DNA of 64,000 nt, taken from positions 62,001 through 126,000 of the forward strand of contig JAAFJX010000004.1 of the NCBI GenBank assembly GCA_013299045.1, given 5' to 3'. Below the pieces are notes generated by a model that saw nothing but the letters and a program-made list of their open reading frames with translations, was not told the origin of the DNA and searched no databases. This document shows positions 1-64,000 of the stretch, one piece after another. Within the stretch, counting starts at the first letter, position 1, and the number at the start of each line of letters is the position of its first letter. Source of the DNA: Cytophagales bacterium. GTDB taxonomy: Bacteria > Bacteroidota > Bacteroidia > Cytophagales > Bernardetiaceae. Made by a program: the position numbers and the translations under genes.

Positions 1-1089
1 CAAGACTTGTTTGATATAGCCGAAACAAACGCTCGCAAGGACGTGGTGGATATTCGTTCCGCCATGCTTGATGCTATCAAAGACCTAGAGATAAAGCGCA
101 ACCGCGTTGAAGATTTGACCGGCATAGGCACTGGCTTTACTGGCCTAGACCGCATTACATCTGGCTGGCAGCCTTCGGATTTGGTCATCCTTGCGGCGCG
201 TCCTGGTATGGGCAAAACCGCCTTTGTATTAACTGTGGCCAGAAATGCAGCTGTTATGTTTGGTAAAGGAGTAGCCTTTTTTTCATTAGAAATGGCCACA
301 GCCCAGCTCGTTAATCGTTTGATTGCTGCAGAGGCGGAGATAGACAATTATAAGCTGAAGAACGGTAATTTTTCTGACCACGACTGGCAGCAACTTTTTG
401 AGCGTACTACGGCTCTCTCGCAAGTTAGATTGTTTATTGACGACACACCCGCCATTTCGGTTATGGAGCTACGCACCAAAGCGCGGCGTTTGCGCAAACA
501 GCACGATATTGGCCTCATAATTATTGACTATTTGCAGCTAATGACCGGCGACAAGTCCACTGGCAATAGGGAGCAGGAAATATCTTCAATCTCTCGTTCA
601 CTCAAACAATTAGCCAAGGAGTTAAATGTTCCCGTCATTGCGCTTTCCCAACTTAGCCGTGCTGTAGAAACGCGAGGAGGCGACAAAAAACCTATGCTTT
701 CCGATTTGCGTGAGTCGGGCAGTATTGAGCAAGATGCCGATATGGTCATGTTTGTTTTTAGGCCAGAGTATTATGGCATTACTAACTATGAGGACGGCCA
801 AAGCACCAACGGCTCTGCCGAAATTATCATAGCCAAGAACCGTCATGGCGCATTAGACACCGTTCGTTTGCGCTTCCTGAAAGAATTTACCAAGTTCAAA
901 GATTGGGAAGACCAGGGTTTTAGTATGGATATGGGCGGTTTAGAACCTATTTTAGAAGTGAGCGCCAATGTTGGTGGAGGCCAGACTTTCAGCAGTAAAG
1001 CAAACAGTAATTTAGATACCCTCAATATCAAAACAGATGGTAGCCTGCCTCCCGAGTTTGACATTAATGCGAACGATGTGCCTTTTTAA
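1..1089 (+). CDS. dnaB: Replicative DNA helicase DnaB, C-terminal part (5' end outside window)
   Basis: The reading frame is open from base 1, so the start lies upstream of the window and this is the C-terminal two thirds of the protein. It shows the RecA-like motor of the hexameric replicative helicase: Walker A ARPGMGKTAF, Walker B IIIDYLQLM, and the downstream SQLSRAVETR and DLRESGSIEQDAD motifs typical of DnaB. It unwinds duplex DNA ahead of the replisome using ATP and interacts with DnaG primase. No intein is visible in the part seen. The short DUF486 gene starts 3 bases after the stop, so the two are probably co-transcribed. The identification is firm. Confidence 0.97.
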   Translation, partial: QDLFDIAETNARKDVVDIRSAMLDAIKDLEIKRNRVEDLTGIGTGFTGLDRITSGWQPSDLVILAARPGMGKTAFVLTVARNAAVMFGKGVAFFSLEMATAQLVNRLIAAEAEIDNYKLKNGNFSDHDWQQLFERTTALSQVRLFIDDTPAISVMELRTKARRLRKQHDIGLIIIDYLQLMTGDKSTGNREQEISSISRSLKQLAKELNVPVIALSQLSRAVETRGGDKKPMLSDLRESGSIEQDADMVMFVFRPEYYGITNYEDGQSTNGSAEIIIAKNRHGALDTVRLRFLKEFTKFKDWEDQGFSMDMGGLEPILEVSANVGGGQTFSSKANSNLDTLNIKTDGSLPPEFDINANDVPF

Positions 1090-1092
1090 GCC

Positions 1093-1422
1093 ATGAAGAC
1101 GATTGTTTTACTCTTGCTGTCTAATATTTTTATGACGATTGCCTGGTACGGCCACCTCAAGCATAAGGACGTGCCTATTTGGAAGGTTATTTTGATTAGC
1201 TGGGGCATAGCCTTTATAGAATACTGTTTTCATGTGCCGGCCAATCGTTGGGGGCACGCCACTTTCAATGCCGTACAACTCAAAACTATTCAAGAAGCCA
1301 CAAATTTACTTGTATTCATAGGCTTTAGCATCTATTATTTGGGCGAGGAAATCCGATGGAACTATATCTTAGGATTTGGGTTAATGGTAGCGGCAGTTTT
1401 TGTTATTTTTCATAAGTGGTAG
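1093..1422 (+). CDS. DMT-superfamily-like small membrane protein (DUF486)
   Basis: A 109-residue protein that is almost entirely hydrophobic, with four predicted membrane helices (about residues 3-20, 28-45, 65-83 and 88-106). The motif HVPANRWGHATFNAVQLKTIQE between helices 2 and 3, here quoted only as HVPANR and FNAVQLKTIQE, is characteristic of the DUF486 family, which is distantly related to small drug/metabolite transporters. The substrate is unknown. The gene begins 3 bases after the dnaB stop codon, which suggests co-transcription. Length agrees with the family. Confidence 0.85.
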   Translation: MKTIVLLLLSNIFMTIAWYGHLKHKDVPIWKVILISWGIAFIEYCFHVPANRWGHATFNAVQLKTIQEATNLLVFIGFSIYYLGEEIRWNYILGFGLMVAAVFVIFHKW

Positions 1423-1504
1423 ATTTTGTTCTGTTTTTTTGCAATTTATTCCATTTTTTTGCGTAATTGCGCTATAAATACCCACTCGTCTTATCCGTAA
1501 AATC

Positions 1505-3967
1505 ATGCAGAAGCATATCTCATTGTTCGTTGTATTCTGGCTCTGCCAGACACTCCTTTGGGCTACAGACCCGCCGTACAAAAGCAAGACTGTTGCTGAT
1601 AACAACCCACTTATCAATAGAACAGACGTAATGGAGCGGGACGAACAAGTACCGCTTTCAGACAAACCAATAGACCTTGAAAAATACTATAAAATTGACT
1701 ACATAAAAGAATTTTACGAAAAACGCATCAAAGCACCAGCGCTAGACCTTACTGCCGCTCTTGAAGGCAAAAGCGCACACGAATTGCGCCTCATGCGCTA
1801 TGATGTATTTGCACGAAAGGGATACCTCTTCCAAGATGCTATCTTACGCGCTCATTTTAATCAATTTAAGTGGTATCAGCCCATTTATGACGTAGAAGAT
1901 TTTAAAGTTTATCTGACAGACGCAGAAAAAGCATACATACGCCGCATTGCCGATGCCGAAAATAAGCTGCATACAGCGGATTATAGTCAAAAAAATGGCT
2001 TACAGCTCGCTAATTTTGACAATTTGCAGAATTTACAGCAGTTCCTTGTCATTCCTGACGCACTCAAAAGCCATGTTGTCAATGATGGTTTTGCGCTAGT
2101 GCCTACCAAAGAAAAAGATGAGCAGTTGTTTTATACCTATGACCGCAATCATTATGACTACATTCCTTCATTTGTAACGACAGACCTTTATTTGCAGGTT
2201 TTGCACATACATTTAAGCAAGCAAATACAACTTTTGGAAGAAGTTGCGCTCATCAACCGTCTTACTTTTGTAATGAAAGGACTTTATGGTAAAGCAAAAG
2301 AAAGTGTTGCTAAGGAAAACAACCCTATCATCAAAAAAGCGGCTGAGTGGAACATGGCATACACTAGCTTGGCGCTTTGGCTGCTCACAAACGAAACCAA
2401 TGCCGTACCTGCCTCTATGCAAGGTATTTATGAGGCAGAAAGAAGCAAGATTAGCGCAAAGTCTGGTGGCTTTGTTCCGAGTCCGCTCACTGGCGAGCAA
2501 CAAATGGACTATTCCCAAATACAGCCACGCGGCAACTACACCCGAACAGATACGCTCCGCCGCTATTTTCAGGCGGTTAAGTGGCTGGCTGTTTCTCCGT
2601 TTTTGTTTGAAGATATGCCAGGCACAACAGGCCTTGAACCAGCTAAAACCTTACAGTTTTTAATGTTGGCGCACTTTGTTAAATCAGACCCTAATATTTT
2701 GGCAGATTACAAGGCTTACGCACAGACGGTGCGTTTTTTGGCGGGCGAAGAAGACAATTTGAGTCTTTCTCATGCCATGGAGGCCATAGGAACGCGCTCT
2801 CTCAACGATTTGGCCAATGCCAAAACTCAAGCAAGCGTTTTGCGAATGCTCGTGAGTCTCGACCCCGAACGCATTAAAGGCAAGGGAACAAACCCTGTTT
2901 CAGACGCACTTTTACAGGCCAAAAAAGCCTTTTTTCTGCCTGGCCGCTATACGTTTGATGCCGAAATTATGCAACGCCTCATACACGTCATGGGAGCAGA
3001 GCCTAAACGCCCCTTCCCAAAAGGTTTAGATATTTTTGCCACTTTTGGCAATACCGAAGCAGAAAACATACTCAAGAACGTTTATCAAGAGCAAAAAAAC
3101 TGGCCGCAGTTTCCCGACACACTCAAAACCTTACAAAAACAGTTCAAAAACTTTTCGGCCTGGGACGCAAACGTTTACAGCCAATTTATGAACATGGTTA
3201 TTGGCTTGCAGGCAACTCCCGAAAACGCCCCTTTTTATATGAAAAATCCTGCTTGGGCACACAAAAACCTGAATACTATGCTCGCCGGCTGGACGCAGCT
3301 CAAGCACGATATGTTGCTATACGTCAAGCAGCCCTTTGCGGCGCAGGCTGGGCAGGGAGGCGGGCCACCCCCACCGCGCCATATAGCCTATGTAGAACCC
3401 AATATTGCCTTCTGGAAGAACGCACTCGCTTTGTTGGAACGCAACGAAAAGATGCTCAAAGACCTTGGCGTGAGTTCCGAAAAATTGGATAACAGACAAA
3501 AAAGTTTGCGCAGCATGGCAGAATTTCTGCTCGCTTGTAGTCAAAAGCAGCTTTCAGGGATAGCGTTAAGCCCTAATGACCATGAACGCCTCACTTGGAT
3601 AGGCGGCGAAGTAGAAAGCCTAACCCTAGACATTCTAGAAAGTATGGATTTTTATAGCATACAAAGTCCTGACAAATCCATTGCGATTGCGGCTGATGTT
3701 TATACCTACAAGGGTTTTTGCTTAGAAGAAGGCATAGGCCACCCCGACGAGATTTATGTAGTGGTGGATATAGACGGCTTTTTGTATATGGCACGAGGAG
3801 CAGTTCTAAGTCATTATGAGTTCAAGCAGCCCACAGAGGAGCGCTTAACAGACGAAAAGTGGCAAGAAATGCTTAAAAACAACCAGGTACCGGAACGCGC
3901 AGAGTGGTACAAACCTCATGTCTTGAATATAGAGCCGCTCAAAAGCAAGCCATCTTATTCTTTTTAA
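1505..3967 (+). CDS. Exported DUF3160 protein with N-terminal YARHG-like domain
   Basis: An 820-residue protein with an N-terminal signal peptide (hydrophobic residues 5-20). Residues about 91-135 contain ELRLMRYDVFARKGYLF, the pattern of the small extracellular YARHG domain. The remainder, including FVTTDLYLQVLHIHLSKQ and the C-terminal stretch ending in the EEGIGHPDEIYVVVDIDG region, matches my recollection of the DUF3160 family. No catalytic function is known for DUF3160; it is exported in many bacteria. The first ATG is used because it gives a good signal peptide. The 3' end precedes nth by 11 bases, so the two may share a transcript. Confidence 0.8.
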   Translation: MQKHISLFVVFWLCQTLLWATDPPYKSKTVADNNPLINRTDVMERDEQVPLSDKPIDLEKYYKIDYIKEFYEKRIKAPALDLTAALEGKSAHELRLMRYDVFARKGYLFQDAILRAHFNQFKWYQPIYDVEDFKVYLTDAEKAYIRRIADAENKLHTADYSQKNGLQLANFDNLQNLQQFLVIPDALKSHVVNDGFALVPTKEKDEQLFYTYDRNHYDYIPSFVTTDLYLQVLHIHLSKQIQLLEEVALINRLTFVMKGLYGKAKESVAKENNPIIKKAAEWNMAYTSLALWLLTNETNAVPASMQGIYEAERSKISAKSGGFVPSPLTGEQQMDYSQIQPRGNYTRTDTLRRYFQAVKWLAVSPFLFEDMPGTTGLEPAKTLQFLMLAHFVKSDPNILADYKAYAQTVRFLAGEEDNLSLSHAMEAIGTRSLNDLANAKTQASVLRMLVSLDPERIKGKGTNPVSDALLQAKKAFFLPGRYTFDAEIMQRLIHVMGAEPKRPFPKGLDIFATFGNTEAENILKNVYQEQKNWPQFPDTLKTLQKQFKNFSAWDANVYSQFMNMVIGLQATPENAPFYMKNPAWAHKNLNTMLAGWTQLKHDMLLYVKQPFAAQAGQGGGPPPPRHIAYVEPNIAFWKNALALLERNEKMLKDLGVSSEKLDNRQKSLRSMAEFLLACSQKQLSGIALSPNDHERLTWIGGEVESLTLDILESMDFYSIQSPDKSIAIAADVYTYKGFCLEEGIGHPDEIYVVVDIDGFLYMARGAVLSHYEFKQPTEERLTDEKWQEMLKNNQVPERAEWYKPHVLNIEPLKSKPSYSF

Positions 3968-3978
3968 GAACCTTTCTT

Positions 3979-4608
3979 ATGACTCTTAAAAGAAAGGCAC
4001 AAGCTATTCGCCAGATATTGGAAGAACTCTATCCAGAAACGCCTGTGCCGCTCTTACACGAAGACCCCTATACGCTCTTGATAGCCGTTTTGCTCTCTGC
4101 ACAATGTACGGATAAGCGCGTTAATGAAGTTACGCCATTTCTTTTTGAGCGCGCCAAAACGCCCGCAACCATGATGCTTTTGAGCGTTGAGGAAATTCAA
4201 CAAATCATTAGACCTTGCGGGCTTTCTGGCACTAAGAGTAAAGCAATTCATACGCTTTCGGGCATTTTGCTAGAAAAATATGCAGGAGCAGTACCCCAAG
4301 ACATGGCTTTGCTCGAAGAACTACCCGGAGTAGGGCATAAAACGGCCTCCGTGGTGATGAGCCAAGCCTTTGGGGTGCCTGCATTTCCTGTGGATACACA
4401 CATTCATAGGCTGGCAGCACGCTGGGGGCTTTCAAGTGGTAAGAACGTGGTACAAACCGAGCGCGACCTAAAAGCGCTTTATGCCGCCAAGTATTGGAAT
4501 AGCCTGCATCTGCAAATTATTTTTTATGGGCGCGAATACTGCCCAGCACGTTCGCATTCTGTAGAAAAGTGCCTCATCTGCAAAGAGTATGGTATAGAAA
4601 AGACGTAA
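3979..4608 (+). CDS. nth: Endonuclease III (DNA glycosylase/AP lyase)
   Basis: A 209-residue base-excision repair enzyme that removes oxidised pyrimidines and nicks AP sites. Helix-hairpin-helix LEELPGVGHKTASVV carries the catalytic lysine (GHKTAS) and is followed by the catalytic aspartate in FPVDTHIHR. The canonical [4Fe-4S] motif C-x6-C-x2-C-x5-C is not present: the C-terminus has only three cysteines, spaced C-x9-C-x2-C (CPARSHSVEKCLIC), so cluster binding is doubtful. I chose the ATG at 3979; a longer frame from 3904 overlaps the upstream gene and adds non-homologous residues. Confidence 0.93.
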   Translation: MTLKRKAQAIRQILEELYPETPVPLLHEDPYTLLIAVLLSAQCTDKRVNEVTPFLFERAKTPATMMLLSVEEIQQIIRPCGLSGTKSKAIHTLSGILLEKYAGAVPQDMALLEELPGVGHKTASVVMSQAFGVPAFPVDTHIHRLAARWGLSSGKNVVQTERDLKALYAAKYWNSLHLQIIFYGREYCPARSHSVEKCLICKEYGIEKT

Positions 4609-4757
4609 TATTTTTTTTGTATAAATGACGCAATAAAATTAGTTTTATACTTTTTATAGCTTATCTTTATGGTCTTATAAAAAGCATCAATTTGATACTT
4701 TACAGTTAAAACATAACAGATTTGGTTCATCTTTTTTAGAATTTACCCCTACCTAAG

Positions 4758-6197
4758 GTGCTTAGCAGATTCAAACACAAAAAACTAGCGGGTGCCGGCA
4801 TATTCTACTATCCAATACGTGTAGTGGCATATAGCATGGCTGCTGCTATGGTCTATTTGGATAGAACAGAAAACGATTCTTGGAATACGGTTGCCTATTT
4901 TTACATGACTCTGGTTGTGCTGCAGCCCAATGCCTCACTTTTAGCTTATTGGCTAAGAGGGAACAGCAGGCGTGTAGAGCACGTGTCGCTCTTTATGGAT
5001 TGCTTCTGGGCTGGTGGAGCTATCGTTATTTTGCATTTTGGCCTGCCTAGCTCTATTGTACTCGGCTTGATGAGCTTAATGAACGTTACGGCTTCAAGAG
5101 GCATTAAGCACCTATTCTGGGGTGTTTTGTGTATAGGTTTAGGGCTTGGTTTTGTGTCGCTTTTTCACCCCATAAGCATAACGTTTGCTATTTCTGAACC
5201 TCTGCTATTCTTATCTTTGTCTTGCTTGGCTGGCTACTGTATTCTGTTTGGGTTTGTGGTGGATAAGGCAAACAAATCCTTGCTCCGCGCCAAAGACCGC
5301 ATTACGAAGCAAAAGAACGAAATTGAAGCGCAAAGCATTAAACTAAAAGAACTCAATGAAGAAATAGGGCAGCAGAAAGAAGAAATTTTGCAAACACTGC
5401 AAGTAGTAGAAACACAACGCAATGAAATTCAGTACAAGAATGAAAATATAGTAGCTTCCATCAATTACGCTAAGCGTATTCAACAAGCTATGCTACCACC
5501 TCACGAAGTCTTGACTGCTGCTTTCAAAGATATTTTTGTACTTTTTTTGCCCAAAGACATTGTTTCAGGGGATTTTTACTGGTTTACAAAAACGGAGCAG
5601 CATAAGTTTTTGGCAGTGGCAGACTGCACAGGGCATGGTGTGCCGGGAGCTTTTATGACGCTCATCAGCAATACTTTACTGAACCAAATCATCAACGAAA
5701 ATGAGGTTTATGCGCCTGCTGCTATTCTCGCAGAGCTTGATAAAGCCATCATCAGCACTTTGAAGCAAGACGAGGAGGACAACAACGTGAACGACGGCAT
5801 GGATATTTGTTTGCTTTGCTACACGACATCAGAACAGAAAATACGCTTTAGTAGCGCTAAAAGGCCATTTTTACTGCTTCGTAACCACATTTTAACGGAA
5901 ACTAAAGGTTCACGTTTTCCTATTGGTAGCTCTTATGGCTATGAAAAAGTTTATGAAGAACACCTACTAGACGCGCTGCCTAATGATAAATTTTACCTCT
6001 ACACGGACGGCTACCCAGACCAATTTGGTGAACAGACAGGCCGCAAGTTACTATCCAAGCACTTTAAGGAAATGATTGGGCAGATTAATACCAAACCTTT
6101 CGCTGAACAAAAACTTTATCTGGAAGGGTATATCCAAAACTGGCGCGGCGAAATACCCCAAACTGATGATGTGTTGGTCGTTGGCCTGGAACTTTAG
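4758..6197 (+). CDS. Membrane-bound SpoIIE/PP2C-type serine phosphatase
   Basis: A 479-residue protein: five or six hydrophobic segments in the first 160 residues, a charged coiled coil at about 175-235, then a PP2C-like SpoIIE phosphatase domain at 250-479. Metal-binding acidic motifs are visible as SGDFYWF, VADCTGHGVPGAFM and, near the end, LYTDGYPDQFG. Such proteins dephosphorylate anti-sigma or anti-anti-sigma partners, or unknown targets in Bacteroidota; the partner is not encoded next to it. The start is a GTG at 4758, the first plausible start after an in-frame TAG at 4737; the next ATG would cut into the first membrane helix. Confidence 0.85.
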   Translation: MLSRFKHKKLAGAGIFYYPIRVVAYSMAAAMVYLDRTENDSWNTVAYFYMTLVVLQPNASLLAYWLRGNSRRVEHVSLFMDCFWAGGAIVILHFGLPSSIVLGLMSLMNVTASRGIKHLFWGVLCIGLGLGFVSLFHPISITFAISEPLLFLSLSCLAGYCILFGFVVDKANKSLLRAKDRITKQKNEIEAQSIKLKELNEEIGQQKEEILQTLQVVETQRNEIQYKNENIVASINYAKRIQQAMLPPHEVLTAAFKDIFVLFLPKDIVSGDFYWFTKTEQHKFLAVADCTGHGVPGAFMTLISNTLLNQIINENEVYAPAAILAELDKAIISTLKQDEEDNNVNDGMDICLLCYTTSEQKIRFSSAKRPFLLLRNHILTETKGSRFPIGSSYGYEKVYEEHLLDALPNDKFYLYTDGYPDQFGEQTGRKLLSKHFKEMIGQINTKPFAEQKLYLEGYIQNWRGEIPQTDDVLVVGLEL

Positions 6198-6349
6198 AAC
6201 TTAGTTTTTTTGAAGATTCTTACGCCATGTTTTAGGTATTGCGTTGCACCTACTACTTTTGCAAATCTTTAACAAGGCTGTGCGTAATGAAATCATTTTT
6301 GAGGCGTTTTACTGAAAACATGGCTACACTATCCTAATACTAAGACGCA

Positions 6350-7873
6350 ATGAACCAACAGAAATTTCAATTATCTACCACAAAAAAAACTTGGATTTTT
6401 TTTGTATTTTTTTTATATGCAGGTACGCTTCAGGCAGGTACTACCCCTATTACGAGTGTGGGCGCGGCATGGTGGGCAGCTCTGCCAGAGGGATGGAAAA
6501 AGCACTTCAAAGATTCACTTAAACTCTCAGAAAACCCTACTTCAGCAGATTTTGAGAAGATTAAAGCACTCAAACGATTCAACTGTGCTGGCCAGCCTAT
6601 GCGCTTCAACCGCAATATCATGGATATTCGCGCTTTAGCTTATCTGTCTAATTTAGAGGAAGTTAATATCTCTTTTACACCTGTTAGTTCCGTAGCGCCA
6701 CTTGCCAAACTCAAAAAGTTGAGAATAGTGCGCTTTGAAGAAACGAATGTAACGGATTTGAGCCCCTTGGCCGAATTGCCACTCTTGACCGAAATTTGGG
6801 CGCAGGGCTGCCCCGAACTCTTAGAATTGGCACCACTCCGTGCTTGCAAAGCGCTTAAAAAATTGTCAATTTCTGAAACCTCAGTAACCGATTTAACACC
6901 ACTAGCCGAACTCAAACAGCTAGAAAGATTGTATATTTCCAAGACAAAGGTAAGCGACCTAGCGCCTTTGAGCGCCCTACAAAATCTGACCAAGCTAGGG
7001 CTTGTTGAAACCCAAGTAAACGACCTTAGCCCGCTACAAGGACTAAAAAAACTAGAATCACTCCTCCTCTGGAAAACAAAAATTACCGACCTTGCGCCTT
7101 TAGCTCATCTCACTGGCCTAAAAGAACTTTTCATTAACTGGACAAACGTGCAAGACCTGAGTCCGCTTGCTAAACTTGCCCGCTTAGAAAGGCTTTCTAT
7201 GAGCGAAACTCTGGTTACTGATTTGATGCCGCTCGCGAACTTGACGGAATTGCGTGAGTTGTTTATTCAAAAAAATAAGGTAGTAAGCCTTGCGCCCTTG
7301 GCGAATCTCAAAAAGCTGGAAGTACTAACCCTAGACCGCACCCTAACGACAGACTTTAGCCCATTAGGGACTTTAAGCGCCCTTAAAAAGTTGCATTTAA
7401 AGGAAACATCTTTTAGTCATTTGAAAGATTTGGCAGGCTGCCAGAACCTAGAAATGCTAGATATTTCCAAGACAAAAGTTTTGAGCTTACATGGGATAGC
7501 GGCACTACAAAAATTGAAAGAACTGAACTTTACGAATAACAAAATTAGTGATTTAGACTCAATAGGCCTCTTGAAAAACCTTAAAACTCTTATTGCAGCA
7601 AACACCGACCTAACTGACTTAAACCCTATTTTACCACTGACGGAACTAGAAAATTTAGATATTTCTAATACCAAAGTGTCTGACTTGTCGCCACTCAAGA
7701 ACATGGCACTGCTCAAAGAGCTTGACGCATCTTATACAGCTATTACCAGTTTGAATGGCTTGTACAAAAGCAAGAAGATAGCGCGCAAAGTTTATGTAGT
7801 AGGCACACCACTCGTAGATTTAGTGAAAGCTGAAGCCGCCGAGGCAGACCGCGACGCTGCGGGTGGTAATTGA
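6350..7873 (+). CDS. Secreted internalin-like leucine-rich repeat protein
   Basis: A 507-residue protein with an N-terminal signal peptide (about residues 1-29). From about residue 90 to 485 there are some 18 tandem leucine-rich repeats of 22 residues, with the pattern LAxLxxLxxLxIxxTxVxDLxP, the spacing of internalin-type LRRs. The repeats differ enough at DNA level that recombination among them is unlikely to be frequent. There is no T9SS sorting domain and no lipobox, so it is probably periplasmic or released. LRR solenoids bind proteins; the partner cannot be inferred. A stand-alone gene: 152 bases separate it from the phosphatase upstream. Confidence 0.85.
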   Translation: MNQQKFQLSTTKKTWIFFVFFLYAGTLQAGTTPITSVGAAWWAALPEGWKKHFKDSLKLSENPTSADFEKIKALKRFNCAGQPMRFNRNIMDIRALAYLSNLEEVNISFTPVSSVAPLAKLKKLRIVRFEETNVTDLSPLAELPLLTEIWAQGCPELLELAPLRACKALKKLSISETSVTDLTPLAELKQLERLYISKTKVSDLAPLSALQNLTKLGLVETQVNDLSPLQGLKKLESLLLWKTKITDLAPLAHLTGLKELFINWTNVQDLSPLAKLARLERLSMSETLVTDLMPLANLTELRELFIQKNKVVSLAPLANLKKLEVLTLDRTLTTDFSPLGTLSALKKLHLKETSFSHLKDLAGCQNLEMLDISKTKVLSLHGIAALQKLKELNFTNNKISDLDSIGLLKNLKTLIAANTDLTDLNPILPLTELENLDISNTKVSDLSPLKNMALLKELDASYTAITSLNGLYKSKKIARKVYVVGTPLVDLVKAEAAEADRDAAGGN

Positions 7874-7923
7874 TTTTACTTGATAAAAAGCTACAAAAAG
7901 CGCATTTTTTTATCAAAAAACAC

Positions 7924-7931
7924 TAACTTTG
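7924..7931 (+). promoter_or_regulatory. Bacteroidota -7 element TAACTTTG upstream of the ABC-F gene
   Basis: TAACTTTG matches the Bacteroidota -7 consensus TAnnTTTG and lies 28 bases before the ABC-F ATG. It is followed by GCGG, as in the rpoB promoter. No clear TTTG -33 box is seen 19-21 bases upstream; the region there is T-rich. Confidence 0.55.
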
Positions 7932-7959
7932 CGGCCTGAAAATTCAAAAATCTAAAAAA

Positions 7960-9870
7960 ATGCTCACTATTCATCAGCTAGAGTTTCGTTACGGCAGCCG
8001 TATCATTTACCAAAATGCTTCTTTGCAAATAAAACCCAAAGAGCGCATTGGCCTGGTGGGTGCAAACGGCACGGGCAAATCTACCTTGCTTAGGCTGATT
8101 GTTGGCGAATACAGCCCTGATGGCGGAAGCATAAGCCGCAGCAATGATTGTACACTGGGTTATTTGAACCAAGATTTGCTTTCCTTCCAGAGCGACGAGC
8201 CTATTATAGAAATTGCGATGCTGGCCTTTGAGCGAGAAAACCGCATAGAGGCAGAAATTAACAAACTCCTTCAACGACTTGAGCATGATACCAGCGACGA
8301 GGTTATTAACCGTCTGGCAGATTTGCAGTCCGAGTTTGAGGGTTTGGGCGGCTACAGTTTGCGTTCGCAGGCCGAAGAAATTTTAGAGGGTTTAGGTTTC
8401 CATACGTCCGATTTGCAGCGCCCACTGCGCGAATTTTCTGGCGGCTGGCGTATGCGCGTGATGTTAGCCAAATTACTCTTACAGAAGCCCGCCCTGCTTT
8501 TGCTGGACGAACCTACCAACCACTTGGACTTGCCCTCCATCGAATGGCTTGAAAATTACCTGCGCGCTTATGAAGGGGCAGTCGTAATTGTGTCGCACGA
8601 CCGTTATTTGCTAAGTACTCTGGCCAACGTGATTGTTGATGTAAATGCCGGAGAGCTACACCGTTACAGCGGAAACTACGATTTTTTCTTGGAGGAAAAA
8701 ACCCTTCGTCAAACCATACAAAAACAAGCCTACGAAAACCAACAGCAAAAAATAAAGGATACCGAACGCTTTATTGAGCGTTTTAAGGCCAAAGCGACCA
8801 AGGCGGTTCAGGTGCAGTCCCGCGTAAAAGCACTTGGGCGAATGGACATCATCGAGGACGTGGACGGCCCTGCTGCTGCAATGAGTATGCGTTTTACGCT
8901 TGGGCAGCCATCTGGCCGTATTGTGGCAGAGCTCCGCGATGTAAGCAAGGCATTCGGCGACCTACAAATTCTTGAAAAGGCTGAACTCACTATAGAACGT
9001 GGCGACAAAATTGCCCTCATTGGAGCAAACGGGAAGGGAAAATCCACACTTCTCCGTATTGTAGCAGGCACAGAGAACATTCAGGGCGAACGCACGCTGG
9101 GGCATAACGTTCAGGCTACTTTTTTTGCGCAACACCAGCTAGAAGCCCTACAACTTGAAAATACGCTGGTAGAAGAACTGGCTTCTTCTTCCCCAAACCG
9201 CAACGAAAACGAGCTTAGAACCATCTTAGGCTGCTTTTTGTTTTCAGGCGAAGATGCTCTCAAGCGCGTGCGGGTGCTATCTGGTGGCGAAAAATCTAGG
9301 GTAGCCCTTGCTAAAACTTTACTCTCACAAGCCAATTTTTTGTTGCTGGACGAGCCTACCAACCACTTAGATATTACCTCGGTAAATATTCTGATTGAGG
9401 CGCTCAAAAAATATGAAGGCTCTTTTTTGGTTGTATCGCACGACCGCCACTTCGTCAGCCAAATTGCTAACCGCATTGCCTACATAGAAGAACACAAACT
9501 CAAAACCTATCCGGGCACTTTTGAAGAGTACCAAGAATGGCAAGCTCGGCAAGCTCTAGCACAAAAGAATAACCCAACTGCCAATAAAACGGATAATAAG
9601 CCAAAAAATATTCAAGCGGCTGCCCAACCCAAGAACAATAACACAAACCTGCCCAATACTAAAAAACTTCAACAAGAGCTAGAAAAGGCAGAAAAAGCCG
9701 TGGAAGACTTAGAAAAACGCATACAAAACCTTGAGGCCGATATGGTGCTGCCCCAAAACGTGAGCGACCTCAAAAAGAGCCAAGAGCTGACTGTTCAGTA
9801 CAACACGCTTAAAAAACAACTAGAAGTAGCTACAGCCCATTGGGAAAGCATTTACGAGCAGATGGGATAG
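7960..9870 (+). CDS. ABC-F family ATPase (duplicated ATP-binding cassettes, Uup/YheS-like)
   Basis: A 636-residue soluble protein with two ABC ATPase domains and no membrane segments, which defines the ABC-F group of ribosome-associated ATPases. First cassette: Walker A GANGTGKST, signature FSGGWRMR, Walker B LLLLDEPTNHLD. Second cassette: Walker A GANGKGKST, signature LSGGEKSR, Walker B LLLDEPTNHLD. The interdomain linker is charged, and residues from about 555 to 636 form a C-terminal coiled coil as in Uup and YheS. ABC-F proteins modulate the ribosomal peptidyl transferase region or, in some members, protect against antibiotics; the exact subfamily is not resolvable by eye. Confidence 0.93.
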   Translation: MLTIHQLEFRYGSRIIYQNASLQIKPKERIGLVGANGTGKSTLLRLIVGEYSPDGGSISRSNDCTLGYLNQDLLSFQSDEPIIEIAMLAFERENRIEAEINKLLQRLEHDTSDEVINRLADLQSEFEGLGGYSLRSQAEEILEGLGFHTSDLQRPLREFSGGWRMRVMLAKLLLQKPALLLLDEPTNHLDLPSIEWLENYLRAYEGAVVIVSHDRYLLSTLANVIVDVNAGELHRYSGNYDFFLEEKTLRQTIQKQAYENQQQKIKDTERFIERFKAKATKAVQVQSRVKALGRMDIIEDVDGPAAAMSMRFTLGQPSGRIVAELRDVSKAFGDLQILEKAELTIERGDKIALIGANGKGKSTLLRIVAGTENIQGERTLGHNVQATFFAQHQLEALQLENTLVEELASSSPNRNENELRTILGCFLFSGEDALKRVRVLSGGEKSRVALAKTLLSQANFLLLDEPTNHLDITSVNILIEALKKYEGSFLVVSHDRHFVSQIANRIAYIEEHKLKTYPGTFEEYQEWQARQALAQKNNPTANKTDNKPKNIQAAAQPKNNNTNLPNTKKLQQELEKAEKAVEDLEKRIQNLEADMVLPQNVSDLKKSQELTVQYNTLKKQLEVATAHWESIYEQMG

Positions 9871-9949
9871 CTGTATGAGAGAGTTTGCTCAAAACACAGA
9901 ATGCTTACTGCTGGTTTTTTAAATTTAGTTCTTCCTGAAACATCTAACT

Positions 9950-9989
9950 AGTCGCTCCTTAAAATACATCTAAAGTATTTTAAGCGACT
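9950..9989 (+). repeat. Short palindromic copy of the AGTCGTCCC repeat family
   Basis: AGTCGCTCCTTAAAATAC and its near-complement GTATTTTAAGCGACT surround a 7-base loop. The ends match those of the larger elements at 28131-28604 and 48838-49079 (AGTCGTCCCTTAAAATAC and similar), so this looks like a minimal end-to-end remnant. The rest of the 9871-10334 gap contains the rpoB promoter and no gene that I can support. Confidence 0.6.
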
Positions 9990-10257
9990 TATACTTGCAA
10001 ATAGCCTCTGTAATAGACGTTGTTGTGTATTTTTATAATGATTTGCGCAATCATGTACCTTTGTACTTGTGTTGGGTGTACCATCTGTCTTTTTTGAGTA
10101 GAAAAAAGCAAAGTTACAGAGGCAAATCGCCTCTTTATGCCACAAGCCGTTGCATATATCTGTGGAATATAAGGAATACTCTCCATGCCGAGTTTTTGCA
10201 CCAACCTTAAACAATTTTAGATTCGAATAAATTTGATGAAAATTTAAAGATAATTTA

Positions 10258-10286
10258 TTGTAGCTCAAAAAAAAGTGTTAGCTTTG
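10258..10286 (+). promoter_or_regulatory. rpoB promoter (TTG -33, TAGCTTTG -7)
   Basis: TAGCTTTG at 10279-10286 fits TAnnTTTG, with TTG at 10258-10260, an 18-base spacer. It is followed by GCGG like the ABC-F promoter. Transcription would start near 10293, which rules out the longest possible rpoB frame beginning at 10275. Confidence 0.6.
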
Positions 10287-10334
10287 CGGCTTATTTGCGC
10301 AAGTTATATATACAAACTCAAAAAAGATACTGCC

Positions 10335-13300
10335 TTGGCTATTCTAAAAGACGGTCGCGTTAATTTCAGCAAGAGTAAGACGGTTGTTGAGTTTCCAGAT
10401 TTTCTGGACATTCAGTTTCAGTCCTTCAGAGAGTTTTTCCAGATAGGTACGCCCCCTGAAAAGCGTAAGCACGAAGGTCTCTATAAAGTTTTTAAAGAGA
10501 ACTTCCCTATCAGTGATTCCAGAGAGAATTATTTGCTTGAATTCATTGATTACACCATAGACCCGCCCAAATATTCGGTGGACGAGTGTATTGACCGTGG
10601 ACTGACCTTTGCAGTACCACTCAAAGCAAAATTGAGACTTTCTTGTAATGATGATGATAACGAAGAGTTTGAAACCATTGAACAGGAAGTTTTTTTGGGC
10701 AATGTGCCCTACATGAGTGAGCGTGGGTCTTTCATCATAAACGGTGCAGAGCGTGTTATTGTATCGCAGTTACACCGCTCGCCTGGCGTGTTTTTTGCTA
10801 TGAGCAAGCACACCAACGGGACAAAACTTTACTCGGCGCGTATTATTCCATTCAAAGGCTCTTGGATTGAGTTTGCTACAGACGTGAGCAATGTCATGTA
10901 TGCTTACATTGACCGTAAAAAGAAATTTCCTGTAACGACTCTCCTCCGCGCTATCGGCTTTGGCTCAGACCGCGAAATCTTAGATTTGTTCGGCCTTTCG
11001 GAAGAGCTCAAGGCTACGCGTGCTAACCTAGAAAAAATGGTAGGCCGCAAGTTGGCTGCCAGAGTTCTTAAGACTTGGACTGAGGACTTCGTGGACGAAG
11101 ACACGGGTGAGGTCGTTACCATAGTTCGTAACGACGTTATCCTTGAGCGCGACCACATGATTGAAGCTGAGGATATTGATAGCATCTTGGATACACAAAC
11201 AGCAACCGTTATTCTACACCGTGCCGATGTGAACATCACAGATTACGCTATCATTTATAACACCTTGCAGAAGGATAACTGTAACACCGAAAAAGAAGCC
11301 GTAGAGCAAATTTATCGCCAACTCCGTAATGCGGAAGCCCCTGACGAACAAACAGCCCGCGATATTATCCATAGCCTTTTCTTTAGCGAAAAACGCTACG
11401 ACCTAGGCGATGTAGGCCGTTACAGAATCAATAAAAAGTTAAGCCTCCAAACGAGCATGGACGTAAAAGTGCTCACCAAGGAAGATATTATTGAAATCAT
11501 TAAGCACCTTATCACGCTTATCAATTCACGTGCGGTAGTCGATGATATTGACCACCTTTCCAACCGTCGTGTGCGTACTGTGGGCGAACAGTTATACGGA
11601 CAATTCGGCGTAGGTTTGGCGCGTATGGCGCGTACCATCAAGGAGCGTATGAACGTACGTGATAATGAAGATTTTAAACCAGTAGATTTGATTAACGCAA
11701 GGACGCTCTCCTCGGTCATCAACTCTTTCTTTGGTACTAACCAACTTTCGCAGTTTATGGACCAAACCAACCCACTTGCAGAGGTTACGCACAAGCGTAG
11801 ACTCTCTGCTTTGGGGCCTGGTGGCCTCTCGCGTGAGCGCGCAGGCTTTGAGGTGCGCGACGTTCACTATACGCACTACGGTCGTCTTTGTACCATTGAA
11901 ACCCCCGAAGGCCCAAACATTGGTTTGATATCTTCGCTTTGCGTACACGCTCGCATCAATGGCATGGGCTTTATTGAAACGCCTTATCGTTTGGTAGAAA
12001 GCGGCAAAGCCACCAAAAACATCGTATTCCTGACCGCAGAAGAGGAAGACGGCTACTATTTTGCGCAAGCCAATGCCTCAAGTAATGAAACTGGCAGTTT
12101 TGACTCCGATATTGTCAAATGCCGTTTTGAAGGGGACTTCCCGCTCATGGGGCCAGACGAAGTGAAATACATGGACGTAGCCACTAACCAGATTGTGTCA
12201 GTAGCTGCTTCTTTGATTCCTTTCTTGGAACATGATGACGCTAACCGTGCGCTCATGGGCTCGAACATGCAGCGTCAGGCTGTTCCGCTTCTCAAGCCTG
12301 AAGCGCCTATTGTGGGTACTGGCCTAGAACGCAGAGCGGCGCTAGACTCACGTGCCTTGGTCGTGGCAGAAGGAGATGGTTACATATACTATGTGGACGC
12401 AACTAAAATTGTGGTGAAATACGACTGGTCGGCGGACGATAGCCTTGTTCGTTTTGACGGCGACTTTAAAACATATAATTTAGTAAAATTCCGACGCACC
12501 AACCAAGATACCTGCATTAACCTCAAGCCTATTGTTTTGCAAGGACAAAAAATCAAAAAGGGGGACGTTCTTTGCGATGGTTACGCGACTGAAAAAGGTG
12601 AATTGGCTTTAGGCCGTAACCTTAAAGTGGCCTTCATGCCTTGGCAAGGTTATAACTTTGAAGATGCGATTGTTATCTCGGAAAAAGTTGTTCGCGATGA
12701 TATTTATACTTCCTTGCACATTGAACAGTTTGAGCTAGAAGTGCGCGACACCAAGCGTGGCGAAGAGGAACTGACCCAAGATATTCCGAACGTAAGCGAA
12801 GAGGCCGTAAAACACCTTGACGATAATGGCATTGTTCGTATTGGTGCGGAAGTTAAAGAGGGCGATATTCTTATCGGTAAAACCACACCAAAGGGAGAGT
12901 CTGACCCAACGCCTGAAGAAAAACTCTTACGCGCTATCTTTGGCGACAAAGCTGGCGACGTAAAAGATGCCTCGCTGCGCGCACCAGCTTCTTTGCGCGG
13001 TGTTATCATCAACACAAAACTCTTCTCGCGTCCTAAAAAGGACAAAGATTTGAGAGCCAAAGCACGCAAGGAAGTTGAAGCCCTCAAGAAGCAGTATAGT
13101 GCTGATTTGCGAAAAGTACGCGAAGAAATGATTGTCAAAATGATACAACTGCTCGAGGACAAAGTGTCTATGGGCGTTCGTCATAAATTTGGCAACCTAG
13201 AACTCGCTAAGGGCGCTAAGTTCTCTAAGAAAAATATTACCGAAAACTTCTTCCCAGAGCGCAATGTGTATCAGGACGAAAGCCAATATAGCGTCCCTGA

Positions 13301-14198
13301 AGAGGCCAACTTTATTGCCGACTTGGTGCAGGAAAACTGGACAAACGACCAGCACGTCAATATGCTCGTAGGTCAGTTAATCCGATTCTATAACGAAAAA
13401 CGCAATGAGATTACGGCTGCTTTCAAACGCGAACGCTTTGCGCTAGAAGTAGGCGACGAACTTCCTGCTGGTATCGTCAAATTAGCCAAAGTTTATGTGG
13501 CCAAAAAACGCAAGCTCAAAGTAGGGGATAAAATGGCAGGCCGCCACGGTAACAAAGGAGTCGTAGCGCGTATTGTGCGTGAAGAAGATATGCCTTACTT
13601 GGCCGACGGTACGCCTGTGGACATTGTTCTGAACCCGCTTGGTGTACCTTCGCGTATGAACATTGGCCAAATTTATGAAACGCTTTTGGGCTGGGCTGGC
13701 CAAAAAATGAATAAGCGCTATGCCACACCTATTTTTGACGGGGCTTCAGAAAAAGAAGTGGAAGATGAAATTACGGCGGCTGGGCTTTCTAACTGGTGTA
13801 AGTCTATGGTTTATGACGGTCTGACGGGTGAACTTTTTGAGCAACCTGTTACGGTGGGCATCATTTATATGCTTAAACTAGGCCACTTGGTGGACGACAA
13901 GATGCACGCCCGTTCTATTGGCCCCTACTCACTCATTACGCAGCAGCCTCTTGGCGGCAAGGCGCAATTTGGTGGTCAGCGCTTTGGCGAAATGGAAGTG
14001 TGGGCGCTAGAGGCTTTTGGTGCTTCTCACGTTCTGCGCGAAATTCTGACCGTTAAGTCCGATGATGTAATTGGTCGTGCTAAGGCTTATGAAGCCATTG
14101 TAAAAGGTGAGAATATGCCTGAGCCTAATATTCCTGAATCTTTCAATGTATTGATTCACGAACTGCGCGGCTTGGCTCTGGAAATTACATTAGAATAA
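10335..14198 (+). CDS. rpoB: DNA-directed RNA polymerase beta subunit
   Basis: The catalytic beta subunit of RNA polymerase, about 1287 residues. The rifampicin pocket is intact: [26 protein letters not shown], followed by [12 protein letters not shown]. The C-terminal domain contains [21 protein letters not shown], quoted as [15 protein letters not shown]. The frame is open from 10275, but the -7 element lies inside that extension; I therefore place the start at the TTG at 10335, giving [15 protein letters not shown], which resembles the start of other Bacteroidota RpoB proteins. Unusually, rplJ and rplL are not upstream and rpoC is not downstream: an ABC-F gene precedes it and a strong terminator follows. 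Confidence 0.97.
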
Positions 14199-14240
14199 GG
14201 CTTTCATTTTAAGCACCTTACAAAAGTTTTCAGATAATAA

Positions 14241-14277
14241 AAACCCTAAGAGTTTTCAAAATTCTTAGGGTTTTTTG
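14241..14277 (+). terminator. Intrinsic terminator after rpoB
   Basis: Perfect 10-bp stem AACCCTAAGA / TCTTAGGGTT with an 11-base loop, followed by a T-run. It lies 43 bases after the rpoB stop and separates it from the next gene, so rpoB appears to be a monocistronic unit. Confidence 0.85.
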
Positions 14278-14350
14278 TTGTGAGAGAATCATTTAGAATA
14301 TCAACGATGAGCAAAGTATATGACTTTTTGAACGCTGTTTTGAGAGTTTT

Positions 14351-14381
14351 TTTGTTTCTAAGCTAAAAAATAAGAACTTTG
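14351..14381 (+). promoter_or_regulatory. Probable promoter of the Hsp70-like gene
   Basis: TTTG at 14351-14354 and GAACTTTG at 14374-14381 (one mismatch to TAnnTTTG) with a 19-base spacer; 27 bases before the ATG at 14408. Confidence 0.45.
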
Positions 14382-14407
14382 TGGGTACATAACACTTTCT
14401 TGCATCT

Positions 14408-16465
14408 ATGGAGCAGGTATTAGCATTTTACTTTGGTCAGAATGAACTTTTGGCCGCCCTTCCTAAACAACACGCCAATCACAGCGAGGCCGTAGAATTA
14501 TTGCCTTATCGCAGCGAAGACGTACTTCCTTTGTTTTTTGAACAAGTTGGCTTAGAAATTCTACCACTCAAAGAATCTGAATACAAAGCACGTAAAGACT
14601 TTGATAGCCGCGTTTATGGTAATTTTTGGCAGATGGTAGAGCGCGAAAATACCTTTGAGATGGGCGGTACAATAGTTGGCGTAGAGCATTTTTTAAGTTC
14701 CCCTCTGGAAGCCTATCGCCAGCAGTATAAATTGCGCTATAACCTTGCAGACCTTGAGCAAGTGCCAGTGGTTGCGGTTTTTGAAGACCAAATCAGCGAC
14801 AATAACAAACAAAAAATACGCCGCTTTCTGAGCAATAAAGGGTTTCATTTGGTGTATGTTGAAAATAACCCTACGGAAGCCTTTTTGGCATCACGTTACA
14901 GCGCCATGCCCACTAATGCACGCATTATGCTGCTGGAAGCCACGCACGAGCACATATTCATACACACCTACGTAGGCTCACAAGGCAGGCGCGAATTGGC
15001 CGAAACGATTAACCAAGACGACCTTGATGTCAAGCTGAGTAAATTGGTTTTTGAGAGGGCTTTGGCTTCCGCCACTTTTCACATTAGCGAAGAAGAGCGC
15101 CAGAACGGTTATAAAAAGCTGATTCCTAAGGCTAAAGAATGGTATGAGCGTACACAGCGCGAAACACAGATAGATGTCTGGGTGGGGTTTGATTTTGGCA
15201 ATCAGAGTTTGGCCATTTTGAACAAAGCAGAGGCTACATCTTTGCTTTTTAGGCCAGACCACGTCCTGAACCAATTTCAAATTAATTCGAGTAATTATAA
15301 GGCCGAAATACCGCTCGAAAAAGTGTTCCTGCTCGGCGACAGCCTTACCAGCAGTGCGCTGGGGCATGGTTTGCGAACATTGCATAAGCAAGTGGAAGAT
15401 GTGAGCAGTGCTAGTTTCAAACGCGATATTCTGACAGGGCTTAATTTGCAGTACAACCGCAAGGCGCTCCAGAATTACACCCAAAAAATTAAAGAGCAGG
15501 CCGAAGAAAATGGCCTAAATATTTTGAGGAATAAGTGGCTAGCCTTAGTGGCCCAGGCTGCTAAGGACGGGCTTAGCGAAAACGGTCTAAGCCAAATCCT
15601 CAAAGGACTGAATATTGATATCATAGACATCAAAGACCTAGTGCGAAAGTTGGTGCATAATCATCTACACAATGCCGTTAATAAAAATGTACTGACTTAC
15701 CAAGAGGTGGATTTGCTGACCCTCAAGGCACGCAACATAGGCGGCAATAAGGGCACTTTGGAAGAAATTTTTCAGGAAGATGGCATCAAGGTAGTCCGCG
15801 AGAATACACCTAGTGCCACTCCTGAGCCAGTTACAAACAATAACACGACAACACAAACTACGCCTAAGAACCCTCAAAAAAATACAAAAATGACTGACAA
15901 TATTCAAAAAGAATCTTCTAGTAAAAATAATAACTTCGTATGGTATGCGGTGGGTGGCATCTTGGTCATAGCCCTCCTCGCTTTTGCAGTTACGTACTAC
16001 ATCAACAAAAAAAGCACCAACGAAAACACACTCAGCGACAATACCGTAACTGAGCAATCGGAAGAGAATAACTCTGAAAAAGCCAACACTAATTCCGAAA
16101 CAAATGAGAGCGAGGCGAACCCCAGCGCACGAGTTCTAGCAGAAAGCGACATTTTGGGTGAGTACCGTGGTGTCCTTTTTGACAATGAGCTAGGTGCAGA
16201 ATTTACTAAAAACGTCCGTATATTTGACCTGTCGCTTTCTGGTAGCAAAGGTGAGTTTAGCTATACTGTTTTCCCGCGTGGAAAGGGTGGCGAAGGTTAT
16301 ACAGGCCGCATTGATTTAGAGCAAGGCATCATCAACTTTGATTATGTAGAAAACTCAGTTTTTAAGCTCGGCGAATACAAGATAATAGCCAACTGCGAAA
16401 ACGGTATGGTCTGTTTTGAGCCTTTCAAAGATGGTTCCGAGAAGCGTCTCAAGAGAGTAAAATAA
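14408..16465 (+). CDS. Divergent Hsp70/actin-fold protein with a membrane anchor and C-terminal extracytoplasmic domain
   Basis: A 685-residue protein. Residues 1-420 look like a strongly degraded Hsp70 ATPase: an opening strand with FYFGQNELLAA in place of GIDLGTTNS, then VENNPTEAFLASRY at about 159-172 aligned with the Hsp70 motif NEPTAAALAYG, and VFLLGDSLTSSALG at about 307-320 resembling the second phosphate or adenosine motif. Where Hsp70 has DLGGGTFDVS this protein has LLEATHEHIFI, so ATP hydrolysis is doubtful. A polar, Asn/Thr-rich linker (about 470-512) leads to one membrane helix (about 514-534) and a C-terminal domain (about 575-685) of beta character. Function unknown; the relation to Hsp70 is inference from these motifs. 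Confidence 0.6.
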   Translation: MEQVLAFYFGQNELLAALPKQHANHSEAVELLPYRSEDVLPLFFEQVGLEILPLKESEYKARKDFDSRVYGNFWQMVERENTFEMGGTIVGVEHFLSSPLEAYRQQYKLRYNLADLEQVPVVAVFEDQISDNNKQKIRRFLSNKGFHLVYVENNPTEAFLASRYSAMPTNARIMLLEATHEHIFIHTYVGSQGRRELAETINQDDLDVKLSKLVFERALASATFHISEEERQNGYKKLIPKAKEWYERTQRETQIDVWVGFDFGNQSLAILNKAEATSLLFRPDHVLNQFQINSSNYKAEIPLEKVFLLGDSLTSSALGHGLRTLHKQVEDVSSASFKRDILTGLNLQYNRKALQNYTQKIKEQAEENGLNILRNKWLALVAQAAKDGLSENGLSQILKGLNIDIIDIKDLVRKLVHNHLHNAVNKNVLTYQEVDLLTLKARNIGGNKGTLEEIFQEDGIKVVRENTPSATPEPVTNNNTTTQTTPKNPQKNTKMTDNIQKESSSKNNNFVWYAVGGILVIALLAFAVTYYINKKSTNENTLSDNTVTEQSEENNSEKANTNSETNESEANPSARVLAESDILGEYRGVLFDNELGAEFTKNVRIFDLSLSGSKGEFSYTVFPRGKGGEGYTGRIDLEQGIINFDYVENSVFKLGEYKIIANCENGMVCFEPFKDGSEKRLKRVK

Positions 16466-16804
16466 CTTTCTGGGGCCTGAGGGTATTCAATAACTCATAA
16501 ATTTTTGCCGACCTAAACGTGTATTCTGTCTGATAATTTTCTGTTTCTACCGACAATTTCAAGTTGGCAGATGTTTTTTGTTATTTTTGGTTCAATAGTT
16601 GGATTTATAGAGATACAAGCCCGCAGCGTCTGCAAAGGCGCACAAGGCTTGGTTTTAGGATAGGATACACTGAAATAGGTCTTAGGAGCTTCCCAAGCAT
16701 TTATTTAATTCTTTTGTCATTTCTCTTTGGAGTTTAGTTATATATACAAACATAACATTTACGTTTTGGGATTTTTATTTGGTTTATTTGATAATTGACT
16801 AAAG

Positions 16805-16830
16805 CCTCTGCATTTTGTAGAGGTTTTTTT
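16805..16830 (+). terminator. Terminator-like hairpin; remainder of 16466-16833 has no gene
   Basis: CCTCTGCA / TGTAGAGG hairpin with a 3-base loop and a T7 tail on the plus strand. It is 340 bases after the Hsp70-like stop codon and directly abuts the 3' end of the minus-strand hydrolase. The rest of the 16466-16804 stretch has no supportable ORF. Either the upstream gene has a long 3' UTR or a small plus-strand RNA ends here. Confidence 0.6.
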
Positions 16831-16833
16831 CTT

Positions 16834-17682
16834 TTATAAAACGTTCATTCGGCTTTGCTCAAAAAAATTAAATGTTTCATCAACAACTGTTTGGAAATGC
16901 TCCGTCCAAACTCCTGTATGAGGGTGGCGTATGCCAAAGGTATGGTCTGCTTCTGCAATAATCCGCAAATCAATGGCTGGTTGGTATTTTTTGAGCAAAT
17001 GGGCATCACTTTCTGGAACGGTTTTGTCTGCTGAGCCATGAAAAGCCAGAACGGGTTGCGTCATTTTAGGCAGCAGAGAGGCCAAATCTAGGCGCGCCCA
17101 ATTTCGTATGGTGTTTTCATATAGCTGAAAATAGAGCGGCATTTCTTGGTTCGTGCGGGTATTAGGGACATAAACAACCCCATTCTTTTTCCATACCGCC
17201 ACAATATCTTGTTTGTCAAAGTTCATACGCATATCTGCAATAGAAGCCCACGTAGCCACAGCTTGCACGCGCTGGTCTTCGGCAGCTTTGAGCAGAGCCA
17301 CGCCTCCGCCACGGCTATGGCCAATAAGGCCAAGAAATGTAGGTTTGAGAATATGCTGCTGCGCAAGCGCATCAATAACCACTGCAAGGTCGTCTAGCTC
17401 TATTTCAAAATTATTATTGCCAAAAGCGTCTAAATCAGGAAAATCAAGAGGGGCTTCAGGGCTTGTGCCGTTATGTGAAAAACTAAAGCGCGCAAAAGCA
17501 TAGCCTCGCTCTGCAAAGTAGGCGGCTAAGCTCGGAAAAGCGCCCCAGTCCTTAAAACTTTTGAAACCATGCACCAAAACAACGAGTGGTTGGGGCTTTT
17601 CTGGCTCGCTTAGGCTAAGGTCTAAGAGAATAGGTTTGTTGTGCTTTGGAGATTTTAGAACAAAATGATAGATGTTGGCCAT
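16834..17682 (-). CDS. Alpha/beta hydrolase (dienelactone hydrolase/esterase-like)
   Basis: A 282-residue cytoplasmic alpha/beta-hydrolase. The oxyanion-hole region is LVVLVHGFKSFKDWG, the nucleophile elbow is LIGHSRGGG with the catalytic serine, an acid is likely in AFHGSADKTVPESDA, and the catalytic histidine in EADHTFGIRHPH. The substrate is unknown; esterase or peptidase activity is possible. No signal peptide. It is divergent from gpsA, whose ATG is 135 bases away. Confidence 0.88.
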   Translation of the reverse strand: MANIYHFVLKSPKHNKPILLDLSLSEPEKPQPLVVLVHGFKSFKDWGAFPSLAAYFAERGYAFARFSFSHNGTSPEAPLDFPDLDAFGNNNFEIELDDLAVVIDALAQQHILKPTFLGLIGHSRGGGVALLKAAEDQRVQAVATWASIADMRMNFDKQDIVAVWKKNGVVYVPNTRTNQEMPLYFQLYENTIRNWARLDLASLLPKMTQPVLAFHGSADKTVPESDAHLLKKYQPAIDLRIIAEADHTFGIRHPHTGVWTEHFQTVVDETFNFFEQSRMNVL

Positions 17683-17744
17683 TTTTTTGATGTTTTTTTA
17701 GAATGAACCCGCAAATAAGTTCCAAAAAAAATAATTTTTAGCCT

Positions 17745-17772
17745 TTTGCATATAAAATAATCCTTACTTTTG
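17745..17772 (+). promoter_or_regulatory. Probable gpsA promoter
   Basis: TACTTTTG at 17765-17772 fits the -7 consensus; TTTG at 17745-17748 is the best -33 candidate but the spacer of 16 is shorter than usual. Located 45 bases before the gpsA ATG. Confidence 0.5.
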
Positions 17773-17817
17773 GGCTGTTCAATCTTGTTTTAATCAACGT
17801 CAGCCCAATTTTATAGC

Positions 17818-18837
17818 ATGACACAGCCCGCTTCTTTCCAAAAACCCACGCCCATTGCCGTTATTGGTGGCGGAAGCTGGGCTACTGCGCTTGTCAAAAT
17901 CCTTTCAGAAAACAACGTGTCCATACGCTGGTGGCTGCGTTCGCGAGAGGCCATCAAGCACATCAAAACGCATGGCAACAATCCCGATTACCTCTCTTCT
18001 GTTAGGCTGGACTTGAACAAGGTCATTCCTTACGAAAACATACAGGAAGCCGTGCGCGAGGCTGAGTTTGTGTTGGTGGCTGTGCCTTCTGCCTTCTTAC
18101 AAGATGCACTCAAGCCACTCACTGCTGAGCATTTTAAAGGCAAAAAGGTTGTTACGGCCATCAAGGGCATGATTGCCTCCCACCAAGCAACGATTACGGA
18201 CTACATGAAGGCCGTTTATGGCGTTCCCGAGGAGAATTTGCTCGTGGTAGCCGGCCCTTGTCATGCCGAAGAAGTAGCCCTAGAGAGGCAGTCCTACCTG
18301 ACCATTGCGTCCGAAAGCCTCGCAAATGCCACCCAGTTTGCGGCTCTCATACGTAACCGTTATGTGCGTTGCGCCACAAACACCGACCCCCGCGGAACGC
18401 AATACTGCTTTGTCCTCAAAAATATTGTGGCGCTGGCTTGCGGGATTGCTAAAGGCTTGAACTATGGCGACAATTTTCAGTCTGTGTTGGTTTCTAATGC
18501 TTTACAAGAAATCAAACGTTATTTGGATACGGTTGCGCCTTTTGCAGAACGCGACCTCAGCGGTTCGGCCTATTTGGGAGACTTGCTCGTTACGGCCTAC
18601 TCGCAGTTTAGCCGAAACCGCACTTTTGGCAGCATGATAGGGCGAGGCTACTCCGTCAAATCGGCACAAATGGAGATGAATATGATAGCCGAGGGCTACT
18701 ATGCCGTTAAGAGTATTTCGGAAATAAACCGCGAATACGGCGTTTCTATGCCCATTACAACAGCCACCTACAACATCCTCTACGAAAAAATATCGCCTGC
18801 CGTAGAGTTCAAAATTCTGACAGACAACATGAAATAA
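17818..18837 (+). CDS. gpsA: Glycerol-3-phosphate dehydrogenase [NAD(P)+]
   Basis: A 339-residue enzyme that reduces dihydroxyacetone phosphate to sn-glycerol 3-phosphate for phospholipid synthesis. Visible features are the N-terminal Rossmann motif IGGGSWATAL, VAGPCHAEEVALE, the catalytic lysine region FVLKNIVALACGIAKGL, and SAYLGDLLVTAYSQFSRNR with the substrate-binding arginines. Length is normal. A nucleoside transporter follows after 45 bases on the same strand, so the two may be co-transcribed, though no functional link is evident. Confidence 0.95.
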   Translation: MTQPASFQKPTPIAVIGGGSWATALVKILSENNVSIRWWLRSREAIKHIKTHGNNPDYLSSVRLDLNKVIPYENIQEAVREAEFVLVAVPSAFLQDALKPLTAEHFKGKKVVTAIKGMIASHQATITDYMKAVYGVPEENLLVVAGPCHAEEVALERQSYLTIASESLANATQFAALIRNRYVRCATNTDPRGTQYCFVLKNIVALACGIAKGLNYGDNFQSVLVSNALQEIKRYLDTVAPFAERDLSGSAYLGDLLVTAYSQFSRNRTFGSMIGRGYSVKSAQMEMNMIAEGYYAVKSISEINREYGVSMPITTATYNILYEKISPAVEFKILTDNMK

Positions 18838-18882
18838 TCTTTTTTTTAAACAAAGCATTTTATCATAAAAAATTTATTCTAA

Positions 18883-20205
18883 ATGGATATTTTACAAGGA
18901 ATTATAGGATTGATAGTGCTGGCTGCTGTGGCGTATTGGGCTTCCAACAACCGCAAAGCCATTAACTGGAAGCTCGTTGGTGCTGGTTTTGCCTTGCAAA
19001 TTATTTTTGGGATTCTGGTTATGAAAGTGCCTCAAGTGGCAGCTGTTTTTGATGTTATCAGCAGGGGCTTCGTCAAAATATTGAGCTTTTCTACCTCTGG
19101 TGCGCAGTTTTTGTTTGGCGATTTGGCCAAAAGCGACAAGCTGGGCTTTATTTTTGCCTTTCAGGTATTGCCCACTATTATCTTTTTTTCTACGGTCTCC
19201 TCCGGGCTTTATTATTTGGGTGTTTTGCAAAAAGTGGTTTTTGGTATTGCCTGGGTGATGTCTAAAACCATGCGTTTGTCGGGTGCAGAGAGTCTTTCGG
19301 CGGCGGGCAATATTTTTATGGGGCAAACCGAAGCACCACTTTTGGTGCGCCCTTTTGTAGAAAGAATGAGCATTTCGGAACTCAACTGCCTGATGACGGG
19401 CGGCATGGCCACGCTTGCGGGCGGTGTGTTGGCGGCTTACGTAACGTTTCTGGGTGGCTCAGACCCTGAACAACAGGCTATTTATGCCTCGTTTTTACTG
19501 AGCGCCTCTATTATGAATGCACCAGCAGCCATCGTGATGGCCAAAATGATTCAGCCCGAAACCGACCCAGAGGCCCTCAATACAAAGCTAGAAGTAAACA
19601 AAGAGAGCTTGGGCGCAAACCTCATTGACGCAATGTCTATGGGGGCGGCGGATGGCCTCAAACTGGCCTTGAATGTAGGCGGTATGCTTTTGGCTTTTAT
19701 TGCGGTCATTGCGCTCTGCAACTATGGCTTTGATTTGATTGGCCAAAAACTCATAGACCCGCTCTTTTACCTCTTTTCGGATAGCTGGAGCAGCGTCAAT
19801 GACTATATCAAAACCTCTACCAACGGCCAGTTTGACAAACTCTCTTTAGAGTATTTGCTTGGGCAGCTATTTCGTTTGGCGGCCTTTGTGATGGGTGTAG
19901 AGTGGCGCGACTGCCTGGCCGTAGGCAGTTTGCTTGGCCAAAAAACGGTTATCAACGAGTTTGTGGCTTATCAGCAGTTGGCAGAAATGAAGAATGTGGG
20001 TGTTTTGCAGAGCAAATCTATTTTGATAAGTACCTTTGCGCTCTGCGGTTTTTCTAACTTCAGTTCTATTGCTATACAGATAGGCGGCATAGGCGGCATG
20101 GCTCCTTCGCAGCAAACTAACCTGTCTCGCTTGGGCTTAAAAGCACTTTTGGGCGCTTCTTTGGCCTGTATGCTCTCTGCTACTGTGGCAGGCGCTATTG
20201 CGTAA
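18883..20205 (+). CDS. Concentrative nucleoside transporter (CNT/NupC family)
   Basis: A 440-residue inner-membrane protein with about ten hydrophobic segments. Family motifs are present: the N-terminal domain with ALQIIFGILVMKVP, the gate loop GQTEAPLLVRPF (nucleoside and sodium contact residues), MTGGMATLAGGVLAAYV, and the C-terminal ALCGFSNFSSIAIQIGG. CNT proteins import nucleosides coupled to H+ or Na+. The start at 18883 gives a hydrophobic first helix without an extension. Confidence 0.93.
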   Translation: MDILQGIIGLIVLAAVAYWASNNRKAINWKLVGAGFALQIIFGILVMKVPQVAAVFDVISRGFVKILSFSTSGAQFLFGDLAKSDKLGFIFAFQVLPTIIFFSTVSSGLYYLGVLQKVVFGIAWVMSKTMRLSGAESLSAAGNIFMGQTEAPLLVRPFVERMSISELNCLMTGGMATLAGGVLAAYVTFLGGSDPEQQAIYASFLLSASIMNAPAAIVMAKMIQPETDPEALNTKLEVNKESLGANLIDAMSMGAADGLKLALNVGGMLLAFIAVIALCNYGFDLIGQKLIDPLFYLFSDSWSSVNDYIKTSTNGQFDKLSLEYLLGQLFRLAAFVMGVEWRDCLAVGSLLGQKTVINEFVAYQQLAEMKNVGVLQSKSILISTFALCGFSNFSSIAIQIGGIGGMAPSQQTNLSRLGLKALLGASLACMLSATVAGAIA

Positions 20206-20213
20206 CGGGGGTG

Positions 20214-20288
20214 TTTTCGTACACAATAAGCTCATTGTTTTTTCGTTCCGTGTATGAGTTGCTTTTTGTAACTTTTTCGTACACAATA
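20214..20288 (+). repeat. 15-bp direct repeat upstream of the lipoprotein gene
   Basis: TTTTCGTACACAATA occurs identically at 20214-20228 and 20274-20288, 60 bases apart centre to centre, between the nupC stop and the ATG at 20322. It could be a pair of regulator sites (60 bp is close to six helical turns) or a local duplication. Confidence 0.55.
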
Positions 20289-20321
20289 TAATTATAATAA
20301 ACTCTAATCCGTCTAGTTATT

Positions 20322-21015
20322 ATGAAAAACTCCGTTCGTTCTTCGTTCTTCGTTCTTCGTTGTAGTTTGTAGTCTTTTTGTCTTGCTGCTTGGTAGTTGT
20401 AGTAAGTCCGTTGAAGATTTAATTGCTGATGCTAATTTACCTCTTGTTATAGCCGGTGGTGAATTCGATACCTGTGAAGAATGCTGTTCTGCTTATGCTG
20501 ATACGTGGAAAAAGTTTTGTCCTGGTTGTGGCTGTACTAGAAAAATCATGGATGACATAGATAATGGTGGAGTTTGTTTTGTAATTACTGTTGCTCGTGC
20601 TAAGGCTTCAAATCCAACAGGTTTTGTCAATCCTTTTGAACTGACCAGACGCAAGTTGATAGCCGATGACTCGCCTGTTAGTCTTGATATTCTTAACTTT
20701 TATGATATTCATAGTGCAAGAGTTCAATATTTGGTACTTCATGATGCCTCTTTAATGCAGTCTTCTTATAATTTAATGATAAGTCTTACACCTTATTTCC
20801 TTGATTTTGCAAATAATGCCAACAACAGCGGAAATATTATTACTGCAAGCCTTGTTTTGGAAATTAATAATTTTATTTCCAGTATTATCGCAGCAAATGG
20901 CTCACAAGGCTCTTTAGCTACTGATTTGAATTTTATGCTCAATAAACTGAACTTGAATAGTTTAGTAGGCCTTACTGCTACGCAAGCCTGGGCTGCCATA
21001 AAGACCAGTTACTAA
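20322..21015 (+). CDS. Cysteine-rich lipoprotein, currently out of frame by one 7-bp repeat unit (phase-variable candidate)
   Basis: The body of the gene is open from 20326 to 21015, but the only ATG (20322) is in the wrong frame and runs into TAG. Between them lies the heptamer array at 20337-20357. Losing one 7-bp unit would fuse the ATG to the body and give a classic lipoprotein signal, MKNSVRSSFFVVV followed by a hydrophobic run ending in the lipobox LLGSC. Without that change only a TTG at 20383 is available, which gives no signal peptide. The mature part begins with six clustered cysteines (CEECC, then CPGCGC), possibly metal-binding, followed by a helical region. I do not recognise the family. 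An HELGH metalloprotease gene starts 20 bases downstream. Confidence 0.7.
20337..20357 (+). repeat. Heptanucleotide tandem repeat (CGTTCTT)3 in the signal-peptide codons
   Basis: Three perfect CGTTCTT units (20337-20343, 20344-20350, 20351-20357), flanked on each side by a partial CGTT. Because 7 is not a multiple of 3, gain or loss of a unit changes the frame of the lipoprotein. Going from three to two units puts the ATG at 20322 in frame. Confidence 0.85.
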
Positions 21016-21035
21016 CTTTTATCTACCTGCCTGCA

Positions 21036-21776
21036 ATGTTCCAATTTATTGATTTAAAAACTTTTAATGCCAAGCAGTGCTTCATATTAGCTGTTTTGTT
21101 TATGGTTTCGGTTGGGCTGCACACCCTCACGCATGAGCTGGGGCATTTTTCCTTTGCTCATGCGCTGGGTTACAAGAACATCACACTTCATTATGCGTGT
21201 GTTCGCGGTACTTATCCACAAAAGGAACGCTTGGATTCTCTTTCAAAGCGAATGAGGGAATCTGCAGACCATAAACAAGATGAAGCATATCCAGAGTTTA
21301 AAAAAGCGGTACGCCGCAAGCATATTTCTAGTTTTTGGTTTACCGCAGGCGGTCAAATCGTCAATCTCATGATTGGATTAATCGGCCTTGCTTTGCTGCG
21401 TATCAGTTTGACGGATAGTTTTTTAGTCAGCTTACCTCAGAAATTAAAATTCTGTCTTGCTATAGCTTTGCCTAAGTTTTTTACGTATTTTTGTTTTATC
21501 GTTTTGGACTTGATAAGAGGCTCAGATAGGTTTCGTAGTCATGATAGCTTTGGAATGGGCTATGACTTCCGTATGCTGTTTTTTAGTAATCAGCCTAGCT
21601 GGGACTATTCTTTCATTATTCTGAATGGCATCATAGGCAGCATCGCTTTGATTTATCTGTTCTGGTATGCGCTAGAGCCTTCCGAGAGAATAACTGTCTG
21701 GGCGGCTGCTCTCTGTGGGATACCGCTAGGCGTTTATCTTTGGTATGGGCCTTTGGGAAGTTTTTTGTTGCCTTGA
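21036..21776 (+). CDS. Membrane zinc metalloprotease-like protein (HELGH, M50-like)
   Basis: A 246-residue polytopic membrane protein. The first helix region contains HTLTHELGHFSFAHALG, an HExxH zinc motif inside or beside a membrane helix as in site-2-protease-like (M50) families. Four or five further hydrophobic segments follow. The second M50 motif (NPDG/LDG) is not obvious; FIILNGIIGS near residue 195 is the nearest candidate. Because the gene directly follows the cysteine-rich lipoprotein, that protein or its signal could be a substrate or partner; this is inference from position. It could also be a pseudo-protease. Confidence 0.6.
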   Translation: MFQFIDLKTFNAKQCFILAVLFMVSVGLHTLTHELGHFSFAHALGYKNITLHYACVRGTYPQKERLDSLSKRMRESADHKQDEAYPEFKKAVRRKHISSFWFTAGGQIVNLMIGLIGLALLRISLTDSFLVSLPQKLKFCLAIALPKFFTYFCFIVLDLIRGSDRFRSHDSFGMGYDFRMLFFSNQPSWDYSFIILNGIIGSIALIYLFWYALEPSERITVWAAALCGIPLGVYLWYGPLGSFLLP

Positions 21777-21782
21777 TTTTCC

Positions 21783-23924
21783 CTAGCCTCCGTCTTCTTC
21801 TCCTTTGCCGTCCGGAAACTCATCTGTGGGGAGTTCGGGGGCTTTGTCTTTATCGTCGCTATCTTCTAGCTTGAGGCTGTCGTCCAGCACGCGCTTAAAA
21901 AGCCTAAATTCTACACGGCGGTTGGTTTTACGGTCTGCTTCGGTAATCTCACGAACAAGCGGGCGCTCTTCACCATAGCCAATAGCCGCCACACGCTCAC
22001 CCTCAAACTTGCCGTAGGAAACAATGTATTCCTTAATCACGTCGGCTCTTTCTTGGGATAGTTTTTTATTCTCCACATGATAGCCAGAGGTATCCGTGTG
22101 GCCTTCTATGCTCAAATGGAAGTCTGGGTGGTCAATCAAAAACTTGATAACTAGGTGTAAATCATTTTCCATCTCTGGGCTTAGGCGTGAGCTACCTAGC
22201 TCAAATTCAACGGATTTGAACTGTACAGTCTGTATATTTTTGAGCTGAATATCCTCTTTTTTGGGGCCGTCCAGAAAGAAAATTTGTTCCAAACGGAAGA
22301 AGTTTTCACCGTCCACCACCAGCATATATTTGCGCTTGTTAATCAGATTGAACTCAAAAGAACCGTCTTCTTTGGTGCGGCGTGGCGCTATCATGCGGCG
22401 CTCCTCAAGGTCAAAGACTCCTACCGTACCCGTAAAAACCTCCCCTGTTTTTTCTTCGCGCAAGACCCCTGAAAAGGTAACGAATGCGTCTGGGTGGGCA
22501 TCCATCGGCAGCGGGAAAGAATACAAATCCATATCCATTCGGGCTGTGTCGGAGTGTGCATAAAAAATAAGTTTAGAGTCGCCGTTGATGGCAAAATAGT
22601 ACTCGTCTCCCTTTGTATTTACAAAAGAGCCTAAATTGATTGGCTCACTCCAAAGGCTATCCACCCCATAAGTTTTGTAAATATCAAAGCCGCCAAAGTT
22701 CAAAAGCTGGCCGCTCGAACTAAAATAAAGCACCATCTTGTCGGTGTGGTAAAAGGGGCTTACCTCGTCGTTGCGGGTGTTTACCACGGGGCCTAAGTTC
22801 TCGGCAGGCAGCCATATTCCACCCCGCCCCAACTTAGAAAAGTACAAATCGCTACCACCAAAACCGCTCAGCCTATCCGAAGCAAAAAACAGCGTGTCGC
22901 CTTTGGGGTTAAACGTGGGTTGTGAGTCCCAAGCCGTAGAGTTGATGTAGGGGCCTAAGTTGCGTGGCTGACTCCATGAAGCGCTGTCGGGCATATATTC
23001 TGAAATGAACAAGTCGCAGTTGCCATAGCCTGTGGGCGAAAAACAACGCGAAAATACCAACTTTTTGCCGTCCGGACTCAAGCAAGGCGACCCTTCATTG
23101 TATTCAGTGTTTAGCCCTGGTATCTGCTGGGCTGGCTGCCAATAACCGTCCTCGTCTTTGCTTGTGAGGAAGATATCTTCATTTTTTAAGTCAGGGTTAT
23201 TCGGATTGCGGTTTCGCTGAGAAGTAAAGACAATAACACTATCATTCTTGGAAATAGAGAGGCCGTAATCTTCCGACTTAGAGTTTATCTCCTCGCCCAT
23301 GTTCAAGTCTAATGAATCCACTTCGGGTTTGAGCGAGTCGGCTAGTTGAATGTGCTCCACAAAGGCTTTATATTCGTCTAGGTTCAGATAGACTTTTTGA
23401 GGGTCTCCCGCTACAGAATCGTAAACGTGTTTAGGCACTTCCAAAGACCCGCGATAATGCTTGATAATCAGGGCATAAAGCTCGGTGCTGAGCGCCTGTT
23501 TGCCCATAGCCTGCGAAAGACGCGCCAGGTCGTAGAGCAAGCCAATGTCATTTACAAAATTTTTGATTCCAAAATTGCTAACATATTTGTAGAGTTCTTT
23601 GAAAAGCGCCTCGCGGTCTTCACCAAAACGCAGGGTTTTAATGCGCTCTAAGTCCCGCTTATTGCTATAAAAAGGGACGTTCGGGCGATTAATATTCTTA
23701 AAACGCATAGTGGGCGCTACTATTCCCAAAGATTTACGCTTTCGATTTTCTTCTTCTGCTCTTTTTTGTAGCTCTTTCTGAAGTCTTTTTTGCATGGCCA
23801 AATCCTTGCGTTTGCGCAAAAAAGCAGGCAGAGGTATGCTATCAGGCGGGTTATTCTGGGCAAGAACCTCAGAAACAGGAAACAGAATAAAAAAACAGAA
23901 TAATAGAATGTAATAATTTTTCAT
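21783..23924 (-). CDS. PorE-like outer-membrane lipoprotein-class protein: PD40 propeller, regulatory-like domain, OmpA domain
   Basis: A 713-residue exported protein (signal residues 1-22 ending VLA-Q). After a charged segment and a helical TPR-like region (about 85-210) come WD40-like PD40 repeats, for example EGSPCLSPDGKKLVFSR and WDSQPTFNPKGDTLFFAS (about 215-450), a carboxypeptidase-regulatory-like beta domain (about 475-545) with RRTKEDGSFEFNL, and a C-terminal OmpA peptidoglycan-binding domain (about 555-675) with IEGHTDTSG and TNRRVEFRL. This order, TPR, propeller, regulatory domain, OmpA, is that of PorE, a peptidoglycan-binding T9SS component in Porphyromonas. GldL and GldM in the same window fit, but other OmpA/PD40 proteins share parts of this layout. 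Confidence 0.8.
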   Translation of the reverse strand: MKNYYILLFCFFILFPVSEVLAQNNPPDSIPLPAFLRKRKDLAMQKRLQKELQKRAEEENRKRKSLGIVAPTMRFKNINRPNVPFYSNKRDLERIKTLRFGEDREALFKELYKYVSNFGIKNFVNDIGLLYDLARLSQAMGKQALSTELYALIIKHYRGSLEVPKHVYDSVAGDPQKVYLNLDEYKAFVEHIQLADSLKPEVDSLDLNMGEEINSKSEDYGLSISKNDSVIVFTSQRNRNPNNPDLKNEDIFLTSKDEDGYWQPAQQIPGLNTEYNEGSPCLSPDGKKLVFSRCFSPTGYGNCDLFISEYMPDSASWSQPRNLGPYINSTAWDSQPTFNPKGDTLFFASDRLSGFGGSDLYFSKLGRGGIWLPAENLGPVVNTRNDEVSPFYHTDKMVLYFSSSGQLLNFGGFDIYKTYGVDSLWSEPINLGSFVNTKGDEYYFAINGDSKLIFYAHSDTARMDMDLYSFPLPMDAHPDAFVTFSGVLREEKTGEVFTGTVGVFDLEERRMIAPRRTKEDGSFEFNLINKRKYMLVVDGENFFRLEQIFFLDGPKKEDIQLKNIQTVQFKSVEFELGSSRLSPEMENDLHLVIKFLIDHPDFHLSIEGHTDTSGYHVENKKLSQERADVIKEYIVSYGKFEGERVAAIGYGEERPLVREITEADRKTNRRVEFRLFKRVLDDSLKLEDSDDKDKAPELPTDEFPDGKGEEDGG

Positions 23925-24019
23925 AACTTAAAATTTATTAGGTTAGGCGTATAATTTTTATAGACTCGTTTTTTCACAGAAGTTATATGAAGTTCTAATC
24001 AAAAAAAATTCCGTTTTTG

Positions 24020-24524
24020 TATTTTTGTGAAAAATATAACAAAAAAGCGACATATCGGATACATTTTGCTGATGTTTACAAACTATGAATCTCATTTCAA
24101 GCCCTAAAACTTACCTCAAGCTATCCAATTCTTATGAAAGTTCAATTCATATTTACTCAGAGCTAAAGCAGGCGTTCAGCATAGTCGCATATAGTCTAGA
24201 GAGTCTAAAGTATTAATTTTCAGGCTTCAGTAGATTTTTATATGCGCTTTTTATAAAGCATGAACACAAAATATTTTCATTGATTGTTTGGTTTAGGCAA
24301 TATTTTTTTATACTTTTGTGGTCTGATTGTGAGTACCAATAAAAAAAACAAGTGGAAATTAAAGTAAAGAACAACTTAGTTCTTCTAATGATTAGAAACC
24401 GTCCAAAATTTAATCATTATTTTTTTGATTTTCAGTAACTTATATGTATCCACAATCGTTTTAATGAATACGTTAAGGTCCGATGCTGCGCAGGTGCATT
24501 TTGGGCTTACATCAAAAACAAAGT
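24020..24524 (+). other. Long leader region upstream of infB, no firm gene
   Basis: The interval between the PorE-like gene and infB (23925-24524) is AT-rich. It contains the infB promoter and a second -7-like box, TATTTTTG, at 24020-24027. A 43-codon frame at 24085-24216 has coding-like codons but no recognisable similarity or ribosome binding site, so I do not call it. Confidence 0.4.
24287..24318 (+). promoter_or_regulatory. Strong Bacteroidota promoter upstream of infB
   Basis: TTTG at 24287-24290, 20-base spacer, TACTTTTG at 24311-24318: a complete match to TTTG-N20-TAnnTTTG. It would give a leader of about 200 bases before the infB ATG at 24525. Confidence 0.7.
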
Positions 24525-27500
24525 ATGTCTGATAACAAAAACGATAAAAGACTCTCGTCAGTTGCAAAAGAATTTGGCGTAGGCACTAGTTCGCTCCTCG
24601 ATTTTTTGGTTAAAAAAGTGGACGGTTTCAAAAGAGACCCGAACGCCAAAATCTCAGGTGAGCACTATGAGCTGATTGCCAAAGAGTTTGCAGACTCCAA
24701 GCAACTCAAAAAAGAGGCTTCTGCGGTTACAATTGGCAAAAGCCCTGTTGGCAATGTTACGATTGATGCCAAAAAGAACAACAAAGCCGGAGATGCAGAG
24801 GACGAAGAGCGCGAATTGTTAGTTAAGAGCAATACTGACCCAATTAAGTCTGTGAAAATCAAGGATAACACAGCAAATAAAGAACATGAAACTATCAAAG
24901 GTGGTTTGCAGGGCACTAAGGTATTGGGCACAATAGACCTGAATGCAAAAAACAAAACCATTCAAGCCGTTGGCTCAGAACCTAAAAAATCTCAACCTAT
25001 TACACCAGCATTAGAAAAAACAAGTTCTGATAACGACGTTATAACAAAAGTTGTTGAGCCTGTTGTAAAAGGAACTACTGTAACTCCCGTTCAGCCAGAA
25101 GTAAAAGAGAACCTTGCGACGGCTAGCGATGAAGATACAAAAATAGCAGCTTCTAAAGATGCGGCAAATAAGGTAAAAACAGAGACATCTGTTACTAAAA
25201 AAGACACGCCCTCGGTAAAATCTACCACTCCTGACCACCCTCAAAATAACGCTTCAAAACCTTTGCAGAAAGACAATAAAAGTAACTTTACAAGGACAGA
25301 CGATAAGAATAAGTCTAACGCCAGTAAGGAAAATCATGCTAACAAGCCGTTTGCTCAAGACAACAAGCAAACCTATAAAAATCATCAAGGAGGTTTTACT
25401 CAAAAACCTTTGGCCGAATCTCTTCAACAGAAAAACAACGAAACAGCCAAAAAAGATGCGCCACAGTCTGTCCCTGTCCAAAAACCAAAAGACACGCTTA
25501 CACCCATAGACACGGTTGCTAAAGGCGACTTGCCCGAATCCCATGAAGATGAGGAGACTATAAAGGCTAAAGCAGGACAGTTACAGGGGCTTAGAATATT
25601 GGGTAAAATTGATATAGTAGACCCCAAAGCTGCTGCTAAAAAGAAAAAGAAAAAGAAAAAAACCCTCCGACCTGTTGCCTCATCGGACTCCCTGCCCAAC
25701 AACAAGGATAATAGCGGCGGCAATTCGCAAAATTTTAATCGCGGTAATAACAACGACCGCAGCGGTGATAACCGTTCAGGCGGCGAACCCAACAAGCGTT
25801 TTCAGTTTCCTACGCAGGGACAGGGACAAACCCCCGCAACGAACACTACCTCCACAAGCTATTCGGCTTCCGCTGCTGAAGCGGATAAAAATAGAAAGAA
25901 AAAGAAAAAGAAGAAAGGTGATGACGGCGTTTCTCTGGCCGATAATATTTCAGACGCTTCTCTCAAAAGTTTGGAACAGTCCAAAGGCGATAATAAGCCA
26001 AAATTTGTAGGCACTCCTTTTGTTAATACTGCTGGTGGTCATAGACCTATAACTGGTACAGGAAATGACAGACGCGTTAGCAACGACCGCAGAGGTGGCA
26101 CTGGCGGTAAGGGGCATAAACCTGGCGGCCAAAATTTCTCCGACCGTGATGTCCAGCAACAGGTAAAAGCCACACTTGCCAAGATGAGTGGCTCGAGTGG
26201 TGCTGGAAACCGTAAAAACTTCAAAAAAGAAAAGCGTCATGCTTTTGAGCGTGCGCGCAACGAAGAAATTATCAAGGCTGCCGAAGACGCAAAGCTCTTG
26301 AAGGTAAGCGAATTTATTACTGCTAATGAGTTAGCCAACCTGATGGAAGTCAGTATAAGTGCTCTCATTGCCAAGTGTTTGCAAATGGGGCTTATGGTTT
26401 CTATCAATCAGCGTTTGGAAGCAGATAATATCATGCTAATTGCCGACGAATTTGGTTTTGAAGCACAGTTTGTGTCAGCAGAAGAAGAAATAAATAAGTC
26501 TTTGGACTTCAACGAAAATGACCCTCCTGAAAGCTTGCAAGAGCGCGCGCCTATCGTAACTATTATGGGGCACGTTGACCACGGTAAAACGACTCTTCTC
26601 GACCATATCCGCAAAGCAAATGTTGCAGGAGGAGAAGCAGGAGGTATTACGCAGCACATAGGGGCATATAGCGTGCAAACCAGCAGCGGAAAGAGTATTA
26701 CTTTCTTAGATACTCCTGGCCACGAAGCCTTTACGGCCATGCGGGCGCGGGGTGCTAAGGTTACTGATATTGTTATTATTGTGGTAGCTGCCGATGACGG
26801 TGTTATGCCTCAAACGAAGGAAGCTATCAATCATGCTTTGGTGGCAGGCGTACCTATTGTAGTGGCTATCAATAAAATGGATAAGCCCAACGCAAACCCC
26901 GAGAAGATTCGCCAAGAACTCGCCGATTTAAATGTTTTGGTCGAAGAGTGGGGTGGCAAGTACCAATGTCAAGAAATTTCGGCTAAGAAAGGACTCAATG
27001 TTGATTTACTTTTAGAGAAAGTTCTCATACAGGCTGAGTTTCTTGACCTCAAGGCAAATGCTAGCAAAGCAGCCAACGGTGCAGTTATTGAAGCTTCTTT
27101 GGATAAAGGACGCGGTTATGTTACTACCGTTCTGGTGCAATCTGGCACTCTAAAAGTAGGAGATATTATGCTGGCAGGTGCGCACTTTGCGCGTGTAAGA
27201 GCAATGTTTGACCACACGGGCAAAAATATTAAAACCGCTGGCCCTTGTACGCCAGTTCAGATACTCGGCTTGAGTGGAGCGCCACAAGCGGGAGATAGGT
27301 TCAATGTACTCAGTACAGAACGCGAAGCCCGAGAAATTGCCACCAAACGCGAACAAATTATCCGAGAGCAGTCCGTAAGAGCCACCCGAAGACTCACCCT
27401 TAATGACATTGGTCGTAGGAAAGCACTTGGCAATTTCCATCAGCTCAAACTCATTGTTAAAGGCGACGTGGACGGCTCGGTTGAGGCACTCGCAGATTCA

Positions 27501-28052
27501 CTCTTGAAACTTTCAAATGAGGAAGTAGAAGTGCAAATCATTCACAAGGCAATGGGGCAAATTTCAGAGTCCGATGTACTTTTGGCTTCAGCATCTGATG
27601 CCATCCTCATTGGCTTTCAGGTACGCCCTTCGCGTCAGGCGCGTGTATTGGCCGATAGAGAGAAAATAGAAATTCGTTTGTACTCAGTCATATTCCAGAC
27701 CATTGACGAAATAAAGGCAGCTATTGAAGGCTTACTTGCACCGAAAATGGAAGAAGTTATTACAGGCAACGTTGTGGTACGTGAAGTGTTCAAAATTTCT
27801 AAGATTGGAACTATTGCAGGGTGCTATGTTACGGACGGTAGTATCACGCGTAAATCTAAAGTACGTTTGATTCGCGGCGGCATTGTGCTTTTCACTGGAG
27901 ATGTAAGCTCTCTCAAACGCTTCAAAGAAGATGCTTCAGAAGTTAAACACGGCTTTGAGTGCGGCCTTTCTTTGCATAACTTCAATGATATTGAGCAAGA
28001 TGACGAGCTTGAAGTATTTGAAAGCAAAGAAGTTAAGCGTACCTTGAATTAA
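24525..28052 (+). CDS. infB: Translation initiation factor IF-2
   Basis: A 1175-residue GTPase that delivers initiator tRNA to the 30S subunit. The N-terminus has the small IF2_N fold ([20 protein letters not shown]). Residues about 70-560 are a long low-complexity, Lys/Asn/Thr-rich region with two lysine blocks and glycine-rich stretches. The G domain follows: [38 protein letters not shown] and [10 protein letters not shown], then the beta-barrel and C-terminal domains. I chose ATG 24525 because it starts directly with the conserved [17 protein letters not shown]; an upstream ATG at 24483 adds 14 unrelated residues. The usual neighbours nusA and rimP are absent. Confidence 0.96.
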
Positions 28053-28076
28053 AAGGTAGCATCAAGAATAAAAAAA

Positions 28077-28109
28077 AACACGGTTGGTTTTTACTAATCG
28101 TGTTTTTTT
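28077..28109 (+). terminator. Intrinsic terminator after infB
   Basis: AACACGGTTGGT / ACTAATCGTGTT stem (with G-T pairs) and a four-base loop followed by T7. Placed 25 bases after the infB stop. Confidence 0.8.
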
Positions 28110-28130
28110 GTGCATACTTTTTAGTTAGTT

Positions 28131-28604
28131 AGTCGTCCCTGAAAATATATCTAAGTAGTCGTCCCTTAAAATACATCTAAGATATTTATTACCAGAAAAT
28201 TAAACAAGCATTTCATCTTTAAAATCTCTTAGTTTTTAGCCTATTTTGTCAAATAACTGGTAAAACCGCAAGGGCTTTTTACGTCCTGCACTGCCTCGCA
28301 TCAGACAAAAGCGAATGGCTCAAATGTCAGAGAGTGAATCAAAGAAAAAGCCATTCGCTGGTTTAGATGAAAAAAGTTATTTTTCATCTAAATTGGCCTT
28401 TTGCGAGGCTTGATTTTTTTGCTATGCCCTAGAACTTTCAGCTCGCGCTTCAGTTCGGCATCAAGGCAAACAGTAGAGAAGAGAAGTCTATCAAAGGCCG
28501 TCAAGGTGTTCCCAAAATAGGCAAGCTATCCTCCTTAAATTTAGCTTACATCTATTGAATGTACTTTTTAAGAGAAGACTATGCAGGCTTTTTAAGGGAC
28601 GACT
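28131..28604. mobile_element. Degenerate insertion-element relic with nested terminal inverted repeats
   Basis: The outer ends are AGTCGTCCCT (28131) and AGGGACGACT (ending 28604). A second, nested pair starts at 28157 (AGTCGTCCCTTAAAATACAT) and ends at 28580 (ATGTACTTTTTAAGAGAAGACT, written here as TTTTTAAGAGAAGACT). Inside are an 11-bp inverted repeat, AGCGAATGGCT / AGCCATTCGCT, and a coding-like stretch at about 28473-28515 (EKSIKGRQGVPK) that recurs in the element at 48838-49079. No intact transposase remains. The family cannot be named from what is left. Confidence 0.65.
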
Positions 28605-28784
28605 GACAGGGTTTGTATAGGTGTTTTCTGACCCGCTTGCCCTGCTATTTGCTCTGAACAAAGGTTTCTGAATAACCACTGGCCGCGATGAATAAGCGCA
28701 TATTGTCCATAGCATGGCCTTACTCTAAACGTTGCATTTATATCTGTTGAATCTATGATTAAAAAAAGCAAAACTGTTACAAAC

Positions 28785-28813
28785 AACAAAAGCAGCCTCA
28801 AAGAGACTGCCTT
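28785..28813 (-). terminator. Terminator after gldM
   Basis: On the minus strand GCAGTCTC, a three-base loop and GAGGCTGC, followed by TTTTGTTGTTTG. It lies 59 bases after the gldM stop, so the transcript appears to end without gldN. The 28605-28784 stretch downstream holds no gene; it contains AACGTTGCATTTAT at about 28729, shared with the IS30-like remnant at 61001. Confidence 0.7.
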
Positions 28814-28871
28814 TATTGTTTGTATTAAATAGAAGCGCGCACGACCGTAGCCAAAGCGCACCTTATTTGTC

Positions 28872-30503
28872 TTAGTTAATTGGGTAAACGAAGATGATTT
28901 GACCCATGCTTACGTTTTCGCGTTCGTTCTTGAAGTTCATACGCTCCACTTTCTTCACGTCAATAATCAAACGGTCGCCAGCTTGTGCTTGTGCTGCCGC
29001 GCTATTGAGGTTAATTTCAGGGCCGCTCATAACAGTAGGCCCGAACACAGCCTTTTTGCCGCGACCAATCATGACTTCAGCTTCAGTAACACGGTAGCGT
29101 GCATCTTTAGGCAAAAACTTCTTAAAGCTTTCGTCTGCTTCAGCCACACACTGTACGGAACGTGGCATTGGGCCGCCGCGCTTGCTGTCAAGCTCCTTGC
29201 CACCAGCCTTGAATTTGATTTCAGGCTTAGGCACAAGGCTTACTTTGAGGTCACGTGAGCCGATAAGGTCAGAACCACTATAAACAGTCAAAGTAACTTT
29301 AGCAGCTTTAGGAACAAGCGTTACCATGCCTTTAGTGCCACCCGGAATAACCTCCGTGTCTGAACAAGTGAAACGCGGAGAGTACTGCTGACCAAGAGCC
29401 GGAACTTGTACGTTCAATTCGTTGCCGCAACGCAAGTAAAGTGAGGCTACGTTAGCTGCCTGAATGTCTATAACTGGCTTAACAACCGTATATTTTTCAT
29501 CAACAGTAAATGTAGTATCACGACCAGTTGGTGTTTTGATAGTGATAGAGCCTTTCCATGATTTTTCTGCTTTGCCTTCTTTGTCATAAGCGCCGCCTTG
29601 TGCTGTGAATTCAATTTCACCAATACCGTCAGCGTTCATTTTTACACCGCCAGCAGAGCAAGTCATGCGTGGAGTGATAGACGAAGATGTAGCTGCAATG
29701 AACATACTAGCCTTGTACTTAGTACCAGCAGCTACCACTTTTGACTCAGCCGTTACACGAGCAAAAATTTTGTCAAACTTGATTTCGTTGATACCAACCA
29801 ATTTAGCCAATGCTTCAATGATAGCAGTTTCTGCTTTAACAGCCTCTGACTGCATCTGGCTCGTGATAGCCAAAGACGCAACCATAGGAGTACCTTGGTA
29901 GCTCAAATAAACGAAGTCCTTTGTTTTTTGTTCTTCGTTGTTTTTGAACACCGCATACTCAGAAGCGGCCTTCGCGATTTTTTCAATCTTAGGCTTGCCT
30001 TCTTTGACACCGTCCGGGATAGAATTGTCCGCAATTTTTTGCATATCAGCTACATAGGCATTGAGCTTTTTCTCAAGTTCATAGCCTTTGCCGCTTTTAG
30101 AGCCTTCAGGCCCAATGAGCAACTCTTCTACAATACCTTGGTCTTTAGCGCCTGTGTAGCGGCCATCTTCTTGCAAACCACCAGATTTGTCAATGACTTC
30201 TTGACGATAAGCAGAAAAATAGTTCATCATGCCGTCTGTGGTTTTAATGGCCTCTAGGGCTTTATTATACACAGCCACGTCTGCTGGTTTGTTACCATTT
30301 TTCTCAATCATAGACTTTACGCCCTCTGCAAGCATCTTATTACTTTTGCGTGTAACAGCTACTGCGTTTTGGAGGGTTTCGTCAATGAATTGGAACTTGT
30401 CCAATAGAGAGTTACTTACTTGAAGGGCGAGGAGAGCGGTGAGTACCAAGTACATCATACCAATCATCCTCTGTCGGGGTGTTTCTTTTGCGCCACCTGC
30501 CAT
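28872..30503 (-). CDS. gldM: Gliding motility/T9SS motor protein GldM (PorM)
   Basis: A 543-residue inner-membrane protein: a short cytoplasmic N-terminus (AGGAKETPRQRMIGMMYLV is the family hallmark, beginning the single membrane helix at about 12-31), then a large periplasmic region of helical and beta domains. With GldL it forms the proton-driven motor that powers type IX secretion and gliding, reaching across the periplasm to the outer-membrane ring. It lies 61 bases downstream of gldL on the same strand and was clearly transcribed with it. In most genomes gldN follows; here a terminator and an element relic follow instead. Confidence 0.95.
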   Translation of the reverse strand: MAGGAKETPRQRMIGMMYLVLTALLALQVSNSLLDKFQFIDETLQNAVAVTRKSNKMLAEGVKSMIEKNGNKPADVAVYNKALEAIKTTDGMMNYFSAYRQEVIDKSGGLQEDGRYTGAKDQGIVEELLIGPEGSKSGKGYELEKKLNAYVADMQKIADNSIPDGVKEGKPKIEKIAKAASEYAVFKNNEEQKTKDFVYLSYQGTPMVASLAITSQMQSEAVKAETAIIEALAKLVGINEIKFDKIFARVTAESKVVAAGTKYKASMFIAATSSSITPRMTCSAGGVKMNADGIGEIEFTAQGGAYDKEGKAEKSWKGSITIKTPTGRDTTFTVDEKYTVVKPVIDIQAANVASLYLRCGNELNVQVPALGQQYSPRFTCSDTEVIPGGTKGMVTLVPKAAKVTLTVYSGSDLIGSRDLKVSLVPKPEIKFKAGGKELDSKRGGPMPRSVQCVAEADESFKKFLPKDARYRVTEAEVMIGRGKKAVFGPTVMSGPEINLNSAAAQAQAGDRLIIDVKKVERMNFKNERENVSMGQIIFVYPIN

Positions 30504-30564
30504 CTTTTTGCTTCTGTTTTAAAAGATTAGAAAATTATTTTAGCAAAACTAAAGGAGGCTCAAA

Positions 30565-31371
30565 TTAACCCTTCATGGCAGTGAGCATATTGCCATAAAC
30601 CTTGTTCAATGAAGTGAGGTGCGTAGTAAGCTGCGACATTTGCGTTTTGAGCAACTCTGAGTCTTTCATGGTATCAGACATATTCTGCATAGCAGAAGTC
30701 AGGTTACCATAGAATTTGTTCATAGCCTTGAGGTGGCTGTCCGCATCTTTGATTTCCATTTCATACACGGCGTTCAAAGCACCCAAGTTTTTGGTGATGT
30801 TTTGAACTTGTGTGTGGTAATCCTTAGCGTCTTTAGAAGCATTTGCCATCTCAGACATAGCGCTAACGGTTGTAGAGTACGCCTTGTTCAAGCTAGTCAA
30901 TGAAGCAGAAGCCGCCTTAACGTTCGTAGAGTACTCGTTAGTAGCACCAACCGCGTTCGTGAGGTCTTTCATGTTCTTGGCAGTGTCGTTCAAAGACTGA
31001 ATGCCTTGTCCGAACTTCTTGAATGCGTCTGTAGAAAGATTGGCCTCTTTCAACATAGCGTCCAAATGCGTCAATACAGCCATACCTGTAGAGCCTTCGT
31101 CAATTTTTTGAACTGGCTTGTTGCTCGCCAATGCAGGGTACGCCAATTCCCAGTGGTAGTGTTGCTCTGCCGGAGGGGCTGGTTGGATACCGCCCAACAA
31201 GAAGAGGAACGCTTCAGTCAAAAGACCAACAGTAAGCATAATACCAGCACCAGGCCAGTGCATAATTTTGAAAAGTGCGCCCGTTACAACGACAGCAGCA
31301 CCTACTGATGTTACTTTAGGAACAACAACACGATAGATGCGCTCCAAACCGGTTTCAACATGTAAAGCCAT
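30565..31371 (-). CDS. gldL: Gliding motility/T9SS motor protein GldL (PorL)
   Basis: A 268-residue inner-membrane protein with two membrane helices at about 17-35 and 41-60; the second contains the glutamate in LLTEAFLFLLGG that corresponds to the essential proton-path residue of GldL. The motif LFKIMHWPGAG between the helices is a family signature. The rest is a cytoplasmic, helical, coiled-coil-like tail that repeats the pattern LTSLNKxYxxxxxAMxxM several times. It partners GldM in the T9SS motor. gldK, the usual upstream gene, is not next to it. Confidence 0.95.
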   Translation of the reverse strand: MALHVETGLERIYRVVVPKVTSVGAAVVVTGALFKIMHWPGAGIMLTVGLLTEAFLFLLGGIQPAPPAEQHYHWELAYPALASNKPVQKIDEGSTGMAVLTHLDAMLKEANLSTDAFKKFGQGIQSLNDTAKNMKDLTNAVGATNEYSTNVKAASASLTSLNKAYSTTVSAMSEMANASKDAKDYHTQVQNITKNLGALNAVYEMEIKDADSHLKAMNKFYGNLTSAMQNMSDTMKDSELLKTQMSQLTTHLTSLNKVYGNMLTAMKG

Positions 31372-31376
31372 TTTTT

Positions 31377-31706
31377 TTAACTTTTTTTGTTTGAAATGTG
31401 ATGAAAATTAAGTTTGAGAAAAAACATACGATAAACTGTTTTCAACCCCTCCAAAAACCACCTCCGCAAGACCCACTCATAGTTTAGGCTGCTTTGTGTA
31501 CGCTCCTGAAGTGTCATAGCCGCTTGTACGGACCAGCCACCAGAATGCCAGTTGGTCTTACCTCTAAAATGCAAACCCTCATAAGAACCAATCGCTCCCG
31601 CGTTTTGGTTTTTTGTAGCCGAAGCACTAGCCCTTACTACTGCTTGTTTGCCCTCTAAAAATTCAACAAACTGAAATGCTCGGGAACCACCTATGCACAT
31701 TACCAA
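31377..31706 (-). CDS. Uncertain 109-codon ORF upstream of gldL
   Basis: An open frame that ends 5 bases before the gldL ATG. Codon use looks coding-like and the frame continues upstream of its first ATG for a few codons, but I recognise no family and it lacks a signal peptide or domain. It does not resemble the C-terminus of GldK, which would be expected here. It may be a remnant of a lost gene or a chance frame. The stretch from 31707 to 32039 has no gene that I can support and becomes very AT-rich. Confidence 0.25.
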   Translation of the reverse strand: MVMCIGGSRAFQFVEFLEGKQAVVRASASATKNQNAGAIGSYEGLHFRGKTNWHSGGWSVQAAMTLQERTQSSLNYEWVLRRWFLEGLKTVYRMFFLKLNFHHISNKKS

Positions 31707-32039
31707 CCACTGCGCTCAAATCAACTAGCCCAAAGAGCCGAATCCTAATTATTCCCGGCACGTATCGTTGTTACGCACTGAACCATCAAGACCCTTCCAC
31801 AATGAACGACATCAACCAAACCAACGAGGCTAACGATGCTTTAATGTAACTCACTCAAACAGCGCAAATTTTTAAAATTAAAATAGAATCTCCAAATTTT
31901 GTTAGATAAAAATATGGTTTTTTTCGGTAAAAACGTAATTTTTTTTATACCATTTTTGTAACCATCTGAAAATAAGTAACATAAAAAAATACAAGTTTTT
32001 CAAAAAAAGTACAATCTTTTAAAAATCAAGAGGTAAAAA

Positions 32040-32441
32040 TCACTCCAAATCAAGTATTTGTTTGCTTATCTCAACACACAATTTCTGCATACGCTTCTGC
32101 AACATGGCCAAATCCTCTTCTTTTTTGCCCACATAAATCAAACCAAGCTGGATAGGCCGCGTGAACCGACTTTCAACTGGCAAAAGTCTGTAAGCCTCAC
32201 GCATCAGCCTACGAATACGATTCCGCTCGTGCGCTTTCCTGAATTGCTTTTTAGGCACAACAAAAAGAACCTGCGAAACTGACGCATTAGAGTTTTGTAA
32301 ACAATAAACCGCTTTGTAGGGATACAAAAAAGAAGAGGAACTCTTATGAAACAGCTCCTCTATGGCTTTTTGAGCGCGCATGATTTGCGCTCTGGGCAGG
32401 CCAAACGGCTTAATAGTATGCTGCTCTGAAGCCGCACACAT
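32040..32441 (-). CDS. rnpA: Ribonuclease P protein component
   Basis: A 133-residue basic protein that binds the RNase P RNA and assists 5' maturation of tRNAs. The hallmark RNR motif region is clear: KKQFRKAHERNRIRRLMREA, followed by a normal beta-alpha C-terminal part. The ATG at 32441 lies 5 bases after the stop of the small 43-residue gene and about 250 bases after rpmH. The rpmH-rnpA order is the standard bacterial arrangement, with an extra small gene inserted here. Confidence 0.93.
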   Translation of the reverse strand: MCAASEQHTIKPFGLPRAQIMRAQKAIEELFHKSSSSFLYPYKAVYCLQNSNASVSQVLFVVPKKQFRKAHERNRIRRLMREAYRLLPVESRFTRPIQLGLIYVGKKEEDLAMLQKRMQKLCVEISKQILDLE

Positions 32442-32446
32442 ACAAC

Positions 32447-32578
32447 TTAGGCCTTTTTAGCGTTTTCTGCTCTTTTTGCTGCACGGCTGGCTACTGTTTT
32501 AGCCTTTTTTACTTGTGCTTTGTTGTAGTTTAGACTCTGCTCGTTCGTCAAAATCTTTTTTGCTACTCTTGCTTTCAT
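32447..32578 (-). CDS. Small basic protein (43 residues) between rpmH and rnpA
   Basis: ATG at 32578 gives MKARVAKKILTNEQSLNYNK followed by a lysine/alanine-rich helix ending KRAENAKKA, 43 residues, no known domain. It stops 5 bases before the rnpA ATG, so translation is probably coupled. The very basic composition (about a third Lys/Arg) fits a nucleic-acid- or ribosome-associated peptide. Its position inside the rpmH-rnpA unit, its clean start and its length argue that it is real, although I do not recognise a family. Confidence 0.6.
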   Translation of the reverse strand: MKARVAKKILTNEQSLNYNKAQVKKAKTVASRAAKRAENAKKA

Positions 32579-32692
32579 AACAATAAAATTTTCAATAGGG
32601 TGTATGATTATCTTAAAAACTTAGGCACAAAAAGTAAGCGTTGTGATGGTAACAACGCCGAACTTTTTAGTACACAACGGTTAGCATAAGCA

Positions 32693-32848
32693 TTAAGCCT
32701 TGTTGCCTTCGTCTGATACCGTCAATCTTTTACGGCCACGGCCACGACGACGAGCCAATACAGCACGGCCATCTTTTGTAGCCATACGCGCACGGAAGCC
32801 ATGTTTGTTACGGCGCTTGCGATTTGAGGGTTGGTATGTTCTTTTCAT
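32693..32848 (-). CDS. rpmH: Large ribosomal subunit protein bL34
   Basis: A 51-residue, strongly basic protein. It begins [20 protein letters not shown] and continues with the conserved [20 protein letters not shown], which is diagnostic of L34. The start is the ATG at 32848. It is the first gene of the rpmH, small ORF, rnpA unit and has its own promoter just upstream. Confidence 0.98.
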
Positions 32849-32876
32849 CTTTTGGAGGATTTTCAGAATTGAGCCA

Positions 32877-32911
32877 CAAAGGTAAGTCTTTATTTTAGGA
32901 TAACAAGCAAA
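32877..32911 (-). promoter_or_regulatory. rpmH promoter
   Basis: On the minus strand TACCTTTG (32884-32877) matches TAnnTTTG and TTTG at 32911-32908 lies 23 bases further upstream (or CTTG with a 19-base spacer). The -7 box is 28 bases before the rpmH ATG. Confidence 0.6.
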
Positions 32912-32975
32912 TCTTTTACTTTTATCAAAGTTTTTTCAAATACATTCTGCTCCTCTTTAAGCCACTCCATAAGGG

Positions 32976-34982
32976 TTACTCGCCTAAAATCTCTATCCGT
33001 TTGATTCTATCGCCTATTTCCAAGGCATCTATAACGTATTGCCCTATTACTATTTTACCAAAAATCGTATAGCGCCCGTCTAGGTGCGGCGTAGGACAAT
33101 GCGTAAAAAACCACTGACAACTCTCTGTATCTTTGCCTGCCGAAGCCAAACCTAAAACGCCCGTATCATAGCGCCGAGCGGTAAATTCTGAGCGAATGAC
33201 TCCCTCACTGCCGCCCCAGCCGTCGCCACGCGGGCAGCCGCCCTGTGCTACAAAATTTTGGACTACCCTATGAAAAAATCTGTTCGTATAAAACCCTTTC
33301 CTGACCAAATTCAAAAAATTAGCCACCGAAAATGGCGTTTCATTCACCAAAAGTTCTACAATAACGTCCCCTTTGGTGGTTTCAAGCCGCACACACTGCC
33401 CCACAGGAATAGCCACCACTTCCGCCCAGCTTCGTAAACTATGGGCTTGTGCCTCTGGTTTTTTATAGACGCTACCTTTTAAGTATGCAAGTGTTTGTGC
33501 AATTTCTATATAGCTTTCTATGTCTTTGGGCTTCGCAAAATAGCTTCCGGCATTCTCCAAAAAACCTATATTACTGCCTATTTGCACTTTATAGGGAGTC
33601 TCTTCAACTCTTAAAATTGCTGCTGCAAGCGCCGAAACGGCTTCGTCATGAAGTGAAACAGCCTTTGTCAAATTTTGAAGGCAACGTGCAGCCAGGACTT
33701 TGTCCTGATTCAAAGCTGCTAAAAAAGTTTTATCGCTGTGTAAGCCTTGTATCACTTCCATAGCGCTTGTTTTGACTATTGCAGCCTGCTTTTTATCGAA
33801 TACATAAGCCCAAAAAAAGTCTAGATTATCTTGCTGAACTGGCATTACGCTTAGTGTAACGGCTGTTTCGTAAGGGTTATTGCTATTTGTGAGTGTTTCT
33901 TTTAGGCGCATAAGTCCTTGTTCAGATGTTTTGGCTGCTAAACCCCATAAAATAGCACGTGCACGATAGTTTTCGGTGAGTTGCGCCCATACTAAAACGT
34001 CTTCAACCGCTGGTTTAAAACGTGTATTTTCGCACATTTCTGCTGCTGCTATTAAAATATTAGGATTCGTATTAACATCTTCAAAATATTTTTCTAGCAT
34101 TTGTTTTATAATTTCTGCACGCTCTTTCTTTTCTAGATTATATGCTTTTAAGGCTCTAAATGCGCTTACAAGAACTCTATAGTCTTTTTCTTTTTCTAAA
34201 ATATTCTTTAGTGCAACAAATGAAGTGTCATCATCGTGCAGTTCTAGGGCTTGTGTCATTTGTAAACGAACTATTGCATCGTTATCAAACTGTGCTAATT
34301 GCCTACATTGATGTTTGTAATCTGTTTCTTTGATGTATTTTCTGTTTCTAGCAAAATATGCAGACGCTACTTTTCTTACTTTTTCGTTTCTACTAAGCAA
34401 TAAAAGTTCTGAAATTTTAAATGTACCCTCTAAAGTGATTATTGGAAGACTTACTCCCTCTTGTGTAACTCGTCTTGAGGCTGCTCTATACAAACCGTAT
34501 GCCTGTCCAAGTCTTAAAGTATCATTATCAAAAGATAAATCGGCTAAAAATTCGCAACCAGCAAAGCTTGCACACTGACCAATAGCTTCTAATACCCGTG
34601 CATTGACAAGCGCATCTTTTTCACGGCTATATGCAAATATTAAACGACTTTCGGCACTCTCACTTCCTATTTGACCAAGTGCAAATGCGGCTTCTTGCCT
34701 GACTAAACTTGAATTATCTTTCATACAAACGCGCCATAATTCTGCTATAGCGTTTGTATCTTGTATTGATGCAAAAGCTGAAACTGCTGCTAAACGATAC
34801 GTCTCTTCTGCATGATTCAAATAAACTAACAAAGAATCTACTTCCTTTTTATTTTGATAATCATACAGTATTCTTAAAGTTGAATCATTTTTAAATCTAT
34901 TCGCTTCAAGCTTTAAATTGTTCTGTGAATGGCATGAAGTGCTTAAGGCAAACAGTAAACTAAACAACAAAACAATTCTCAT
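32976..34982 (-). CDS. Lipoprotein with HEAT repeats fused to a cyclophilin-type peptidyl-prolyl isomerase
   Basis: A 668-residue protein with a lipoprotein signal (residues 1-17, lipobox LSTSC). Residues about 40-500 are a helical solenoid of HEAT-type repeats, for example LVRQEAAFALGQIGSESAES. Residues about 515-668 form a cyclophilin domain: TTKGDVIVELLVNETPFSV, FFHRVVQNFVAQGG with the catalytic arginine, and CQWFFTHCPTPHLDGRYTIF. It is likely a periplasmic, membrane-attached folding factor for outer-membrane or secreted clients. Divergent from recG. The N-terminal half uses markedly more A/T-ending codons than the genes on either side. Confidence 0.85.
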   Translation of the reverse strand: MRIVLLFSLLFALSTSCHSQNNLKLEANRFKNDSTLRILYDYQNKKEVDSLLVYLNHAEETYRLAAVSAFASIQDTNAIAELWRVCMKDNSSLVRQEAAFALGQIGSESAESRLIFAYSREKDALVNARVLEAIGQCASFAGCEFLADLSFDNDTLRLGQAYGLYRAASRRVTQEGVSLPIITLEGTFKISELLLLSRNEKVRKVASAYFARNRKYIKETDYKHQCRQLAQFDNDAIVRLQMTQALELHDDDTSFVALKNILEKEKDYRVLVSAFRALKAYNLEKKERAEIIKQMLEKYFEDVNTNPNILIAAAEMCENTRFKPAVEDVLVWAQLTENYRARAILWGLAAKTSEQGLMRLKETLTNSNNPYETAVTLSVMPVQQDNLDFFWAYVFDKKQAAIVKTSAMEVIQGLHSDKTFLAALNQDKVLAARCLQNLTKAVSLHDEAVSALAAAILRVEETPYKVQIGSNIGFLENAGSYFAKPKDIESYIEIAQTLAYLKGSVYKKPEAQAHSLRSWAEVVAIPVGQCVRLETTKGDVIVELLVNETPFSVANFLNLVRKGFYTNRFFHRVVQNFVAQGGCPRGDGWGGSEGVIRSEFTARRYDTGVLGLASAGKDTESCQWFFTHCPTPHLDGRYTIFGKIVIGQYVIDALEIGDRIKRIEILGE

Positions 34983-35000
34983 AAAACTTTTAATCCTTAC

Positions 35001-35032
35001 TTTACAACACTTAAATTATACACGTATATTTG
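35001..35032 (+). promoter_or_regulatory. Probable recG promoter
   Basis: TTTA at 35001-35004, 20-base spacer, TATATTTG at 35025-35032 (full match to TAnnTTTG). It lies 87 bases before the recG ATG. Confidence 0.5.
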
Positions 35033-35119
35033 CAACGAGTTCATTGCGCCATAAAATAACAACAAAATAGTCTGTAAATTAAACTTTTTTATAAAAAAAT
35101 TATAAAGGCTTATAATTCA

Positions 35120-37225
35120 ATGGAAAAGTCATCTAATCATTTCTTGCATACGTCTTTGATGTTCTTAAAGGGCGTTGGTGAAAATCGAGCAAAACTCTTG
35201 GCTGAAGAATTGAGCTTATTTACATTTGCAGATTTACTCTATTTTTTCCCCTTCCGTTACGATGACCGAACAAAGTTTCATACTATAGCATCGCTGACCG
35301 AAGATTCACCCTACGTGCAAGTTAAGGGACGAGTACACAGCATTATGAGTGCAGGAGATGTTGCTAAGAAGCGCTTAGAGGCTGTTCTTGAAGATGAAAC
35401 TGGTCAAATTAAATTGGTATGGTTTCAGGCTATTCACTTCGTGAGGCAAAGGCTAAAAGAAAATATTGAATATGTAGTTTTCGGAAAGCCTAATATTTTT
35501 GGAAGGAACTTTTCTATGCCTCACCCAGAATTTGAAATTTTCTTGCAGAACGAAGTGCAAAATGCACTAATGCCTGTGTATCATAGCACCGAAAAGCTGA
35601 AAGCCAACAATCTAGATAGTAAAGGCTTGGCAAAGCTTATTAAAAATCTACTAGAGCTTGTTAAAGAAAAAATTTCTGAAAATATACCCGTCCAGACGCT
35701 TCATGAAAATCAACTTTACAGTCGTATAAACGCACTTTATGGCATTCATTTTCCACCAAATACTGATATTTTATACAAGTCTATTAAACGACTAAAGTTT
35801 GAAGAGTTATTTTTTGTGCAGCTTAAACTGTTGCGCTTGCGTAGCGATAGGCTAACTAAACACGCTGGTATGCAATTTAATAAGTTGCATCTGCATAACT
35901 TATTTTATAATGAGCATTTGCCTTTTCCTTTAACTAATGCCCAAAAGCGAGTTATTAAAGAAATATACAAAGATGTAAATAACATGAAGCAAATGAATCG
36001 TTTGTTGCAGGGCGACGTGGGAAGTGGAAAGACCGTTGTCGCTTTTATGGCAATGCTTATGGCTATTGACAACAACGCTCAGGCTTGCTTAATGGCACCC
36101 ACTGAAGTTCTAGCAGAGCAGCATTATAAAGGATTGACAGCTATGGCAGAAAAACTAGGGCTTAATATGGCGCTACTAACTGGCTCTACAAAAAAATCCG
36201 AACGTAGTAAAACTCTACAGAGCCTTGCTAAAGGAGAATTAAAGCTCATTACTGGCACACACGCTCTTATTGAAGATGAAGTACAGTTTCAGAATTTAGG
36301 ATTGTGCGTTATTGATGAACAACACCGCTTTGGTGTAGCTCAACGCGCTAAACTGTGGCAAAAGCAGCAACGTGTGTATCCGCACGTATTGGTTATGACT
36401 GCAACACCAATCCCTCGTACACTAGCAATGACGCTTTATGGAGATTTGGACGTATCTGTTATAGACGAAATGCCTGCTGGTAGAAAACCAATAAAAACTG
36501 TGCATCGCTACACAAACAATAGGCAACAAATATACGCCTTTATTGACGACCAACTACGCAAAGGGCATCAAGCATACATCGTTTATCCTCTTATAGAAGA
36601 AAATGAAAATCTAAACTACAAGAGCTTACAAGAAGGAATTGAGATTCTGCAAAAACAACTGCCTCATGTGTCAGTAAGTGTTTTGCATGGTAAAATGTCA
36701 TCAAAAGAAAAAGAAGCAAGCATGGCTGCTTTTACAGAAGGAAAGACCCAAGTGATGATTGCAACAACCGTTGTGGAAGTTGGAGTGAACGTTCCGAATG
36801 CAAACATTATTCTTATTGAAAATGCAGACCGCTTCGGTTTATCTCAACTGCATCAACTGAGAGGAAGAGTAGGCCGTAGTGATACACAATCTTATTGTAT
36901 TTTACTAACAGAGTACAATTTGTCTTCAGACTCTCGCCAACGTATAAAAGCAATGACCGAAACGACTGATGGATTTAAGCTCTCTGAACTAGACCTAAAG
37001 CTTCGTGGGCCAGGAGCATTAGAAGGGACACAACAAAGTGGTCTTGTGGAACTAAAACTAGCTAATTTGGCAAAAGACCATGACATACTGCAAGCAGCAC
37101 GTTTGGCTGTTATTAAAATACTAGAAACAGATAATCAATTAAAGTCTGTTGATAATGCCGTAATTTTAGAGTATTTGAATGTAGAACGCAACGATACTTC
37201 AAAAAAGTGGGGAAGAGTAAGTTAA
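35120..37225 (+). CDS. recG: ATP-dependent DNA helicase RecG
   Basis: A 701-residue branch-migration helicase that reverses stalled forks and processes Holliday junctions. The N-terminal wedge and OB domain (about 1-230) are followed by two helicase lobes: Walker A GDVGSGKTVVAFMAM, DEQHRFG as motif II, MTATPIPRTLAMT as motif III, VVEVGVNVPNA and QLHQLRGRVGRS as motif VI. Length is normal. Its coding sequence is AT-rich compared with dnaE or rpoB. It is followed by a 632-base AT-rich non-coding region. Confidence 0.96.
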   Translation: MEKSSNHFLHTSLMFLKGVGENRAKLLAEELSLFTFADLLYFFPFRYDDRTKFHTIASLTEDSPYVQVKGRVHSIMSAGDVAKKRLEAVLEDETGQIKLVWFQAIHFVRQRLKENIEYVVFGKPNIFGRNFSMPHPEFEIFLQNEVQNALMPVYHSTEKLKANNLDSKGLAKLIKNLLELVKEKISENIPVQTLHENQLYSRINALYGIHFPPNTDILYKSIKRLKFEELFFVQLKLLRLRSDRLTKHAGMQFNKLHLHNLFYNEHLPFPLTNAQKRVIKEIYKDVNNMKQMNRLLQGDVGSGKTVVAFMAMLMAIDNNAQACLMAPTEVLAEQHYKGLTAMAEKLGLNMALLTGSTKKSERSKTLQSLAKGELKLITGTHALIEDEVQFQNLGLCVIDEQHRFGVAQRAKLWQKQQRVYPHVLVMTATPIPRTLAMTLYGDLDVSVIDEMPAGRKPIKTVHRYTNNRQQIYAFIDDQLRKGHQAYIVYPLIEENENLNYKSLQEGIEILQKQLPHVSVSVLHGKMSSKEKEASMAAFTEGKTQVMIATTVVEVGVNVPNANIILIENADRFGLSQLHQLRGRVGRSDTQSYCILLTEYNLSSDSRQRIKAMTETTDGFKLSELDLKLRGPGALEGTQQSGLVELKLANLAKDHDILQAARLAVIKILETDNQLKSVDNAVILEYLNVERNDTSKKWGRVS

Positions 37226-37857
37226 TTATTGCTTGTGTAATTTATAAAATAAAATATAAAAAAAGTACATGAATACAATAAAATTATAAATTGATGAATG
37301 AAAATAGTAAATTGTTTATTGAAAAAAGTATATGGTCTTATGAAAAAAGTGTACGGATTTGTGAAAAGAGTATATGGCCTTGTGTAAGCAGTATATTTTA
37401 AAGTGAAACGAATACATTGCTTTGTTTTATTTATAAATTTTGTAGTGCAAATTGTAAATTATATAGTGAAACAATTAAATTATAAAGTGTAACGAGTAAA
37501 TTAATTAGTGAAAGTGGTAAATTCTATAGTGTAAAAGTAAAACTGTAGTTATAATACATTACTAAGCCTTATAAATAAATAAAATTGTTTTATTAAACAA
37601 CCACTTTTGTATAATAAAAAGTTAAAGTATAAGGTTACACCTACAAATTTAAAACCTAAAGTCTTAAATTGGAAGATTAACAACTTGTTTTTTTTTATAA
37701 ATATATCGTTTTAAAATATACAGACAAGGTGGTTTTATGTAAAAAAAAAAATGTTAAATAATTTGTAAGCAATGAATTTTATTTTTTAATTGCACCATCT
37801 TATCATAAATGCGTTATCAAGTGTTAAACAAAACATTCTTTTTATTAAAAAAATAAT
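37226..37857. other. 632-base AT-rich non-coding region after recG
   Basis: No ORF of useful size on either strand. The first half is a degenerate 21-bp repeat array (separate entry); the second half (37552-37857) is A/T homopolymer-rich with no clear promoter, terminator or DnaA box (TTATCCACA-type). It leads directly to the ATG at 37858. Confidence 0.7.
37258..37551 (+). repeat. Degenerate 21-bp tandem array, about 14 units
   Basis: Units follow each other with an exact 21-base register, for example GAAAAAAGTATATGGTCTTA+T (37321), GAAAAAAGTGTACGGATTTG+T (37342), GAAAAGAGTATATGGCCTTG+T (37363), GAAACAATTAAATTATAAAG+T (37468) and GAAAGTGGTAAATTCTATAG+T (37510). The shared core is roughly (G)TGAAAnnAGTAnATnnnnnn. 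There is no spacer between units, and in-frame stops recur at one position of a translated heptad, so it is not coding. 21 bp is two helical turns. Confidence 0.75.
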
Positions 37858-38565
37858 ATGGCTTCTACATCTGAACGTTCATTTGGTGCAAGGCTACGAC
37901 ACGCCCAAGATTTAACAGCATACCTTTCAGGTTTCGTTAATTATAACCCTCCTCGCTCTGAAGAAACAATTGTATCTCTTAATACACTTATTTCTAGTAT
38001 GGTAGCGGCTAACTCAGAAGAAACTGTCATTCAACAAACTTATAATGGCTTTGTTACAAACCGTTATGATGCTTTTAGAACCAATGATTTAAGTCTTTTT
38101 AAAATACTTTCGCCTATTAGAAACTCTGTTGTTGCACAATACGGCAAAGATTCAGTCCAATATAAACAGATTGATACAATTATAGGCAAAATACGAAGTA
38201 AAAAATTGACTAAAGTTGTTAATGCAGAGAACTACACCGAAGCTAAAGTCTCGCAATCAGAGCAATCTTATGGTTCATCAACACAGTTTTTTAGTGATTT
38301 AGTCAATACACTTTCTACTTTTCCTAATTATAATCCTACACGGTCAGAATTGCAAGTAACACAGCTACAAGCATTCTTAGCATCTTTAACTGATTTAAAT
38401 AACAACGTTGCCATAAATTATCAAAAGCTCAAAGCAGCCAAGACTGTTCGCCGTGAACTTTATCTTGACTTAGCTGCAAGAGGTACACGAATCAAAGCAT
38501 ACGTTAAAGCAAATTATGGAGCCAATTCTTCGGAATATGGACTCATTAAAAACTTAGTCTTATAG
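37858..38565 (+). CDS. Protein of two tandem helical domains with NYNPxRSE motif
   Basis: A 235-residue soluble protein without signal peptide. It consists of two related halves: the first contains FVNYNPPRSEETIVSLNTLI and the second FPNYNPTRSELQVTQLQAFL, each followed by a helix with an aromatic-basic pattern and ending near QYGKDSVQYKQI and NYGANSSEYGLI respectively. This pattern (YNPxxxEL with long helices) is one I associate with uncharacterised helical proteins that are common in Bacteroidota; function is unknown. Codons are strongly A/T-biased. The start is the ATG at 37858, directly after the AT-rich region. Confidence 0.7.
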   Translation: MASTSERSFGARLRHAQDLTAYLSGFVNYNPPRSEETIVSLNTLISSMVAANSEETVIQQTYNGFVTNRYDAFRTNDLSLFKILSPIRNSVVAQYGKDSVQYKQIDTIIGKIRSKKLTKVVNAENYTEAKVSQSEQSYGSSTQFFSDLVNTLSTFPNYNPTRSELQVTQLQAFLASLTDLNNNVAINYQKLKAAKTVRRELYLDLAARGTRIKAYVKANYGANSSEYGLIKNLVL

Positions 38566-38608
38566 CCTACTAAGCTGAAAGTAACCAGAGTTTTTGCTTA
38601 ATAAACCA

Positions 38609-38616
38609 TACTTTTG
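38609..38616 (+). promoter_or_regulatory. -7 element TACTTTTG upstream of ald
   Basis: Full match to TAnnTTTG, 132 bases before the ald ATG. The nearest TTTG is only 12 bases upstream, so the -33 part is unclear. Confidence 0.4.
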
Positions 38617-38748
38617 GAATAATAAAGCACTACTATTGGTTATTAAACTAAGTCTTTTTCAAAATCTCCGTCATGAGGAGGCAAATGCAGCAGCATATCA
38701 ACCTATTTACTCACTATTATTTGATTATTAACTAATAAATTATCGCTT

Positions 38749-39864
38749 ATGATTATTGGTGTCCCTAAAGAAATTAAAAACAACGAAAACAGAGTCGCAC
38801 TAACGCCTGCCGGAGTCGCTGAACTAAAACTTTATAACCATAAAGTTTATGTTCAAACCAATGCAGGCTATAGTAGTGGTTTTCCAGATGCAGAATACGT
38901 CCTTGCAGGGGCTGAAATTTTGGCTACAGCCGCCGATGTGTACGGTATTGCGGATATGATCATTAAGGTAAAAGAACCTATTGCCGCTGAGTATGGACTT
39001 ATCAAAAGCAATCAGCTTGTATTTACTTACTTTCACTTTGCTTCGTCCGAAGAATTGACCCATGCCATGCTTAAAACGAATGCTATTTGTTTAGCATACG
39101 AAACTGTAGAGAAAGCAGACCGTTCTTTGCCTTTACTTGTGCCTATGTCAGAAGTTGCAGGGCGTATGTCAATCCAACAAGGTGCTAAATATTTGGAGAA
39201 ACCGCAAAAAGGACGCGGTATTTTGTTAGGTGGAGTTCCGGGAGTCAAGCCTGCAAACGTACTTGTTTTGGGTGGAGGCGTTGTAGGCACGCAAGCAGCC
39301 AAGATGGCGGCTGGTATGGGCGCTAATGTTACTATTATGGACGTTAGTTTGCCACGTTTGCGCTACCTTGATGACGTGATGGCCGCTAATGTAACGACTA
39401 TGATGTCTAATCGCTACAATATAAAAGATGCAGTCAAGCACAGCGATTTAATTATTGGTGGTGTATTGATACCAGGCGCTAAAGCACCGCATCTTATTAC
39501 ACGCGAAATGCTTAAAGAGATGCGTCCAGGTACTGTTATGGTTGATGTAGCCGTTGACCAAGGTGGTTGTTTTGAAACTACGCGGCCTACAACCCATGAA
39601 TCGCCTATTTATATTGAACATGACGTTGTTCACTACGCCGTAACGAATATGCCAGGCGCTGTTCCTTATACCTCAACAGTTGCACTAACCAATGCAACTT
39701 TGCCTTACGCTATTCAACTGGCCAACAAGGGCTGGAAAAAGGCTTGTCAAGACAATTTAGAACTAAAACTAGGGCTTAATGTTATCAACAACGAAATTGT
39801 TTACAAAAGTGTAGGCGATGCGTTCGGGCTTCCGTCTGTTGATGTTGAAAAGTTTTTAAAGTAA
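38749..39864 (+). CDS. ald: Alanine dehydrogenase
   Basis: A 371-residue NAD-dependent enzyme that interconverts L-alanine with pyruvate and ammonia. It shows the N-terminal MIIGVPKEIKNNENRVALTP (family signature), the catalytic lysine in IIKVKEPI and histidine in YFHFAS, the Rossmann motif VLGGGVVGTQAAKMA, and HYAVTNMPGAVPYTST near the C-terminus. Length is exactly that of the family. It stands alone; a 13-bp inverted repeat follows before the convergent CHAT gene. Confidence 0.96.
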   Translation: MIIGVPKEIKNNENRVALTPAGVAELKLYNHKVYVQTNAGYSSGFPDAEYVLAGAEILATAADVYGIADMIIKVKEPIAAEYGLIKSNQLVFTYFHFASSEELTHAMLKTNAICLAYETVEKADRSLPLLVPMSEVAGRMSIQQGAKYLEKPQKGRGILLGGVPGVKPANVLVLGGGVVGTQAAKMAAGMGANVTIMDVSLPRLRYLDDVMAANVTTMMSNRYNIKDAVKHSDLIIGGVLIPGAKAPHLITREMLKEMRPGTVMVDVAVDQGGCFETTRPTTHESPIYIEHDVVHYAVTNMPGAVPYTSTVALTNATLPYAIQLANKGWKKACQDNLELKLGLNVINNEIVYKSVGDAFGLPSVDVEKFLK

Positions 39865-39892
39865 ACAAGTACTTTGCCCTGTGTAAACTCTA

Positions 39893-39938
39893 AATAGCCA
39901 AATGATAAGTCCAAACAAAGGCTTGTCATTTGGCTATT
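39893..39938. terminator. Inverted repeat between convergent genes, possible bidirectional terminator
   Basis: Perfect 13-bp arms AATAGCCAAATGA (39893-39905) and TCATTTGGCTATT (39926-39938), extendable by further pairs. There is no long T-run on either side, so termination would be weak or factor-assisted. The remaining bases to 40063 show no gene. Confidence 0.5.
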
Positions 39939-40063
39939 ATCATGTTATGCCAGTACTTTGTGTTGTGCGTTGGGCGCTTTATCTGTTGCAAAAGGTACGC
40001 TGCGTACTTGAAGCGCATTTGAGCAAAAATAAAAAATACTTTTTGAGTAAAGTCGGTATGAGG

Positions 40064-43000
40064 CTACTGCCCCAAAAAGACAAATGCTCCCCAATGATAA
40101 GGCTGCGGGTTCTTTTTTCGGAGTTCTAGTTGTGCCGCTTCAAAGGCTTGGCGCGTAGTTTTTTTCTGAGCAAAGCGATAAAAAAGCGTCATCAATTCTT
40201 GGGTGGTGGCATCGTCCACCTTCCAAAGGCTCATCATGATGCCTTCTGCCCCCGCCACTTTAAAGGCGCGCTGCAAGCCATAAACACCTTCACCGTTCTT
40301 CACTTCGCCAAGTCCTGTTTCGCAGGCCGAAAGCACAACGAGCTTGGTGCCCTGCAACTGTAAATTAGCCGCTTCGTAAGCCGTCAAGATGCCGTCTTCA
40401 TAGGTAGAATCCTGGCTCAGTAGGTTTTCTATGGACATATTGGGCTGCAGCATACCACCTTCAGCACCAGCAAGCAGCAAACCAGAGCGAAAAAGCGGGT
40501 TCTCGGCAGCGCGTTTAGATAAAGACATCATTTCTCTATTACTCAAAAAGAAACCGTGCGTGGCCACGTGCAACACCGAAGGGCTTTGTATTTTCTTGAT
40601 ATTGTCTTCGGAAGCCTCACGCAGCATATAGACTTCATATTTGGCGTTTTGGTTGCGCAGCGTTTGGCTAATGCTCTCTATTTCGGCTTTGGTTCCGGGC
40701 AGCACGCTTATTTTGCCGCCAAATGTAAAGAACCGCTCCAGTGTTTGGGGCTGACCGTTCTCGTCTGTTTCATACTCTATAGAATTGTTTTGGGCGACTG
40801 TATAATCAGGAAAGCCATAAAGCATAGCAGAATTGTTGTTACTTTGCTTGCTTTTTTCAAGAAGTAACTCGTTGGTATTGGTGAGCAAAATTAGCTCTAG
40901 CTCATCAATAACATATTTTTTGGATTCTGGATTATAAAGTGTATTGATATTGATTGAATTATAAACGCCATCGGCAGAAAAGTAGAGTTTTTTGATGCCC
41001 TTCAGAGCAGGGTTTTGCATAAGTGGCAGCCAGTAGTTTTTGTAGGAAAGCGTATCTTCTATTTCTAGCTGTATGGCGTTTCGGTAGAACATAAGGCCTT
41101 CGTTTTCAAGATAATGACCAGAGTCTAAGCGAATCAATACAGGCTGCTCTTTGGTTTGCTGGCTAACGATAAGCATAGCGTAGTACACCTTGGATTCGTC
41201 CGAGATTCTGACTACTTCTACGGCAACCTCGTTAGGTTTAAGTTTCTTTTGCACGGCCTGCCAAGTAGGCATTTGCTTTTCGTGGTTTGCCTTGTATTTT
41301 TCAGAAGTGGCTAAAACCTCTTTTTCTAGGGCGTTGGCTGCTTCGTTAATAGAATCTAAGTTAATTTTCTGTGTCTTAATTTGTGCGTCGGAAAGTTTGT
41401 AGAGGTTGGCGAGGTGTTCTCTTTGTATTTTAAGCTCTTCGTACTGGGCTTTTAGTTTTTTATTGTTGCTTCGCCAAACGCGTTCGCGAAGTTGGTTGTT
41501 GCTTTGCAAAAGAAGTGCTTTGGTGCGGAGCTGGTTGTTATAAATGGTTTGGCTGATGCGGGGTTGCGTGTCATAATAAGCAAGCGCAAAGAGGTTGAAA
41601 CTGTTGATGTTATCTTCAAAAGTGCTGCTAAAACTCCCTTTTTCTTTTTCGCTGAGGCCTCTGAAGAAAGTATTGAGCAAATCGTAATAAAGAATGAGCA
41701 GCTTCTGGGCTTCCTTTTCAGCATTTTCTAGCTGTTTGAGCTTAAAGTAAGCCTTCATGGTATTGGCATAAAGTTGTATTTTGAGGTTCGGGCTGTTCGG
41801 GAACTGCTTTGTGTGTAGGTCTTCAAGCTCTTGGCTTAGTTGAATAACTGCTTGGCAGTCGGTAAAAAGCTGAGTTTGCATGGCATTCATACCGAGCTGG
41901 AAGTATTCGGCTGTAGTGGCGAAGCCATTTTTTTGTGCAATTTCTTTGGATAGCTTAGCATAATGGGCAGCGCTGTCATAGTTCTTTTGTAGGGCATATA
42001 CGCTTGCCAAATCAGTAAGTACTTGCGGATAAAACATAGATTTTGTCAACTGCTTTTGCTCTAAGCGGTCTTTGATATAGAGAACTTTTGAAGAGGATTC
42101 TTTCCCTGCTCCGCTGCGGAGTTCGCAAATTGCCAAATTGGACATGACCTTCAGAACGTTGGGGTGGTCGTCGCCAAGAGCTTCTTTAAAGAGCTTGATG
42201 CTCTGTTCAAATAAGGGAATAGCTTTTTCGTAGTTGCCCACTTCGCGGTAAAGACCAGCATAGTTGTTGCAAATGTAGGGTGTATAATCATTAAAAGCAG
42301 CACCTTTTGTGTTTGCAATGTTCAAGGCTGCTTTAAAGAGTATTTCTGCTTTTTGGTAATCTTTATTTTTTAGTAAAAAAGAAGCGTAGTTGTTATAAAC
42401 AGCAAAGGTTTCTACGCTATTCTCTAACTTGCTTTGTTTGCAGAACTTGATGGCCTTCTGGTAGTAAATTTTCGTATTGTTCACATCTCCTTTGCTTTCG
42501 TAGCAGCGGGCTAGGTTGTTCAAAGTTTCGGCCTGAAGCGTAGGAAGACCATTTAGGCGTTCAATTTCGCTGAGCAAGAGCAAGAGCAATTTTTCGTAGT
42601 TAGCAAGGTCATTTTTGCCCGCATAAGCCAAGCCTTGTAAGCTCATGTACCTTAAATATTCCGCGGCGCGCGAACGGTTATTCTTGACGTATGATATGAT
42701 GATGTCTGCTTGTAGCAAAGCGGAGTCATATTCTTCAGCATCAATCAATTTGGCAACATAAGATTCATAATAGGTCAGCCTGTCTTTTATTTTAAACACA
42801 GCGTTCATTTGAGGCTCTATTTTACGAAAATAGGCGCAATACTCTTTCGCTGAGAGGCTTGCTTCTTTCAGAATATGCTCTGTGTGCAGAGTTTCTCTTT
42901 CAACACGTTTTTTGCTTTCTGGTCTTTCTCTACAAATACTGTCGCTATACTGCCTCTGAAGTAAAAACAATTGCTCTGCCTCTGGAATCACACCCATACA

Positions 43001-43903
43001 AGAGTAATTGCTGATTATGTGATTGTTTAATGTAAAAAGTTCTTCAACGCTAAGCTGTAATGCCCATTTAGATTGACAAGATAGGAGAACCTCAAGCCCT
43101 TTGGCGTGCTCCGTCATGGCGTTATACAACTTGTGTAAAGTTAAGGCCAAAAATAGTTCTTGTGCTGCTCGTGGTTGTGGATAAAGGTCATAGAACAACG
43201 TTTTTGTTTTGTCTATATAGTTAATTATCTTATCTTCTCTGCGCTTTTTGATGAGTGTTTCCGCTATGACATTGATAGTATAATTCATATTCATAAAGGC
43301 TTGCGTCGCCTGCGTTTTGTAATCAGTTATGCAATAACGGATACTTTCTAGCAGGTATTTTTCAGCGAGTGCCTCGTCCTCCTTATTCAAGGCCATTCGC
43401 GCCCTACAAACATACATACGGCTGTATAGCCAGGCTGAAGAATCAGGATTATCAAACTGTTTGAGGTACTTTTTGGCTTTGTCAAAGGCTAGTTCTATGG
43501 AGTCGTAGGAAGCGCTCATCTGATAGACCTCGCCCAGCATGACGCAAGCCTGTGCAGTTTTGTAGAAATCTTGGGCATGGTAGCGTTCACGAGCTTGTAT
43601 TTGTCTTTGTGCATAAAGTTTAGCATTTGGATAGTCCAACTCGGCAAAATAAACATTCGCGATTCTTTCAAGAGTTAGTGGATAAGCCTTAGACTCCTGC
43701 GCCTTATTTTGTTCTATTTGTGCGGCAAGAGCCAGATAGCGCTCTGTACCATCATCTAGCAGGTTGTATTCAATAGCAAGAATGCTATCATACTTTTGCA
43801 GATAAGTATCTGTTTGTTGCGCAAATGTTGATTGACAGGGGCAAATCCCAAAATAAAAAATAAAACAGATAAATAGCCGAAGAAAAAGGCTTTCAATACA
43901 CAT
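40064..43903 (-). CDS. Secreted TPR-CHAT protein (caspase-like peptidase domain)
   Basis: A 1279-residue protein: signal peptide (about 1-28, ending FAQQ), a long array of tetratricopeptide repeats (about 30-800, for example AYNNYASFLLKNKDYQKAEI), a coiled-coil segment (about 820-880), and a C-terminal CHAT domain. The caspase-like dyad is visible: histidine in VLHVATHGFFLSN (about 1110) and cysteine in VVLSACETGLGE (about 1185), followed by GAEGIMMSLWKVDD. CHAT domains are peptidases related to caspases and separases. I chose ATG 43903; the longer frame starts with TTG at 43924. It lies 29 bases downstream of a coiled-coil membrane protein, a probable partner. Confidence 0.88.
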   Translation of the reverse strand: MCIESLFLRLFICFIFYFGICPCQSTFAQQTDTYLQKYDSILAIEYNLLDDGTERYLALAAQIEQNKAQESKAYPLTLERIANVYFAELDYPNAKLYAQRQIQARERYHAQDFYKTAQACVMLGEVYQMSASYDSIELAFDKAKKYLKQFDNPDSSAWLYSRMYVCRARMALNKEDEALAEKYLLESIRYCITDYKTQATQAFMNMNYTINVIAETLIKKRREDKIINYIDKTKTLFYDLYPQPRAAQELFLALTLHKLYNAMTEHAKGLEVLLSCQSKWALQLSVEELFTLNNHIISNYSCMGVIPEAEQLFLLQRQYSDSICRERPESKKRVERETLHTEHILKEASLSAKEYCAYFRKIEPQMNAVFKIKDRLTYYESYVAKLIDAEEYDSALLQADIIISYVKNNRSRAAEYLRYMSLQGLAYAGKNDLANYEKLLLLLLSEIERLNGLPTLQAETLNNLARCYESKGDVNNTKIYYQKAIKFCKQSKLENSVETFAVYNNYASFLLKNKDYQKAEILFKAALNIANTKGAAFNDYTPYICNNYAGLYREVGNYEKAIPLFEQSIKLFKEALGDDHPNVLKVMSNLAICELRSGAGKESSSKVLYIKDRLEQKQLTKSMFYPQVLTDLASVYALQKNYDSAAHYAKLSKEIAQKNGFATTAEYFQLGMNAMQTQLFTDCQAVIQLSQELEDLHTKQFPNSPNLKIQLYANTMKAYFKLKQLENAEKEAQKLLILYYDLLNTFFRGLSEKEKGSFSSTFEDNINSFNLFALAYYDTQPRISQTIYNNQLRTKALLLQSNNQLRERVWRSNNKKLKAQYEELKIQREHLANLYKLSDAQIKTQKINLDSINEAANALEKEVLATSEKYKANHEKQMPTWQAVQKKLKPNEVAVEVVRISDESKVYYAMLIVSQQTKEQPVLIRLDSGHYLENEGLMFYRNAIQLEIEDTLSYKNYWLPLMQNPALKGIKKLYFSADGVYNSININTLYNPESKKYVIDELELILLTNTNELLLEKSKQSNNNSAMLYGFPDYTVAQNNSIEYETDENGQPQTLERFFTFGGKISVLPGTKAEIESISQTLRNQNAKYEVYMLREASEDNIKKIQSPSVLHVATHGFFLSNREMMSLSKRAAENPLFRSGLLLAGAEGGMLQPNMSIENLLSQDSTYEDGILTAYEAANLQLQGTKLVVLSACETGLGEVKNGEGVYGLQRAFKVAGAEGIMMSLWKVDDATTQELMTLFYRFAQKKTTRQAFEAAQLELRKKNPQPYHWGAFVFLGQ

Positions 43904-43932
43904 ACTGAACTTATAAGTTAACAAATAAACAA

Positions 43933-44856
43933 TTACTTAATGATAAAACTCCCTCTGCCCATTTCGCCTTGCTCGCTAAAGATAACCACACTGTATTGCC
44001 CTCGCTTAGACTTAAATATCTCGTCTACGAATATAAAATTAATTTCTTGCTCTTGGTTGCTGAATAAAATATTCTTCACTAAGGTATAAACCATGCTTTT
44101 GCCGTTTACTTCCATACTGCCACCACCTGTGCTGGTGTTAGTAAGAATTGTCTTTTCGGGGCCTAAAAGCTGTAAGGCCACACGGATATTACCCGCCTCA
44201 ACAGCATTGTTTTCGGCTATTCTAACACTTATCTTGAGTTTTTCTAATTGCTTACCCTTGAACTCATCACCTACTTTTTCTTTACCGCTTTCGGTTATGC
44301 CCAAAAAAGTAATGGACTGTGTTTTAAGAATAGCAGCGGCTTTCAGTTTACGGTTGAGCTTAGAATTGTTTTGTGCCAAATCATCAATTCGGCGACTGAG
44401 GCTATCTTTGCCTTGTTTGAGGTTTGCGTTTTCTGAGTTGAGCGCTTCATTTTGTACTTTAAGTTCTTGAATTTGAGCGTCTTTAAGCAATATAAGCTCC
44501 TCGTAACCTGCTATCTTCCCTTCTAACTCTTGGTAGCGCGCATACTGTACATTCTCTTTTTGGGCGAGTTCATTTTTTTCGCGCTTAATTTGCTGAATGA
44601 TATTTTTCAGAGAACTAACGTCGCCACCTAGGCGCTCTACTTCTGCCACACGAACGCTGAGTTCCTTCTCTACAGAATCCATTTTTTTATACGCCAGCGC
44701 GAGTTCTGCATCTTTTTGTTTAGAAGATGTCCATGCCTTGTTTTCGGATTCTGTTAGATTATAAGTGTGTAAACCTAATACAATCAGTGCAATAGAAAGT
44801 AGTACTATGATGATGATTAAAGGAATCCATTTTTTGTTCTGGGAAGAATCTGACAT
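43933..44856 (-). CDS. Membrane-anchored coiled-coil protein, partner of the CHAT gene
   Basis: A 307-residue protein with one N-terminal membrane helix (about 11-31), a long coiled coil (about 38-170) of heptads rich in Glu, Lys and Leu, and a C-terminal beta-rich domain (about 175-307) with ITFLGITESGKEKVG and YSVVIFSEQGEMGRGSF. I recognise no family name. It sits immediately upstream of the TPR-CHAT gene on the same strand, so the two are likely one operon; a scaffold or sensor for the CHAT protein is plausible but not shown. Confidence 0.7.
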   Translation of the reverse strand: MSDSSQNKKWIPLIIIIVLLSIALIVLGLHTYNLTESENKAWTSSKQKDAELALAYKKMDSVEKELSVRVAEVERLGGDVSSLKNIIQQIKREKNELAQKENVQYARYQELEGKIAGYEELILLKDAQIQELKVQNEALNSENANLKQGKDSLSRRIDDLAQNNSKLNRKLKAAAILKTQSITFLGITESGKEKVGDEFKGKQLEKLKISVRIAENNAVEAGNIRVALQLLGPEKTILTNTSTGGGSMEVNGKSMVYTLVKNILFSNQEQEINFIFVDEIFKSKRGQYSVVIFSEQGEMGRGSFIIK

Positions 44857-45209
44857 AACGCGGTCTAGTTTGGTACTGAAAGGTCTAAGCCTTTATCCTT
44901 AAGTTTAAGCACAATTTTGGTAACTAAAGATTACTCATTAGTTTTCCAAAGACAAGCCTCAAAAACTATGCTAATCATTAAAAGAGTGAATGAATCGTTG
45001 ATTAGGATTTATAAAGCACTGAATGGCCATCTTCGGGATAGTATTTTAGCGCGAAGCTTGGCAAAAGCATCAGTGCCTAAACATTCCCTCATGATGGCCA
45101 ACAAATGGTATTCCTTTGATTGACGGTTTTAGAGTGTTTACTTTTTATAGTCTATTTATTGTCAAAGAGTTATGAAAGAATAAATAAACAACATAGTCTC
45201 CAATTGGTG
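44857..45209. other. Intergenic stretch without a supportable gene
   Basis: It contains a 68-codon plus-strand frame (44917-45123) with no domain or good start, and no clear promoter or terminator. I see nothing else in it. Confidence 0.5.
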
Positions 45210-48200
45210 CTATCTCAGCTCGTAAGTTAGTTCTAGTTTTTCTAGTGCATCAAACAATAGCGGGCTTGGATTAACAGCCAGTTTAGAGGAAAATAAATCT
45301 ATGCTGATGGAGGAGGCCACATCTTGAACGTTAAATTTGAGCTTAGAGCTGCCCGAATGCTCAAAACAAAGGGCTTCAAGGTCATCAATCAGCGTTCTGG
45401 TAAGTAAACTTGGCTTGATAGAAATTTTAATTTCTGCAAACTGCTTCGCTTTTTGTTCCTCAAGGCTCAAAATTTCCTTAATTGTATAGCGGGAATTGAA
45501 GCGGTCTTCGCGTTTGGTTTTTATCATCAAAAAAGCGCCGTCCGCCACAAGTATTGCGCCTTTGGGTGCGCCGTCTTCCCAGTAAGTGAGCTTGTCTGAA
45601 CCAGAAAAATCTTCAAACACAAAATCCACAAAGCCTTTTCCATTTTTAGTGGTTTTGCGCATGACAGAAGTAACCATACCAGTCAGCACGACTTCCTTAC
45701 CAAGTGCAATGTTTTCAGATTGCGTAATTTGGGCTGTGGCATGGCTTTTTATGGCTAATTTGAATTGGTCTAGGGGGTGGCCAGAAAGGAAAAAACCTAC
45801 GACCTCTTTTTCTTTATTGAGTTGCTCAATGACTGTCCAGGGCGCGCAGTTGGCGAGTTTGGGAGTGCTTTCGCCTTGCGCGGCAGGGCTTCCGCCAAAT
45901 AAGGAAGAGCCTTCGTTAGCTTTATCGTTGGCAGCGCTGGTGCCGTATTTGATAATTTTTTCAAAATTGGCTAAGTTTTCGTTGTCTGCTTTATAGAGAT
46001 ACTGCGCTCTATGTATGCCCTCGAAGGAATCAAAAGCACCTGCCATAGAAAGAGACTCAAAAACACGTTTGTTGAGCATATTGGCCTTTCGTTGGCCTTC
46101 GGCATCTTCGGCAGCAGCCAAGCGTTTAGAAAACTCAAAAACATCTTTGAAGCTACCGTTTTTACTGCGGTCTTCAATAATGGCGCGGACAGCCACTTCG
46201 CCCGCCCCTTTGATACCCGCTAAGCCAAAGCGAATTTGCCCTCTCTTATTGACGCTAAAAGTGGCTTCGCTTTCATTGACATCTGGCCCCAAAACAGCCA
46301 AACCTAAGGCTTTGCATTCTTCAATAAAGAACGTAATGTTTTCAATATCCATGTTGTGGGTCAGTACTGCAGCCATGTACTCAGCCGTGTAATTGGCTTT
46401 GAGGTAGGCTGTTTGGAAAGCCACCACGGAGTAGGCCGCAGAGTGTGAGCGGTTAAACCCATATTCGGCAAAGCGCTTCATAACGTCAAATACCTCTTGC
46501 GCTTTTTCGGCCTTTATGCCGTGTTTTTGGGCAGCGCCCTCTACGAATATCACACCCTGCCGCTCCATTTCCTTCACGTCCTTTTTGCCCATAGCGCGGC
46601 GCAAGATATCCGCGCCACCGAGCGAGTAGCCGGCCAAAATTTGGGCTGCCTGCATAATTTGCTCTTGATAAATAAAAATGCCATAAGTAGGCTCAAGAAT
46701 GCCTTTGAGAAGCTCGTGTGGATACTCCACCGGTACGCGCCCATGCTTGCGGTCAATGTAGAGCGGAATAAAGTCCAAAGGGCCAGGGCGATAAAGGGCG
46801 TTCATGGCAATCAAATCCTCAATATTATTCGGTTTGAGCATTTTGAGATATTTGCGCATACCCGAAGATTCAAACTGGAAAGTGCCTACGGTTTCGCCAC
46901 GTTGGTAGAGTTGGTAAGTTTTTTCGTCTATGAGCGGAATTTCGTCGGGGTCAATTTTAACGCCATGATTTTTTTCAATGAGTGTGATGGCATCTTTAAT
47001 AACCGTGAGGGTTTTTAGACCCAGAAAGTCCATTTTGAGCATACCAGCACTCTCTATGTACTTGCCGTCGAACTGCGTTACGTAAAGGTCGGAGTCCTTA
47101 GACACACAAATAGGAATATGGTCTGTGAGGTCTGAAGGCGCAATAATGACTCCGGCAGCGTGCAAACCAGTATTGCGTACTGAGCCTTCTAGAATTTGCG
47201 CTTCGCGTAGGACTTCAGCACGGGCATCGTTGGCGTTGAGAATATCGTTGAGTTCGGGCACCTCCTCAAAGGCTTTTTTGAGGGTTATGCCGGGTTTATT
47301 CGGCACGAGTTTGGCTATGGCGTTGGCGGTCTCAAGCGGAAGCTCCATAACGCGACTCACATCTTTAATAGACATTTTGGCCGCCATAGTGCCGTAGGTA
47401 ACGATTTGCGCCACCTGACTTTTGCCGTATTTTTCTACTACGCTGTCTATGACGCGCTGCCTGTTTGCATCATCAAAGTCCACGTCAATATCGGGCATGG
47501 ACACACGTTCAGGGTTCAGAAAGCGCTCAAAAAGCAGATTGTAAGCAATGGGGTCTATGTTTGTAATGCCTGTGCAGTAAGCCACAGCCGAGCCTGCCGC
47601 CGAGCCGCGTCCTGGCCCCACCGACACCCCGTTCTGGCGTGCTTCAGCAATAAAATCCTGAACAATCAAAAAATAGCCCGAAAAGCCCATGTTGCGAATT
47701 GTTTGCAGCTCTAGGCGAAGGCGCTCGTCAATTTCGGGTGTGAGCACCTTATAGCGCTTTTTAGCGCCTTGGTAGGTAAGAAACTCCAAATAATCGTCTT
47801 GGGTTTTATACGCAGCAGGCAGCGGAAAGTTGGGAAGCAAAATATCGCGCTTGAGCTTGAGCTTTTCTATCTTGTCTACAATTTCATTGGTGTTGTCTAG
47901 CGCTTCGGGCAGGTCTGAAAACGTTTTGAGCATTTCAGCCTGTGTTTTGAAGAAAAAAAGGTTGTTCGGGAAGGCAAAGCGGTACTTTTTGCGCGGCATC
48001 TCCTCTTCCTCTTTGCCCTCTACAAGCATCTGGCCTTTGTTGGTGGGGTCAGATTTCTTAGAGCCTGTGTTGATACAAAGCAAAATATCATGGGCATTGG
48101 CATCTTCTTCGTTGATGTAGTGCGAGTCGTTGGTAGCAATTACTTTTAAATTATACTTTTTAGACCATTTTAAAAGCACTTGGTTGATGTCCTCTTGGCT

Positions 48201-48767
48201 AATGCCTGTGTTGTCCAGATTCGTGAGGCCGTGCCGCTGGAGCTCTATGTAGTAGTCTTGCCCAAAAAGGTCTAGCCACCACTTCAATTTTTTTTCGGCA
48301 GCTTCTTCGCCTTCATTCAAAATAGCTTGTGGAACTTCCGCGCCAATGCAGCAAGAGGTAGCAATCAATCCTTTGTGGTATTTGAGCAATATTTCCTTGT
48401 CAATGCGCGGGTATTTGCTGTAATAGCCCTCAATGTAGCCCAGGGAGCAGAGCTTAGAGAGATTCTTATAACCCTCTGCATTTTTGGCGAGCAACAACTG
48501 GTGAAAACGTACGTCTTTTTGGCCTTTTTCAAACTTTTTGCGGTGGCGGTCTTCCACCATATAAAATTCGCAGCCCACAATCGGTTTGATGTTGGCCTTT
48601 TCTGCTGCCGCCACAAACTTAAAAGCCCCGAACATATTACCGTGGTCGGTGAGTGCCACAGCAGGCATACCGTCTTGTTGGGCTTTCTTGATGAGGCCGT
48701 CAATACTGGCCGCGCCATCTAGCAAGGAGAATTGGCTATGTACGTGTAAATGAGAGAAAACAGGCAT
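45210..48767 (-). CDS. dnaE: DNA polymerase III alpha subunit
   Basis: The 1185-residue replicative polymerase of the DnaE1 type. The N-terminal PHP domain begins MPVFSHLHVHSQFSLLDGAA with the metal-binding histidines. The polymerase core has GPGRGSAAGSAVAYCTGI and the catalytic aspartates in MPDIDVDFDD, then FNRSHSAAYSVVAFQTAYLK. A tandem helix-hairpin-helix region and an OB fold follow at about 900-1080, and the extreme C-terminus is variable. ATG at 48767 gives the conserved N-terminus. No other replication gene is adjacent. Confidence 0.97.
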   Translation of the reverse strand: MPVFSHLHVHSQFSLLDGAASIDGLIKKAQQDGMPAVALTDHGNMFGAFKFVAAAEKANIKPIVGCEFYMVEDRHRKKFEKGQKDVRFHQLLLAKNAEGYKNLSKLCSLGYIEGYYSKYPRIDKEILLKYHKGLIATSCCIGAEVPQAILNEGEEAAEKKLKWWLDLFGQDYYIELQRHGLTNLDNTGISQEDINQVLLKWSKKYNLKVIATNDSHYINEEDANAHDILLCINTGSKKSDPTNKGQMLVEGKEEEEMPRKKYRFAFPNNLFFFKTQAEMLKTFSDLPEALDNTNEIVDKIEKLKLKRDILLPNFPLPAAYKTQDDYLEFLTYQGAKKRYKVLTPEIDERLRLELQTIRNMGFSGYFLIVQDFIAEARQNGVSVGPGRGSAAGSAVAYCTGITNIDPIAYNLLFERFLNPERVSMPDIDVDFDDANRQRVIDSVVEKYGKSQVAQIVTYGTMAAKMSIKDVSRVMELPLETANAIAKLVPNKPGITLKKAFEEVPELNDILNANDARAEVLREAQILEGSVRNTGLHAAGVIIAPSDLTDHIPICVSKDSDLYVTQFDGKYIESAGMLKMDFLGLKTLTVIKDAITLIEKNHGVKIDPDEIPLIDEKTYQLYQRGETVGTFQFESSGMRKYLKMLKPNNIEDLIAMNALYRPGPLDFIPLYIDRKHGRVPVEYPHELLKGILEPTYGIFIYQEQIMQAAQILAGYSLGGADILRRAMGKKDVKEMERQGVIFVEGAAQKHGIKAEKAQEVFDVMKRFAEYGFNRSHSAAYSVVAFQTAYLKANYTAEYMAAVLTHNMDIENITFFIEECKALGLAVLGPDVNESEATFSVNKRGQIRFGLAGIKGAGEVAVRAIIEDRSKNGSFKDVFEFSKRLAAAEDAEGQRKANMLNKRVFESLSMAGAFDSFEGIHRAQYLYKADNENLANFEKIIKYGTSAANDKANEGSSLFGGSPAAQGESTPKLANCAPWTVIEQLNKEKEVVGFFLSGHPLDQFKLAIKSHATAQITQSENIALGKEVVLTGMVTSVMRKTTKNGKGFVDFVFEDFSGSDKLTYWEDGAPKGAILVADGAFLMIKTKREDRFNSRYTIKEILSLEEQKAKQFAEIKISIKPSLLTRTLIDDLEALCFEHSGSSKLKFNVQDVASSISIDLFSSKLAVNPSPLLFDALEKLELTYELR

Positions 48768-48837
48768 TTTTTAAGGATTTGGAATTGCAATTTACTTATT
48801 TTTGCAGACAAAGAGCTTGTTTCGCTCGTTTTTAATT

Positions 48838-49079
48838 AGTCTTCCCTTAAAATATATCTAAGGTATTTGTTATCAGAAAATTAACAAGTATTTCAACTTT
48901 GAAATAGCTTAGTTTTTAAAGATAAAATGCTTGTTTAATTTACTGACAATAAATACTTTATATACTTTTTAAGGGAAGACTAAAAAGTAGAGAAGTCTAT
49001 CAAAGGCCGTCAAGGTGTTCCTAAAGCAGATAAATCAATTGATGTGCTTGTTCTTATGCGGTCTTTTTAAGGGGCGACT
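48838..49079. mobile_element. Miniature inverted-repeat element (MITE-like) of the AGTCGTCCC family
   Basis: 48838-48981 is a 144-bp near-palindrome: left arm AGTCTTCCCTTAAAATATAT and right arm ACTTTTTAAGGGAAGACT, with similarity continuing inward for about 50 bases. A second right end, TTTTTAAGGGGCGACT, follows at 49079. Between the two right ends is the coding-like stretch GAAGTCTATCAAAGGCCGTC (about 48991) shared with the relic at 28131-28604. No transposase is present, so mobilisation would need one supplied in trans. Confidence 0.7.
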
Positions 49080-49126
49080 AACTATTTAAAAAAAAATTTA
49101 CTTTTTCTATTTCTTTTACCATACTT

Positions 49127-49161
49127 TTTGGGTCTATGTATTAGGCAAGGTTTTGTCTTTG
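49127..49161 (+). promoter_or_regulatory. Probable promoter of the 49226 lipoprotein
   Basis: TTTG at 49127-49130 and TGTCTTTG at 49154-49161 (one mismatch to TAnnTTTG) with a 23-base spacer; GCGG follows as at rpoB. Confidence 0.4.
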
Positions 49162-49225
49162 CGGACTGAAACGCTCTTGTTTCGGCTTTTTCTTTTAAAT
49201 TTTAACCCAAAAACAAACAAAACTC

Positions 49226-49828
49226 ATGTTAAAAACCATGAAACTCTACTGGCTGCTGCCTTTTGTGCTAGTGGCTGTGTTGGCTGCTAGTGGATGTAAA
49301 AAAGAGGAAGTGGCTAAGCCCAAAGAAGACCCGAAGGAAGACCCCAAAGAAGACCCCGTAAAGCCTATTACCTATGATACCAACTTCTGCCGAGAGGCTG
49401 AGGCCGCCGACTTCAAAACCTTTGAAGAGTTCAAGGCTGCACTTGTGGGCAAGTGGGTACAGGTAGGAGAGTACACCCTGAGTTACCGCTTTGAAACTCG
49501 CCCATCTTTTAAGGAAGTTGTTACGAAAAACTACACTCTGTACAAAGCGAATGACTCGTCTTATTATCACAAGCACTCTAGGGAAGGCGAAGTTATCTCA
49601 ATATCAACAAGGAAATACAATATTGGCCTGACTCCTAAGGGTAAAATTGGTATGTATAGGGATTTGGACTATAAAAACCCCGATGGGACTATGGGCAAGG
49701 AGCGTGTTTATCTTTATCTCTGCAATGGGGATTCTACCTTGGTGGTTGATTACAACTATCTAAGAAATAAAAATTTATGGTCTGCTGACATTGAGGTCTA
49801 TCATCTTATCTATAAACGCAGACCATAA
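49226..49828 (+). CDS. Lipoprotein with KEDP repeats, unknown function
   Basis: A 200-residue lipoprotein: hydrophobic signal (about 5-21) with lipobox AASGC, then a charged spacer of three KEDP repeats encoded by 12-bp units (in frame, so copy changes would keep the frame), and a beta-rich domain (about 65-200) containing VGKWVQVGEYTL and ending YHLIYKRRP, reminiscent of lipocalin-like lipoproteins of Bacteroidota. A second ATG at 49238 is an equally good start. The disrupted M43 protease gene begins 20 bases downstream, so they may share a transcript. Confidence 0.75.
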   Translation: MLKTMKLYWLLPFVLVAVLAASGCKKEEVAKPKEDPKEDPKEDPVKPITYDTNFCREAEAADFKTFEEFKAALVGKWVQVGEYTLSYRFETRPSFKEVVTKNYTLYKANDSSYYHKHSREGEVISISTRKYNIGLTPKGKIGMYRDLDYKNPDGTMGKERVYLYLCNGDSTLVVDYNYLRNKNLWSADIEVYHLIYKRRP

Positions 49829-49847
49829 CCCTCAACTTTTAACAAAA

Positions 49848-51037
49848 ATGAAAACAAATAAAATAATATTCAGCCTTATCGTGTTTTTTGGCACGATTTT
49901 TAATGGGGGGGGGGGATTCTCGCCCAAGATTTTTGTGGCACTAAGCTAGACGCTTACACCCATGCCCAAGAGCGCGCCGAAATGAAGCAAAAAATGCGTG
50001 CCGGCAAAAATGGGCGCATCGGTAGCGACTGCTACAACATCTATCAAGACTGCCCAACAGCTACTTACACCATTCCGGTTGTAGTACACATTGTCCGAAA
50101 CACAAAAGCAGGCGGAGACCCTTTTATTGCTGACTCTGCCGTACACAAAACCCTCAAGGAACTCAATCAGTACTTTGCGGGCACCCACCCAGACCAACTG
50201 ATTGCCGACCCAGCCTTCTCTTCTGTTTATGCCGGCGACACCAAAATCAAGTTTGTATTGGCTGCCGTAGATACCGCAGGTCTTCCCCATTCAGGCATCA
50301 TTAGGATAGATACTCAAATAGACTCTTTTATGATGTTAGACCCTATCGACCCGTATGATGCCACGAAATATAACGGAGATGATTATGAAATAACCACAAA
50401 CCCTATTCCCAGCGTCAAGCGCATCTTAGATGGTGGGAGCAAGGCATGGCCTCACAACAAATACCTGAATATCTGGGTCTGCGATATAGCCGACCATGTG
50501 GGTGATGTTGCCTCTGGCTTTGCCACCTTGCCCAAATGGGATACCTACTTTCCTCAGTTTTCGGGTGTGGTAGTAGAGCCAAGTTGCTTTCTGCAAACGC
50601 CGGTGATGCTTGACATACACCTGATAAGTAAACCAAGGTCAACACTGGCGCATGAAATAGGGCATTGGCTAAATTTATACCATACCTTTACTGATGGCTG
50701 TTCTGGCGATTGTGATTATACTGCTGGCGATTTCTGCGAAGATACGCCAAGAGAAAATGTTATGGGTTGGGTGGGTGTTTGCACAGGGGCAGCCAATACC
50801 TGTCCTGAGCCGGGTAAGGATATGGATGAAAATATCATGAACTATACGAGCTGTAGAATGATGTTTACCAAAGAGCAGGCTGCCCGTATGCAATGCGCCT
50901 TAGCCGACCGTAACGGTGCTTTTATGGACGGCAATAACTGCATAGCCCAGCTATCAAGCCCCAAAACCAATATTCCGACTGGTGCTATTGCTTTGGCTCG
51001 GTTAGGCTCGTTTCAGCAGCGCTCTACGCTAGTGTGA
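49848..51037 (+). CDS. M43-type (pappalysin/cytophagalysin-like) metalloprotease, out of frame at an 11-G tract
   Basis: The ATG at 49848 starts a good signal peptide (MKTNKIIFSLIVFFGTIFNG) but with 11 Gs at 49905-49915 the frame ends at TAG 49947. With 12 Gs it would continue ILAQDFCGTK into the protease. The protease frame carries the zinc motif HEIGHWLNLYH (HExxHxxxxxH), cysteine-rich CSGDCDYTAGDFCEDT and the Met-turn NIMNYTSCRMMFT, typical of secreted M43 peptidases. It then stops at 51037; the C-terminal part lies in another frame (next entry), so there is a second lesion. It is a likely T9SS cargo. Phase variation, pseudogenisation and sequencing error all remain possible. Confidence 0.75.
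49905..49915 (+). repeat. Poly-G tract (G11) inside the signal-peptide codons
   Basis: An uninterrupted run of 11 Gs, the longest homopolymer of G or C noticed in the window. One extra G restores the frame between the ATG at 49848 and the M43 peptidase. Confidence 0.9.
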
Positions 51038-51780
51038 ACTATGTGTGGAGCTTTGCGAGCAGTCCATCTCCTTTGATTACGCTCAGTACGCTACCGGGTA
51101 ATCCACACGTAGCAGTTATCATAAATTCCGACCCCACGTACAGCGGGCCTATAGTCTTGCAACTTCAGTTGGCTTCCACACTCCCCCCCGGTGCAAACTG
51201 CGGTACTAGTCCCGTTTACACCTATACACTCTGGGCGGGAAGACCTAAAAACCCTACTATCAGTTTTACTAGTGGATTTGGACGACAATGTAAATATCTA
51301 GACAGAATGATTGTAAATTCACCAGGGGCTGATAGCGTAGAATGGACTGTTTATAGACCTCTAACTGGTGAAAATTGGCTTATTCTATCAAGTGTCAATT
51401 ATCAGATTTTTGCAGGATTTGAGTACGGTTGGTATCATGTCAAAGCAAGAACCTACAACAGCTGTGGTTGGTCGCCTTTTTCAGCGACTTATCAATATCA
51501 AATTATAGACTGCGATACGGGCGACCCTGGTGGCCGCATGGCTTCCCTTGCGCCCAACCCTGCCCAAAACCAAGTAACAGTAACGGTCAGGAGTGAAATA
51601 CCAATAGCGCAAGGTGGCCTGGATATTCGCATCAAGGATATGTATGGCCTAGAAAAAATAGCCGTGCAGAGCCAAACCCGCGAAACGAGCTTGGATATCA
51701 GCACTTTGTCCGTCGGTATTTACATCGTTTATGTGCAGAACGGCTCAAAAATAGAGTATTTGCGCTTGAACGTGGAATAA
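51034..51780 (+). pseudogene. C-terminal part of the M43 protease gene with T9SS type A sorting domain, separated by a frameshift
   Basis: The frame is open from 50938 to 51780 and overlaps the end of the protease frame. No good independent start or ribosome site exists (the GTG at 51034 is internal-looking), and there is no signal peptide. It encodes fibronectin- or Ig-like beta segments (for example SVEWTVYRPLTGENW and YGWYHVKARTYNSCGWS) and, from about residue 170, a T9SS sorting domain: SLAPNPAQNQVTVTV to LSVGIYIVYVQNG. The architecture is what would follow an M43 domain, so this is the detached C-terminus of the upstream gene. The shift lies between 50938 and 51034. Confidence 0.75.
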
Positions 51781-51800
51781 TCTGTATTAATTTCATTATT

Positions 51801-51841
51801 AAACCTTTACAAAGTTATCCGTGCTCTGTAAAGGTTTTTTT
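51801..51841 (+). terminator. Intrinsic terminator after the M43 gene
   Basis: Stem AAACCTTTACA / TGTAAAGGTTT with a 15-base loop and a T-run. Confidence 0.85.
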
Positions 51842-51867
51842 GATGCGGAAACACTAAATTCTTCCCT

Positions 51868-51899
51868 TTTGATTTTTTGGGAATTATTACATACTTTTG
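51868..51899 (+). promoter_or_regulatory. gldG promoter
   Basis: TTTG at 51868-51871, 20-base spacer, TACTTTTG at 51892-51899: a full match to the Bacteroidota consensus, 58 bases before the gldG ATG. Confidence 0.65.
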
Positions 51900-51957
51900 T
51901 GCTTTAAGGAGCGTTAAAACTCTTTAGAAGTGCAGTCATTTAATACTAAGTGGGTTT

Positions 51958-53643
51958 ATGTCCCTCAAAAATATACGCAAGTGGGAAGATATAGTCGCCT
52001 TTGTGGTCTTGCTACAAGTCCTTATCCTGGCCAACATACTTGCTCAAAAATTTGTTTTTCAGATTGACTTTACTGAAGAAAAGCGCTATACGCTTTCAGA
52101 TGCTTCTAAAAAAGTTCTGAAAGACCTAGACGACGATATTTACATTGAGGTCTTTTTGGAAGGCGAGTTGAACGGCTCATTTCAGCAGTTTCAGCGCGCT
52201 ATACGCGAAAATTTGCAGAGCTTTCAGGCGCAAGCAGGGAGCAGATTGCGATACAGTTTTATTGACCCAGAGTCTATTGGCGACGAAGAAACACGCACCC
52301 GTTTTTATGAAGAACTAGCCAACAAAGGGCTTCCGCCCACCACGCTTTTTGAAGAAGACCAAACAGAAAAGAAGCAAAAATTGGTCATACCGGGTGTCCT
52401 AATTTACTATAAAAACAAAGAAAAGGGTGTACTCCTACTCAAAGGAGGTAATTCGGCTAACCCTCTTGCAGACCTCAGCGCATCTATAGAAAACATAGAA
52501 TTTGAACTAATTTCGGCCATACGAAACCTGACCGCTACGCGCAAACCTTCCATCGCCTTTGTTGATGGGCACGACGAGCTTCGCGTACAAGATGTTTTTG
52601 ATGTTTTCAATAGCTTCAGCGACCGCTACATTCTGGAGCGCGTTAATTTGCGCCAGCGCACTCTAGACGGCTACTCTGCTGTTATTGTGGCACAACCCAA
52701 AACCAAATTTTCGGAGCGTGAGCGCTATCGTCTAGACCAGTTTTTGATGAAAGGTGGAAAAGCGCTTTTCTTCCTTGATGCTATCCAAATGAATCTGGAC
52801 AGTATTCCACTGGGCGGAACTTATGCTTTTGGCTACGATTTGAACATAGAGGATATGCTTTTTAGGTATGGTGTGCGCGTAAACATGGACTTGGTTCAAG
52901 ACAAAAATATGGGTGCCATTTTGCTCAACGTGGGTAAGTTTGGCGATAAGCCCAACATACAGCCCGTCCGCTTTCCGTATTACTCGGTTCTGAACAGTTT
53001 TGGCAAACACCCCCTCACCAAGGGACTCGATGCTGTTTATATGCGTTTTTTCTCATCTATTGATACCGTCAAGGCTAAGGGCATTAAAAAAACCCCATTG
53101 CTTTTTACTTCCGCTTATAGTCGCATCAAACGCTGCCCCAATACCATTGACCTTGACGAAGTGAAGAAAGACCTGAACGCACAAGACTACAACAAAAGCG
53201 CTATTCCGGTGGCATACTTGTTAGAAGGCAAGTTCAAGTCGGCTTATGCCGGAATTTTTCCGCCAGAAGGCGAAAGCCGTCAAGATTTCAGGCAGGAAGC
53301 AGTTGTGCCTACCAAAATTGTAGTTGTATCGGACGGCGATTTTATACGCAATGAACTTAATCCACGCACACGCGAGCCTATGCCGCTTGGTTTAGACCCC
53401 ATCAACGGTCAGACGTTTTCTAACAAAGATTTTTTGAACAATGCCTTGGCTTACCTGACGGACGAAAATGGCCTAGTAAGCAGCAGAAACAAAGAAATCA
53501 AAATGCGTCCTCTGGATACTTTCAAAGTGAAGGAAGATAAGTCTTTCTGGCAGATTGTCAATGTAGTGGCACCAGTCCTTATCGTCATTTTGATAGCATT
53601 GTTGAGATTTTACTGGCGCAAAAAGCAGCAGAATCGTTCCTGA
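51958..53643 (+). CDS. gldG: Gliding motility ABC-transporter-associated protein GldG
   Basis: A 561-residue inner-membrane protein: an N-terminal membrane helix (about 13-33), the hallmark segment FTEEKRYTLSDASKKVLKDL, a large extracytoplasmic ABC_transp_aux/IFT52-like domain with PSIAFVDGHDE, and a C-terminal membrane helix (about 531-550) with a short basic tail. GldG works with the permease GldF and ATPase GldA in gliding of flavobacteria. gldF is normally directly upstream; here a terminator and promoter precede gldG and gldF is absent from the window. Confidence 0.92.
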   Translation: MSLKNIRKWEDIVAFVVLLQVLILANILAQKFVFQIDFTEEKRYTLSDASKKVLKDLDDDIYIEVFLEGELNGSFQQFQRAIRENLQSFQAQAGSRLRYSFIDPESIGDEETRTRFYEELANKGLPPTTLFEEDQTEKKQKLVIPGVLIYYKNKEKGVLLLKGGNSANPLADLSASIENIEFELISAIRNLTATRKPSIAFVDGHDELRVQDVFDVFNSFSDRYILERVNLRQRTLDGYSAVIVAQPKTKFSERERYRLDQFLMKGGKALFFLDAIQMNLDSIPLGGTYAFGYDLNIEDMLFRYGVRVNMDLVQDKNMGAILLNVGKFGDKPNIQPVRFPYYSVLNSFGKHPLTKGLDAVYMRFFSSIDTVKAKGIKKTPLLFTSAYSRIKRCPNTIDLDEVKKDLNAQDYNKSAIPVAYLLEGKFKSAYAGIFPPEGESRQDFRQEAVVPTKIVVVSDGDFIRNELNPRTREPMPLGLDPINGQTFSNKDFLNNALAYLTDENGLVSSRNKEIKMRPLDTFKVKEDKSFWQIVNVVAPVLIVILIALLRFYWRKKQQNRS

Positions 53644-53652
53644 TGCCTTTTT

Positions 53653-53940
53653 TTATTCCAAAACTTTAGGCACACGGAAATAATTAGAGTCTTTTTGAGG
53701 AGCATTTTTAAGCCCTTGCGCCCGTGAAAGATGATTTTTAACCTCGTCTGCTCGCAGAACGTTTGTATGCTCGCACAGGTGTATGAGGGGCACTACGCCG
53801 TCGGTAGGCACTTCTTCAAGTTTTTCTATCCAGCCTAAAATGCCGTTCATATCCTGAACCATTTTGGCCTCCTCGGCTTCCGAAAATTCCAAGCGTGCCA
53901 AATGCGCCAAGTTTCTCAATAAATTGGTATCAATGTTCAT
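53653..53940 (-). CDS. gatC: Asp-tRNA(Asn)/Glu-tRNA(Gln) amidotransferase subunit C
   Basis: A 95-residue protein that stabilises GatA in the GatCAB amidotransferase, which converts misacylated Glu-tRNA(Gln) or Asp-tRNA(Asn). Family features: LAHLARLEFSEAEEAKMVQD, ILGWIEKLEEVPTDGVVP and the C-terminal FRVPKVLE. I take the ATG at 53940; the frame extends to 53973, overlapping the upstream regulator, but those residues are not family-like. It follows the sigma-54 regulator by 10 bases. gatA and gatB are not in the window. Confidence 0.93.
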   Translation of the reverse strand: MNIDTNLLRNLAHLARLEFSEAEEAKMVQDMNGILGWIEKLEEVPTDGVVPLIHLCEHTNVLRADEVKNHLSRAQGLKNAPQKDSNYFRVPKVLE

Positions 53941-53950
53941 AGAGGTATAT

Positions 53951-55228
53951 TTATTTTTTCTTGATATTTTCAAGATTGTATTGCTTAATTTTACGATAAA
54001 GTGTGCGTTCGGACATTCCCAAATCTAGGGCGGCATTGCGACGACGGTTACGGTGCTTTTTGAGAGCACGCACAATCAACTCCCGCTCATGGTTCTCCCA
54101 AGAAAGCGAATCGCGTTCATCTTCCTCTATCGGATTGTTTTTAATTTCAATCGTTTGTGGTGCAGACAAACTACCTGAGCTATGCTCTTTGAATTGGTCT
54201 TTTGAGCCTGCTTCCAATAAAAACGTGCTAGAATTAGGCGCATCAAATCCATGATTCAACACATTGCTGTAAGTATTCATAGCCTCGGCCCCTAAGTCGC
54301 CTTTCAGGAGCAAAGAAACAGCCTTCTTGAGTTCTTCAACGTCTTCTTTGAGTTTAAAGATGACCTTAACAAACATATCGCGTTCCCATGAACCAGAGCC
54401 ACTATCGCCACTGTTGGGCAGCAGAGCTGGAGGTGTGCTAAAATCTGTGTCGCGTAGGTATTTCTGTAAGATATCGGCAGTGATGGAACGATTTTTTTCC
54501 ATGACCGAAATCTGGTCAACGAGATTCTTTAATTGTCTAACATTGCCAGAAAAACGGCATTTAAGCAAGAGCTCTACGGCATCTGGTGTGAGCTTGAGCG
54601 TGGGCATTTTGTATTTTTGGGCGTAGTCTCCTGCAAATTTACGAAACAGCAGGTCTATATCTTGGCCACGCTCTCGCAAAGGCGGCACCAAAATAGGAAC
54701 TGTGTTTAGCCTGAAGTACAAATCCTCGCGGAACTTACGCTTCATAATGGCATCTTTCAGATTGACGTTGGTGGCTGCTACTACGCGCACATCTACTTTT
54801 TGGGCTTTTGACGAGCCAACACGAATATATTCGCCATTTTCAAGAATACGCAACAGGCGTGCTTGTGTTGCCAAAGGCATTTCGCCGATTTCGTCCAGAA
54901 AGATTGTGCCGCCGTTTACTTCTTCAAAATAGCCTTTTCTGGCCTCTAAAGCCCCCGTGAAAGCTCCTTTTTCGTGTCCAAAAAGCTCGGAATCAATCGT
55001 GCCCTCTGGAATAGCTCCACAGTTGATGGCTACAAAATTTTTGTGCTTACGTGCGCTTAACTGATGAATGATTTTAGAGAAGGATTCTTTACCTGTACCG
55101 CTCTCACCCACAATGAGGACACTCATGTCCGTTGGCGCTACCTGAATAGCAACACGCAGAGCATTCTCAAGGCTTTCGGAGTTGCCAATGATGTCAAATC
55201 GGTTCTTGATGCTGATTAAATCTTCCAA
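53951..55228 (-). CDS. Sigma-54-dependent transcriptional activator without receiver domain
   Basis: A 425-residue AAA+ activator. The sigma-54-interacting module (about 15-245) shows Walker A VGESGTGKES, the sigma-54 loop GAFTGA within GHEKGAFTGALEARKGYFEE, Walker B GGTIFLDEIGEM and the arginine finger region PPLRERGQDID. A variable linker (about 270-375) leads to a Fis-type helix-turn-helix at the C-terminus (NRRRNAALDLGMSERTLYRK). There is no N-terminal receiver, GAF or PAS domain, so its activity may be set by expression or a partner. It is in line with gatC and probably co-transcribed. Confidence 0.92.
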   Translation of the reverse strand: MEDLISIKNRFDIIGNSESLENALRVAIQVAPTDMSVLIVGESGTGKESFSKIIHQLSARKHKNFVAINCGAIPEGTIDSELFGHEKGAFTGALEARKGYFEEVNGGTIFLDEIGEMPLATQARLLRILENGEYIRVGSSKAQKVDVRVVAATNVNLKDAIMKRKFREDLYFRLNTVPILVPPLRERGQDIDLLFRKFAGDYAQKYKMPTLKLTPDAVELLLKCRFSGNVRQLKNLVDQISVMEKNRSITADILQKYLRDTDFSTPPALLPNSGDSGSGSWERDMFVKVIFKLKEDVEELKKAVSLLLKGDLGAEAMNTYSNVLNHGFDAPNSSTFLLEAGSKDQFKEHSSGSLSAPQTIEIKNNPIEEDERDSLSWENHERELIVRALKKHRNRRRNAALDLGMSERTLYRKIKQYNLENIKKK

Positions 55229-55418
55229 CGTTGGGGCGCGGTTTGGTGGTGGTATTATCTATGAGTTTTAATGTGCAAAAATGCTCTTTTTTTTATTCTT
55301 AACGAAATTTTTAACTAAAAATCCTATTACAAATTCCCTAAAACAAAAGTTAGAATGTTCGCGTTTAAATAGCCAGTACGGAGAAACTAAGAGCATCATA
55401 AAAAAATATTGCGCTGCC

Positions 55419-55452
55419 CTTGCCGAGTCCATTCATTTTATATATATATTTG
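55419..55452 (+). promoter_or_regulatory. Probable promoter of the DUF4175 gene
   Basis: TATATTTG at 55445-55452 fits TAnnTTTG; CTTG at 55419-55422 is a possible -33 with a 22-base spacer. The box is 73 bases before the ATG. The rest of the 55229-55525 gap shows no gene. Confidence 0.45.
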
Positions 55453-55525
55453 TCATTCGTACTACGCACACATACAAAACTTTGGCGCAAGCCCACAAGG
55501 TTAGCCCAAAACCTATCATAAGACC

Positions 55526-58500
55526 ATGACTAATCAGCCATTACAAGAACTCCAAAAAGGCATTGATGCCTATAAAAACAAATACTACAAGAACATTTTG
55601 CTCAAAGGAAGTATTCTGACTGCCATTTGCTTGGTGTCTGCCTTTTTGCTTTTCACCACCCTTGAGTACTTCGGAAACCTGAACCAAACGCTGCGCGCTG
55701 GGCTTTTTTACTCGTTTTTAGGTATAGGTTTGTTCAGTTTGGTGTTTTGGGTTCTAAAGCCCATAGCTATTTTGAGTCATAAAGTTTGGCAATTTTCCAA
55801 CGAATCTGCTGCCAAACAGATAGGTAGATTTTTTCCTGAAGTCAGCGATAAGTTATTGAACGTCTTGCAAATGCAGCAAGTCAAGTACGGCAGCCGTGAG
55901 CTACTCCAGGCCAGCATTGGTCAAAAAGCCTCGCAAATGATACACATCAGATTTGCCGATGCCATTCGTTATGAGAGCAACCGTCGTTATTTTGGATATT
56001 TCGTTGTTTTATTGGGTCTTTTGATTCTGATTGGTCTTTTTGCGCCGTCTTTTTTTTCTGAAAGCACCGAGCGTATTCTCAATTACGACCAAGCCTATAC
56101 GCCCAAAGCACCTTTTTCTTTTGTGCTTCAAAACAAGGATTTCAAAACGTTCAGAAACGAGAATTATGAAGTAAAACTGCACTTGACTGGTTCGGTAATG
56201 CCTTCCGAGGTGTTTTTATTGACGGACAATGGCCGAAAAATAAAAATGGAAAGTACGGAGCGCGGCCTTTATGCCTACACTTTCAACCAAGTGCAAAAAA
56301 ACTTTCAGTTTCAGTTTGAAGCAGCGGGTTTTAGTTCCATTCCCTACAAAATAGAGGTCTTTGAAAGACCCAACCTGTCTAATTTCAGCGTTTATTTGAG
56401 TTACCCGAAGTATGTGGGCAAAAAAGACGAGCGCGTAGAAAATACGGGTAATCTCATTGTACCAGCTGGCACGACCATCAGTTGGCAGTTTAAAACCAAT
56501 CAGTCCGATAAGCTAAACCTTATTTTTGAGTCAGACAGCCAGAGCGTTGCTGCCCAGCAGACCAACGACCAGCTTTTTGAGTTCAAAAAACGCTTTCTAA
56601 GTTCCACGCCCTACCAAGTAAAACTTCAAAATCCTCACAGCAGTAATAAAGAAGCCATTCGCTACTTTCTGAACGTCATTCCCGATGAATACCCTACTGT
56701 TAATTTGGCACAGTATCAAGACTCCATGTTGCACAATTACCTCATGCTGGACGGCAGCATTGCGGACGACTACGGCATTTCGCGCTTGCAACTTAAATAC
56801 AGAATTTTGAATGAGGATAACAAAAATACGGACTACAAGACGGTTGTGCTCAAACATAACCCTGCTGCCATCAACCAAAAGTACTACCACCAACTGGATA
56901 TCAACGAACTCGGCCTCAAGCCAGGCGATAGGCTCTCCTATTACGTACAAGTGTGGGACAACGACGGTGTGCAGGGCGCAAAAAGTGCCAAAACCCCCGA
57001 ACTTGAGTACAAACTGCCCGAAAAATCGGAGTTCAGCGCCGAAGTAGATAAGGCCGCTCAAGCCACCGAAAAACAGATAGATAAAGCCCTAGAGAAAACC
57101 AAAGAACTCCAAAAAAGCCTTGAGGAAATGCAAAATAAGCTCAAAGGCAAAAACGCCATGTCTTTTCAAGACAAAAAAGCCCTTGAGCAACTGCTGAAGC
57201 AACACAAGGATTTGCAAAAGCAAATGGAGGACATCAGCAAGCAAAACGAACAGCTCAACCAAAAACAAGAGCGCTTTGACCCAAAATCGGAAGAACTGGC
57301 CGAAAAAACTAAGCAGCTTCAAAAGCTCATGGAGCAGGTGATGGACGACGAAACCAAGAAAATGCTTGAAAAGCTGGAAGAACTCCTTGAGCAGAAGGCC
57401 AACGAAGATAAAATCAAAGAGGAGTTGGACAAACTCCAAAATAAGAACGAGAACATTGAAAAAGACCTAGACCGCGCTTTAGAAATGTTCAAGCAGCTTC
57501 AGTTTGAAAACAAGCTGGAAGACATCATTAAGCAACTTGAGGAACTCAGCAAAGAGCAAGACAAACTGGCCGAAGAAACCAAAGAAGCACCCAAAGATGA
57601 TGCTGCCAAGCAAGAAGACCTTAAAAAAGAGCAAGAAAAACTCAACAAGGAGTTTGAGAACGTTAAAAAAGAGATGGACGAACTCAAAAAAATGAACGAG
57701 GAGCTGGAAAACAAAAAGGACATGGAAAATACCGAACAGGAAGAGCAATCCATTGACCAAGAGCAAGAAAAAAGCTCGGAGCAACTTCAGCAAAAAGAAA
57801 ATAAGCAAGCGGCCAAGTCTCAGAAAAGCGCTGCCCAAAAAATGAAAAAAATGGCCGAAAAAATGGAGAGTATGCAGAGCGAAATGCAGCAAGCCGAAGC
57901 CAGCGAAAACTACGAAGACCTACGCCAAATTTTGGAAAACCTACTGACTGCTTCTTATGAGCAAGAAGACCTTATGAAGGGTTTTAAAGGCATAGAGCAG
58001 CGCAATCCACAGTTCTTGGAGCTCAGCCAGCGCCAACTCAAACTCAAAGACGACGTTAAAATCATTGAAGACAGCCTGCGCTCGCTCGCCAAACGTGTGT
58101 TCCAAATTGAGGCTTTCGTTACACGCGAGGTTGCGGATATGAACGACTACATGGACCAGTCCACTGATGCCATCAAAAAACGCCGTCCGGATATTGCTGC
58201 TGGCAAACAACAGCAAGCCATGACTTCTATGAACAACTTAGCGCTTTTGCTCAACGACGTTTTGCAGCAAATGCAAGCGCAAATGGCAGCCAGTATGCCA
58301 GGGCAGCAGTCTTGCAACAAGCCAGGCAAAAATAAAGGCATGGGGCAAATGCAGCAAGAAATTGGCCAACAGATACAGGAGCTAATGAAAAGCGGCAAGT
58401 CGGGCAAGAGTATGTCTGAACAGCTCGCTAAAATACTCGCCCAGCAAGAACAAGTGCGGCGTATGCTAGAAAAAGAAGGAGGCAAAAAACCAGGAAAGCA

Positions 58501-58894
58501 ACCTGGGAAAGAAGGTAAGGACGGTAAAAATGGGCAGAATGACGGAGGTATAGATGGCAAAGGCGGAAACCTGAGCAAAATGCTTGAGCAGATGGAAAAA
58601 ACCGAAGAGGACATAGCCAACAAACGCCTCACTCGCGAGCTTATTGAACGCCAAAAAGATATTTTGACGCGCCTCCTAGAGCATGAAAAAGCACAAAAGG
58701 AACGCGGATTTGAAGAAAAACGAGAGGCTGAGCAAGCCAAAGACAAAGACAAATCTCCACCCAAGGAGTACGCCGAATACCTCAAGGAAAAGGAAAAGCA
58801 AGTGGAATTGCTCAAAACCATTCCTGCCTCACTGATGCCTTACTACAAACAAGAGGTAAATGAGTATTTCAAAAGACTTAACGGCGGCAAATAA
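55526..58894 (+). CDS. Large membrane coiled-coil protein (DUF4175-like)
   Basis: An 1122-residue protein with three membrane helices in the first 180 residues (about 27-47, 55-75 and 150-172), a beta-rich region (about 190-500), then about 500 residues of nearly continuous charged coiled coil rich in Glu, Lys and Gln, and a glycine/lysine-rich stretch (about 985-1020). This layout is that of the Bacteroidota DUF4175 proteins, whose function is unknown. It starts at an ATG preceded by a plausible promoter. The MbnP lipoprotein gene begins 22 bases downstream. Confidence 0.8.
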   Translation: MTNQPLQELQKGIDAYKNKYYKNILLKGSILTAICLVSAFLLFTTLEYFGNLNQTLRAGLFYSFLGIGLFSLVFWVLKPIAILSHKVWQFSNESAAKQIGRFFPEVSDKLLNVLQMQQVKYGSRELLQASIGQKASQMIHIRFADAIRYESNRRYFGYFVVLLGLLILIGLFAPSFFSESTERILNYDQAYTPKAPFSFVLQNKDFKTFRNENYEVKLHLTGSVMPSEVFLLTDNGRKIKMESTERGLYAYTFNQVQKNFQFQFEAAGFSSIPYKIEVFERPNLSNFSVYLSYPKYVGKKDERVENTGNLIVPAGTTISWQFKTNQSDKLNLIFESDSQSVAAQQTNDQLFEFKKRFLSSTPYQVKLQNPHSSNKEAIRYFLNVIPDEYPTVNLAQYQDSMLHNYLMLDGSIADDYGISRLQLKYRILNEDNKNTDYKTVVLKHNPAAINQKYYHQLDINELGLKPGDRLSYYVQVWDNDGVQGAKSAKTPELEYKLPEKSEFSAEVDKAAQATEKQIDKALEKTKELQKSLEEMQNKLKGKNAMSFQDKKALEQLLKQHKDLQKQMEDISKQNEQLNQKQERFDPKSEELAEKTKQLQKLMEQVMDDETKKMLEKLEELLEQKANEDKIKEELDKLQNKNENIEKDLDRALEMFKQLQFENKLEDIIKQLEELSKEQDKLAEETKEAPKDDAAKQEDLKKEQEKLNKEFENVKKEMDELKKMNEELENKKDMENTEQEEQSIDQEQEKSSEQLQQKENKQAAKSQKSAAQKMKKMAEKMESMQSEMQQAEASENYEDLRQILENLLTASYEQEDLMKGFKGIEQRNPQFLELSQRQLKLKDDVKIIEDSLRSLAKRVFQIEAFVTREVADMNDYMDQSTDAIKKRRPDIAAGKQQQAMTSMNNLALLLNDVLQQMQAQMAASMPGQQSCNKPGKNKGMGQMQQEIGQQIQELMKSGKSGKSMSEQLAKILAQQEQVRRMLEKEGGKKPGKQPGKEGKDGKNGQNDGGIDGKGGNLSKMLEQMEKTEEDIANKRLTRELIERQKDILTRLLEHEKAQKERGFEEKREAEQAKDKDKSPPKEYAEYLKEKEKQVELLKTIPASLMPYYKQEVNEYFKRLNGGK

Positions 58895-58916
58895 ATGCCA
58901 TTTGAATTGACAAAAA

Positions 58917-59687
58917 ATGCTAAAAAAAGTATCTAAATCCGTCCGAACATGGGCAGCAGCCCTTTTGCTTATCTCCTCTTGTGGGGGAGATGACCCCGTC
59001 AAATCTAATTCCGAAACAGGCAAACTCATTATCAAAATAGAGCATTTTGTGGGTAATGAGCCATTTTTAGTGGGCGAAAACCGCTACAAAAATAAACTGG
59101 GGCAAGCCTACAATGTTGAAAAGTTGGACTACTACCTGAGCAATTTTCGTTTGAGAAACCTCTCTTCTGGCCTATTTTTCAGCGAAAAAGAAAGCTACCA
59201 CCTCTTGCGTAACAACAACAAAGGCAGTATCCTTACTTTTGAAATAGATAGCATTCCGCTCGGTAGTTTTTCGGAAATAGAGTTCGCTATTGGCATTGAC
59301 AACGCCCACAACACGAGCATAGACCGCGATGGCGACCTAGACCCATCTAACAACATGGCATGGGACTGGAACACTGGCTATAAATTTGTCGTGATGGAAG
59401 GTTTACATTATACCAATACTACAGACGGCGAGCCGCTCATATTCCATATAGGCGAAGACAAAAACTATAAAACGCTGAAATTCAGATTGGACAAAGCGAA
59501 TGAGTTGCGCAGCGAAGCCAAACAAACACGTACCATGACCTTCCGTATGCAGGTGGACGAAATGTTTACAACGCCTACCGACACCGATTTCAAAACTATT
59601 TCAAAGGTGAGTGGCGGCGCGCCAGCCTCCGAAATAGCCAATAATTACGCCACAGGGCCTATGTTCCAGTTCAAAAGCGTGGAATAA
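58917..59687 (+). CDS. MbnP-family lipoprotein
   Basis: A 256-residue lipoprotein (signal about 8-21, lipobox LISSC, followed by GGDD). The domain begins GKLIIKIEHFVGNEPF and contains the conserved VEKLDYYLSNFRL, FAIGIDNAHNTS, and MAWDWNTGYKFVVMEG, all characteristic of the MbnP family (partner of the MbnH di-haem protein, implicated in copper handling and tryptophan-derived copper sites). No MbnH gene or SCO partner is present. It lies between the DUF4175 and ceramidase genes on one strand with gaps of 22 and 9 bases, so the three are probably one operon. Confidence 0.85.
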   Translation: MLKKVSKSVRTWAAALLLISSCGGDDPVKSNSETGKLIIKIEHFVGNEPFLVGENRYKNKLGQAYNVEKLDYYLSNFRLRNLSSGLFFSEKESYHLLRNNNKGSILTFEIDSIPLGSFSEIEFAIGIDNAHNTSIDRDGDLDPSNNMAWDWNTGYKFVVMEGLHYTNTTDGEPLIFHIGEDKNYKTLKFRLDKANELRSEAKQTRTMTFRMQVDEMFTTPTDTDFKTISKVSGGAPASEIANNYATGPMFQFKSVE

Positions 59688-59696
59688 GCATACGCC

Positions 59697-60491
59697 ATGA
59701 GCCAGAAAAAACCTCTCAGCCTTAGCCAGCGGAAAGTCCTCAAAACTTATTTGTTGGTAGTTTCTAGCCTAACAGTTCTTTGTTTGGTCTGGTTTATTCC
59801 ATCAATTCCGCAAGACCCAGCCTACCACAACTTTGCAGACCAACGCGCTTTTTGGGGTATTCCTAACTGTCTTGATGTACTCTCGAACTGGATTTTTGTG
59901 GCAGTAGGATTGACTGGCTTTTTGGTTTGGCAGAAGCATGAAAAAAAAGCCAACAAAGTCAGTACCGACTTTCAAAAAAGGGCTTATTTCATTGTTTTTA
60001 CGGGGATTGCCGCCATTGGTTTTGGTTCGGCTTACTACCACTGGCAGCCCAGTAATGGCACTTTGTTGTGGGATAGGCTACCAATGGCTGTGGTTTTTAT
60101 GGGTTTGTTGGGCATCTGTTTGGCAGAACGCGTACATCTGCAAATGGGCCGCATTTTGTTTGTACCTCTGCTTGTTTTAGGTATTTTTAGTGTGCTTTAT
60201 TGGAGCTATACAGAAGAAATTGGGCGTGGCGATTTGAGGCTCTACGGTGTTGTGCAGTTTTATACTTTGGTGTTTATTCCTATGATTGTCATGCTTTTTG
60301 AACACCCCAACCCCAAACAGCGCCAAGCCTTTCTGAAAATGGCCTTGTTTTATGCCTTAGCCAAAGTAAGCGAGCATTATGACGCTGCCATTTTTGAGTT
60401 TGGGCACATTGTGGGCGGCCATGCACTCAAGCACATTTGGGCGGGTGTAGCCACGTACTTTTTGGTGGAAGCCTACGAAAACAGGGTTTAG
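59697..60491 (+). CDS. Alkaline ceramidase-like membrane hydrolase (CREST superfamily)
   Basis: A 264-residue membrane protein with seven hydrophobic segments. Motifs match the ceramidase/PAQR-like CREST superfamily: YHNFADQRAFWGIPNCLDVL and SNWIF, FGSAYYHWQPSN with the first histidine, LLWDRLPMA with the aspartate, and GHALKHIWAG with the last two metal-binding histidines. Such enzymes hydrolyse ceramides; Bacteroidota make sphingolipids, so turnover of its own lipids is plausible. It starts 9 bases after mbnP. Confidence 0.85.
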   Translation: MSQKKPLSLSQRKVLKTYLLVVSSLTVLCLVWFIPSIPQDPAYHNFADQRAFWGIPNCLDVLSNWIFVAVGLTGFLVWQKHEKKANKVSTDFQKRAYFIVFTGIAAIGFGSAYYHWQPSNGTLLWDRLPMAVVFMGLLGICLAERVHLQMGRILFVPLLVLGIFSVLYWSYTEEIGRGDLRLYGVVQFYTLVFIPMIVMLFEHPNPKQRQAFLKMALFYALAKVSEHYDAAIFEFGHIVGGHALKHIWAGVATYFLVEAYENRV

Positions 60492-60736
60492 ATATTGCTT
60501 TCTAAGTATGGTTTTACGGCTGTTTCAAGACATAAAATGAGTTCTTCGTCCATCTATTCGTATTCATCGGGAGTATCCAGAACAACGATTTTGCTACGGT
60601 CAAAATAGGTTTGAAACTTCCGTTTGATGAGTTGTCTTTGCTCGTTTTCCATAACAAAAATGATGTATGCCCAGTCCAAATGCTTTTCTGTCAGTTTAAT
60701 GCGTGCGCCTTCATCTGCCCCTGCCGATTTAGCCAT
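60488..60736 (-). pseudogene. Remnant of a small protein-tyrosine-phosphatase-like gene
   Basis: The minus strand encodes VKSAG-type sequence AKSAGADEGARIKLTEKHLD then WAYIIFVMENEQRQLIKRKF and VVLDTPDEYE. These are the middle and C-terminal motifs of the roughly 110-residue low-molecular-weight tyrosine-phosphatase-like family. The frame then hits TAG (60556-60554), where the family has a tyrosine, and would resume MDEELILCLETAVKPYLESN to a TAA at 60488. The N-terminal part with the CxxxxxR phosphate loop is missing, replaced by unrelated sequence with a stop. It overlaps the ceramidase 3' end by 4 bases. Confidence 0.65.
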
Positions 60737-60924
60737 TCATTTTTGGGGGGTGGTAGTGCAAAAAGCATAATAGTATTTAAAAATGGTATAAGGACTTTAT
60801 CAGCGTACATTCTAAACCGCTACCGAAAATTTAAACGAACTTAATTAAACAATCTTTCCCCAAAAACAACTAATTTTGAACGCGTGTCGGAACAAGACAT
60901 TTTAATCATTCAAAACAAAAACAA

Positions 60925-61021
60925 ACGAAAGCCCCCCAGAAAAGGTTGGAATTTAAAACGCCTAAACAACTGTTCCGTCAAGCCACAATGCTAAGCCTGT
61001 AACGTTGCATTTATCAGTTGA
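60925..61021 (+). pseudogene. Degenerate C-terminal fragment of an IS30-like transposase
   Basis: Frame one gives TKAPQKRLEFKTPKQLF, matching the IS30-type ending N-N-R-P-R-K-x-L-x-x-x-T-P-x-E-x-F; the preceding KPPRK piece and the final NVAFIS followed by a stop are in other frames, so at least two shifts have occurred. The final NVAFIS codons, AACGTTGCATTTAT (61001), also occur at about 28729. Nothing upstream in 60737-60924 resembles the rest of a transposase. Confidence 0.5.
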
Positions 61022-61035
61022 ACTAACATAGCACC

Positions 61036-61932
61036 ATGCCCACTCTAAAATTTTTTGTATTGACTCTTGCGCTTTGTTTTGGCCTTTGTTTAGGGCTTCG
61101 TGCGCAGGTGTATGACCCCGCTCCGCAAAAAGTTACGTCCGTCTGTATCCCTGATACCCTCTATTTCTGCGGCGAGCGCGTTCCGCTGGAAGACCCCGAT
61201 GTCCGAGAGCGGCTGGACTACGAACTTTTGCTCAATACCTACCGCCATGCACGTATGCTCTGGACGCTGAAGCTAGATGGGCGCTGGCGTGAACCGCTCA
61301 TCAAGAAATTGCGCGAACAAGGCATACCAGACGATATCTATTATGTGGCTGTATGCGAAAGCGACCTCAACTATTATGCGGAGTCGCACAGAGGAGCGCT
61401 CGGAATATGGCAATTTATGAAGGAAACAGCTCTTGAAATGGGGCTAGAAATGAACGAGGAGCTAGACCAACGCCGCGACCCTATTCTGACGACCATAGCC
61501 GTTTGCAAATATTTCAAACAAGCACATAAAAAATTTGGGAACTGGACAAGCGCCGCAGCGTCTTATAACCGCGGCATGGCTGGCCTGCAAAGAGCCATAG
61601 ACGGCCAAAAAGTAAGCTCTTACTACGACCTCTATCTAAACCCAGAAACCAAGCACTATATTTTTAGAATATTGGCGCTCAAACTTATTTTTGAGAACCC
61701 AGCCCGCTACGGCTTTATGATAGAAGAAAGCGATAAGCTCCCGCCTTTTCGCTACACGGAAGTAGAGGTAAAAGCCACCATTCCCAGTTTAGCTGACTTT
61801 GCTAAAGAGCAAGGTATCAATTACAAAATACTCAAATATTATAATCCTTGGCTTGAAGGCGGCGACTATACTTTTGATGTACCGAAAGGCAAAAGTTTTA
61901 TGTTCAAAATTCCGCTTCAAGAAGATAAATAG
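61036..61932 (+). CDS. Lytic transglycosylase (SLT domain, MltD-like) with LysM-like C-terminus
   Basis: A 298-residue exported protein (signal about 1-23, ending LRAQ). The transglycosylase domain (about 85-235) contains YYVAVCESDLNYYAESHRGA with the catalytic glutamate in CESD, GIWQFMKETALEMGLEM and TSAAASYNRGMAGL. It cleaves peptidoglycan glycan strands in the periplasm. The last 55 residues (IPSLADFAKEQGINYKILK and following) resemble a single degenerate LysM motif. No lipobox. It lies just after the IS30-like remnant. Confidence 0.9.
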   Translation: MPTLKFFVLTLALCFGLCLGLRAQVYDPAPQKVTSVCIPDTLYFCGERVPLEDPDVRERLDYELLLNTYRHARMLWTLKLDGRWREPLIKKLREQGIPDDIYYVAVCESDLNYYAESHRGALGIWQFMKETALEMGLEMNEELDQRRDPILTTIAVCKYFKQAHKKFGNWTSAAASYNRGMAGLQRAIDGQKVSSYYDLYLNPETKHYIFRILALKLIFENPARYGFMIEESDKLPPFRYTEVEVKATIPSLADFAKEQGINYKILKYYNPWLEGGDYTFDVPKGKSFMFKIPLQEDK

Positions 61933-62090
61933 CAGATAAATAAGGCATTAGCTTTTTTTATGACTAAGGCCTCAGAATTTATGCAAAGGTTTTTCAATTC
62001 TCTCTATTTGCTATTTTTTTGTCTTTTCCTTAATATTGCGTTCTTCGGCCTCACAAATGCTCGGGCTTTCTCCTTTGTTATCAAACTCTT

Positions 62091-64000
62091 ATGCTCAAAA
62101 AAGACACTTTGTATGGATTGGTAGTGCTGGCTTTTTGGTTGGCCACACAAGCTATTTACAGCTCGGCGCTGGCACAAAATATACCCACTTTGGCAGAAAT
62201 AATGAATGGTCATCAGTTTGTGGGGCATTTGCCACAAGATGCCTACTTTAACGAAGAGGCTTCACGTGTTTATTTCAAGTGGAAACCCAATCAACATGGC
62301 AAAATAGAGCTTTATGGCCAAAAGCTCAAGAATGGTCAGCCAGAGGGCGAGCCGTACATAGTAGAAGCTTCTGAAAAAGAGCAACTTATTCCTGATGAAG
62401 GCGCGTATAATACTACTTTCAAACAAAAAGTATTTGAAGCCGAAGGCGACTTATTTTTGTATGACCTTATCAGCAAACAGCGTTTTAGGCTTTGTCAAAC
62501 ACCAGAGCGCGAAAACAGCCCAAGTTTTGATGCCAGCGGTACAAAAATCTTTTATGAAAAACAGGATAATTTATGCTTGTTCAACCGACAAAATGGCTTC
62601 TGGACGCAGCTAACAAACCTGAAAAAGGGTTACGCAGCACCAGTTCAGGCCGCATCTGAGTCTGACAAATGGCTGCAAAGCGAAGAGAAAAAGCTCATCG
62701 GTATTTTCAAAAATGCGCCCGAAAGCCAACCACGACAACTACCAAAAGCAGCTAAAGTATTTCATTTGGGCGACCTCTCCCCCTATGATTTTTCGCCAAG
62801 CCCTAATGCCAAATTTGTAGCCTTTAATGCCTACACAGCCTTAGAGGATAAGGCAACTCTAGTACCAAGCTATGTAACAGAATCCGGCTTTACAGAAAAC
62901 CTCAATGCGCGCGCCAACGTGGGTCAGTATGAGGCGCTTTATGAAAGCTATCTCATGGACGTAGAAAAGGACACTGTTTATCGCTTATCTTTCAGTAAGC
63001 TACCAAATATTCAGGCCGAGCCAGCTTACTATAAGGATTACCAATACAACAAACCCAAAAAAGACCGCCCCATAGCGCCTACCCGTGTGCTTTGGTCGGA
63101 CGACAGCCAGTATGCGTTGATGGACGTGCGTTCCCAAGACAACAAGGACCGCTGGCTTGTGTTGCTAAATACCCAAAACGGTACTCTGGAATGCCTCAAC
63201 CAACAGCACGATGAGGCATGGATTGGCGGCCCTGGTATTGATGAATGGGAAGAGGCTAGAGGTGCAATGGGCTTTTTGAGCGATAATGCTACGTTTTATT
63301 TTCAGTCTGAAGAAAGCGGTTATTCACACATTTATACCTACCACATACCTACAAAAACTGTCAGAGCGCTTACCTCTGGGCTTTTTGAAGTATCTGAGCT
63401 GAGGCTATCTCGCAACAAACAGAATTTTTTATTTTCGGCCAATAAAAATCACCCAGGCGAATATCATTTTTACCAACTGTCCGTTAGTGGCGGAAGCATG
63501 GTGCAAATTACTCAAAATGAGGGACTTCATCAAGTTGTACTTTCCAATGACGATAAGTGGCTCATTGACCGCTATTCTTTTATGACCAAGCCGTGGGAGC
63601 TTTATGTACAGGAGAATAAAGCTGGCGCAAAGGCTCATCAGATAACCAACTCTACTACCGAAAATTTTAAAAAGTACAACTGGCACTTGCCCGAGATTGT
63701 AACTTTTAAAGCCCAAGACGGCGCGAACGTATATGCGCGCTTGTATAGAAAAAATAGCGTTAAAAGCGAAAAGGCCGTTATTTTTGTGCATGGCGCAGGC
63801 TATTTACAGAACGTCCACAAAGGTTGGAGTCATTACTTTCGCGAGTATATGTTTCATAACCTGCTCTTGGAAAAAGGCTATACTATTCTAGACATTGATT
63901 ATCGAGCTTCGGAAGGCTACGGGCGGGCGTGGCGCACGGGCATATACAGGCACATGGGAGGGCTAGACCTTTCTGACCACGTGGACGGCGCAAAGTTTTT
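62091..64000 (+). CDS. S9-family peptidase (prolyl oligopeptidase/dipeptidyl peptidase-like), 3' end outside window
   Basis: The frame is open from ATG 62091 to the window end (636 codons). It begins with a signal peptide (MLKKDTLYGLVVLAFWLATQ, then a cleavage near ALAQ). The visible part is a beta-propeller with blades such as YDFSPSPNAKFVAFNAY and FLSDNATFYFQSEESGYSHI, followed by the start of the catalytic alpha/beta-hydrolase domain: AVIFVHGAGYLQNV and ILDIDYRASEGYGRAWR, the region just before the GxSxGG nucleophile, which falls beyond the end. The enzyme probably degrades peptides in the periplasm or on the surface. Confidence 0.9.
   Translation, partial: MLKKDTLYGLVVLAFWLATQAIYSSALAQNIPTLAEIMNGHQFVGHLPQDAYFNEEASRVYFKWKPNQHGKIELYGQKLKNGQPEGEPYIVEASEKEQLIPDEGAYNTTFKQKVFEAEGDLFLYDLISKQRFRLCQTPERENSPSFDASGTKIFYEKQDNLCLFNRQNGFWTQLTNLKKGYAAPVQAASESDKWLQSEEKKLIGIFKNAPESQPRQLPKAAKVFHLGDLSPYDFSPSPNAKFVAFNAYTALEDKATLVPSYVTESGFTENLNARANVGQYEALYESYLMDVEKDTVYRLSFSKLPNIQAEPAYYKDYQYNKPKKDRPIAPTRVLWSDDSQYALMDVRSQDNKDRWLVLLNTQNGTLECLNQQHDEAWIGGPGIDEWEEARGAMGFLSDNATFYFQSEESGYSHIYTYHIPTKTVRALTSGLFEVSELRLSRNKQNFLFSANKNHPGEYHFYQLSVSGGSMVQITQNEGLHQVVLSNDDKWLIDRYSFMTKPWELYVQENKAGAKAHQITNSTTENFKKYNWHLPEIVTFKAQDGANVYARLYRKNSVKSEKAVIFVHGAGYLQNVHKGWSHYFREYMFHNLLLEKGYTILDIDYRASEGYGRAWRTGIYRHMGGLDLSDHVDGAKF

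What the first reader, a model, noticed from the sequence alone, without database searches (positions are those of the whole stretch)
49848..49990. Eleven-G tract that disconnects the signal peptide of a secreted M43 metalloprotease
The signal-peptide frame from ATG 49848 and the protease frame are both intact but offset at a run of 11 Gs; 12 Gs would join them. Long poly-G tracts in signal-peptide codons are typical of phase-variable surface genes. Together with the 7-bp repeat at 20337 this suggests that the organism uses more than one type of unstable repeat to vary its exported proteins.
Basis: partly seen in the sequence, partly recalled or inferred. Interest (0 to 1): 0.8.

Follow-up and report, generated by a model that had tools for sequence, protein, structure and literature searches.

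The report
Poly-G switches on secreted protease genes
A run of 11 Gs puts a secreted protease gene out of frame, and the same kind of run sits in the same place in at least a dozen sister genes of two related Cytophagales species, so it most likely works as a random on/off switch for a whole set of exported proteases; this particular copy also carries a second break and may be dying.

Summary
G11 lies at 49905-49915, with a signal-peptide frame from ATG 49848 before it and an M43 metalloprotease frame after it, offset by one base; 9 or 12 Gs would join them. It is not a lone oddity. Seven exported-metalloprotease loci in this genome and seven in a congener (Cytophagales MAG PH2015_06S_41_96) carry G or C tracts of 8-15 at the signal peptide or propeptide. 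Twelve of the 14 are out of frame (5 by -1, 7 by +1) and two are in frame, one of them a complete gene. Complete tract-OFF genes keep open 600-codon frames under purifying selection. Ten of the 14 G/C tracts of 10 or more in both genomes lie in this family. M43 loci from other genera lack the tract. Slipped-strand phase variation of a family of T9SS-exported proteases, each with a partner lipoprotein gene, is the best reading. The layout resembles the Tannerella KLIKK/potempin array, with a phase switch added. Length variation within a population was not testable here.

The parts
49100..49263 (+). conserved 5' flank of the cassette, including the start of the lipoprotein gene
   Evidence: 92-98% identical over 163-179 bp to loci C16, C51 (two copies), C59 and C72 of the same genome
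49226..49828 (+). lipoprotein gene (200 aa, lipobox-like ...AASGC), placed 19 nt before the protease start; function unknown, candidate cognate partner or inhibitor
   Evidence: ORF; no Pfam or NCBIfam match; a related lipoprotein precedes the M43 paralogues
49848..49904 (+). signal-peptide coding segment MKTNKIIFSLIVFFGTIFN, upstream frame
   Evidence: paralogous segments align before all M43-type tracts
49905..49915 (+). G11 tract, the putative phase switch; OFF in this assembly
49916..51037 (+). protease frame: end of signal peptide (ILAQ/D), propeptide, M43 catalytic domain, premature stop
50441..50902 (+). Peptidase_M43 (pappalysin) domain with HEIGHWLNLYH at 50651-50683
   Evidence: PF05572 E=4.6e-21; motif conserved in alignment A1
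50985..51012 (+). second frameshift relative to paralogues C48a, C59 and C39 (one-base difference near 50988)
   Evidence: tblastn frame change; DNA comparison
51034..51780 (+). downstream ORF in another frame: Ig/PKD-like region and T9SS type A sorting domain (51553-51750)
   Evidence: PF18962 E=3.5e-9
51507..51861 (+). conserved 3' flank of the cassette (T9SS tail plus 3' sequence)
   Evidence: 92-99% DNA identity to C51, C59 and C72; tail 99-100% aa identical at three other loci

Best explanation
The G11 tract is the ON/OFF switch of one member of a multigene family of type IX-secreted metalloproteases. Gain or loss of single Gs by slipped-strand mispairing during replication moves the signal-peptide start codon in or out of frame with the protease, so each cell exports a random subset of the family. 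In this assembly the window copy is OFF, with 11 Gs where 9 or 12 are in frame. Shown here: the tract, the frames, the paralogues, the spread of lengths and phases in two species, selection on OFF genes, and the T9SS tails. Inferred: slippage rate, reversibility, and expression in ON cells. This copy carries a second frameshift before its T9SS sorting domain, so it is probably a decaying member and tract change alone would not restore an exported full-length protein. Each protease follows a lipoprotein gene, most likely a cognate partner and possibly a self-protecting inhibitor like the potempins (by analogy only).
For: (1) Tract-bearing protease loci. Own genome: window G11, C48a G10, C59 G11, C70 G10, C39 G8, C51 C11, C72 C15. 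Congener: C43 G10, C47 G11, C42 G9, C25 G15 and G8, C33 C10, C1 C8. (2) M43-type tracts sit at the same place in the signal peptide although flanks have diverged. (3) Phases are spread: 5 at -1, 7 at +1, 2 in frame (chi-square p=0.26 against equal), as free slippage predicts. (4) One congener gene (C47, G11) is in frame over its whole length: signal peptide, M43, PKD and T9SS tail in one open frame of 643 codons. (5) OFF genes C48a, C39, G1-C43 and G1-C42 keep 607-633-codon frames ending in a T9SS domain, with pS 0.68-0.84 against pN 0.25-0.46 in pairwise comparisons: these OFF states must be recent or reversible. (6) Ten of 14 G/C tracts of 10 or more in the two genomes fall in this family, which is about 0.65% of the DNA (binomial P about 1e-19, post hoc). 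(7) None of the 28 M43 loci taken from outside the genus has a G/C run of 8 or more within about 1.5 kb, so the tract is a lineage-specific acquisition. (8) A/T runs of 8 inside other window genes do not break them, so general homopolymer miscalling is unlikely; the congener was sequenced by Illumina HiSeq (PMC6776057).
Against: No reads or sister strains were available, so length variation within a population is unproven. All seven own-genome loci are OFF (chance 0.06 if each phase is equally likely). Several members are plainly decayed: the window copy (second frameshift), C59 (about 540-bp repeat inserted), C70, C16, G1-C28, G1-C25. The lipoprotein gene beside the single complete ON protease is itself frameshifted, which does not fit a simple inhibitor model.
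Confidence: 0.78

Rival explanations
1. Ordinary pseudogene decay: duplicated protease genes are dying and the G tract is just where frameshifts accumulate, without selection for switching.
For: The window copy has a second frameshift; C59, C70, C16, G1-C28 and G1-C25 are broken elsewhere. No complete gene is ON in the own genome.
Against: Four OFF genes have intact frames of 607-633 codons with pN far below pS, and the tracts are kept at one place in both species at lengths of 8-15. Decay predicts breaks at random places and no upkeep of the tract. For the window copy alone this rival is about even with the switch reading.
Confidence: 0.12
2. Transcriptional slippage or programmed ribosomal frameshifting at the G tract makes some in-frame product whatever the genomic length, so the tract is a leaky frameshift element, not a heritable switch.
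For: Long homopolymers can make RNA polymerase slip; PMC2831843 describes this for Buchnera poly(A) tracts. It would explain purifying selection on OFF genes without any genetic switching.
Against: A programmed site should fix one offset; here -1, +1 and 0 all occur, at lengths from 8 to 15. One complete gene is simply in frame.
Confidence: 0.07
3. Assembly or sequencing error: the true tract has an in-frame length and the gene is intact.
For: Long G runs are error-prone, and the second break near 50988 is also a one-base difference; no reads could be inspected.
Against: Twelve of 14 tracts in two independently assembled genomes would have to be wrong; A/T runs of 8 in other window genes read through intact; the family-wide tracts remain even if individual lengths are off.
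Confidence: 0.05

Closest known systems
NalP of Neisseria meningitidis, a phase-variable surface protease (PMC3723659)
   Same: An exported protease switched by a homopolymeric tract in its coding sequence; reported poly-C lengths of 6-15 overlap those seen here.
   Different: NalP is one autotransporter gene in a human pathogen, whereas here a whole gene family in aquatic Cytophagales carries the tracts and has T9SS tails; NalP phase status was measured across isolates, this was not.
KLIKK proteases and potempins of Tannerella forsythia, including mirolysin (PMC4404884, PMC7296668)
   Same: An array of T9SS proteases with virtually identical C-terminal domains, each preceded by a small lipoprotein gene; mirolysin is also a pappalysin and is among the nearest solved structures (6r7u, E=7e-18).
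   Different: No KLIKK terminus (these end LRL-VE); M43 and M12-like metalloproteases rather than six proteases of mixed class; G/C tracts in signal peptide or propeptide; loci dispersed rather than clustered; inhibitory activity of the lipoproteins untested, with no sequence or fold match to any solved structure.
Ulilysin and other M43B pappalysins
   Same: Catalytic-domain homology: PDB 3lum, E=3.8e-18 over 269 residues.
   Different: Ulilysin is archaeal and, from general knowledge, is not known to be phase variable.
Poly-G/C contingency loci of Campylobacter and Helicobacter (PMC8355987, PMC2823697)
   Same: Hypermutable G/C homopolymers within genes that change reading frame.
   Different: There the switched genes are mainly surface-modification genes in host-adapted species; here the tracts concentrate in one family of exported proteases in a Bacteroidota lineage.

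Membership tests
SSR phase-variable (contingency) locus | long homopolymer near the 5' end of the coding sequence, with open frames on both sides | tested here: met
   G11 at codon 20
SSR phase-variable (contingency) locus | tract length differs between homologous loci or strains, giving ON and OFF frames | tested here: met
   Lengths 8-15 in 14 loci of two species; 2 in frame, 12 out. These are paralogues and congeners, not strains of one species.
SSR phase-variable (contingency) locus | OFF genes are maintained by selection | tested here: met
   pN far below pS in complete OFF members; the window copy itself is degraded downstream
SSR phase-variable (contingency) locus | high-frequency reversible length change in a clonal population, with matching expression | not testable with these tools
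   no reads, no cultures
Peptidase family M43 (pappalysin) | match to PF05572 above its curated cut-off | tested here: met
   75.8 bits against a cut-off of 23
Peptidase family M43 (pappalysin) | zinc motif HExxHxxGxxH | tested here: inconclusive
   The window copy reads HEIGHWLNLYH (Asn for Gly, zinc ligands kept); congener ON gene C47 reads HETGHWLGLIH; paralogue C39 reads HQIGHWLGLYD and may be inactive
T9SS type A cargo | Sec signal peptide plus C-terminal PF18962/TIGR04183 domain in one reading frame | tested here: not met
   In the window copy all parts are present but in separate frames. Met in the congener gene C47.
KLIKK protease array of Tannerella | C-terminus ending in Lys-Leu-Ile-Lys-Lys | tested here: not met
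   tails end in LRLNVE, LRLAVE, LRLVVE or LRLIVE
KLIKK protease array of Tannerella | near-identical C-terminal domains across proteases of different classes, each preceded by a lipoprotein gene | tested here: met
   tail 99-100% aa identical in M43-type and C-tract-type genes; lipoprotein genes upstream
Potempin inhibitors | lipoprotein that inhibits the protease encoded downstream | not testable with these tools
   no structural or sequence match found; model of low confidence (pLDDT 60)

The most novel reading that the evidence does not exclude
A combined switch-and-shuffle system in free-living Cytophagales: dispersed lipoprotein/metalloprotease cassettes whose near-identical 5' and 3' flanks allow cores to be exchanged by recombination, while a G or C tract in each gene randomly sets which proteases the type IX system exports, so that a clone diversifies its secretome without a host immune system as the obvious driver.
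Probability: 0.35. Interest if true: 0.75.

Novelty: new variant of a known kind. Interest (0 to 1): 0.64.

Why it matters
Homopolymer phase variation is best known from host-adapted pathogens, and ten literature searches turned up no case in a Bacteroidota or of T9SS cargo (absence from this library is weak evidence). Here a family of exported proteases in two aquatic Cytophagales appears to be gated one by one by G/C tracts, with a layout close to the Tannerella KLIKK/potempin array. If confirmed, it would show randomised secretomes in environmental bacteria (bet-hedging against phage, grazers or competitors, or division of labour in secreting costly public goods), and would warn that automated annotation will call such genes pseudogenes or give them false starts. 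Deep reads over about 14 tracts would test it directly.

Tried and rejected
Viral contigs: only three distant M43 relatives, no use. Lipoprotein partner: no Pfam, NCBIfam or PDB match; AlphaFold model of low confidence (pLDDT 60) and Foldseek hits not significant; no fold is claimed. Loss of mismatch repair as the cause of long tracts: no support, MutL is present in both genomes, an 888-aa MutS-family protein in the own genome and a further MutS-domain protein in each. A tract shared by all M43 genes of the family or order: rejected. The lipoprotein family was not found in nine family-level genomes, with no positive control in that search. Programmed frameshift with a fixed offset: not supported. 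An internal start at ATG 49982 giving an unexported protease is not excluded but leaves the conserved signal-peptide segment unexplained. At locus C51 an alternative upstream ATG reads in frame through C11, so that locus could be ON with a different N-terminus.

Full report
Observation. The window is bases 62001-126000 of contig C48 of a 79-contig, 4.06-Mb genome. At 49905-49915 there is a run of 11 Gs. Before it, ATG 49848 opens the segment MKTNKIIFSLIVFFGTIFN; after it, in another frame, comes GGILAQDFCGTKLDAYTHAQ and a protease. Nine, 12 or 15 Gs would put the two in one frame. The downstream ORF matches Peptidase_M43, PF05572, with E=4.6e-21.

The ORF that holds the catalytic domain ends at 51037. 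The next ORF, in another frame, holds the T9SS sorting domain, PF18962. Comparison with paralogues places a one-base difference near 50988. So the window gene has two breaks: the G tract, and a second one that cuts off the outer-membrane export signal. The second break is not at a long homopolymer. The window copy is therefore most likely a decaying member of its family, unless the second break is an assembly error.

Paralogues in the same genome. A scan for G runs of 9 or more and inspection of each showed the same arrangement, signal-peptide segment, G tract, M43 protease, at C48:51694 (G10, called C48a here), C59:69036 (G11) and C70:131151 (G10, degenerate). C39:36674 has G8. A second protease type has a C tract in the propeptide: C51:56220 (C11) and C72 (C15). 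These are metzincin-like (Reprolysin_5 in Pfam, weak for C72), and C51 has a T9SS domain. One relative of that type, C53, has no tract and is in frame over 777 codons.

A second species. It carries M43 genes with G10 (C43), G11 (C47), G9 (C42), G15 and G8 (C25), and C-type genes with C10 (C33) and C8 (C1). C47 is in frame throughout: MKNFHNICLFLACLLM-GGG-ELLAQ, then M43, PKD and T9SS tail. The 28 M43 loci fetched from genomes outside the genus have no G/C run of 8 or more in the stretch held.

Phases. Over 14 loci the tract is in frame at 2, one base short of an in-frame length at 5 and one base long at 7 (C33 and C1 worked out from the frames). This does not differ from equal use of the three phases (p=0.26). 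A fixed programmed frameshift would give one offset. The in-frame G1-C25 gene is truncated, C33 seems to have lost its start codon, and C51 has an alternative ATG that would read in frame; these are caveats to the count.

Selection. Complete OFF genes C48a, C39, G1-C43 and G1-C42 keep frames of 607-633 codons. Pairwise comparisons over the family give pS 0.68-0.84 and pN 0.25-0.46. Synonymous sites are saturated, so ratios are rough, but purifying selection on the proteins is clear. Genes permanently OFF would not be kept this way.

Enrichment. Tracts of 10 or more G/C number 9 in the own genome and 5 in the congener. Ten of these 14 lie in the protease family, which is about 0.65% of the DNA (P about 1e-19, a post hoc estimate). 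Several other G/C runs of 8-9 belong to a dispersed repeat, one copy of which, about 540 bp, has landed in the C59 protease gene.

Cassette structure. A 165-bp 5' flank (window 49100-49263) is 92-98% identical at C16, C51 (twice), C59 and C72, and the T9SS tail with 3' flank (51507-51861) is 92-99% identical at C51, C59 and C72, while the protease cores are only about half identical in amino acids or of another type. Recombination or gene conversion between loci is the natural inference. A lipoprotein gene precedes the proteases, 19 nt upstream in the window. The lipoproteins beside M43 genes form one alignable family, and those beside C-tract proteases look different after the signal peptide, so lipoprotein and protease types seem to go together.

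Mechanism. Most likely slipped-strand mispairing changes the tract by single bases and so decides whether the signal peptide is joined to the protease. MutL is present in both genomes, an 888-aa MutS-family protein in the own genome and a further MutS-domain protein in each, so no repair loss need be invoked. Shown: anatomy, length spread, phases, selection. Inferred: rate, reversibility, expression.

Comparison with what is known. As a switch it works like NalP of Neisseria meningitidis, with poly-C lengths of 6-15 (PMC3723659). As an array it resembles the KLIKK proteases of Tannerella forsythia: virtually identical C-terminal domains (PMC4404884) and a preceding lipoprotein, reported as a specific inhibitor, or potempin (PMC7296668). 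It is not a member: the C-termini end in LRLNVE and the like. Whether the lipoproteins inhibit is untested, and the lipoprotein beside the one complete ON gene is broken. Nearest solved structures are ulilysin and mirolysin. Literature searches gave no case of SSR-switched T9SS cargo, but the library is incomplete.

The heptamer. (TTCGTTC)x3.9 occurs at window 20335 and at C20:54801, in two paralogous lipoprotein genes, both out of frame by the same offset; loss of one unit would join the frames. With two loci at one length this is weaker evidence than the G/C tracts.

Verdict. Observation confirmed; interpretation supported for the family and only partly for this copy. New variant of a known kind: SSR phase variation applied to a family of T9SS-exported, lipoprotein-paired metalloproteases in environmental Cytophagales.

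Noticed in passing
window 20335-20361 and G000:C20:54801 (L186, L187): Heptamer (TTCGTTC)x3.9 just after the start codon of two paralogous lipoprotein genes, both out of frame by the same offset; a second SSR type in the same genome.
   Followed up: partly
L043 (G000:C59), and L154, L158, L160, L170, L177, L185: A dispersed repeat with a C5-C9 run (CGACTCAAGAGAGGTTAATTTAAG...GCAACTCTGCGGAAAGGACGGTTTTAATAA); one copy of about 540 bp interrupts the C59 protease gene, so it looks mobile (MITE-like).
   Followed up: partly
L089 (G000:C51:54000-60000): Three tandem lipoprotein genes upstream of one C-tract protease, suggesting local amplification of the partner gene.
   Followed up: no
L076 (G001:C47), about 1300-1400: The lipoprotein gene beside the only complete in-frame (ON) protease is frameshifted near its start.
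   Followed up: yes
L231 (G004), L222 (G009), L218 (G006): Other genera of the family have G/C tracts of 10-12 inside or just after signal peptides of unrelated exported proteins, some in frame, some not; SSR switching of exported proteins may be wider in this family.
   Followed up: partly
L082 (G000:C39): The G8 M43 paralogue has HQxxHxxGxxD in place of HExxHxxGxxH, so it may be a catalytically dead homologue although its frame is conserved.
   Followed up: no
L155 (G001:C14:14593): G11 inside a 331-aa ORF (MSESNERIWQKRFERERLIRKEAEALMEQK...), some 280 bases before its stop; another possible tract-switched gene, not an exported protease.
   Followed up: no
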